From positions 15,226,340 through 15,290,339 of the forward strand of contig NC_087081.1 in NCBI RefSeq assembly GCF_026151205.1: DNA of 64,000 nt, given 5' to 3'. Shown piece after piece: positions 1 to 64,000 of the stretch; position 1 is the first letter of the stretch; every line of letters starts with the position of its first letter. The stretch comes from Bolinopsis microptera. Lineage: Eukaryota; Ctenophora; Tentaculata; Lobata; Bolinopsidae. The notes beneath the pieces were generated by a model. It did no database searches and had not been told where the DNA came from. It saw only the letters and a program-made list of their open reading frames with translations. A program made the translations under genes and the position numbers.

Positions 1-2
1 AT

Positions 3-1622
3 GAGCTTACTAAGGTTGATCTAAAATATGCCATCCAGGACAATAATCATATACTAAGAAAACTCGATGACTTGAATAACTCTAAATCCCTTGAGGGCAA
101 GACAGTTATTCACGCATCCTTTGACATAGAGGCTATGTTCCCGAGTATCCAAAAGGAGGTAGGATTGGAACAATGTAGGCTCCATTTAGACAAGAGAGAG
201 GACCCAATACTCTCTACAGATTGTATAATAGATGCCTTAGAGACAACTCTAGACAACAACATAACAGAGTTTGAAGGTGTCATATACAAGCAGAAAAAAG
301 GAACTGCAATGGGACCAAAGAACGCTTGTGCTTATGCAGATACAGCCATCGACAAGATAGACAGAGATGTCATGGAAGGGACTTGGAGCCACCCTCCTCT
401 CCTATGGGCCAGATACCGCGATGATGTGTATGTCCCTTGGACCCATGGACAGGAAATGCTCGAGGAATTCCACTTATGGCTCAATTCTAGAATGCCAGGC
501 ATAAAATTCACGTTGAAAGCTTCATTAGAGGGCACTGACTTCTTAGACACTTTTATATACATGAAAACAGGCCAACTACATACCAAACCTTACAGTAAGC
601 CATGTGATGACCATGCCTTCCTAGTTCCCACCTCTTGCCATCCTACACATACCATAAAAAACATACCTTATAGCACTGCACTTAGAATCTTTAAACTTAC
701 TTCTGAGCATGATGAGTACATACAAGCACGAGCACAATACACAAGCTATCTTGTGGCAAGAGGTTATAGCAATAGCTTAATTAACCAGGCCTTTAATAAA
801 GTGGAAACCAAGAGCAGGCTCTCCTACTATCAACAACAGAGACATAAGGAGGATGACAGTAGCAAAGGGAGACTCATTCCCCTTGTAACAGATTTCAACC
901 CAGGTCTCCCCAACATAGGACGGATACTTAACTCCCACAAGCACATCCTCCGTCTAGATCTCGAGCTTTGCAAGGTGATTGACCCTGATGGTATTTTTAC
1001 CTCTTTTAGAGGGACAAAAACACTTCATGAGATTCTTATTCATAGCAAACTCCCTCCTGTTGAAGAGCCAGCTGTAGAAGATCCAGGCCACGCCTCTCCA
1101 GACACAGCTGAGGATTCTGATTCTGGAGGTTGCTTCCCTTGTGCTAAGAAATGTGATCTCTGCAAAAACTTCCTGAAACCATCAACCACAATCGGCAGTT
1201 TCCACACCAACCAAGTATTCAGTATCAAAGGACGATTGGACTGTGATACCAAAAATGTTGTGTACATAGTTAATGATAATACTTGTAAGTTAAGTTATAT
1301 AGGATGTACTTCAGACTCTTTAAAGGTTAGATTTAGGAACCATAAATCCCACATTAAAACTCAAAGAAGGACTTGTGAACTTTCCTGCCATTTTATAGAT
1401 AATGAGATTTTGCACAATCTTGACCGTACCACCACTAAGTTGTTTACCAGCACTTTAAGTAAGGACATTAATGTTTCTATTATAGAGCAAGTTGACGTTG
1501 GGAATTTTGAGCAATGTGCCCAGGATAGACTAAGTATTTGTAAACAAAGGGAGAACTTTTGGCAAAACCAGCTTAAAACTTTAAAGCACTTTGGAGGGAT
1601 GAACGTTAGAGAAGAAAGATGA
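3..1622 (+). CDS. Penelope-like retroelement, reverse transcriptase plus GIY-YIG endonuclease (5' end beyond window)
   Basis: The reading frame is open from base 3, so the protein continues upstream of the window. Seen in sequence: an RT motif A (SFDIEAMF, about 120-150), a GTAMGP block (about 300-315), and the catalytic YRDD box (about 414-425). A cysteine-rich linker follows (CFPCAKKCDLC, near 1134). The C-terminal domain has the VVYIV...YIGC pair of a GIY-YIG nuclease, an arginine in LKVRFRNH, and a terminal RENFWQNQLKTL block with the expected glutamate. RT followed by GIY-YIG is the hallmark of Penelope-like elements, which copy RNA into DNA at a nicked or exposed 3' end. No stop or frameshift is visible, so the copy may be young. 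It lies in or next to the 3' end of the minus-strand tetraspanin. The element type is secure; its 5' extent is unknown. Confidence 0.9.
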   Translation, partial: ELTKVDLKYAIQDNNHILRKLDDLNNSKSLEGKTVIHASFDIEAMFPSIQKEVGLEQCRLHLDKREDPILSTDCIIDALETTLDNNITEFEGVIYKQKKGTAMGPKNACAYADTAIDKIDRDVMEGTWSHPPLLWARYRDDVYVPWTHGQEMLEEFHLWLNSRMPGIKFTLKASLEGTDFLDTFIYMKTGQLHTKPYSKPCDDHAFLVPTSCHPTHTIKNIPYSTALRIFKLTSEHDEYIQARAQYTSYLVARGYSNSLINQAFNKVETKSRLSYYQQQRHKEDDSSKGRLIPLVTDFNPGLPNIGRILNSHKHILRLDLELCKVIDPDGIFTSFRGTKTLHEILIHSKLPPVEEPAVEDPGHASPDTAEDSDSGGCFPCAKKCDLCKNFLKPSTTIGSFHTNQVFSIKGRLDCDTKNVVYIVNDNTCKLSYIGCTSDSLKVRFRNHKSHIKTQRRTCELSCHFIDNEILHNLDRTTTKLFTSTLSKDINVSIIEQVDVGNFEQCAQDRLSICKQRENFWQNQLKTLKHFGGMNVREER

Positions 1623-2438
1623 TTTTCTTCTTGCATATTTTATTTTCTCACCTCTACCACTCATTTGGGATTTCAACCCACCATAACTTGAATTGCTGAG
1701 TTACAAAATTTTAAATTTCTTTTATTTGATTGATTGATGGATTGATATTTTGAATAAATTTACTAACATGTCTTTATATCAGGATGACTGTAAAGGTACA
1801 TTTTACCGACATTTGAAGTCAAGGCGTTGTTTTACTGATAGTTGTGGCTAACTAATAATATATATATATATATATAAGGGCTCGCCATGCCTTGACGAAA
1901 GTTTAGCAGACAACATGAACGTTTTTGCAGATAGGAATTATATCAGTTTGTTCATAAAAAATGTGGGTGTGTAGTTAGAATTGCTCTTGTGCAGGAAAAA
2001 AGGTTACCAGGTTAAGGTTTTTTCATACTCATGGCTTCATGGGGTTAGGAGTTCACCTAGTCGTATCACTTTATAAAGGTGTACCCTCTTTGTGTTCCAA
2101 TATGAGAGGTTAACAAAATTTGCAACAGATCCTAACAAAAACAAAACAGAATACTTTATCTGCATCCTAACCCTTACCCTAACTCAAATTGTTCAAGCTG
2201 TCTACCGTAATGTCTACCCTAAACCCTTAGTGACCGGGTTTCTTGGATATTATCAACTTTCTCTGACAAACTCTACATCAAGATTCTAACTTATATACAT
2301 ACCAACTATTTCGTTATGCTACACTCATCAGACTTCTGTAGACATTAGCTTATTGATATTCTACAAAGAATACAGGTACGTACCTCATTTACGTCAATTG
2401 AGTAATACTAATAATGATTGTGCTACTAGAGTACTTAC
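1623..2438. other. Flank of the retroelement, no gene seen
   Basis: This stretch holds a short TA microsatellite (about 1857-1876) and a few degenerate CCCTAA-like units (about 2166-2185). If the minus-strand tetraspanin extends further, this is intron of that gene. I looked on the minus strand for the missing second half of the tetraspanin large loop and found no convincing exon. Confidence 0.4.
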
Positions 2439-4213
2439 CCCGACCAATCGTCGGTTCCATTATTCATCCCACAACAATCAAGCTGAAAATATTTTACGTC
2501 AATGAACGTAAAATTTACGCAAAAGTCGATCTCCTAAAAGCTATCAGGCACAAAGAGATTTACTGCGGAACCATGTTGTGATTCATCCATACTCTTAAGA
2601 GGATTACCGTCCTCCTAAGAGGTGTACCATTTTACGGAGAATAAAAATATGTACAATGTAGGCTAGCCGGTATATAGCCGGTATATAGCCGGTATATAGC
2701 CGGTATATGGCCGCTAGCGATAAGCTAATTTCGAAAGTGGTCTTTTACAGTATATTCTTACAGCCTTCTGGAGGTAATCGAATGGCTCGGTGGCGTTCAA
2801 AGTAAAGTTCTCTCCTCCGTAGAGTCTGAGTTTGCTGGTGAAGATATCGGATATATCTGATCTGACCTGGTAATTGAAACTGTCTAGAAATTAAAACTGT
2901 GCGTAAATAACACATTTAAACATTTTCTTTGTTTTAATCATGTTTGAGCTCACTATTCAGTTTCTTAACAGAAAGTAGAAACTAGCAGTAATATTAATAA
3001 AACATATCAAAAAGTTCTGATCGACCTCCTCTTTATTTGTGATGAAGACCAAGATAAGGACCACTTGAGCAAACACTGCAGCACAAATTAGCAGGAAATA
3101 CTGAAGATTTTGCAGTTATTAACGCGAATAACAAGGAATAGTGCTTATTAGTACAAATGAACCCCCGGCGACGTGAGAAAATGAAAAGACTGAGTGGTAA
3201 ACAACTTAAATACGATTTTGGATAATTGTCATAATATTTATGCAATATGCAGCCATCACGCTCTTTATCGCCAAAACTTAGACACAAAGTTACAATTGTA
3301 GCACATAAACCCAATAGAAGTGGCGCAACGGTAGAGCACGGATATCTTTTATATAATAACTATTGTCGACATTGGTTGATACGGAAATAAGATACATTGT
3401 ATAAGTTTTAGATAAAGTTAAATAGGTTTCCGATATAAATATAACCCTAACCTGTACAAAGCTACATATGAAGGTAACCAATGCCAACGTAAAAGGTTAA
3501 ATCCCCCATTTGACGTATTAAGTTTTTACACAGCAACTCTTACTGAAGTGAAGTAGGGGGACCCCCCCCCCCCCCTGAAGTACAAACCATAGTTAGAAAG
3601 AGGGTGCTAGATTTGTTAGCTCCACAGCAACCCATACCAGCTACGATGAATATAGCTGCCCCAATCCAGATCAGCATGGTGCTCACCGAGATATCATTGC
3701 CTGGGAAAGAAAATACCTTATCGCAAGTAATAATCTCTGGTATGATTAAACAGAATTTTTCCTTGTGTTTGAAATAGAACAAATTATCAACTGGAGACAA
3801 CTCACCTAGAAATTCTTCGTATCCCTCAGCTTCTAGTTTAACATACAGCCCGACAGCGATGAAACCGATCCCTGCAAACTTTTGTATGTCACTACTGAGT
3901 ACTGAGTCTGTTTCTCCTGCCATATTCAACAAATACTCAACAAAAACGTTAAGAATTATGGTGATTTGGGGCGAATATTTAATCTGGCTGTAAGCTTGAA
4001 TCAAGTTGTGGGCTTTTAATATAGTTGTAGGCTTGGTTCCTACTTCCTACTAACACTTACCGAAACGACGATATTCATAATGAAGAGTATCCACTTGACA
4101 CAAGCCTCTCCCAAATCCATGTGTCTCCCGATAATATTAGCAGGTTGCTTGTTCACTCCCACAAAATTAGGAGCTACTTGCTGTATCAGGGATATTCCCT
4201 TGTCGAACTTCAT
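2439..4213 (-). CDS. Tetraspanin A, 3' end missing
   Basis: Exons read on the minus strand: 4213-4061, 3878-3806, 3700-3588, 3100-3026, 2866-2762 and 2482-2439. All phases agree and give about 187 residues. The product starts MKFDKGISLIQQVAPNF. It has a first membrane segment (CVKWILFIMNIVVS joined to FAGIGFIAVGLYV), a second ending in GMGCCGA, and a third (YFLLICAAVFAQVVLILVF). The large loop begins after NKEE and includes the tetraspanin CCG motif (LDCCGMNNGTDDW). The second half of the loop and the fourth membrane segment are not found before the Penelope-like element at 1-1622. The gene may be broken, or its last exons may lie beyond the window. Weak points: the exon 2 acceptor lacks a pyrimidine tract, and the exon 4 donor (GTCGAT) is poor. 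Tetraspanins organise membrane microdomains. This gene is divergent from tetraspanin B and probably its paralogue. Confidence 0.75.
2660..2716. repeat. Short 12-bp tandem repeat (GCCGGTATATA units)
   Basis: Four near-identical GCCGGTATATA units lie between GCTAGC-type ends (GGCTAGCC and GGCCGCTAGC). The block is therefore partly palindromic. It lies in the last visible intron of tetraspanin A, 46 bp past the donor of exon 5. Confidence 0.7.
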
Positions 4214-4965
4214 TGTGTCTTCTAAGCTGAGAGTCTTGTAATTAGTAGTAATTAATTAGTAGTAGTGATTAGTGGTGATTAGTACTGGTTAGTGAAAGGA
4301 GCGAGGAGACTGGAATAGTAAAGTTTTGTTGTTCACATCTCCTTGATAAACAGACCAACAACTATTTTACATTAGTTATTGAAGGGTGAATAAACAAACA
4401 GCTTGACAACAAAAAGTCGGAGTCGGACAACCAAATAACAAATCACGTCACAAAGTAACAAAAATCCAAATGAAGAGAAACGAATCCCAACCAAAAAACT
4501 GGAAGAATTAGAAAACTAAAGACGATTACGACATGATGTAAACAACAAAGAAACAGGGAAGTTCAAGTTGAAGTATTGAGGAGCTGTATACAACTACAAA
4601 CTCCAGCAGCGGAGATAGCACTTTGTACACCAAGTAACATTTCCTCATGGAGACTGTTGGAATTAGAGCTGATTTAGAGTTAATCCATACAATGTGATAT
4701 TTTTTAGTTTAATTAATAATTTGTTTGTTGGTATTGGTAATTAGGTAGTTTTTATCCCATCTTGCATTAAATTTTGACTCACTCAGTTTATAATAACTGA
4801 GAAAAACTATTTTAATTTATACTGCAAATATGATATTTACCACTGGCTGGTTATAATATGGCCCAATTATCGCAAAATCAATGACCGATTGTCATTTTAC
4901 TTTTTATTTGAGAATTTTACTTTTTATTTGATAATAAAGTCTAGCTTGTTGTTATAGTTGCCAGT
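4214..4965. promoter_or_regulatory. Divergent intergenic region between the two tetraspanins
   Basis: These 752 bp separate the two start codons, so both promoters must lie here or overlap the first exons. TAGTGATTAGT-type short repeats lie at about 4248-4294. No TATA box is clear. The assignment as promoter rests only on gene orientation. Confidence 0.4.
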
Positions 4966-7900
4966 ATGGTCCGAGTGTACTACGGAGACCACTTTGAGCA
5001 TCCTTCAACCCACGAACATTTAACAACTCCAGAAACCGTGGCCAAATTCGCTAACCTGTTTCTCAGCTTCCTTCTCATGGTACACACCTTGTTTAGCCAA
5101 ATAGTGAAACTTTTAATAGTGTTTTTTTGTGTATTCTTGGGAATATTTGGTTGAATATTGTTATCTTTGGAAATGTTGGCGTGACGTCACATCACGTATC
5201 ATGACGTCACATCACCCATCAGGTTGGAGGTATAGCGTGTGCTGTTATGGGGGTTTGGCTTGCTTCCACTGCTAATGAGTACAACTACTTCATCACTGCT
5301 AAAGGTTTGTTTCTACTTCTAGATATATAGTAAATGTTTCATAATTTACTTAATTTTAATTTTATTAACAGTCAGCAGTTGTCTCATTTTTGCCAACTTT
5401 ATTCAAACGAATTATTGATAACAATTCGATTAATCCTCAATGATAGCAAACTGTGGCCCAATATACGGAAACTTCATTGATTCAATATATCTCGATTATG
5501 TCAAAGCTTTTGACAAAGTTGACCAGTCCAAAAACTACTACTGAGAAAACTCCAAGTCTATGGTATTCATCCAAAAAAATCATAAAGTGGGTAGCATCTT
5601 TCCTCTCAGACCGGAAACAAGCAGTCGTTGTTGAAGGTCATCTGTCCATCCTTGCATCGGTGCCAGCACTTTCTGCTATGCTGGCGCAATGAGTTTCAGA
5701 CTTAACTTCGCTGTGGGGTAGTCAGAGGATGTCACGAATAATTTATAGTGTACTTTAAAATGACTTGAGTACTTAAAAATGACATAAGCAATTAAAAATG
5801 ACTTTAGTACACTCCTTCGTTTGTCATCCACGAACTGAGTCTAATACTGATAGTTGGACAATATCCGGTTGGAAGAGACAAGGAAAAATGAAACAGGAAG
5901 TTCCTAACTTCCTGTTTCCTTTTTCCTTGTCTCTTCCAACCGGATATTATCCAACTATCAGTATTTCAATCATGAGACTAATAAACAGCGAACTACTCCA
6001 TCATTCGATAAACTGAGTCTAAATTACAACTTTTCGCTCAAGTTGCACGATTTAAGTTTGCACTTAAATATTTAAGTACAACTTAGGGAGTTGAGCTTAA
6101 ATATCGTGTATTTAAAGTTGCGTTAGGCCTCCATATACGGTGCTTGTTGGAAGCTTTATTGTAGTAGAACATAACTAAAGTCTTACTGTAGGTCTAACTC
6201 CAAGTGTGTTGCTCATAACCTACGGTATAGGGCTCTTCTTCTTCAGTTCCGTAGCGTGCTGTGCTACTGCTCGACACTCCGGGTTCCTTCTAGGTGTGGT
6301 AAGTTGCTTAAATTAAACATATTACATAATGTTTAATCCTTGTTACTTTATTTTATAAATCGTTTCTCTAGCATTATTTAATTTTTGAAGAAACATTTTT
6401 AATTCGCAGGAAATTTATTCGTTCGAAGTTTCAGTCTGTTTCTATTTTTAATCTTTGTGTAATCTTAGATCATTGTGACGATGTTTCTGTTAATTGGTGC
6501 AGAAGTAGTCGGAGTTACTTTCGCTTTTACTTACCGAGACAATGTAAGTTATTGTCAGTTTTAAACTCATCTGTCTGATCGAAGGACTGAAGGATCGATA
6601 ATTATAATAATTAATATTGGAACTGTCCTAATATCATTTAATATCCGGATAGGAACATTATGTATGAGTCGGACTGTTTTGGTGTTTATAGTGTTCAAAA
6701 TTAATTACATCATATTCAAGTTCTCAAATTATTTGTTATGAGTGTTGAAAGTATTAAATCACTGTTTTTAATACTTTCAACACTATTATACAACAAATAA
6801 TTTGAAAACATTTCCCCTTGGCACGGATCAATTATCAGAAATTTTGAACTCTAAACATTTTATAATATCGATATAACCGTAAAAATTATTTTCCAGTTTA
6901 AAAAAGACGTTAAGAATGAGTCACTTAGTCTGATAGCGGGATACAGCGCCCCGGGTTGGGAGAAGAACTCTACTGAAGTCTTCGACAGAATACAACAAGA
7001 TGTTAGTTAAGTGTTTTATAAGTATAACGTTCTTATATTTGAACTAAGATGAGGTTGATAAGAGGTAGATGAGACACGTCTCTACTCTCTTACAGCTGTC
7101 TCAAACTGCACTTATAGTTCAGTTATAGTGCAGTTATAGTGCAGCTATAGTGCAGTTATAGTGCAGTTATAGTGCAGTTATAGTGCAGCTATAGTGCAGT
7201 TATAGTGCAGCTATAGTGCAGTTATAGTGCAGTTATAGTGCAGTTATAGTGCAGTTATAGTGCAGCTATAGTGCAGTTATAGTGCAGTTATAGTGCAGTT
7301 ATAGTGCAGTTATAGTGCAGTTATAGTGCAGTTATAGTGCAGTTATAGTGCAGTTATAGTGCAGTTATAGTGCAGTTATAGTGCAGTTAAAGTGCAGTTA
7401 TAGTGCAGTTATAGTGCAGTTATAGTGCAGTTATAGTGCAGTTATAGTGCAGTTATAGTGCAGTTATAGTGCAGTTATAGTGCAGTTATAGTGCAGTTAT
7501 AGCGCAGAATATCGCATCTCATAGTGTAGAATCAATACCTATAAACACATGTCAGCAGGTTACAAACCTTCAATAAACCCTCTGTATAGCTATCATGTTG
7601 CGGTCACGTAGTAGGCCCGGTCGACTGGTCACGTGGGAAGCTCCTAGCAACTGTATGGATCCGGAGTAACGTTGCCAACACCCCCTCATCCTGCTGTATC
7701 AACATTACGTCCTCATGTGGAGAGAACGCGGCTACCTCCTCAACCAATACCTCCTTCAACCGGGTAAGTGCACCTCCTCCTCCGCAAAGTTATTATCACA
7801 CGTAACGTTGTGTCTTGCAGTTAGAGTGTTGCGGAGTAAGTAGCGGACCGGGTGATTGGGGTGCAGCAGGGAGTAACGGGTCTACACTAGCTGTGTACTG

Positions 7901-8941
7901 GGTGGAGAAGGGTACCCACACGGACGATACTCCGGATAGTTGTTGTAAGAAGAACTCTACTGGATGTGGAACTGATCAGATACCTAATGAGGGGGATATA
8001 CTGTGGAGTGAGGTGCGGGTCAACTCATTTCACTTTAACAATCATTCTCTTTCACTTTACTACTATCTCTCTCATCCTCCTGTTCGTCATATTCCATTAC
8101 CAATAACCTTATTTAAATCTTTTTTGCTTTACCAATGACTTTTCCTCGTTCACTATACTATTAACATTAAGAAATGATAAAGAAATTATCCCATTTATTT
8201 TAACTGTACTAATAGCCCCATTCTTGATTACTCTGACTCTACTACTTCCTCGACCATTGTTGCATTTCTTTTTGCCCGCAGTTTATCTGATTCGGATTGA
8301 TAACCTTTAATTCCTTCGGTGGTCACTGGTTAAGCAAACCATAATAATTTTACTATCAGCTGCTATTTTACCAGTTAACTACATAATTAATTACATTTAA
8401 GTAAATATATATCTCCTATCAGGGTTGTGTGACAGCACTATTTGACTGGTTTGACGGCAAGATGCTGTTGTTCGTAGGGACAGTCTCAACCGTCCTTATC
8501 TTCCAGGTAACTTATAGTAACCTGGTTACCTATACAATATACATGCCATAGTTACCTATTCAAGCTTATAACTATGCACTATGACAGATTCAAGCATTTT
8601 GAACTGATAATGGAGATTTGAGAAGGATCTTGATTTTTCCCATCGTGAATTAGAAGTTCAATTTCAGCCATTACATATCATGATGTATTTATGTTTCGTA
8701 ATGTCTAGCGTAATAGGACAGTGTCTTCGGATGCCTGTACTATTGGGTGAAAACTCACAGATACTTAACAGATGAGACTGAGGATTACCACACGTTTCTC
8801 TTTCAATTTCACTTACACGCTTTACTTTCTCTTTCACTTTCACTCTTACTTACACGCATTACTTTCACTTCACTACAATTTCAGATAGTGAATGTGTGTG
8901 GGATGTACCTGTGGAGACGCTGCATCGTTCACGGATTCTAA
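4966..8941 (+). CDS. Tetraspanin B, complete, with alternative large-loop exons
   Basis: Exons: 4966-5079, 5223-5304, 6192-6298, 6469-6543, 6897-7001, then either 7590-7763 (6a) or 7821-8012 (6b), 8423-8506 and 8885-8941 (stop TAA). All joins keep phase. The protein is 271 residues with 6b or 265 with 6a, a normal tetraspanin length. Membrane segments: FANLFLSFLLM joined to VGGIACAVMGVWL; SVLLITYGIGLFFFSSVACC; IIVTMFLLIGAEVVGVTF; and KMLLFVGTVSTVLIFQ. The large loop in exon 6b has LECCGVSSGPGDW, then PDSCC and a later GCG, followed by GC at the start of exon 7; this is the canonical cysteine pattern. The tail has WRRC. Tetraspanins bind partner receptors through the large loop, so alternative loop exons would change partner choice. 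The intron 2 insertion is a LINE fragment, and introns 2 and 4 carry foldback repeats. Confidence 0.9.
5440..5690 (+). pseudogene. LINE reverse transcriptase fragment, frameshifted
   Basis: The segment reads IYLDYVKAFDKVD, then after a one-base frame change LLLRKLQVYGIHPKKIIKW and SFLSDRKQAVVV. This is the region around motif A of a non-LTR retrotransposon RT (the SKAFDKVDH and WIxSFLxxRxQ blocks of Jockey/CR1-type elements). It is a short dead fragment in intron 2 of tetraspanin B, on the same strand as the gene. Confidence 0.75.
5844..5964. repeat. Long near-perfect foldback (58-bp arms)
   Basis: The arms run from ATACTGATAGTTGGACAATA to its complement ending at 5964. I see about two mismatches, and the loop is CCTAAC. 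An AACTGAGTCTA direct repeat lies outside on both sides (about 5833 and 6011), which could be a target duplication of a larger unit. It sits in intron 2 of tetraspanin B. It may be a foldback transposon or a hairpin RNA precursor. Confidence 0.85.
6721..6808. repeat. Foldback (about 35-bp arms)
   Basis: CAAATTATTTGTT plus GTGTTGAAAGTATTAAA pairs with TTTAATACTTTCAACAC plus AACAAATAATTTG. Small bulges occur between the two paired blocks. It lies in intron 4 of tetraspanin B. Confidence 0.8.
7110..7505. repeat. 11-bp minisatellite (AGTTATAGTGC)n
   Basis: About 36 head-to-tail copies with few variants (AGCTATAGTGC, AGTTAAAGTGC). It occupies most of intron 5 of tetraspanin B and ends about 85 bp before alternative exon 6a. 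Confidence 0.95.
7590..7763 (+). CDS. Alternative tetraspanin exon 6a (second version of the large extracellular loop)
   Basis: A second open segment of exactly 58 codons lies just before exon 6b. It is bounded by an AG (TGTATAG) and a GTAAGT donor, and both ends are phase 0 like 6b. It encodes LSCCGHVVGPVDW, then PSSCC and a following CG. These are the same landmarks as LECCGVSSGPGDW and PDSCC in 6b, but the rest of the sequence differs. It contains no methionine at its start. Only 57 bases separate it from exon 6b, shorter than any other intron in the gene, which would hinder splicing of 6a to 6b. I infer a mutually exclusive pair. Confidence 0.75.
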
Positions 8942-9600
8942 ATCTAATCAAGATAATATTCCCACTGATCTGAAACTGGGAACCAGGATATGATCGCCAC
9001 TAATCTGAAAACTGAGAATCTGATCGTTTCTTTTTGATATTCTCCAGGAAATGAGAATATCGGGCTTATTTCAAGGTTCAAATATTTGATTGTTGATAAA
9101 AACTGATTGTGGCTGCTCACCAGAGGACTGCTTGGTCTCACATCACAATAACTTTGTTTGGGGCAAATATGCAATTATGCTCAAATCTGCAGCTGCATGG
9201 TCATGAATGTGACAATACAATTTTGGTATTTTGTTGACGATGATGATTTTACATCTTTATTTGATTCTTATTATTGCGAGTTAAATACGATATGTAAATT
9301 AAAAACTCTTTAAATATTATCCTAAATTAGTTATAGCTTTAATAAAATAATAATTAAATCAAGTGACAAGTATAGTAGAACCTATAATCTTGTTAACAAT
9401 TTTAATTTAATAATAGCTGACGGTTTTTGTAAATGATAAATTCTCGTATTAAATAAAATTTGAAGCAAAAATTGTCATCGCCTTTAATCTATTTGCGAAA
9501 TCTTATACTGTATAGTGTATAACAAGTAAAACGCACCTCTTCATTTTTATTTCAAACTGAGATTTTTAATTCAATTCAATTAGAAACTGAAGATGAAATG
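8942..9600. terminator. Shared 3' region of convergent tetraspanin B and SIK-like genes
   Basis: The two genes converge here with 659 bp between stop codons. Plus-strand AATAAA motifs at 9341 and about 9453 can serve tetraspanin B. A minus-strand AATAAA (TTTATT at 9546-9551) lies 50 bases past the kinase stop. The transcripts may overlap at their 3' ends. Confidence 0.5.
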
Positions 9601-24579
<14,979 letters not shown>

Positions 24580-24699
24580 AGTGTGGAGTGGTTGAGGCTA
24601 GTGGGGAGCAGAGTTACAACATATATCAAACTGTGCAGCACATAGAGCGACATAGAGAGAGGGAGAGAGAGCGCGCTGAATCATATCACACAAATATAA

Positions 24700-25140
24700 T
24701 CGTATCACGTCATTACGGATCACGTGGGTCACGTGACCAGCGCCGCGCGCACTCACTGGTTCTGCTCGACACAGTATTCCGTCACAGCAGCAATGTTTCG
24801 AGTGAGAGCTGCGAGGGTGTCAAGCCTGGCCACGCGCGCCTCACGTGACTGGTCACGTGGGCGCCCTGATTGGATGACGTGACCGGTAGATGGGTCACGT
24901 GGTAAGCGTGACGGGTCACGTGTTGCACCTAGAATAACTTGTGAGCTGCCGATAATGTAAAGCTGGGCTTGCAACCTTGATCTATTGAACGTGTGCTCTC
25001 CACGGTCGTTAAAGTAGAGTCGCCAAATACGGCAATTTTCCATTGCCACCAAGTTGACACGAACAACACGACCACCACTATCCCGACCTCTTAGCACGTA
25101 CTTAACAAAAATTGACGGACAGAGATTGACCACGTGACAC
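24700..25140. promoter_or_regulatory. E-box (CACGTG) cluster upstream of the SIK-like start codon
   Basis: At least seven CACGTG sites lie within 120-560 bp upstream of the kinase ATG. One is a full GTCACGTGAC palindrome at about 24727-24736, the form bound by TFE/MITF/USF-type bHLH-ZIP factors. The stretch is locally GC-rich (GCGCCGCGCGC near 24740). This is a good candidate for the kinase promoter. Confidence 0.5.
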
Positions 25141-25940
25141 TCGACATTGTGAGTTTACCAAGTACTCAAGTTCAGTTCCATTAAGCAGACCTGCCAGCTC
25201 ATACTTGAAACTATTGTATAACTATATTATAACTATATGTAACGTAGTGTAATATTTTACAGTAAGAACTATGAACAATGAAGGATATTACAGAAAATAG
25301 CAAGTGAGCACCATGCACCAAGCATTATTTAAAGTAAGAACATGGTCAAAGTAATCATTAAGTACACCATTTCAAATATAGCATCAAATGAATTGGTATA
25401 AATCAAAATTGGGCACATCGTGCAGTTGTGAATTGCACCAAGAGTTTAATCTGTTTATCAGTCTAAAACTTGGTCAAAGCTCTTTCGACGATCGGAAGAA
25501 AGAAATCATAAACTGTGATGTCCAAATTAAATAGAAATACAAGATCACCAGCAAAATAATAACTGAGCTGAACAAAATTAAAACTGAATGAGGACAATTA
25601 ATCCACAATTCTTCTGAGATATTGAATAAGAGAAGGAGCACGGAATACTGGTGAGAAACGTAAGAAATCGGGAGAGGTTGGTGATGATCATGAACGCTAC
25701 CACAACCACACCCACACTGCAAAAAAATATAGCTCGATATATATGCAGGTGATTGCCAAACTTGGCAAATTAGCAACAAAAACTTGATTTGAATTGTGTT
25801 AGAATAAAAACCCGAATATTTGTTCTTCTGTAATATAAACTATAACGCGCCTCGTCGTAACTCAGGTCGAAACTTGAATATTTATAAATCTTAATATGCA
25901 ATCATGTCCGTAATCTCTGCAACTGCTGTTATAAACTCTG

Positions 25941-26338
25941 CCGTTTTCTGACAAAAGTGCTTAAGTAACATTTTGGAAATTTCGGGTTTTTTGGTCTAAC
26001 TTTTGTTTTTGGGTCAAGAACTATCCCTGAGGACCATTGGATACATTCGCCGACCCCCCGAAACCCCATTTTGGAACCCCCTAAAATGCAAAAAATGGTC
26101 ATTTTTCTGAGAAAAGTGCTTAAGTAACATTTTGGAAAACGGGTGCCGTTTATTTCAAAAATGGTGTCATTTCGGGAACTGAAAACGGTGGCATTGTTTT
26201 CTATGTCCAAACTGGCCTAGTGACGGCAATTTGGTGATCATGGGTCTTTTGGCCTGGGAAAAAACAATTTATGGCACTTAAGCACTTTTGTGAAAACGGG
26301 CTGGTTTTCTCACAACAGTGCTTAAGTGCCATTATACG
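25941..26338. mobile_element. Inverted-repeat element with AAAAGTGCTTAAGT motif
   Basis: CCGTTTTCTGACAAAAGTGC TTAAGT at 25941 is mirrored by ACTTAAGCACTTTTGTGAAA ACGG ending at 26299. A direct internal copy lies at about 26103-26146 and another direct copy at 26301-26338. The core between is not coding. It is probably a degraded non-autonomous element; no clear target duplication was found. Confidence 0.55.
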
Positions 26339-29092
26339 TTTAATTAAATGTTGATTCTGCCAACTGAAACTATATAATCGGTACTAACAAATCTAAATTT
26401 TCACGGCGGATCGATTGGTGATGCTCATAAACTTCAGAACCGCTAGCCTCGCCGTCAAAATTGCCGATTTGTCAATGCAGAACGTTTCAAAATATACGTC
26501 ATAATTTGCTTTAAAATTTTTTATTATCTTATAAGTTGAGACTGGCGGGATTATCGACAGGCATAGTTACTATGGTCATCATTGACATCTCAAACATGAA
26601 ACACGCTAAGAGTTGCGGTCAGCCAGTTTCTACAGATGAATACATATCCGGTATAAAAACCAAAAACGCAGTAAACTAGCGTGTTATTCAAAAAACAAAG
26701 ATTTTATTCCTGCCAACTAATTAACTAATTAATCCAACTAATCGTCTGAGGTGTGGTAAAATATTTCAATCGGTTCTCTTCGTAAAACGATTAAACAACT
26801 TTAAGAATATCACGTTATAAATTTCTGAAGCTTCTATTTTTTGGCTCACAGCGTTTCTTCCAACCACATCAACCCTCTAAGCTCTAAAAGGTAGGACTGG
26901 ATTACAAAAGAAAATCAAAAACCGTGTGTTACTTGTTAAAATCTTGACGTGAAATTAACCAAACGAACCGAACATCACACAGCTCAATACTCATTAACTC
27001 AATCGACAACTTTAAAAGGTAACATAATAGTTTTGTTGGAAATCGTTTCTTTACGTCAAGTGACGTTCAATTATATGGCTCTCTTGAGATAAATATTGCT
27101 TCGATCTAGAAAGTTAATTTGGTCGGTTTATATTTTCCGTGGTGAAATAAAATGAGCGTACTGCTTCAACGTCAATGGTGCAACAATAAATAAACTTAAA
27201 GTCAGACTTCAAATTGCTTGCAATTCTTCTATTTTTGACATAGCCTCTAGTATATGTTACTATACTGTTGCTATAATAGAAACATGAGTGGCTCTAAATG
27301 TGAAACTTTGACCGTAGACATCAAAATGCTGGAAAAGTACTACGACATTGAAATGTATCATTATGCTGCACAGAGAATTTTATAAATGGGTCGTACAATG
27401 AGCTTATAAATGAGCTTATAGTCGTACGTTGAATGTTAACAGTCATAACTGGTTACAAATCTTATTCTTAATATCGTGTAAAGAGTTTATCCGCATTTTT
27501 ATAGCCAATAAATAACTGGAACAGCGAAAACTAACATCAATAATTCAGTAAATTTGAATTGTTATTGTCTATATATCTTCAGCATGGTGGCTACAACGTC
27601 AAACAGCGGTCAAAATGACGTCAAATAATCAAAATGGCTATGATTCCTTCATATGTTGGCACAGCCATAGTGCCCCCAATGTGAATTGCTTCTAACATGC
27701 AACAATCAACAATCATCAACTTTCACGTCAAACAAGCTTTAAAATTGCTGGAATTCAGACGAACAAAAAGCAAAACTCAAAACTTCATAAGCTTTCCAAT
27801 AAGTTGAGTAATATGTAGTATTGGAGTCAACAAGATTAGAACTTTTCAGACCAGTCTTGATAACTCATTAGCGGCCCGTGCGTCACAAACTGAATGGTGC
27901 AGCGCCTCCAATCCGACATTAGTACAAAATTATAGGCATAGAGCTACAGTTACAGAAGTCGAAAACTACACGTCCCAGTTTTACTAGTAATGTAAGGAAA
28001 CAATGTTGATGACGCAAAGTTGCTCTAACATCAGCACTCAGCAGGAACAAAAGGTGATTTATTGATCATTGTGGGTCTTGCTCAAAAGGAATGTGTCAAT
28101 AAATGACAAGGAAATAATTCAAAGATTTAATGTACGATTTGAATTCTTTCCCAGAAGAAGGGAGGAGAAGCCAGCGGTAAGAATTGTTAGAACTATGCTA
28201 ATAGTAATTGGAATCGAATGATTAGATAGTTAATGCCTAGTAGAGATTTGTTGTGCGATCCTCGCCGATGAAATTAAGGACGAAACCTTAAATCCTTCAT
28301 GCAGAGACGTCTCATATCTCTGCCACGATTTGGAAGTTACGTTTCAAACTCTCAGTGATATCCCAAACAATATTTACAATCTCATTTCTATTGGTACTTA
28401 TTACTTAAGCTAGCTATAGCTTTTACACATCACTCGTAGACCACATTGTTCATAAACCATGACCAGTATTATAGATCTGGATACTAATGGGGAGGCCGTG
28501 CACCATTTGTTTCTGATCTCCTCCGGTAGCTGGTGTATCAAAAGACACCCTCTGCTAGCCCTGCATTAATACTCACAATCTCTCAGGACGTACGCTAAAT
28601 CTCTCAACTCAATTAGTGGCTATACAGGATAACACCTGAAAAATAACAGCAACTTATTTACAGATAAAACAGCCGTACTTCTTTCAGCTGTGGACTCAGA
28701 GGTCATGTTACAACTCGGCCCCCGGTCCTGTAGATGGACTGTTGATCGGACTAAGAACAAAACACTTTATATAGATGGAGAATCATGAACGAACGTCAAA
28801 GTATAAAAGGTTTTTACTTTTATTTAAGGTTTATTACGGACGTTAAACTGTTCTTCATGGACGAACAAAACCCGATGAAAAGAGATGTTAATTGATCGAG
28901 GAACTCACTCAGGAAGCTATAACCTACGTTGTTTAAGATTCTAATAAAAGAAATAGAGGCTGTACGCCCACGCATATACATTTAATGTTATAAAATGCTT
29001 TCTTGCGTAAGCCGTTTACTTCCTTCACCTTGAACTACTTAATCCCTATCCATCATAGTGATCTTGGAGACATACACTAGTGATATAATGTA
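26339..29092. other. Intergenic stretch, no gene recognised
   Basis: I see no long ORF, repeat array or recognisable domain here. The longest tidy small ORF begins at 27284 (about 33 codons) and has no supporting feature. Confidence 0.4.
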
Positions 29093-29815
29093 GCTATACA
29101 CCCTTGGCGATATACTGTAAATACACCCTGGTGATATAATACTGTAGCTATAATTATATAGTATACACCCTGGTGATATACTGTAGATACACCCTGGTGA
29201 TATATTTTAGACACACCCTGGTGATATACTGTAGATACACCCTGGTGATATACTTTAGATACACCCTGGTGATATACTGTAGATACACCCTGGTGATATA
29301 CTGTAGATACACCCTGGTGATATACTGTAGATACACCCTGGTGATATACTGTAGATACACCCTGGTGATATACTGTAGATACACCCTGGTGATATACTGT
29401 AGATACACCCTGGTGATATACTGTAGATACACCCTGGTGATATACTGTAGATACACCCTGGTGATATACTGTAGATACACCCTGGTGATATACTGTAGAG
29501 TGTAGATACACCATGGTGATATACTGTAGAATGTAGATACACCCTGGTGATATACTGTAGATACACCCTGGTGATATACTGATACACCCTGGTGATATAC
29601 TGTAGATACACCCTGGTGATATACTGATACACCCTGGTGATATACTGTAGATACACCCTGGCGATATACTGATACACCCTGGTGATATACTAAAGATACA
29701 CCCTGGTGATATACTGTAGACACACCCTGGTGATATACTGATACACCCTGGTGATATACTGTAGATACACCCTGGCGATATACTGTAGATACACCCTGGT
29801 GATATACTATAGAAA
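29093..29815. repeat. 24-bp minisatellite (GATATACTGTAGATACACCC TGGT)n
   Basis: About 30 units, some shortened to 18 bp (GATATACTGATACACCC TGGT). Long ORFs on both strands are repeat artefacts encoding VYHQGVST or ISPGCIY units. It lies in the intergenic region upstream of the SIK-like gene. Confidence 0.95.
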
Positions 29816-30039
29816 GTATAGACACGCCCAAGTACGTCTCTAGCAATGTGGGAATAAATTAAATAGTACGCGAGATTGAGTCGTAAGCGAGGGACTACTC
29901 TCAACGGAGTAAAAAAAGTTGAAAAGTAGTAGTGCGTGCTAAAACATAAAAAGAAGGCGAAAAGTTGTAGCCCTCCAAGTGCCGCATACGTCACTTGCAA
30001 TCAGAAAATCGCCGCTCAAGACAAGGTTCTAACTGCCTG

Positions 30040-30606
30040 CTAATGACGTCACAAACTTATTACACGTGACGTCACACCTCATGACGTCATAACCTCGCCA
30101 CGTCCTAATGTTCTGTTGGTCGCTGAGAGACAGAGAGCTGGGCACACTGCCAAAAACGGGAAAGGAGGACGCCGTTATGAGTAGCATATAGTGGTACGTC
30201 ACAAGATAGCTACCCTGTCAACACTGAATATCTAGCTGCGCAATATGTTTTCGTCATCATATTTTAGAGAGGAAGTTTGAGAGAGTTATTATCAAAATAC
30301 AAGAATGATTATCCCAACACAGCAGACATATCATGTACATACTGCTACGCCAGAGAGAGCCAAGCTTGACGGTTACCAATGACATAATATATACTGCATT
30401 ATGAGGCCAGATATTATCAAGAACATTTATATTTTTACGGTTTTGAAGATCTGATATATGGAGGGGGGCCGGGGGGTGGCTGATCTGATATATGGGGGCG
30501 GGGGGCTGATCATAGACTAACCACGTGATCAGAGGCTACTGTGCTGGTAAAAGTAAGGTCTTTCTCCGGCCCCAACGTCATGACGTCATGACGTCATAGT
30601 GACGTG
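30040..30606. promoter_or_regulatory. CRE cluster in intergenic DNA
   Basis: TGACGTCA occurs at about 30043, 30067, 30082, and at 30581 and 30589 back to back (TGACGTCATGACGTCA). A CACGTGACGTCA composite is at about 30063. No gene start was recognised beside it. Possible distal element for the SIK-like gene 5.5 kb away. Confidence 0.4.
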
Positions 30607-30873
30607 AATCCTCCGTGAATCATTATGCTAACACTAAACTACAATATCTCTCTATATACCAATACAATATAACTACAACATCTCAATATGCTGCCTCCTC
30701 TCAAAATGCTGGACTTACCTCCTTCCCCCTCCCTCCACCTCTCCCCGGTAAGATACTGAAAGGTAAAATAAGCTCTTTCTTAGCAGCTCGCACCTGATTC
30801 CACATCTCGCAATATAACCTGCAGAGAAGAGACCGCGGTGTTTGTTTTTAGTTGTTGCACAACAGGTTGGGAG

Positions 30874-31041
<168 letters not shown>

Positions 31042-31294
31042 GGGTGAGGCTGATGCAGCCTTGTCCTGGCAACCTTGACAATGAACCACCAGTACGGCAG
31101 TACGTCGTAACACTATCTTACAAACTTACTTATTCGATTGGCTATCTATACTCAAACACCTTCCCGCGGCCGATCAAATTTAATATCTGTGTCTATGCAA
31201 GCACAATAAAAAGTAATACATTTGATGGGCACAATACGGCTATACCAATTAGCAAATAAGCGTGGAAGTGCGTCATAGTAGCCCGAGTTGACGT

Positions 31295-31421
31295 CAATGG
31301 GGTGTCACGTGGGGTGGTGTTGTGTAACTAGGCAACCAATGGGGTATCACGTGATGTGGTGTTGTGTAACTAGGCAACCAATGGGGTATCACGTGATGTG
31401 GTGTTGTGTAACTAGGCAACC
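31295..31421. repeat. 42-bp tandem repeat, three copies, with CCAAT and CACGTG
   Basis: Each unit has CAATGGGGTATCACGTGATG, a GTGGTGTTGTGTAAC stretch and TAGGCAAC. The first copy is slightly diverged. Each unit carries one CCAAT and one CACGTG, so the array multiplies a potential factor-binding module. Confidence 0.85.
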
Positions 31422-32666
31422 CACGAGACTCTGAAATTAGGTAAACTCCACACCACGTGACATAAGGAGCAGTTGAGCGTGGTGAAGGTGGGGGAGAGAG
31501 TAATTTCGTTCATCACCGCCATTGCTGGTTTCAGCCAATGAACGAGCGGGAAAATTGTTGTGAACCAATGAGTGAAGAGTTATTGCAGATGCAGTACGGT
31601 TGTTCGGAGTTTTGACGTCACTGGCTTTCTTACAAATTTTCTATAACTTCACTAAATACAAGACCGGCCGTTTGACTCCTTCCAGCAGTCGTTGTGACGT
31701 CAATTTAAGCTGCAAGGTCACATGTGACCACGTGACATATCCTGGTTGAAGTACCAAGTCAAAACCACGTGTCTCAAAACCACGTGTCCTGGTATTTGGT
31801 GGAGTATACGAGGTCTAACGTCTGGCTCATGTTTCTTATTGCGGTGCTGAATAGGGCCACATCTTGAGAGGACACTATTGTTCGGCACTAATAATAACCT
31901 TTTTGGGATAATTCGGATGAGCAGAATGGCAAGAGGATTAAGATGTTTATTGGCCACTGCTATGAGCGAGGGATGTAAGTTTTAGTTCAACAATCGGCAA
32001 TGATTGGTATGGTCAGCAAATTGAGATGAGTAGTTCCATAAAAATTAAGCCTGATATTATGATTCATCAGCCACCACTTCCTGATTTAATCAGACGAGCA
32101 TATTGTGGTTATCTGCGCTGGATTATAAAAATTGTACAAGGAGTTAACGTAGAATTATATTTATGCTCAATTTTATGTGTTAGTTTTATCATAATGACTA
32201 AGTTTTGTTTACTAATAGATTGCAATCTAGATAGAAACTGTTTAGAGATATTATCGGGAGAATTATTATGAGCAGCGAGTTTGGTGCGCTGCAAAATCCA
32301 GAGCAGAAATTCAACTAATAAAAGGATAGAATTAAATATCGTATCATAATTCAAAATAAAATGTATTTACACCAAAAACTTTTAAAAAACACATCAAGAA
32401 CAACAAATATTGCAGTGAGATAACACTCTTACAGTGATAACAGAAAACTCTAATATTATCTACAAAAAATATTCATCGGACATTATCGTCAATTCGAACT
32501 GTTCATCAGCCCAGTTAACGTAAGTATTTAGCGATCCTGACCTTCTGACATCAATGTTCGTCAGTACTTGTTCTCTAATCATATAATTGACTGACATCAG
32601 CATTTCTGACGCCGGAATTAATCACAGCCAATTATCTAATTATCAACTAATTATCTAATGATCTGA
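31422..32666. other. 3' flank of the coiled-coil gene; TGACGTCA and CACGTG motifs, no gene
   Basis: TGACGTCA occurs at about 31613 and 31695, and ACCACGTG is repeated near 31727-31790. No coding region is recognised. The 3' UTR of the minus-strand coiled-coil gene should lie in the upper part. Confidence 0.4.
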
Positions 32667-35600
32667 TTAGTAGCTTCCCGACGGAGCGAAGTCAGGTAAA
32701 AGTTCCGCCACCATGCTTCGCATCCTGTTCTTCCTTACATCAGCCTCTCGTTCTCGCACCAGCTGGGGTGTAAGTCGGTGCCAGAAGAGCAGGTGGTTTC
32801 TCAGGGTTATCCTGGTGCATAGTTCATTATTTACTTGTTTAGGGGGGGTCCAACTACTACCTCCCTGTTTATTGACTAATTGGTCGTAAATGAGGTTAAC
32901 TGACTAATAGCTCGATTTAATTGAACATATGCGTCTTTATTAAACTATTTACGATTGTTGTACGTGTTTTCACAATTTATATTTTATTGGTGGTGTGAAA
33001 TATGGATTTTTGTATTCTTTTGTTTTCAGGGTGTTATTATAAAGAAATTGGATTCGGAAAACGGAAATTTTTAAAGATCCCTAAATTTGAGCCCGCAATA
33101 AATCGTAGTAAAAGTCTGCTTATACAAAGTTCTTTTACAATTCAGGGAATTTATACGAAGAGAAACTGTTAAACAACGTTTTACAAACTTAGACTTGCGC
33201 TGAACACAACAAATTCCGAATTCCTATGGTGTGTTTATGTATGGAACCCATTCTAGAATGCTTTTTAGAAAAATTACTAACTTATAGTCGCAGAATTAGG
33301 GCAAATACATTATAGCGAGTAATTAAATAAAGTTACAAGTTTTAAAAGATGGGAGGTCATTTGACCGAGCCCATTTTGGATGACTTCCAATGAATTCTAG
33401 TCGAAGGTAACAAAAACCAAATTCCTTTTAAGCTCGTTGTTACATTCCTTAAATGCCTACACAATTCCATACCAGATGCTAGAAATTATTGATATGTTCT
33501 TGGTGTGTTCGGATGTATAGTAGAGTTCATGTGATAAGTGCAAGACAGTAACATTTTTAGATAACCCAAATCTGTACCCCAGTACACAGTAGAATAAGTC
33601 GTTCATTTAATAAGGCTTCAGATTCTGCAAATTCCAAAATTCACGAAGATGATTTGCCATAGAACGTTTGTAATGCTTATTCTTTAAAATATAAATATAA
33701 ATATAAACTATGTCATCCTTGGTTACGAATAACGAATAACCAAGAAAATACTAAAACTTACTTTCGATCGAGCTGAACAGCACGGATTTCCAACCCTCCC
33801 CTCTCCTCTACGCACGTCTTCGCGCCTTCCTGCCAGGACCACAGAACTCGTACTCGTAACGAGCGCGAATAGTGTCGGTCAGATATCCGCTGGTACGATT
33901 CTTGTAACGTCAGTGCCTTATGGGATGCAGGCATGTTATCAAACATTCTTGTTATATCAAGCATTGTTAAAGCATTTACACTGATTCTGTAGAAACTTCA
34001 AAATTGAAATATTCGTTCGACAGATACGAGATCTTAAATAAGGTCAGAAATACTCTTTTCTTAGGGTTTCTTACCCTTTTCATGGATCGGAGGGTTTGTC
34101 TCAAAATGAGATTTCTGTAAAACTGAGTAGCCCTCTCTTCTTTCTCAATTATCTTAATTTCCAGGTGCTGTTTCCAGACCTTCCAATGGGAGGCGACACA
34201 CGTTGTATCATAGTGCCTGGCAGCTTCACCTTCCTCGTCTTTAAGCTGGTTGACAAATAGTTAAACACTAAACGTTAAATTAAGTTTTATTCAGTTAATT
34301 CAGTTTTATTCAGTTTTATTTAGTTTTATTCCTGGGTAGAAAACTGACGATGTATACTTATTAACAAATCTGAGAAGTTTAGAGTCCGAAGTAAATTTAA
34401 GTAAAAAATGAGGTGGATGTGAATGCTTAGGATAAAAACCTTTTGACAAAGTCTCTTGAGGGGATTTAAAACATATTTCACTTTTAACTTCACATGATAG
34501 TGATTAATAGCTGTCAACGTTTTGTCCTTCATCGCTTGTATCTCCTGTAACCTTGCTCGTTCCCTTTCCCTCGCTTCAGCTATCTCCTGAAGCAATTTTA
34601 ACAGTATGAAAATTAAGGCCTAAAATGTAGTTTAACTTGGTTATTTAACAATCGTCTGAATATGGTATAAATACCTTATCGGATTTATGAAGAGAAAAAA
34701 ACAGAAAGGTTAAGCAGCTAACTTCTCGTTATTAATATTAGAGAAAAACGAAGAAATTTTGGTGTTGAACTCTAAGTCTGATGTCGGGTATTAATGCCGG
34801 CGAGACGGGTGCGGTCGCCCACTGATACTCTAATACACTCCACTTAGTAAATTATAATTGCGGTAAATAAAGTAAGAGAGTAAAAGCTTGGGTTTAAATA
34901 CCGTTGTAGCTCCGTGGTTAAGTTATTTAGCGAACAAAGTTGTTGAAGCTGCAGTTTCGATAGCATGTTTAACTGTTAGTTGACTAGACATGGATAATAC
35001 GGATAATATTAGAGACAAATTGGTGTAAATTTATGGCAGAAGCAAAAGATTGGGTTTATTAAAGGTAAGTTTTATCAAACAGTGCAACTGGTGACAACCT
35101 TCTAATCTTCAGCAGGATTCAACAAGATGACATGTCTAACGAAACTATTATTCGTTGATTTTTCATAATTAAACCTATTCCGATCCAAAAATAGGAAGAA
35201 AAGATAAAGACGACAACATGCCGTCGTTGTTTGCACCTTGAGCCTGTAACCAAAGAAAGTCTCAAACTCAATGCTATACCGGTCCAATTTAAACTGGTGC
35301 TATAAGACCAAACTCAGAACACAATTAAAGTCAAACGCCATAATGGCACACTTTAAACTTTTTTGTCAGTAATGGATCCATTGGAGTGACGTGGGTCTCG
35401 AGCACTCAAAATTTCTTGTTATGCAAAAACCTATTTTCACCAGGTTCAATGAACTCGCCTTCAATCTTTGCTCTTTCTCCACTTGGCGTTTCTGTTCCTC
35501 TTCCTCAGCCCTTCTCTTCTCTTCCTCGATCTTAAATCTCTCCGCTTCTTGCTTCTTTTCTACCTTCCGGTTTTCTATTTCCTGTCTTCTCATAGCTCGC

Positions 35601-38600
35601 TGCCTTGCCCTTTCCTCCATTCCTTGGAAATTTAAAGAAAGATTTATGAAAGTGACATTATCAATTATTAACGTTTAGAAACTGTAAATCGGGGCTAATT
35701 AGGAAAGAGAATGTGGGAGTATACCAAGGGTTCTATCTTCTAACATATTTCTCCTTAACATGGAATTAGCTAAAATAGAGACACAAAATTTGAACTTCCT
35801 TACATCCCGACCAGGCTTCATCCGCCCTCTTATGTTCTACAACCCTGTTGGGCGGTCCACAACCAGGCTGGCGATCATTGCGGTTAAATTAGCCCAAGTA
35901 AAGTAAGTATGATACAAGCTAACAGGTGTGTTACATAGGGCCCAAACTGATTTCTGTCATGTACTACACCGATTAACCCACATCGAGGTTACTATGCTTA
36001 ACTTGGTTAGATACCATGGTTGTGAATATGAAGTCGACAAATAAAAAGTCAGTTTTTAATCTAAAATCAGTATATTTCAGGGGCCCGGGCCACGGATCGA
36101 TAAATAATAGCTATATTAACTGTGCATCAGCTAAGATGTGGGGTATTCTTTACTGCTATGAACAGGCGACCTAGAGTTATTGAGATCTTGTAGAGCAGAT
36201 TTTATCGTGATGACCATGCCGGCCGGCGCCCCACCGAGTTCAAACGCGCGCGGCGTGTTTTGATTGATTTATACTAGCTGCCGAAAAGTATACTTTCATT
36301 ACACATTTGTCACTAAAAGTTAGCGCCTACAGTACAAATTCCAAAATACAGGACAGTTAATTAAAGCACTGATCTGCGGCCAATATTAAATTTGTTTCGA
36401 ATTCTAACAAGAGTTGGAGAAGGTGGTAGATAGCTTTTGGCAAACTACACCTGCAGATTCGATGATATTTAAAAGTTAAAGTTAAGTTGCACGTAGAAAA
36501 CTATAAATATCTCAGCAACAAATGATCATCACACGAGAATTACTGAGGAGACGTCTTTATCTAAATTTGAATATTTTCCTGAAACATACCTCTAAGAGCC
36601 ACAGGAATTTTGTTCTCCTTAGCTTTATCAATTCCGACTGTTCTGCTGTTGTTTGAAGATATTAAAGGCCTAACAGGACTGTCCCAAGGATTGTGAACTG
36701 GAACTGACACAGGACCTTGAGGTGTCGGTGCTGACTTTGTCGAGTTTGCTTTTCTGTCTTCTCCTACAGTATACAATTACTTTCATTAAAAATCAAGATT
36801 TGGTTGGTTTACTAAATTTTTATTTACCAAATTATTGAGAAAACCTAGAATTTTCAAACTGAGTGTCAAAACTTGAGATAGGAAAAGATATGCCCAAAAA
36901 ATGGCTATTTGAAATGTACTATCTCCATGTACAGTATACACGAATACTACAAGTATCAAACCTGATTTGTGCAGTACATCTTTACGAGCTGCCATTATAG
37001 ATTCTCTTTCAACTCCAACCCTTTCTGTATTTTCTTGTGCTTCTACATTATTATTCCCTGACTTTGATCCCCGCCCAGCAAAGTTAATACCCAACTTCTT
37101 TTTCTTTGAGTACTTTGCACCGTCGTAATTCGGTTTCATAGTTGGGTTGTTGGGAATTTTGGGACAATCGTCTTTGGTGGCTGAGGCGTTTCTGGTGACT
37201 GAGGCGTTCGTGGTGGCTGAGGTGTTTCTGGAAACTTCTGAAAGGCATGTTAGATGATTTCATTGTATCACACATAAAGCAAACTAGAATTTTACATTTA
37301 ATGATGTGGATTGCAGATTGTTGGTAGATGATATTGTAAGGAACAAATTTATTATCAATGATATTTACAACAATAATCATAAAGCAACATTCTAATAAAC
37401 TATCAATCATTATAAATAGATATATCTATAATTATACAACATGGTAGTCAGTGGTGTCAAAAAGCTGTTGTTTTCCCTTGAATGCCCCCCCCCCCCCCCC
37501 CTCTTGGCGCGTAGATGGTACCTACCCACTGCAGCTGCAAGACACTGCTCCATAAGCTGTTTCCTCCTTAAATCATCTTTCTCTTCTCTCTTTTCTTGAA
37601 CACGTGTTCGATGCCAGTACTGCCAGTATTTGAAGTAGTAGCGCAAGTGAGACTTCCTGAATGTGCGACTCTTTAGTCTTTATCCTTATTTTGAAGATGA
37701 AAACCCTTTTATAGCATTGCCGTGTACAATAATTAATTGAAACGGCTCACTTGTAATAATTCACTATAATAAACTTACTGGTAAAGTCAGGTCTATAATA
37801 AATCTACTAAAGTTACTAAATTAGTTACTTACTGGTAGTGAACATCAGCTATTCTCACTTTCTTGTTTTCTCTAAACATAGCTTCCCTCACTTTCTCATC
37901 TCTCTTTTCTTGTTTTAACCGGCAGTATGACCGCCACTGGCGCCACGCTCTTACCTGTAAACAAAGAGAATAAGTAACAATCAGTACTAATTACAACTAA
38001 ATACAACTAATTACAACTAATTAGGACTAATAACAACTAAAGAGATTATCATTTTAATTGCGTGATTATCGGTAAAGTGAGTGGATTGTTTAAGATTTAA
38101 CAAGATTTAAGTTCCTTTTCAGTTTTCAATCATTTGACCGATTGTCAACTCCGCATTCCACAAGAAATATGATCTGTTAAAAATCAAACCTGACTTTTCC
38201 ACTCGTGGAGAGCGACTGCTTTGTTGTAGATCACTCTGCCATCCAGTGTGGCTTCTCTCCATTTGGTAAATGTTCGCTGTAACATCTACACAGGAAATCT
38301 GTTATTAGTAAGCTACTCTTCAAAATATGATTCAGCCGTTTTATTTTCATCGAGGTGAGATACAAAAATACCTGTCAGTGTCGAACCACCAAGGTTTTAA
38401 CAATAAATGTGAATGAAATATTTTTTAATCACGTGAAAATATTACCGAATATCTCTCCTTCATTTCCTTTCTCTCCGCCTCTTGAAGTTGTTTCAATAAA
38501 ATATGCCTCGTTGCAAGAATCCTTTTCCTTTTTACCTCTTCCTCTGCATTCTGCATTACAACTTGTCTGTACTCTGCTGCTAGTTCTGCTTTATATGACT

Positions 38601-40719
38601 CTGTCTGCTTCTCTTTTTTCTTCTCGTATATAACAAGCTTCTCCTGCTGTTCTTCTCTGATTTTCTTCCTCAAAGCGACCATCTCTACTTGAATTTTATC
38701 TTCTTCTAATTTCTCCTCTCTTTCTTTTCTTGAACGCTCCTCCTGCAATGCAATTTCTGCGGCTGCCCGTGCAGCTTTTCTCTCGGCTGCTTCTTTTAAT
38801 TTTTGTGAGCGCTCTTCCTCCATTTTTCGTCGTCGTTCCTTTGCCTGAGATTAAGAAAATATCGAGTAAAAGATATTTTCAAAGCCAAAAATTTCTGGCT
38901 CACTAAAAGTTGTAATCTGGTTTGTTACCTATCTTCATTATCGATATAATATTAACCTGTTCCTGCCTAGCTGCAATTGATAATGCCGGATTTTTCACTT
39001 TCTTCACTGCTGTCAACTTCTTGATGACTTTCTGTTCGACTGGAGCTGACCTAGAAAAAATCCCGATATATAATCAAAACACATAGTTTACATCTTGACA
39101 TCTGACAAATATGTATGTTCTGACAACATTTTTTAACAAACCTTCATTATCACGTACGTCGTACATTAATATTATCAATGTCAAAAGTTGACTCTTAAAA
39201 GCAAAAGATGACCGCAGTAATATTGGTTATCTCACTGTATCCTACTTTATCCTTCTGTATCCTTACTTTATCCCACTGTATCCTACTTTATCCCACTGTA
39301 TCCCACTGTATCCCACTGTATCCCACTGTATCCTACTTTATCCCACTGTATCCTACTTTATCCCACTGTATCCTACTTTTTCCCACTATATCCTACTTTA
39401 TCCCACTGTATCCTACTTTATCCCACTGTATCCTACTTTATCCCACTGTATCCTACTTTATCCCACTGTATCCTACTGTATCCTACCTGAGACGCTGGAG
39501 AGCTATTGCCACGTCATCCTCTTCACAATCTAACAGTTCTGAAGTTAAATCGTGCTTTGAAGACGGTGAAACAGTTCCCATCACTTCGTACTGGAAAAAA
39601 TTAGTTGATATCAGAATAAGTGATGATGAACAAGCTCATCTTGGTTACTACTAGTTAGTATAAATGTCGAAGTAAATTTGTCATCCTTCCTGAGACTGAA
39701 AAGATGCACGTAGCATTACAGATCCTGTAATTTTACCTTCTCATCACCAAACAGAAACTCCTCGTGGTTGATCTCTGTTTTTTTCTGTAACCACGTGTTG
39801 AGAATGCTCTTTGCTTCAGTAACAGCATCGTACCTATCATTTAGAGGAAGTGTGGATGCTGACGTGGGCTCTTCTGATGTGTTGTGGTCTTCTTTATCGT
39901 CATAATCTATAAAACAAACATCTGTTGTACGGACAAATATTCGGACAAATATTCTCAGCTTTTAATGAGCAATATTCTCAGTATCATTAGTGCATTTATA
40001 TTATGTGATTATAATGCCCAAAAGAAACTACTTACTGGGGATGTAGTCAGAGATAATTTGAGCAAACATTGAACTGACATCACTATCAGGGACTCCTTTG
40101 GTGTGGGGGTGATGGGCACTCTCTGCTGCATAGTCATTGATAACATCAGATTCTGCAACATCTGCTGCTTTGCGCACCTGAAATGGTTAATTATATTCAT
40201 ACTAGTTTTTTGTGCAGTGAATCTTTTGCGGCAATTGAATTTGTTGTGTTTTTTTTTTTTTTTAATGTTTCAAATTGGAATATTAATGTCAATGAGACAC
40301 AAACCTTTTGTATCTGACTCCCAGTCTTTTTTAAAGAGTATTAAGAATCAATAATATAAGCCAACCTTTCTAAGCCAGATGTCAATGTCGTCTTCATTGG
40401 TGTCATGGTTGTTGGATTGTTGGTCAGTTTGATGATCAGGACCAAACTGATCAACAACTGAATTGTTCAATGAAACATTTTTATCAGCACTACTCATCCA
40501 AGCTTCTACTTTTTTCCTTGTTTGTGCCTGAAACCAAATAACATTATCTTAAATGTAACAATAGTATGTTATGCGATATCTGTCAATCTAAAAGAGTTTT
40601 AATAATACCTAAATTATGAACAACTGAAACTGTAGTACCTTTTTAATGCGTTTTCCCGGTTTGCGAGAAGGCCTCAGGTCTTCCGTCATGGGTGTCCATT
40701 TAAAAAGATCCTTTGCCAT
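32667..40719 (-). CDS. Coiled-coil protein with SFI1/CCDC191-like tryptophan motifs
   Basis: Seventeen exons on the minus strand: 40719-40639, 40527-40366, 40177-40036, 39906-39737, 39590-39487, 39050-38957, 38844-38446, 38285-38190, 37954-37833, 37656-37526, 37237-36962, 36763-36590, 35622-35459, 34586-34494, 34245-34075, 33916-33762 and 32811-32667. All phases agree (892 residues). N-terminal part: KKVEAWMSSAD and DIDIWLRKVRKAADVA. Centre: a long charged coiled coil (exon 7). Then repeated aromatic motifs spaced along helices: RTFTKWREA, VRAWRQWRSYCR, LRYYFKYWQYWHR, ASHWKVWKQHL, RVLWSWQEG and LLFWHRL. Such Trp/arginine helices bind centrin in SFI1-type proteins, and CCDC191 is the closest match I can recall. 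A centrosome or ciliary-base role is inferred. Exon 13 appears to use a GC donor (AAG then GCGAGT), and exon 14 ends at GTGAAG; these two joins are least sure. Confidence 0.72.
39230..39486. repeat. 20-bp minisatellite touching a splice donor
   Basis: Units of TATCCTACTTTATCCCACTG, about 13 copies with variants. On the minus strand the array starts exactly at the donor of exon 5 (CTCAG then GTAGGATACAG), and each unit repeats GTAGGATACAGTGGGATA. It fills more than half of that intron. Confidence 0.9.
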
Positions 40720-42084
40720 AGCAGCTGAGTTGAGTTAAAACATCATTAATAATTTTTTGTTAAAATCTATGTAGTGAAGTAAAATACATTGCTTCACTAC
40801 AGTCAGTGACGTAAACTCGGTGTTTCCTCACCCAACCCCCCCCCCTCCCTCTCTGCTGCCGAAAAGGTGTAGGGGATGCCAAAGAAAGACCAAATTCTTT
40901 TTATTTTTATGGATATGGTAACGCTTTTGCACAGTTTAGAGATGTATTACTGTATATAAACAAATTACAGAATCAAATAGGAAAACAAATTTTTTAGGAA
41001 AACAAATTTAAATTTTGGTATAATTTATTAATAACAATCAAAACATATCATATCATAAAAATAAAGCCGCGCGTTGGCTGACTGCCTCAGTAAGGTGAAT
41101 AATATAAGCTCGAAGGTGCCCTGCGCATTTACAGAACCTCATGCGGCAATCACATGATCATGAGGACCTGTGAGCGCCAAATTTAATTTAAAGTTTCTAG
41201 AAATCATACATCACTACGAGTTACTCATGCTTTTTTAATTTTTATAGGAGTGTAGATTGTCAGGTATTTCATTCATTCATACATAGTCGGTTTAAAGCTG
41301 TATATTTAGAACTCACTATTGTTTAAACTATGAAAGCAGAACGTAGGTAATGGACAATATACCGAAATACAAAATGCAATTTGTAGACTTCTGACAAAAA
41401 ATGTATGCAAAAACTATAGACACTCTCACTGACAGTGATGATTACATCTATTCAATATAAATTCTAAAGAATCTGGAGTTTAAGATTGTTCGCAATGAGC
41501 ATCAAAGAATAAAATTCTACAGCAAACAGTCTTGTTGAACATTATGACAAGCATGGAATGTGACCAAAGTTGTTACTATTATAATTTACGGCTGCCTCTA
41601 TGCGAATGTTACTGCAATATCTCCTTACTTCATATATAGGGCCCCGCTGATCCCGCTGTGCGAGGGGCGCCATCTTAAGGGATGCCACAACAAGTGGGCA
41701 CTTTTTCGGCGGGGGCGCCAACAGGCAATGTTACGCCACTGAGCAGGAGAGCTGTCAGATCTGTCAAAAATATTGGACAGATCTATAAAATAAATAAACA
41801 CACATAGAGTCGTCTTTAGCTTTTGACGGATAAAGCATGTGACAAAAACGATGGAAATTAGTATGGACAAGGACTCCAATCACTTCACGGCGGCGGCACG
41901 CTACTACATGCAAGCACAAGGGATCTGGTTAGAGCAAGAACTCCACATCAATGAGGATACGCGAAAATATAGTCAATAATCAAGTTACACAACGAAAAAA
42001 ATTAAGTTAAGGCATAAAGTGTTCTTGAATGCAACAATAACACTCATAAGGTATTCTTGTGAACATATTATGATAATGTTTCTT
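40720..42084. other. Upstream region of the coiled-coil gene, no other gene seen
   Basis: The promoter of the minus-strand coiled-coil gene should lie just above 40719. A poly-C run is at about 40834-40844. No coding segment was recognised. Confidence 0.35.
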
Positions 42085-42919
42085 TAGCGCTCGATTTTTA
42101 TACTACAGTGTAAAAACCGGCGAAATCATGCGCGCCGCGTTTTTTTAGTTTCATTTTAAATCATCTTTGACCGTGATTGTATTAAATAAATTTAGTCAAT
42201 TATTATCATTTATAAGATTTGTGGAAAATTTTGTTCATGACATTGAACATGGCCCGTTTAAGTAATAAACGCTAAATGCGCGCATATACATTTTTACCGT
42301 AAATTTTTAGCCTAAAAAATTTTGAAATAATACACAATACAATAATAGCTTATTTGTAATATTATTTTGCGCAGCCCAGCTAATTTAAAGTTTAATACAG
42401 CTTTAGCTTTACATACAAATGTTGGTATGTCAACAAAATTAATTTGCTTAAAAATTTTAAGTATGGTTTTTTCATTTTTGGCTTTATTTTAGACTGAAAA
42501 ATGTTTTTTGTGATAACAACCAGGAAAACTTAATTTCTTCAATTGAAAAAGTTTAATTAAATTTTGCGTTTAAAATGTGTTACAAAATTATTTGGCATAT
42601 CAAATAAAAATGTATGTTTAAGTAATAAGACCTTTCATTTTATAAAAAAGCACATCAAGTTACATAACAAATGAATTGTAATATCATTTGAATATTATTA
42701 ATGCAAATTCAGAGAGTTAAAAATTAAATTGCAATAATTGAAATTTTCAAGCGTGCCTAATTCATTCCATTTTTAAATAATACATGCTAATAAATCGACA
42801 CAAAATGCAGAAGCAGCTCTAAAAATCAATTGTTGAAAAATAATATTGATTATTGAATGGAAATGTGTGCCGCGCATATTGTCCTCTATTTTGGTTTGTA
42901 TCCCAAAAATCGAGCGCTT
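42085..42919. mobile_element. Candidate AT-rich element with short inverted termini
   Basis: TTAGCGCTCGATTTTT at about 42085 is mirrored by AAAAATCGAGCGCTTA ending at 42919. The 835 bp inside are AT-rich and non-coding. I see no clear target duplication, so the ends are tentative. Confidence 0.4.
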
Positions 42920-44451
42920 ACTGCTTTACCGAAATTGCGATGATAAAAATATTATCTTGGTAGTTTCGTAGTTTACAGTATCATGCATTACACCGCCTAC
43001 ACATGTAGTACTTTCCCGCCGGAACGATCTCGCATGTCGATTTACGATGTCCATGGCACTATGTTCAGATGTCATCAATAAAATTCCTTGAATCTTCTTG
43101 TGTCTGTTCAAACATCAGCTTCTCACAAAGTCTAAACTTGGTTGATTGCCACATTGCTATGCTTAAACCTTTGTCAAGATAGATTAGATTAGATTAAGAA
43201 TAATGACATAAACATCATCACTAGTTTTAAACATTCTTTCTGATTTCCTCATTATCAGAACTGTGAACATTTCACAGCCTTCGTCATTAAAAAACAAACA
43301 AATTCTATAACTATCATAATTGTCATAATTTATTTACATATAAAAAAGTTAAAATGTTAAAAACCGTTAATTTAAAAAATAAATAAAAACAAATTTATGA
43401 GATATTTATTCCCTTATATGTCAAGGTATCCCTTATCTAGTTGGCCGATTAATTTCGACAAATATTGATTGTCTATTGACTTGAGCAAGTAGGGATCGTG
43501 ATCGTAGACTAAATTGTGAATCTTTTACATCACTGATCTTCTGACGAACGACATTTAATATTTCCCAAGCATAAGCTGCACACCAATGCGAAAACTCTTA
43601 AAGAAGTGTCCATCACGATATTTTTTGGACTGTACTTTGATAGAATAGAAGGAAATTATCTGTATTCTTTGCTTTCGATGATGGTCTTGATCTGGAAGTT
43701 CTTTTTACTTGACTGTGCAATGGATGGACAGCGAAACTTATGAATAAGAAATCTGTTGGCTGCGATTGACTACTGTACGCCATGAATAGGACAGGGTTTT
43801 AAATGATGATCAAGGTAGTACCCTCTATTCACTAGGATATTCTATGCGAACTCTTCTGAATGATCGGGAAATCAAGAAAATAACAATTTCAAGAAAATAA
43901 CAATTTTATTTAGTATCAATTAAAGCAGACAAAAATATATTTTCTATATATATAACTAGCACGAACTTTAGATCAGATATCTTAGGGGACTTGGAGTAGC
44001 AAGAGATTGACTAGAAGGTATATACCTTTTACAAAGATACGTCGAGAAGAATCCAGGGTGATACAGGATCGGAGAGTGCAGACCAAAAGTTTACGCACCC
44101 ACCTTTGCCTCCTGAGTTCTTGGTTGGATAGAAATTTATGCAAACTTGGTCGTTTATACTCCAAGTCCCTTTCTTAAAAGAAGTAGTATTAACTATGTCT
44201 AGAGTTAGCTTCGTTCAATAATAACAATATCAATATAATCAATATCAATACCAGATAAACCTACCGAATAAATTATTAAATGTCAATCAATTAATTCATT
44301 CCGATAAAAAATTTTATAAATTTAGATATTTAGTATCTAAAAATATTACAACAATTGGTTAAAAAGCGCCCAAAATCGATTTGAAAGACTTTCTGTCTAT
44401 AGTACAATCATGATAGTAATAGTAAGTGTGCGCCGCTGCAATTAGACTTGA
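42920..44451. other. Intergenic, no gene recognised
   Basis: Only short ORFs without recognisable domains. A short GATTAGATTAGATTA run is near 43180. Confidence 0.35.
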
Positions 44452-44751
44452 TTACTGCAATTTAAAATTGTTTGGAGTCCAAGTATCTTTTAAGTCAGCT
44501 GCCTGTGTTTGTATTAATAGTGCTTTTGTTCTCAGTTTTATCAAGCTAATGGACGTTTCTAAGCAATTGCTTGAAGTTAAAATTTTTTTATGAACAGCGT
44601 TCCAAAGCTTGGCTGCATTAAACAAAAAGGTATTTGATTTATTTAGGAGAATAACCGTGAGACTCGTTGCACGGTTTGAAATGTTGATAGCCTCATGTTG
44701 ATCCTGGCTTATGTCATCTCTGCAAAGGGACCCTGTTAAAATAGTTTGCAT
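44452..44751 (-). pseudogene. C-terminal tail of a LINE ORF, relic
   Basis: The open frame reads FLFNAAKLWNAVHKKI, then SLIKLRTKALL. This resembles the conserved end of non-LTR retrotransposon polymerases (a xxAxxLWNxLPxxI block followed by FKxxLKxxL). No RT core is found upstream on the minus strand, so this is a relic. Confidence 0.5.
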
Positions 44752-45434
44752 CTTTCTATTGCACTCTGCAGTACATGGTCAACAATAGTACTTATTATAG
44801 TAGAATAGTTGTTCAGAGGTGTTTAGCTTCTATCCGTGCACATTTGATACATGTTGCATTAAAATGATCATAAATTGCAGTCATCTTTGAAATGTAATAC
44901 TCCACCGAAGGGAAAGGGTGCGTCAAGAATCATCCAGTTTTTCACATCGAAAGCACAATTTTTACACACAAAATTGTGACATTTATTGTTCAACTTTATT
45001 GTTGTTGTATCATTCGTAATAGAAATTGAACACTTCTCAAATCTACAACCTGCCCCTCAAGTCGATGGGATTGTGTTAAGATTTCATATCCATTGAATCA
45101 TTTGTACAGTTGTCTAGACAGCTAATCCCCTTTATTTTGTACCATTGTGCCACTCATGTAGCTGTTAGACACTCTTATTGGTACCGAGCTTGCGAAATTG
45201 CCTGGTTATTCTTGGCCGAAATCGATGATAGACATGAGACTAGAATTACTATCGTGATTTTCGCACAATTTGGTACCAACGAACCATTTCCATTACTTGT
45301 GCAGTGTGCTGCTCTCTGCTTATTGCTTTACATGAGATGATGTGATCTTTCATTTTCTATCTTTCAATTAGTATTGTACATACATTTTGAGGTATCGTTC
45401 TAATCTATATCACTCAGGAGCTAGCACTGAAATC
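44752..45434. promoter_or_regulatory. 5' region of RPS15
   Basis: A possible splice acceptor (TATCACTCAG) lies 17 bases before the RPS15 ATG, so a non-coding first exon may be upstream. No TATA box was identified. The assignment rests on position. Confidence 0.35.
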
Positions 45435-45872
45435 ATGGCTGACGAACAAGTCAAGAGGAAACGTACCTTCAAGAAGTACACCTACAGAGGTATCGATCTT
45501 GACAAGCTTCTTGACATGACCAGTGCCGAACTTACACAGCTTGTACATTGCCGAGCTCGAAGGAGGTTCACCCGTGGTCTCAAGAGAAAGCCAATGGCTC
45601 TCATCAAGAAACTGAGGAAGGCAAAGAGGGTTTGCCCTGATGGAGAGAAACCAGAGGCTGTCAGAACCCATCTGAGGAACATGATCGTCACCCCAGAGAT
45701 GGTTGGATCCGTCGTTGGAATTTACAATGGCAAGACCTTCAATCAGGTTGAACTTAAAGCAGAGATGATTGGACATTACTTGGGAGAGTTCTCTATCACT
45801 TATAAACCAGTTAAGCACGGTCGACCCGGAATTGGTGCTACTCACTCTTCAAGATTTATCCCTCTGAAATAA
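45435..45872 (+). CDS. RPS15: 40S ribosomal protein S15 (uS19)
   Basis: One uninterrupted frame of 145 residues from [19 protein letters not shown] to a TAA. It contains the family blocks [39 protein letters not shown] and the terminal [14 protein letters not shown]. The length equals that of animal RPS15, and the basic C-terminal tail that reaches the ribosomal A-site region is intact. uS19 is a head protein of the small ribosomal subunit. The start at 45435 is chosen because it gives the family N-terminus. The coding region has no intron, unlike its intron-rich neighbours, but no poly-A tail is seen after it, which argues against a retrocopy. CDKAL1 starts 219 bases after its stop codon. 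Confidence 0.97.
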
Positions 45873-46091
45873 GTTATTTATCGTTTTTATGAACCAAATT
45901 ATGTTTCATTGTTTCTACTTGAACCTGCAACAGAAGTAAAAAAGATGAAATTGAGAGTGATATGTCAAAAATGGTTTTAAACTAGTTGCTAAATAATATC
46001 ATTTCAGCTATCAGATTCACTGTTGTTTACAGTATATTCACTGTACCATTACATTCTGGTTTCTATATTGACCCTTCATGATCTAGCTTGT

Positions 46092-49000
46092 ATGTCTTGT
46101 GTGGATGACATAGAGGATCTTGCGAGCACTGTTGGTGACACACCTACAAAGCGCGTGCCACGCAAGCGCGTCATCCCTAAGAAGTTCAGCACACAGCTGA
46201 AGCATGAGACTCCAGTCGCTGAGAGTGTGATTCCTGGGACCCAGAGTGTAGGTCAACAACACATTTCATATATTTCAATTTTAAAATACTATTTAAAAGA
46301 TTACTGCATAAGTTACCATCAATTGCTTTTTACCCTTACTTCACTACATGAATATGAACACAGAACGTTTGATTGCACCACTTCTAATTTACATGGAAAT
46401 TATCACCTATTTCACTGCAGGTATTCGTAAGAACATGGGGTTGTTCACATAACAACAGTGACTCTGAGTACATGGCCGGGCTCCTTGCTACGTACGGTGA
46501 GAAATATGTTTCTCCTATGATTCGTAATTGATAATGATTTCTAATTGATTATGATTTGTCTTGAATTTGTTAAGATTGGCAATTGTGCGGTGTAAGAACT
46601 GAGTACTGAGTACACGCGCAATGCGCATTCAATCTACATATAACTAGGAAAGTTCGACAATTAACATATCATTTAATCAGGATACAAGATAACGGACGAT
46701 GCAATGTCAGCAGATCTGTGGTTACTTAATAGTTGCACTGTCAAGACCCCCTCGGAAGATGGCTTGAGGAATTCCATCACTTCTGCTCACAGTTTGGGTT
46801 AGCTCTTGACATTTATACCGTTTTGGGGTAATATTGAAATATTTCTGATAGATTGTCGGCTTAAAATTAAATCGCAACTTCTCCCATTACTGTCGCGTCA
46901 GAAATGAATGCCTAAGTTAAAAACTTTTGTATGTTGATTCTGGATTGTAAATGAACTTCCGTCTAGGAAAGAAGGTAGTTGTAGCTGGTTGCGTTTCACA
47001 AGGTGCACCTGACACCAAGTTTATCGCCGGACTGAGCATAGTTGGAGTACAACAAATCGACAGGTTTTTATAATTTATATTATTATTATAATTTATATTG
47101 TCCGTGGTTATATTCTTTAATAAGTGAATAATCTTGTCGAAAAATTCAAAAAATCTTGCAGAAAATTTCAACCACCTCCTAAAGAAAATATATGGAGTCG
47201 CTAAGGAAACCCTCATGTTCCCAAAATAAAAACATACTATTGTCACTTGTCAGAGTGGTTGAAGTAGTGGAAGAAACATTCAAAGGTCACAGCGTCAGAC
47301 TGTTCGGACAAAAGAAAGATGGGGTGAAGAAGTTAGGGGGAGCGTCCTTACATCTTCCAAAGATCAGGAAGAACCCCCTCATTGAAATAATTGGTAGGTT
47401 CGAATGTATGTTTTGATGTGTTTAGAATAAGGATGTTCACTTTTTATAGATGTGATTCATGTGTATTGTTACCATCCATGATGTCTCACTTAAATTAAAA
47501 GTGTTAACTCTTCTGAATGAAAACCAATCAAATTGAATCTTAGATTAGATAAATAAATTCTTCAATAAATGAACTAATCACCCGAACCCTTCAGCTATAA
47601 ACACGGGATGCCTGAACCAGTGCACGTACTGTAAAACTAAGCACGCACGTGGAGAGTTAGGCAGTTACCCAATAGCAGACATTGTGGAGCGTGGTGTGCA
47701 GAGTTTCGCTGAGGGTGTCAGGTTATTGCTAATGAACTAATTGATTAACTGATTGAGTATTTGTGGAATTCAACGAAGTTCGGTTTAGTGTTTTAGGGAG
47801 TACATAGTACGTGATGGACTGGTACGGAATCGCGCATATATATTGACGGTCAAATGGTACACTCCAGTATCCTGATTTGGTGTTCGGTTATTTCTCCGAA
47901 CGTCGCAACATTTACTGGAAGAGCACTGCACACAACTTCTGTATCATGTTTTCCTCGGCAATGAGAAAACGTGGAAGTTGTGTGTCACAATCAATTGGAA
48001 TTAATTGGATTGTTGATAATATCCACACCACAGAGATACAATCAATACCCCAATGAAATGTCTATCGTCTAGTTAATAATAACACTGGAAACTGTTTTAC
48101 AGGGAAGTTTGGATGACGTCAGAAGATACAGGAGCATACGGTAGGGATATCGGCGTGACACTGCCTGATCTATTATACGAGTTCGTAGAGATTATCCCTG
48201 AGGGCTGCATGCTCAGATTAGGTTAGTTCAATTTGTTTCCTTTCCATTTTTCAGAAACTTGGTATTAATATCCTTACTCGAACTAATCGCTATCACAACC
48301 CTTAACCGTAGTGGTTTTAATGTTACTCCTCAGGTATGACAAACCCGCCCTATATATTGGATTATTTGGAGGACATGGCTAAAATCCTGTCTCATCCCCG
48401 GGTATACTCCTTCTTACATGTACCAGTACAAGCAGGTTCGTTTGTATGTGTGGATAACTTTCTTAAATTAGTAGATAATTTAATGATTTTAGTGGTAGTC
48501 GTAGGAAACTACGTATTCACTTTTTAGCGTCATTAATATAATGGTTATGTTATCTGTCAAAGGTAACCCTTACATATTGGTAGAAAATGCAATAGCTTAA
48601 AGATACTCATGTCACCATTCCCTTTTAATAGATAACCTCCTCTCCCACAGCAAGTGACAACGTACTGGAGGACATGAAGCGCGAGTACACGTGTGCAGAG
48701 TTCAGCCGCGTGGTGGACTTCCTGCGCGAGAAAGTTCCTGACATCACCATAGCAACGGACATTATCTGCGGGTTCCCCACTGAAACGGAGGAGGATTTCA
48801 AGGAGACGTTGGAGCTGATTGAGAAGTACAAGTTTCCCAGTTTGTTCATCAACCAGTTCTTTCCTAGACCGGGCACGCCTGCTGCTCGTATGAAGAAGAT
48901 CCCAGCTGATAAAGTTAAGTTGAGAACGAAGAAAGCGTCAGAGATATTTCAGAAACAATTCCCCTACACTCACAAACTAGGTTTGTATAAATAAATAATC

Positions 49001-50608
49001 AATTTTTCAGTAAACAAATAATTGTTTTATTAATTTGTTTATTATCTTGTTAGTTTTGCTAGTCAGTACATTAACTTTACAATACAAAGGTAATGACCAA
49101 AGTTTTTGCTTTAATTCGTGTTAGAACCTGCGCGGCGCTGCAGGCATTGTACTGTACAATAAGTGCTGTAAATATCATTGTACAATAAGTGCTGTAAATA
49201 TCATTGTACAATAAGTGCTGTAAATATCATTGTACAATAAGTGCTGTAAATATCATTGTACAATAAGTGCTGTAAATATCATTGTACAATAAGTGCTGTA
49301 AATATCATTGTACAATAAGTGCTGTAAATATCATTGTACAATAAAAGCTGTAAATATCATTGTACAATAAGTGCTGTAAATATCATTGTACAATAAAAGC
49401 TGTAAATATCATTGTACAATAAGTGCTGTAAATATCATTGTACAATAAGTGCTGTAAATATCATTGTACAATAAAAGCTGTAAATATCATTGTCCAATAA
49501 GTGCTGTAAATATCATTGTACAATAAGTGCTGCAAATATCATTGTACAATAAAAGCTGTAAATATCATTGTACAATAAGTGCTGTAAATATCATTGTACA
49601 ATAAGTGCTGTAAATATCATTGTACAATAAGTGCTGTGAATATCATTGTACAATAAGTGCTGTAAATATCATTGTACAATAAAAGCTGTAAATATCATTG
49701 TACAATAAAAGCTGTAAATTAATTTGTGAGACTTTTTGTTCTGGGTTTCCTGTATCAGTCATGTGACTACAATAGATAATGTAGTTCTTACTCGTACGCC
49801 CACAGCACGCTACTTCTTAGTTTTTCGCTCCTTTACTGTCAGTTTCGTTGCCGGAGAATAACTCTTATAATATCATAGCCTCTCTTCTTACTCGATTTGA
49901 ACGATGATGTTGTCAACATTTGGTCGAAGAGCTAAATGAATGACCATTGCATTGCATTTATACAGTGAATCTACACTGACCGTCAAATTGATGGTTTAAT
50001 ATAATTGTTTAATTGCAGGAGAAGTACAGCAGATTCTGATAACTGAGATAGCTACAGACAACAAACACTACGTGGGACACAACAAGTTTTACGACCAAGT
50101 TTTAGTCCCGAAGATTGAGGGATACATGGGCCAATCCCTGACGGTTAGGATAATGGAGACAGGGAAACATTACTTAAAAGGAGATGTTATCGAGGAGGGG
50201 GAGATACAGAATATCCCATCTTCTTACAGTAATCCTAATAAAGTGGTAAGAGCAGTCAATTTCTCCGCAGAATTAAAGTTGTATTTAAGATATTGGTCCT
50301 TTTCAAGTTCATCTTACAAGTTATTTGTTGGGGTCTGAATTGGGTCCTTCAGATTGCCTTTAATAAAGAACTGTCATAAACTGATATGTTGCTGGCATGA
50401 ATTAAGCTATCATTTCCAACTGTAATTGCAGTAAATAATCTTATTACTGACTAAAATAACGATGCTATTATTTCAGGCGTTCTCGCTGAATCCATACAAC
50501 ATGGTACAGAACATAAAAACAAAGAGCAACGTGTGGAACTTCCTGATAGTCCTCGTTATCGGAGTTATGTTTCAGTTGCTTTACATTCTGTACAGAAACC
50601 ACCGGTGA
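46092..50608 (+). CDS. CDKAL1: CDKAL1, tRNA threonylcarbamoyladenosine methylthiotransferase
   Basis: Eleven exons: 46092-46247, 46421-46496, 46681-46797, 46967-47063, 47254-47393, 47595-47721, 48103-48221, 48334-48435, 48651-48980, 50019-50245 and 50477-50608. All phases agree (540 residues; the human protein has 579). The N-terminal MTTase domain has the three cluster cysteines ([21 protein letters not shown]). The radical-SAM site is [15 protein letters not shown] (C-x3-C-x2-C). [19 protein letters not shown] and FPRPGTPA follow, then a TRAM-like region. A C-terminal hydrophobic anchor ([19 protein letters not shown]) ends RNHR. The enzyme adds a methylthio group to t6A37 of tRNA-Lys(UUU) using two 4Fe-4S clusters, at the ER membrane. 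AATAAA lies at 50798. Intron 9 holds a 26-bp minisatellite and intron 6 a dispersed repeat. Confidence 0.97.
47872..47990 (+). repeat. Dispersed repeat R2, copy 1 (CDKAL1 intron 6)
   Basis: The sequence CTCCAGTATCCTGATTTGGT to about GTGGAAGTTGTGTGT also occurs, almost identical, in NARS1 intron 6 and in shortened form at 52304. It contains a small hairpin (TTCGGTTATTTCTCCGAA). Confidence 0.9.
49146..49720. repeat. 26-bp minisatellite (ATTGTACAATAAGTGCTGTA AATATC)n
   Basis: About 22 copies with AAAAGC and AAGTGC variants mixed through the array. Each unit has the palindrome TTGTACAA. It occupies over half of CDKAL1 intron 9. Confidence 0.95.
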
Positions 50609-50797
50609 AAGAGAAAGTGAACTTGCTCACTCGTGCCCTGACCAAGCTTTTGGATACATTGAATTGTTGGATAGTTGGTTCCAGCAGCCTGTCTTCGCTT
50701 CATAACACCCGAATTTTCACGCGATTGAATTGGACTAGGCTGAACTGTAGTTGTCGCAATCTGATATTTATTGAATCTCAAAGGGAATTTTGTAAAT

Positions 50798-50803
50798 AAT
50801 AAA
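50798..50803 (+). terminator. Polyadenylation signal of CDKAL1
   Basis: AATAAA 190 bases after the CDKAL1 stop codon is the first good signal on that strand. Confidence 0.6.
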
Positions 50804-51316
50804 CGTGTTCTTTCCCATCTCAACCGGAATTATTTATTGAGATACCGCCTTCAATTCCATCGACTAGAACGTTTTATGCTTATAAACGCAAGTCGTCTTA
50901 CAAAAAATATTGGATAAGATTTTGATCTGATGAAATAAAACAATGTTGCTTATTCGACAGCTTATGGCAAGAAAAGCTTGGAAGCTTAAATCCCGTGGAA
51001 AACATTCGAACACGTAAACAATTGAAAGTGTCGTTATTTTTTGCTTCAAAAATGTTTATTATAATTGATTGTGGTCTTTTTTATCCTGTTGGGTTTAAAC
51101 CTTCTTTCTATTTTAGCAATGTATGTTATTACATAGAGCACTTTCATCGACCTTAACACGATTTTCTTATTCATTGTAAGTGAAATTTATCTTCATTTTT
51201 TCGATATTCTGGCAGTGTCCAAGTAGCTGATCCACCAAGGGTATGCATTAGAGCGGTCAACTTTATAGGGTTAGAGTACATTTACGGACTTAAATCTTTG
51301 CTTCAACCCTATGGCC
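50804..51316. other. Intergenic, nothing recognised
   Basis: AT-rich spacer between the CDKAL1 3' end and the first foldback transposon copy. No ORF of interest. Confidence 0.4.
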
Positions 51317-52140
51317 GGGGGTGATGCAACGTCAATTAATGTCAGTATTCCATAAAAACCCCAAACTGACATTGACATTAATTGACATTAATTGACATTA
51401 ATTGACATTAATTGACATTAATTGACATTAATTGACATTAATTGACATTAATTGACATTAATTGACATTAATTTGTCTTGAAATTTGAGATTATCATTAT
51501 TCGATAGATATTCACGTCTATGTAAGTTAGACCGGTTAAAAAAAAAACAAAATGTCCTTGAATAATTATGATTATGTTCTTATCTGTTGATCCTGAGGTT
51601 CAAAGACCACCAAAAAAAATTTAGCTTCCAACTCTTCCATCTTCGGTCCCCACCGGCCACGCCCATATTTTATTGGTTTCTTATACAGGTAAAATATCTA
51701 GAATCGGCTTTTTTAGCATGAAGGAGTAATGTTAGCTGTTTAAGATTCGTTATTCAAATATAAATGTCATGAAGGCATTTCGTTTAATGTGGGTTTTAAG
51801 TTCTGATGATGTTGAGAACCACGCCCTTGGATGGCCACGCCCATTTAAGAAAATTAAATTTCGGGAAACCGTATTATTTTAGTTTTATTGTTTAATGATC
51901 TGAATTTTTTTCACATTTCACATTTCCATATGTGATAGTAGTGAATAAATTGATGATATAAACGTTCTAAAGTGCTAAAAATATGGTAGAACTACATAAT
52001 CTCTGGTCGAAAAATATCGTGTCAATTAATGTCAGTATTCCAAAATTTTGCAAAACTGACATTGACATTAATTGACATTAATTGACATTAATTGACATTA
52101 ATTGACATTAATTGACATTAATTGACGTTGCATTCCCCCC
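51317..52140. mobile_element. G-capped foldback element, long copy 1
   Basis: The ends are GGGGGTGATGCAACGTCAAT and its complement ending ...GACGTTGCATTCCCCCC. The flanking direct repeat is CTATGGCC (51309-51316 and 52141-52148), an 8-bp target duplication. Each end is itself a foldback: GTCAATTAATGTCAGT pairs with ACTGACATTGACATTAATTG, the latter reiterated as a 10-bp unit (GACATTAATT). The core of about 530 bp is non-coding. Confidence 0.85.
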
Positions 52141-52303
52141 CTATGGCCTAAAGTTGTCTTCCCTATACTAATGTTTACCGTTAGTAGGTGAGCTTCTTGG
52201 ATACTACCCCAATATCTGACTTCTTTTTATGAGACTGTGGAGCCGAATTTTAGTTTTAGCTTTATCAGTGACGTTTTAAGTGTTGTACAGTACTAGTGGT
52301 ATT

Positions 52304-52392
52304 CTCCAGTACACAGCTTCTGTATCATGTTTTCCTCGGCAATGAGAAAACGTGGAAGTTGCGTGTTACAAAATACTGTACTCTCACATCAT
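52304..52392 (+). repeat. Dispersed repeat R2, internally deleted copy
   Basis: CTCCAGTA is joined directly to CACAGCTTCTGTATC; about 60 bases present in the other two copies are absent. It lies just upstream of NARS1. Confidence 0.85.
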
Positions 52393-52425
52393 GTAACGTT
52401 TTTAGTCTAAAGCGTACATTAATTG

Positions 52426-55400
52426 ATGCTTAATGATTTCAGTTTGAAGTCAGCAAGTTTGCGGCAATTCGTCTCACAATCTAGAACACCTGCCCAAAAG
52501 ATAGCAAGTGCACCTACACAAAAGATAGCAAGTGCACCTACACAAAAGATAGCAAGTGCACTTACACCAAAGATAGCAAGTGCACCTATTTTACCACTGA
52601 TAGTTCCTACGGCTGATATTTCCACCTCAGCTACAGTTCTTATGGCCCAAGACGAGGTACCTAGCTACTTTTTATTCAGAACTGAGCATATTATCCTTTT
52701 TAAAAGGATGTGGTAGAATTCTTTGATATTCCCATAAATTATGTAATTCTTAGAATGCAACGTTATTGAGGATTCAAATTTCATAATTTCATCAGGTGAC
52801 AGAATCTCTATCCAAAATGGAAATTTCCCCAATCTACACATCGGATAAAAATGGCAGCGATGAGAAGGGTGAAGGAACCGAAGATAGCCCGTTCAAAACG
52901 CCACTCCAAGCCATGAGACACTGGGGGAAGGTACGTATTTTGCTAGTACCTCGTGCGCTATTGCTAGTTTTGGAGATTTGTTTGTATTGTACGCATCAAA
53001 CGTTCAGTATCCATCGCGAAATTTTAGGACGAAGTTTTGCGCGATATTTGCGCGGCGTTGAATAAGCATGTTATTTATATTATATTCATTTACTTTTTAA
53101 TGATAACCTATCTTTTCAGACCCCATTCCCGACCATATTTGTAGACAGCAAAGTAGAGGGCGAGCAGTTTAGCGTCATATCCCAAGCTCAGATGAAGAAA
53201 CTCACCAAAGTCTACCAACGTGAGGTATTTTTCTCGATTATCTAATTTTAATTCTTCCAGCGGTCAAGTTTCCACTCCTTGGTGTACACATCCATTACGG
53301 CTCCCTATAAATTTACAAATTTATCATGTTTATGACTGAAAATTCTTCGTGCAGGCTAACAAGACTGACAACAAAGCCAAGAAAGAAGCCGAAGAGGCTG
53401 CTAAAAGGGCAGCTAATCTTGAAGAAAGTAAGAGTATTACCATATCCGAGGATCCCTCACTTCCAACTGCCACAGCTTCTAAGATCACCAACCTTGAGCA
53501 ATACAGGGGACAACGCGTCAAAGTTAGTAACATGAACTCAACAAAACCACCAAGCCTAATTATTTTCTCAACAGCCACTAAAGCACGAGATGTAAATGTA
53601 AAAAACAATTTAGCATCGCCAACAGTTCTTGTCCCATTCACCGAAGGCCTTGTTCCGGTGTAATTCCTGTGTCTGGAGCCTGTTGTTAATAAAGTAACTA
53701 AGTATGTGTGATTTTTTTGAGATGTGGCTGAAATTTCAAATTTTAATTGTTCGGTGATTAATGGCACATTCTCCAAACTCCTGCTCCGACTAGATTATTG
53801 CTAGTTAGGATCCTTAATGTTTGGTAGATTAATAATGTCCGTTTGAGGGTTCCATTTGTTATTGATTGAACTCATAGAGGGCACTGACATTTCTACTTAA
53901 AAATCATCATTGAAATCGAAAGATCAATAATAAAACTCAAAACTCTTCTAAAATTGTACTTATGTATATATATGGACACGTTCATTGAAGTTTGAGGATA
54001 TTGGTAAATTTCTAAAATAGCGTTTTCGACGATAGTGGCTTAATTTTAGCATCTATTAATCTAGCGTGTTCATAAGTTCTGAACATTAGCCACGTGACCC
54101 ATACTCCCATATGCACTGCTCAGAAATAAAATGTATTGCTTTTAGGCACTATAATTTAAAAAATGTCACATTTTTGTGACATTGTTTACCATAGCTGCCC
54201 AATTATCATTCCTTGGTCTGAAATATAGTAGATTAGGTCAATCTAACAATTATGATACAACATTGGTTAAAGGGCACGGATCGAACGGCTTTAAGGCAAT
54301 ATTTCGTACACTTTGTCACACTCAGAATACAAGACCTCTTTTTTACTGTGAGGTGTCCTCAAAACCCTTTCAACTCATTATTTGATGGTTCTTCTGCCAA
54401 TCATAGCCCTAAAATATGTTGTTTTGAAAAGTTAGCAAATACATGCACTTGGTTATTGGGAAATGATGTAAATTCTGTCACATTATATAGAATTTGAAAT
54501 TCTGGGTGAATTTCCGAAATCATTTATATCTGATTTTGGTTTGGAAGGCGGGAAAACTCTATATAAGGACGATACACGGATACAGTTGATTCAAGTATAG
54601 GGCAGTTTATGTAAACATCGTCACAAAATGATACGACATCGTAAATATGTTACATTTTGCGGGGAAAATCTCTATAAGGACGATACACGGATACAGTTGA
54701 TTCAAATATAGGGCAGTTGATGTAAACATCGTCACAAAATGACATCGTAAATAGGTTAAATTTGGAAAAAATGATTATAGAATGAAATAGTCTGTGATTA
54801 ACATATTACATACATTATAAAATGGGCAGGGGTTTTTATAATTCCTGTATCTCTGTATTAAAGTATTAATCATTTCGGACTGTAATTAGGACTGTTCACG
54901 TGAAAGAAATTGTATCTAAATTTTACAATGACGTACTCGTATGTGACGAAATTTACATTTCTTGACCCTATTTTGAAGAACCATACCTCGGTTAGAATTC
55001 AATGTTCTTCCAGGAATTATTAGTTGGTTATTGTTTAGCAAATTATAACTCAAGTTTAACAATGCTGAGTTTAATTTTACTAAGTTACTGAAATGTGACG
55101 AAATTTACTTTTCCTGCCCCAACAGTATAATTTCAATGCGATGAAAAATTGGCATGGGTTTCTAAATTTCCTGTATAAATCCATTCTAACTATAATAAGG
55201 ACTAATGATATGAAAGAAAATCTATCAAAATTTTAAAATGACGTATGTGACGAAATTTACATTTCTTGCCCCTATTTTGAAGAAACATACCTCGGTTAAA
55301 ATTTAATTTTCTTCCAGGAATTATTGGTTGGTTATTGTTCAGCAAATTAGAACTCAAGTTTAACAATGCTGAGTTTAATTTTACTAAATTACTGAAATGT

Positions 55401-58400
55401 GACGAAATTCACTTTTCCTGCCCCAACAGTATAGTTTCAATGTGATGAAAAATTGGCATGGGTTTCTATATTTCCTGTGTAAATCCATTCTAACTATAAT
55501 AAGGACTGTTGATACGAAAGAAAATCTATCTAACTAATGCAATGGCTGATGTGACGAAATTTACATTTCTTGCCCCCTATTTTGAAGAATCATACCTCGA
55601 ATAGGATATAATTTTACTTTATCACCATACCTATGTCGATAAACTAGTTATTTTGCCAACAAATAGCAAATAAAGTTACCATATTTTTTTGTGACGAAAT
55701 TTACAAATTTTTACCATGTTCAGGTGTTGAAATTTTGCCAATGTTAACATATCACTGCCATATAATAATTTATATGGCCGGCGTGTGGTTGAAATATTGT
55801 TAATTGATCCATAGTACGTAATATATGGTGTTTAAGTTGGTATACTAATATTTACTCAATTTCACACATGTTGAGATATCATACAAATGTATGTGACAAA
55901 GTTTACCCATTTCTGCCTTCTGTATTTGTATTTGCCTGTAACAATGAAATATGTGAACAATTCCAAACACATTCAGCTCACAAAATAATGCTAGACTATT
56001 CGGCATTTCTTGTCAGGATGTCATAAACATTAAACATCCCTCATATAAATTTCTTAAATGTGTGACAGAGTTTACATGGTGCTACCATTTAACGAAAAAA
56101 GTCGCTAAATATGTAGATAATAGTCATATGCAACTAACCTATAAATTTGAAATTCGAAAATTTGGTCAAACACGGCAACAAGGGGTCCATATAAACTCTG
56201 TCACGTTTTTATAGTGTGACAAAGTTCACAACTCACTGCCGCGCCGGCCGCATTTAAGTGATATCTTATCGTCTGATAAAGATATCGTTATGCGACAAAG
56301 TTTATCTAGAGGATGAAACGATTATCCTAACCATTGAGGGTTTATATAGTTTTATAGTGTGACACATTTTACATCATCGTGCCATTTAGTAGGGTCACTA
56401 ATATTTACCAATATCCTCAAACTTCAATGAACGTGTCCATATATTAAACGGAGGCCAAATAGTTACTAAAATGTTTACAAATAAGAATTAGACATATATC
56501 AACATTGCCATAATTCGGCACTTGTATCTCTGTATCCTTAGCCACTAAATGTTAAGCACCTTCAACATGTCTATTGTCTGGTCGCAACCGCTGTAGGCCT
56601 TATTCCGATCTAATTCCTGTGTCTTTAGCCCGTGCAAGTTAATAACAATCACAAAATATACCCAATCTGGGGGGAATGCAACGTCAATTAATGTCAGTAT
56701 TCCATGAAAACCCCAAACTGACATTGACATTAATTGACATTAATTGACATTAATTGACATTAATTGACGTTGCATTCCCCCCCCCCCCCCCCCCCCCCCC
56801 AATCTCAAGAGTCAAGAACTACCTTAATCTTACGTCAGGTGTACGGATGGGTACACAGACTACGAAGGCAAGGAAAGAACATGGCATTTGTCGTCCTCCG
56901 TGATGGAACCGGATTTTTACAGTGCATTCTCTCTGACAACCTCTGTAAGACTTATGAAGCCCTCCTCTTGGCTACTGAGTCATCCGTTCAGATTTTCGGT
57001 GAGTTTCAAAGTTTTTAACACTTTTTTTCCAGGAGATTGTCATAGTCAATTCCAAACTCCTGCTCCGACTAGATTATTGCTAGTTAGGATCCTTAATGTT
57101 TGGTAAATAAATAATGTCCGTTTGAGGGTTCCATTTATTATAGATCGAACTCATAGAGGTCAATAACACTCTGATCATCTCAGGATCGAGTTAAGATAAC
57201 TTGACTACACCAGAATTAATTTGTATTATTGTTCCACAAACCAGTGTTATTTCTAGAAAGATATTGGCTTTGAAATGACAATGTTCAATCTTAATCTAAC
57301 CTGAGATGGTATTCAGGAACATTGAAAGAAGTTCCAGAAGGTAAGAATGCTCCTGGAGGTCACGAACTAGCCGCTGATTACTGGGAGATTGTTGGGCGCT
57401 CACCCGCCGGCGGGATTGATAACGTGCTCAACGTGGAATCTAACTCAGGTTGGTTATTAGTTTGTGAAGTCATCAAATGGTAAGAATACACGTATGTTTA
57501 AACTCCAGTATCCTGATTTGGTGTTCGGTTATTTCTCCGAACGTCGCAACATTTACTGGAAGAGCACTTGCACACAGCTTCTGTATCATGTTTTCCTCGG
57601 CAATGAGAAAACGTGGAAGTTGTGTGTACAAAGTACTGTACTCTCAATCAAATGAGATGACAAAATGTGCCTAACTTTCTGATTATTTACCTTAAATTAC
57701 CTCTAAATTACAAATCTGCACCTCCTTCAGACGTCATGTACCAGAACAGACATCTCTGGATTCGCGGAGAAAACATGAGCAAGATACTGAAAGTGAGGCA
57801 CGCCACAATCAAAGCTTTCCGAGATCACTACTACGACAGAGACTATGTGGAGGTATGTGAAGCTAATTAGACCACGTAACTTGTCGCACGTGGTGAAATA
57901 ACTGATGAAAACTTGGACCGATCTCGTCCCATGGTCATCAAGTAAAATCCAACCCGTCCAGGTGACTCCACCGACAATGGTACAGTGTCAAGTTGAAGGC
58001 GGATCGACCCTATTTAAATTCGACTATTTTGGTGAGGAAGCCTATTTGACCCAGTCATCCCAACTTTACCTGGAGACTTGTATCCCCGCCCTTGGCAGTA
58101 AGTAATCACTTATCTAGACTCTAGGAAATGTAGCTTTCTTTGAATATAAAGATTACATTTTTGTCTCAGAGAATATTTTCAACAAAGTATTATGTACTGA
58201 GTTAAAACTTAAATGAACTCAGCATAACATGAAATGAACTCATCGCAGTTCCTAAAAAGTCGACCTATTACCCTAAAAATAAACAACATTTATTTCAGAT
58301 GTGTATTGTATAGCACAGAGTTACCGAGCAGAGAGTTCACACACCAGAAGACATTTATCAGAATTTACTCACATTGAGGGAGAGTTACCTTTTATAACAT

Positions 58401-61400
58401 TTGAACAGGTAGTGTTTTGTTAAATTTGGGGGGAGGGGGGGGGGGGGCTTTCAGAATTTATCCATAAATATTTTGCTCAAGCTCTCCAAACTCCTGCTCC
58501 GACTAGATTATTGCTAGTTAGGATCCTTAATGTTTGGTAGATTAACAGTGTCCGTTTGAGGGTTCCATTTGTTATAGATTGAACTCATAGAGGGCACTGA
58601 CATTTGAACCAAAAATAATTATTGAAACTGAAAGATTTATGGTGTTTCACCGCCACTCGCCATTTATTCCAAAGATTTTGGGTAATTTCCATATCTCTCC
58701 CGCTATTTAACTTTTTTCAAACTTAAATCAAAGTCTTATTCGAATATGTCATCGTAATCTAGTAAAGTTTTGTAACAAATTTTATCTTCAGCTCTTGCAA
58801 GCGTTGGAAGACCTAGTCTGCGACACTGCCGAGCGGATCATGACCTCTAAACACAGCCAACTTGTCCTGGATATCAACCCCAACTTCAAGGTTCCTCAGC
58901 GTCCCTTTAAGAGAATGGACTACCGAGATGCTCTTCAGTATTGCAAAGAACACGATATCAAAAAGGAGGACGGTGAGTAAAGTTTGATTAGAGAACTTAA
59001 CTTTGACAAAACTGAAATTCGTCTTGAGGTTTTGCTGAGGGATTCGTTCAAACATTACACCAGTAAGATTATGGCCGTTTTAGATTCTTCCCCTACTCAA
59101 TCACTGAAACATAGCTATTGTGTAGAAATGATACTACCGCAAGTATTTGGTGATAGCTTATTTTCCAAACTCCTGCTCCGACTAGATTATTGCTAGTCAG
59201 GATCCTTAATGTTTGGTAGATTGATAATGTCCGTTTGAGGGTTCCATTTCCTATAGATCGAACTCATAGAGGGCACTGACATTCTCAGAACTAAAAATCG
59301 TCATTGAAACTGAAATATTAATTGTAATACGGCAAAAACTCTTCTAAGAATATAAACAAAAGGAACCAACAACGTTATATTCCCAGGAACTCATTTCGAG
59401 TTTGGTGACGACATCCCGGAAGCCCCAGAACGAAAAATGACGGACATGATTGGAGAACCGATCCTTTTGTGTCGTTTCCCTAAAGCAATGAAATCATTCT
59501 ATATGCAGGTCAGTCGCAAACTGAATTTCAAAACTAATCTAGAGAACCCAGAGAGATTCTCCTGAAGCTGAAAATTTTGGCAGTTTGATGGTTGCTTATT
59601 CTCCAAACTCCTGCTGGGGGGGATGCAACGTCAATTAATGTCAGTATTCCATAAAAACCCCAAACTGACATTGACATTAATTGACATTAATTGACATTAA
59701 TTGACATTAATTGACATTAATTGACATTAATTGACATAAATTTGTCTTGAAATTTGAGATTATCATTATTCGATAAATATTCAAGATATTCACGTCTATG
59801 TAAGTTAGACCGGTTCAAAAAAACAAAATGTCCTTGAATAATTATGAGTATGTTCTTATCTGTTGATCCTTAGGTTCAAAGACCACCAAAAAAAATTTCA
59901 GCTTTGAACTCATCCATCTTCGGTCCCCACCGGCCACGCCCATATTTTATTGGTTTCTTATACAGGTAAATTATCTAGAATCGGCTTTTTTAGTATGAAG
60001 GAGAAATTTTAGCTGTTTAAGATTCGTTATTCAAATATAAATGTCATGAAGGCATTTCGTTTAATGTGGGTTTTAAGTTCTGATGATGTTGAGAACCACG
60101 CCCTTGGATGGCCACGCCCATTTAAGAAAATTAAATTTCGGAAAACCGTATTATTTTAGTTTTATTGTTTAATGATCTGAATTTTTTCACATTTCACATT
60201 TCCATATGTGATAGTAGTGAATAAATTGATGATATAAACGTTCTAAAGTGCTAAAAATATGGTAGAACTACATAATCTCTGGTCGAAAAATATCGTGTCA
60301 ATTAATGTCAGTATTCCAAAATTTTGCAAAACTGACATTGACATTAATTGACATTAATTGACATTAATTGACATTAATTGACGTTGCATCCCCCCCCCCC
60401 CCTCCTGCTCCGACTAGATTATTGCTAGTTAGGATCCTAGACGTTTGGTAGATAGACAATGTCCGTTTGAGGGTTCCATTTCTTATAGATTGAACTCATA
60501 GAGGGCATATACATTATACAATTAAACTAAAATTCATCATTAAGACTGAAAGATACGTCATCGTCACTCATCATTTATCTCAAAAAACTACATGCCTGTC
60601 AATCAAACACTTGCTTCAAATGTTTATCTATTATCAATTAAATGTCATTATTTCGAGCTCTCTAGAATAGCTTACAAACCAACCAACCAACTAAACTACC
60701 CAACTAAACTACCCAACTAAACGACTCAACTAAACTACCCAACTAAACTACCCAACTAAACTACCCAACTAAACTACTCAACTAAACTACCCAATTAAAC
60801 TACCCAACTAAAATACCCAACTACCCAACTAAACTGCCCAACTAAACTACCCAACTAAACTACCCAACTAAACTACCCAACTAAACTACACAACTAAACT
60901 ACCCAACTAAACTACTCAACTAAACTACTCAACTAAACTATTCAACTAAACTACCCAACTACCCAACTAAACTACCCAACTAAACTACCCAACCAACTAC
61001 CCAACAAACTACCCAACTAAACTACCCAACTAAACTACCCAACTAAACTACCCAACTAAACTACCCAACTAAACTACTCAACTAAACTACCCAATTAAAC
61101 TACCCAACTAAAATACCCAACTACCCAACCAACTACCCAACAAACTACCCAACTACCCAACTAAACTAAACTACCCAACTAAACTGATGGTACGTTTCAG
61201 CCAGATTTAGCGGACCCCATAGTTACCGAGTCTGTAGATTTACTACTGCCAAATGTGGGGGAGATTATCGGGGGCAGCATGAGGATATACGACGAGAAGG
61301 AGCTTGATGCTGGCTTCAAAAGAGAAGGTAGGTCACGTTTAGTGCTCACATGTTGTTTTTAAAAGTACCTATGTAATGTATGTATGTAATTATTCTGATA

Positions 61401-61911
61401 TTTGGCTGAATTTTGAAATTTTGGTTGTTAGCTGAGCAATGGCTCATTCTCCAAACTCCTGCTCCGACTAGATTATTGCTAGTTAGGATCCTTAATGTTT
61501 GGTAGATTAACAGTGTCGGTTTGAGGGTTCCATTTGTTATAGATTGAACTCATAGAGGGCACTTACATTCCTCATTGAAACCGAAAGATTAATAAGAAGA
61601 CACTAAACTCTTCTAGTTAAACGCAAACAGAGGCCAAATAGTTACTAAAACGTTTGCAAATAACAATTAGACGTATATCAATATTGCCGTAATTTGGCAC
61701 TTGATCGGGAATTACCTCCACCTAAATTCCTCCTGTTCCAGGAATTTCGCCCGACAACTATTACTGGTATGTGGACCAGAGGAAGTACGGGACAACCCCT
61801 CACGGTGGATATGGTCTAGGCTTGGAGAGGTACCTTATGTGGCTGCTAAACTCCAACAACGTCCGAGAAACTTGTCTTTATCCTAGAACCGCAGACCGGT
61901 GTAAACCTTAG
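52426..61911 (+). CDS. NARS1: Asparaginyl-tRNA synthetase, cytosolic type
   Basis: Thirteen exons: 52426-52656, 52796-52930, 53120-53224, 53355-53522, 56839-56998, 57317-57448, 57731-57852, 57962-58097, 58299-58408, 58792-58972, 59387-59508, 61201-61327 and 61742-61911. All phases agree. The protein is 632 residues from 52426, or 560 if it starts at MAQDE (52642), which is nearer the 548 of human NARS1. Domains: the metazoan N-terminal domain ([20 protein letters not shown]); a lysine/alanine helix in exon 4; the OB-fold ([20 protein letters not shown]); and the class II core with [20 protein letters not shown], motif 2 ([11 protein letters not shown]) and motif 3 ([10 protein letters not shown]). 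It charges tRNA-Asn in the cytosol. The N-terminal extension has four 8-residue repeats ([16 protein letters not shown]). The exon 4 donor is GTTAGT. Introns carry repeated elements of several kinds. Confidence 0.96.
53713..53967 (+). repeat. Intron repeat R1, copy in NARS1 intron 4 (left part)
   Basis: The core CTCCAAACTCCTGCTCCGAC to GAGGGCACTGAC (53771-53888) is preceded by GTGGCTGAAATTTCAAATTT and followed by ATCATTGAAATCGAAAGAT. It is interrupted at 53968 by a 2.5-kb element and resumes after it. Confidence 0.85.
53968..56444. mobile_element. 2.5-kb element with perfect 42-bp inverted termini and TGTGAC motif arrays
   Basis: The left terminus ATATATGGACACGTTCATTG...GGTAAAT (53968-54009) is exactly mirrored at 56403-56444. 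Inside, the 15-base motif TGTGAC-n4-TTTAC recurs. Forward copies are at about 54175, 54942, 55094, 55246, 55398, 55550, 55690, 55892, 56061, 56215 and 56358. Inverted copies are at about 54305, 54468, 54611, 54722 and 56192. From 54942 to 55690 the spacing is close to 150 bp, with alternating flanks (CATTTCTTGCCCC and TTTTCCTGCCCCAAC), giving a 300-bp higher unit. No long ORF is present, so it is non-autonomous. Confidence 0.8.
56445..56530 (+). repeat. Intron repeat R1, right part after the 2.5-kb insertion
   Basis: TAAACGGAGGCCAAATAGTT and the following 70 bases match the uninterrupted R1 copy in intron 12 (about 61617-61703). This shows that the 2.5-kb element landed inside R1. Confidence 0.8.
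56669..56797. mobile_element. G-capped foldback element, short copy
   Basis: It starts GGGGGGAATGCAACGTCAAT and ends GACGTTGCATTCCCC with a long C run. The flanking 8-bp duplication is CCCAATCT (56661-56668 and 56798-56805). The whole element is a single hairpin: the core of the long copies is absent. It ends about 40 bases before the NARS1 exon 5 acceptor. Confidence 0.88.
57051..57165 (+). repeat. Intron repeat R1 in NARS1 intron 5
   Basis: TCCAAACTCCTGCTCCGACT to GATCGAACTCATAGAGG. It takes up over a third of a 318-bp intron. Confidence 0.9.
57502..57650 (+). repeat. Dispersed repeat R2, copy in NARS1 intron 6
   Basis: CTCCAGTATCCTGATTTGGT to GTACTGTACTCTCAATC. Apart from a few short indels it matches the CDKAL1 intron 6 copy closely over about 120 bp. 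It fills more than half of a 282-bp intron. Confidence 0.9.
58483..58650 (+). repeat. Intron repeat R1 in NARS1 intron 9
   Basis: CTCCAAACTCCTGCTCCGAC to GGGCACTGACATTTG, with the trailing TATTGAAACTGAAAGAT homology also present. Confidence 0.9.
59163..59355 (+). repeat. Intron repeat R1 in NARS1 intron 10
   Basis: The core is followed by TCATTGAAACTGAAATATTA and AACTCTTCTAAGAA homology. The repeat ends about 30 bases before the acceptor. Confidence 0.9.
59560..59615 (+). repeat. Intron repeat R1 in NARS1 intron 11, left part
   Basis: Only the left end (to CTCCAAACTCCTGCT) is present before the G-capped element. The copy continues at 60402. Confidence 0.85.
59616..60401. mobile_element. G-capped foldback element, long copy 2, inserted into repeat R1
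   Basis: It starts GGGGGGGATGCAACGTCAAT and ends GACGTTGCATCCCCCC. The 8-bp duplication CTCCTGCT (59608-59615 and 60402-60409) is R1 sequence, so the uninterrupted R1 copies supply the empty site. The core closely matches the copy at 51317, so the two are recent relatives. Confidence 0.9.
60402..60580 (+). repeat. Intron repeat R1 in NARS1 intron 11, right part
   Basis: It resumes TCCTGCTCCGACTAGATTAT and runs to GAACTCATAGAGGGC, then TTCATCATTAAGACTGAAAG. Confidence 0.88.
60676..61192. repeat. 13-bp minisatellite (CCCAACTAAACTA)n
   Basis: About 38 imperfect units, with some 7-bp partial units and a longer-range duplication (the CCAATTAAAC...AAAATACC block occurs twice). It ends about 8 bases before the pyrimidine tract and AG of NARS1 exon 12. 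Confidence 0.93.
61395..61705 (+). repeat. Intron repeat R1 in NARS1 intron 12, longest uninterrupted copy
   Basis: The core is 61449-61567. Upstream homology (GATATTTGGCTGAATTTTGA) and downstream homology (GAGGCCAAATAGTTACTAAA to GTAATTTGGCACTTG) match intron 4 on either side of the 2.5-kb insertion. The full unit is about 300 bp of a 414-bp intron. Confidence 0.88.
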
Positions 61912-64000
61912 TTAATTGATTAGTTAATTTTAAGTGTTAGGATTTGATGTGGTTTTATTAGGTCTTGGTATATCGATATCTCTCATGGTGATTAGTTTTA
62001 GGAAAAGTTCTTGATTTGATCTTAATCTGTCCAAAGTAGAAGGTTTTTTGAACGAAGAAGATTTGTTAATTTTCCCTAATCTTTGATTGTTTTAACTGGA
62101 GACCCCAGTGAAATCTGTTAATTTCAACAATTTGATGAAACTTTTATACCCTTCGAATTTTCTGAGAGACGAGTCTAGATTGCAATCTGAATTTTCAGCC
62201 ATATGCCATTGTTCATTTCAGCCATTGTTCATTTTCTGATCTGATTGGGGAAATAGATTGATACTTATTTAGTATGACTGACATTGAAATCAACATCAAG
62301 ACATGAATATTTTATAACGAACAAAAATTATTTCCGCTCATAACCATTTGTATTAAAACAACTATCTGGAATATCAAAGAGTTTGTTAGAGCGCCGCGCG
62401 TACGTGTGTATTCTTGTTTTGCCACCACCCTGCAGTCTGGATTTTTTCGTAGTTAAATTGTAGTTACTGATGGTTCAAATTTTATCAAACAAGTAATTTT
62501 GAGTTGTAAAAATATGGTGTGAATATTTATTCGAAATAAAATTGTATTTCACTTGTTTTCAAATTCGGTTCAGAAAATATGGTAGCCGAAAGTCTTGTAG
62601 CGTGATGCACTACTCGCGCGGCACCCGACTACTATGAGCCTAGGGCTCATGGTAGTCGGGTGACACGCACAACAACAAGCGATAAGATTTATCGCTCTGT
62701 CAACGAGCGATAATTAGCTCCTTATCGCTCGTGCGCGTCGTCACTTCTGGTACAGTTGCGCATCGTATCGTACTCGATGCTAGCCAAAGAGCTTTAATAC
62801 TTCGGTTGACATACGTTGCATGCCACTTTTCGAGCGCGCCGCCGAAGGCGGATATTGGGATACGAAACAAGTATCAATACTTTGGTTTTAGCGTGTTACA
62901 TCTACTAAGGTTAAGCTCACCGGCCTTTTCACCTGATATGACAGAAATTCACAAACTTTCCAGAGTTACTCTATGGATAAAGTGCAGGTTGGATTGGAAG
63001 TCTACAAACACTCAGTCCACAATACTTACCACGAACCATACAAATTTTGGGCTGCTCTCTCGACGGATGTTACTCGTCTAAATTTCTTCGAAGTTGGAAG
63101 TAGCGCGCGCCGCTTTCTTCTCGAAATGTGGCCCGACGACAAGTGCTACGAAGTAGCGCGCTCCGGGCCAGACCATTAACAATGGTCAAGCTGCTCCCGA
63201 GTAGAGTTTCCAACGTATAATACCAAACAGTCAAACACATGGACATGTCTTCACAAAATTTTCAGAATTGAGCAATCGGGAAGAACTTACTGGGCCGCGC
63301 TCAGCCTGTCATTCCGCCAAATCTTTATTCCGCCAAATCTTTATACTCAATATCTATTTGTTTGAAGAAAATTGTGCTGGCCGAAATTAGCGCTAAAAAA
63401 CCATCCTACAGTCGGCACGCGCGGCTCACTGTCGCTGCACGATGGCGCACTACCTACTACCAGGACGCGCGCCGAGTTGGACTCGTCGACGGTCAAATAT
63501 ATGGAACAGATATTTTACGAGTATCACCCGTTAATGGTTAAAAAATTCTCACAGTCTCTAGAAAACGATGGTACAAAAATTTTTAAAATCCGAGCAAGTT
63601 TATTTTTATCGTGCACCGCCTAGTATTATATTAACAATTAAGTAAAGGAGTTAAGAAGGCAAGGGGGTCTGGCGGATGCTGACGTCATTAGGGGGGTGTG
63701 GGTCACTCAATGTTCTACAGAAATACGTTAAAATACGTAAAGTTTCCAATTAATAAGCCCAAAAAAATTGAATTTAGACCCTGTTAAATTTTGTTCGGAA
63801 AACGTCTAAAATTTGTCCGAAATACGCGCGCAGATCAAATTAACGCCGCGCATTTTGAATTCGTTGAATTTTCTGAGCGTTAAAATCGTTTTTACTCCAC
63901 AGTGGAAATCGAAATACGCGAATTTTCGGCGACAAATACGTTTGCTTGAAACGCTACGTATTTAACAGCATTGCATGGTATGCCCCGCCCGGAATGAAAG
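61912..64000. other. NARS1 3' flank and gene-free end of window
   Basis: AATAAA at 62535 is the first clear signal on the plus strand and would give a long 3' UTR. From about 62600 on, CpG-containing GCGC runs are frequent. Several frames of 60-116 codons are open, but none shows a recognisable domain, so I call none of them. Confidence 0.4.
62623..62661. repeat. Compact hairpin, 18-bp arms
   Basis: ACCCGACTACTATGAGCC, loop TAG, then GGCTCATGGTAGTCGGGT, with one G-T pair. It is very stable for its size and lies just past the NARS1 3' region. Confidence 0.85.

Follow-up and report, generated by a model that had tools for sequence, protein, structure and literature searches.

In the exon pair of alpha-tropomyosin, the branch point lies so near the upstream donor that the two exons cannot be spliced together. 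A branch point too close to the upstream donor is also described for exons 4a and 4b of OGDH in the accessible part of PMC7969005. Drosophila Dscam1 likewise depends on mutually exclusive exon choice, and the available sections of PMC4835542 and PMC1397879 give several arrays and 38,016 isoforms for this gene. Among ctenophore genes, Mhc2 of Mnemiopsis leidyi carries two tandem homologous exons ('cluster-0') in the myosin motor region around loop-1 (PMC3912159, as far as its available text goes).

Splicing is also described for tetraspanins. In human and mouse, variants with lost spans, deleted loop parts or alternative ends are reported in the accessible portion of PMC6773723, and that of PMC8587495 describes exon skipping in a tetraspanin of Echinococcus. 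The human and mouse variants resemble the gene presented here in that the large loop is altered by splicing, but a like-for-like loop swap, as proposed here for exons 6a and 6b, was not found in that portion of PMC6773723. The preliminary description of this locus knew of no such tetraspanin, in agreement with the open-access literature outside subscription journals and supplements: the available parts of PMC6773723, PMC2650405, PMC5740500, PMC9741552, PMC4433240, PMC9013439, PMC4203478, PMC8587495 and PMC8003466 mention no tetraspanin with mutually exclusive loop exons. A predicted tetraspanin pair may exist in some published table. The splicing design is known, and its location in a tetraspanin loop seems new.

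The gene occupies positions 4966-8941 of the window, the 64,000-nt stretch of DNA that was analysed (bases 15,226,340-15,290,339 of contig C10 in a genome that probably belongs to a ctenophore). It would encode two four-span tetraspanins through exclusive choice of the tandem exons 6a and 6b, and their mutually exclusive use is judged highly probable from the sequence. Exon 5 would be spliced either to the acceptor of 6a or to that of 6b, and the chosen exon would then be joined to exon 7. Once 6a is taken, the short distance of 57 nt would keep its donor from using the 6b acceptor, and this donor would be joined to exon 7. The swap would exchange that part of the large extracellular loop which is variable, rich in cysteines and the site of partner binding, and leave the rest constant.

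The likeness to the OGDH exons lies in the closeness of the branch point to the upstream donor. In comparison with OGDH, as presented in the accessible text, and alpha-tropomyosin, the block between 6a and 6b would come from the total length of the spacer and would not involve a longer intron with a distant branch point. Mhc2 differs in the region concerned, a myosin motor compared with a membrane-protein loop. The term 'Dscam-like', used earlier for this locus, proved overstated. Dscam1 has several arrays, whereas one pair of exons amounts to a two-way switch with two forms, nearer to the myosin or tropomyosin cases; instead of multiple arrays with many combinations, the window has only 6a and 6b as CCG-containing frames of 40 or more codons on its plus strand.

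Tetraspanin partners are selected largely through the variable region of this loop, and ctenophores are often placed as the sister lineage of other animals. Both isoforms are presumably expressed and would bind different partners. An ancient, regulated two-way loop switch that is enforced by a short spacer, gives two specificities from one gene and is the first of its kind in a tetraspanin is a mildly favoured description of the locus. A gene that exchanges just the variable region would show that splicing, and not gene duplication alone, can determine which loop is used, and its natural isoform pair would allow the partners of each loop to be compared with the remaining protein identical.

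Gene layout and the tandem exons

All exons lie on the plus strand and were checked in the joined frame; membrane spans were placed by eye after the family. Exon 1 (4966-5079) contains the start codon, the N-terminus and the start of TM1 and ends in phase 0; its donor GTACAC was judged by eye to be poor. The remainder of TM1 and the small loop follow in exon 2 (5223-5304, phase 1 end), TM2 in exon 3 (6192-6298) and TM3 in exon 4 (6469-6543). Exon 5 (6897-7001) encodes the constant stretch of the large loop as far as CCG. Exon 7 (8423-8506) supplies the closing cysteine, the final loop helix and TM4, and exon 8 (8885-8941) the end of TM4, the C-terminus and the stop codon. The joined exons gave an open protein of 265 residues with 6a and of 271 residues with 6b. 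Apart from the spacer, the introns measure 143, 887, 170, 353, 588, 410 and 378 nt. Intron 5 harbours an 11-bp minisatellite (7107-7507, plus strand, unit TGCAGTTATAG) with 36.5 copies, and 82 nt separate its end from exon 6a.

Exons 6a (7590-7763, 174 nt) and 6b (7821-8012, 192 nt) encode versions A and B of the variable region of the large loop, and both were identified with Pfam, the joined frame and the cysteine count. They are the adjacent segments of 58 and 64 codons described earlier, and all four ends are indeed in phase 0. The common landmarks also held up, with an L-x-C-C-G start, DW, P-x-S-C-C and C-G in both. The two exons have the same start residue ahead of CCG and stop right before the closing G-C of exon 7; they are tandem homologous exons with matching borders and phase. 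Exon 6a was said to contain no ATG, which is correct for the reading frame, but 6b likewise has no in-frame ATG. No other plus-strand frame of 40 or more codons in the window contains CCG.

With the joined query of exons 5, 6b, 7 and 8, tblastn against the 264.65-Mb genome (232 contigs) matched 6a at E=6.7e-4, whereas the 6a isoform as query matched 6b only at E=0.026. Since the query containing 6b finds 6a genome-wide, the resemblance of the two sequences exceeds chance. Exon 6a as a separate or nested gene was rejected, as the 57-nt spacer has no room for a membrane-span exon and the frame past the 6a donor stops 13 codons on.

The donor sequences are CGG|GTAAGT for 6a and GAG|GTGCGG for 6b, the latter weak by eye; the acceptors are CTCTGTATAG and TGTCTTGCAG, respectively. 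Judged by eye, the donor of 6a and the acceptor of 6b look strongest, a combination that would promote 6a-6b joining if the length permitted it.

The spacer compared with sampled introns

The spacer between the exons (7764-7820, plus strand, GTAAGT...TTGCAG) is 57 nt long. It was compared with introns estimated from 289 exon matches of four conserved families, namely, kinesin, myosin, dynein and TCP-1, in which the best candidates were scored (122 of 127 first-look candidates for kinesin, 65 of 94 for myosin). From these rows, 166 pairs were used, while 80 were not neighbours within 4 kb and 39 were dropped with a profile gap or overlap above 20. The 166 estimates had a minimum of 98 nt and a median of 241 nt, with none at or below 97 nt, in a sample of conserved genes that includes near-duplicate loci, so that the pairs are not all independent and rare shorter introns are possible, and from which the overlap filter removed the myosin pair presented below, so that such spacers could not enter. 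The five smallest introns (98, 101, 103, 107 and 108 nt) were confirmed in the sequence with a joined frame and equalled their estimates.

Ten matches were dropped for overlaps of more than 20 profile positions, and five of these were inspected: the myosin pair (L082) and the loci L085, L086, L088 and L094. In the sequences of the last four no exon pair was seen, and ordinary introns or read-through were found. The other five dropped overlaps had gaps of 167 to 1,352 nt. L086 and L094 (C13:5068200-5068750 and 4981400-4981900) hold a kinesin stretch that occurs twice on C13 with 98.6% identity, which reflects either a duplication of recent date or a haplotype that was not collapsed. Five single matches were 30-110 nt longer than their profile stretch, with an excess of 33, 45, 78, 54 and 39. 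The first corresponded to the myosin exon B and the second to a 135-nt intron, while no hidden intron was present in the other three (L084, L087, L095), which are open through.

The earlier statement that the gap is too short for comfortable splicing is therefore confirmed as to length, as the spacer is shorter than all 166 sampled introns; the block itself is a proposal, in which steric interference within the spacer would keep 6a from being spliced straight to 6b. Nucleotide 42 of the spacer is the last adenine with a margin of 10 nt or more to its end, and a branch point with this margin would be no farther than 42 nt from the donor of 6a. A human survey regards less than 50 bp between donor and branch point as potential steric interference (PMC5740500, accessible part). 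The short spacer, the near branch point and the cysteine number of a joined loop would prevent or penalise joint inclusion.

Family match, loop cysteines and divergence

Both whole isoforms belong to the tetraspanin family, with PF00335 scores of 113.4 bits (6a) and 122.5 bits (6b) at a curated cut-off of 32.1 bits. On their own, the two exons fell below this cut-off, which applies to whole proteins, with 17.9 bits for 6a (E 0.0026) and 22.3 bits for 6b (E 0.00012). Relatives by sequence with a solved structure include tetraspanin-7, tetraspanin-15, CD63, CD53, CD9 and CD81, and when the 6a isoform is aligned to the solved chain of CD63, the CCG, DW, P-x-SCC and CG motifs match up. Phase-0 introns lie in the region of the large loop. 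Ancestral phase-0 introns are reported for animal tetraspanins, several of them within the large loop (PMC2650405, accessible part), and the borders of 6a and 6b may correspond to particular numbered introns of this set.

Exon 5 contributes no loop cysteine, 6a and 6b five each and exon 7 one. The loop would thus have six cysteines with one exon, 11 with both and one with neither. With either 6a or 6b alone, the pattern is CC-CC-C-C, which characterises CD63-like tetraspanins according to the available text of PMC2650405.

These values bear on the normal inclusion of both exons, which would produce a larger loop containing two variable regions. The frame would remain open, the sites to be joined (6a donor, 6b acceptor) look strong by eye, and the PF00335 score is no lower; at 127.9 bits it is above that of either single form, but it is obtained as two stretches. 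This arrangement is nevertheless quite unlikely given the 57-nt spacer at a sampled minimum of 98 nt, the odd number of 11 loop cysteines that leaves one unpaired, and the four tetraspanins of the genome with a whole open loop (L002, L003, L004 and L005), which have one variable region each. Even less probable is a loose cassette in which 6a, 6b, both or neither are included without strict exclusion. As 174 and 192 are multiples of three, both, either or neither exon keeps the frame, so that every combination is permitted in this respect; however, the form with neither exon scored only 62.5 bits and has a single loop cysteine, and joint inclusion meets the same obstacles of spacer length and cysteine number as above.

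An alignment of 6a with 6b over 56 residues shows 32% identity. Out of 12 other loops (ten of the same genome, two of them shortened at the frame end, and the solved chains of CD63 and tetraspanin-7), nine are closer to 6a than 6b is, and nine are closer to 6b than 6a is. A loop tree, in which each row has roughly 60 residues and support values are low, did not join 6a and 6b; it left out L003, L014, L016, L022, L070, the first loop of L073 and the near-duplicates L046 and L049. A recent exon duplication is not supported by this low identity and the closeness of most other loops, and the pair may have originated by tandem duplication or exon capture. The fractions of differing sites were 0.55, 0.54 and 0.68 at the first, second and third codon position, because of which the synonymous sites look saturated. 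The NG86 method gave a dN of 0.89 with saturated synonymous changes, and hence no dN/dS ratio was obtained.

The divergence matters for the reading that a single exon, probably 6b, is used and 6a is a relic. In favour of this reading, the acceptor tract of 6a is interrupted by purines (CTCTGTATAG). On the other hand, 6a has kept its open frame, both splice sites, five cysteines and DW despite apparently saturated synonymous sites, and the reading is considered unlikely. In a neutral simulation with 6a as start sequence (20,000 runs, nine landmarks scored), 15% of the runs were open at 0.3 substitutions per site and 0.125% retained all nine landmarks; at 0.5 substitutions per site or more, no run retained them all. 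Given that the landmarks are so rarely retained, constraint has probably acted on 6a through most of its existence, and an old relic is unlikely. The use of 6a may have been lost recently, that is, well under 0.3 substitutions per site ago.

The myosin pair and other tetraspanin loci

A comparable pair was found in a myosin head gene of the same genome (L082, C3:9153100-9155400). Its exon A (9154013-9154205, 193 nt) and exon B (9154265-9154487, 223 nt) lie just past the P-loop and are separated by a spacer of 59 nt (GTAAAT...TTCAG). The 3' exon is longer by ten codons (73 compared with 63 whole codons). Both lengths are 1 mod 3, so joining both exons shifts the frame, which differs from the tetraspanin pair, where it does not. 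In the available text of PMC3912159, Mnemiopsis Mhc2 has a predicted mutually exclusive pair at the same place with a 3' exon longer by nine residues in loop-1, and the pair on C3 is presumed to be the same pair, which strengthens the assignment of the genome to a ctenophore.

Mutual exclusion of 6a and 6b is favoured because the spacer is below the sampled introns, because one exon gives six loop cysteines and both give 11, and because the myosin pair has a similar spacer of 59 nt. The mutually exclusive loop exons of the preliminary description are thus the best reading of the sequence with regard to exon ends, spacer, cysteine parity and the myosin parallel, while their exclusive use is a prediction. 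Together, the tetraspanin and myosin pairs suggest a rule by which ctenophore genomes could be scanned: homologous neighbouring exons with a spacer below about 70 nt are mutually exclusive.

Further tetraspanin loops were located elsewhere. L073 (C7:18210000-18219999) contains three, each with its own TM4 exon, so that it was rejected as a second gene with the same exon pair and regarded as tandem genes. TM1-3 exons for each L073 loop were not found, and shared upstream exons are possible. L002 and L004 (C10:15188740-15189351 and 15192757-15193371), about 34-38 kb from the window start, are tetraspanins that are intronless over most of the domain and are possibly retrocopies with one loop version each. 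A second tetraspanin-like gene is located head to head with the gene at 4966-8941; it covers 2438-4046 of the window on the minus strand and runs left into L070. Its loop looks split over two exons, with the CCG half at 2438-2533 and the P-x-SCC half at 1501-1599 of L070, and a stretch that by eye is reverse-transcriptase-like lies between the two halves.
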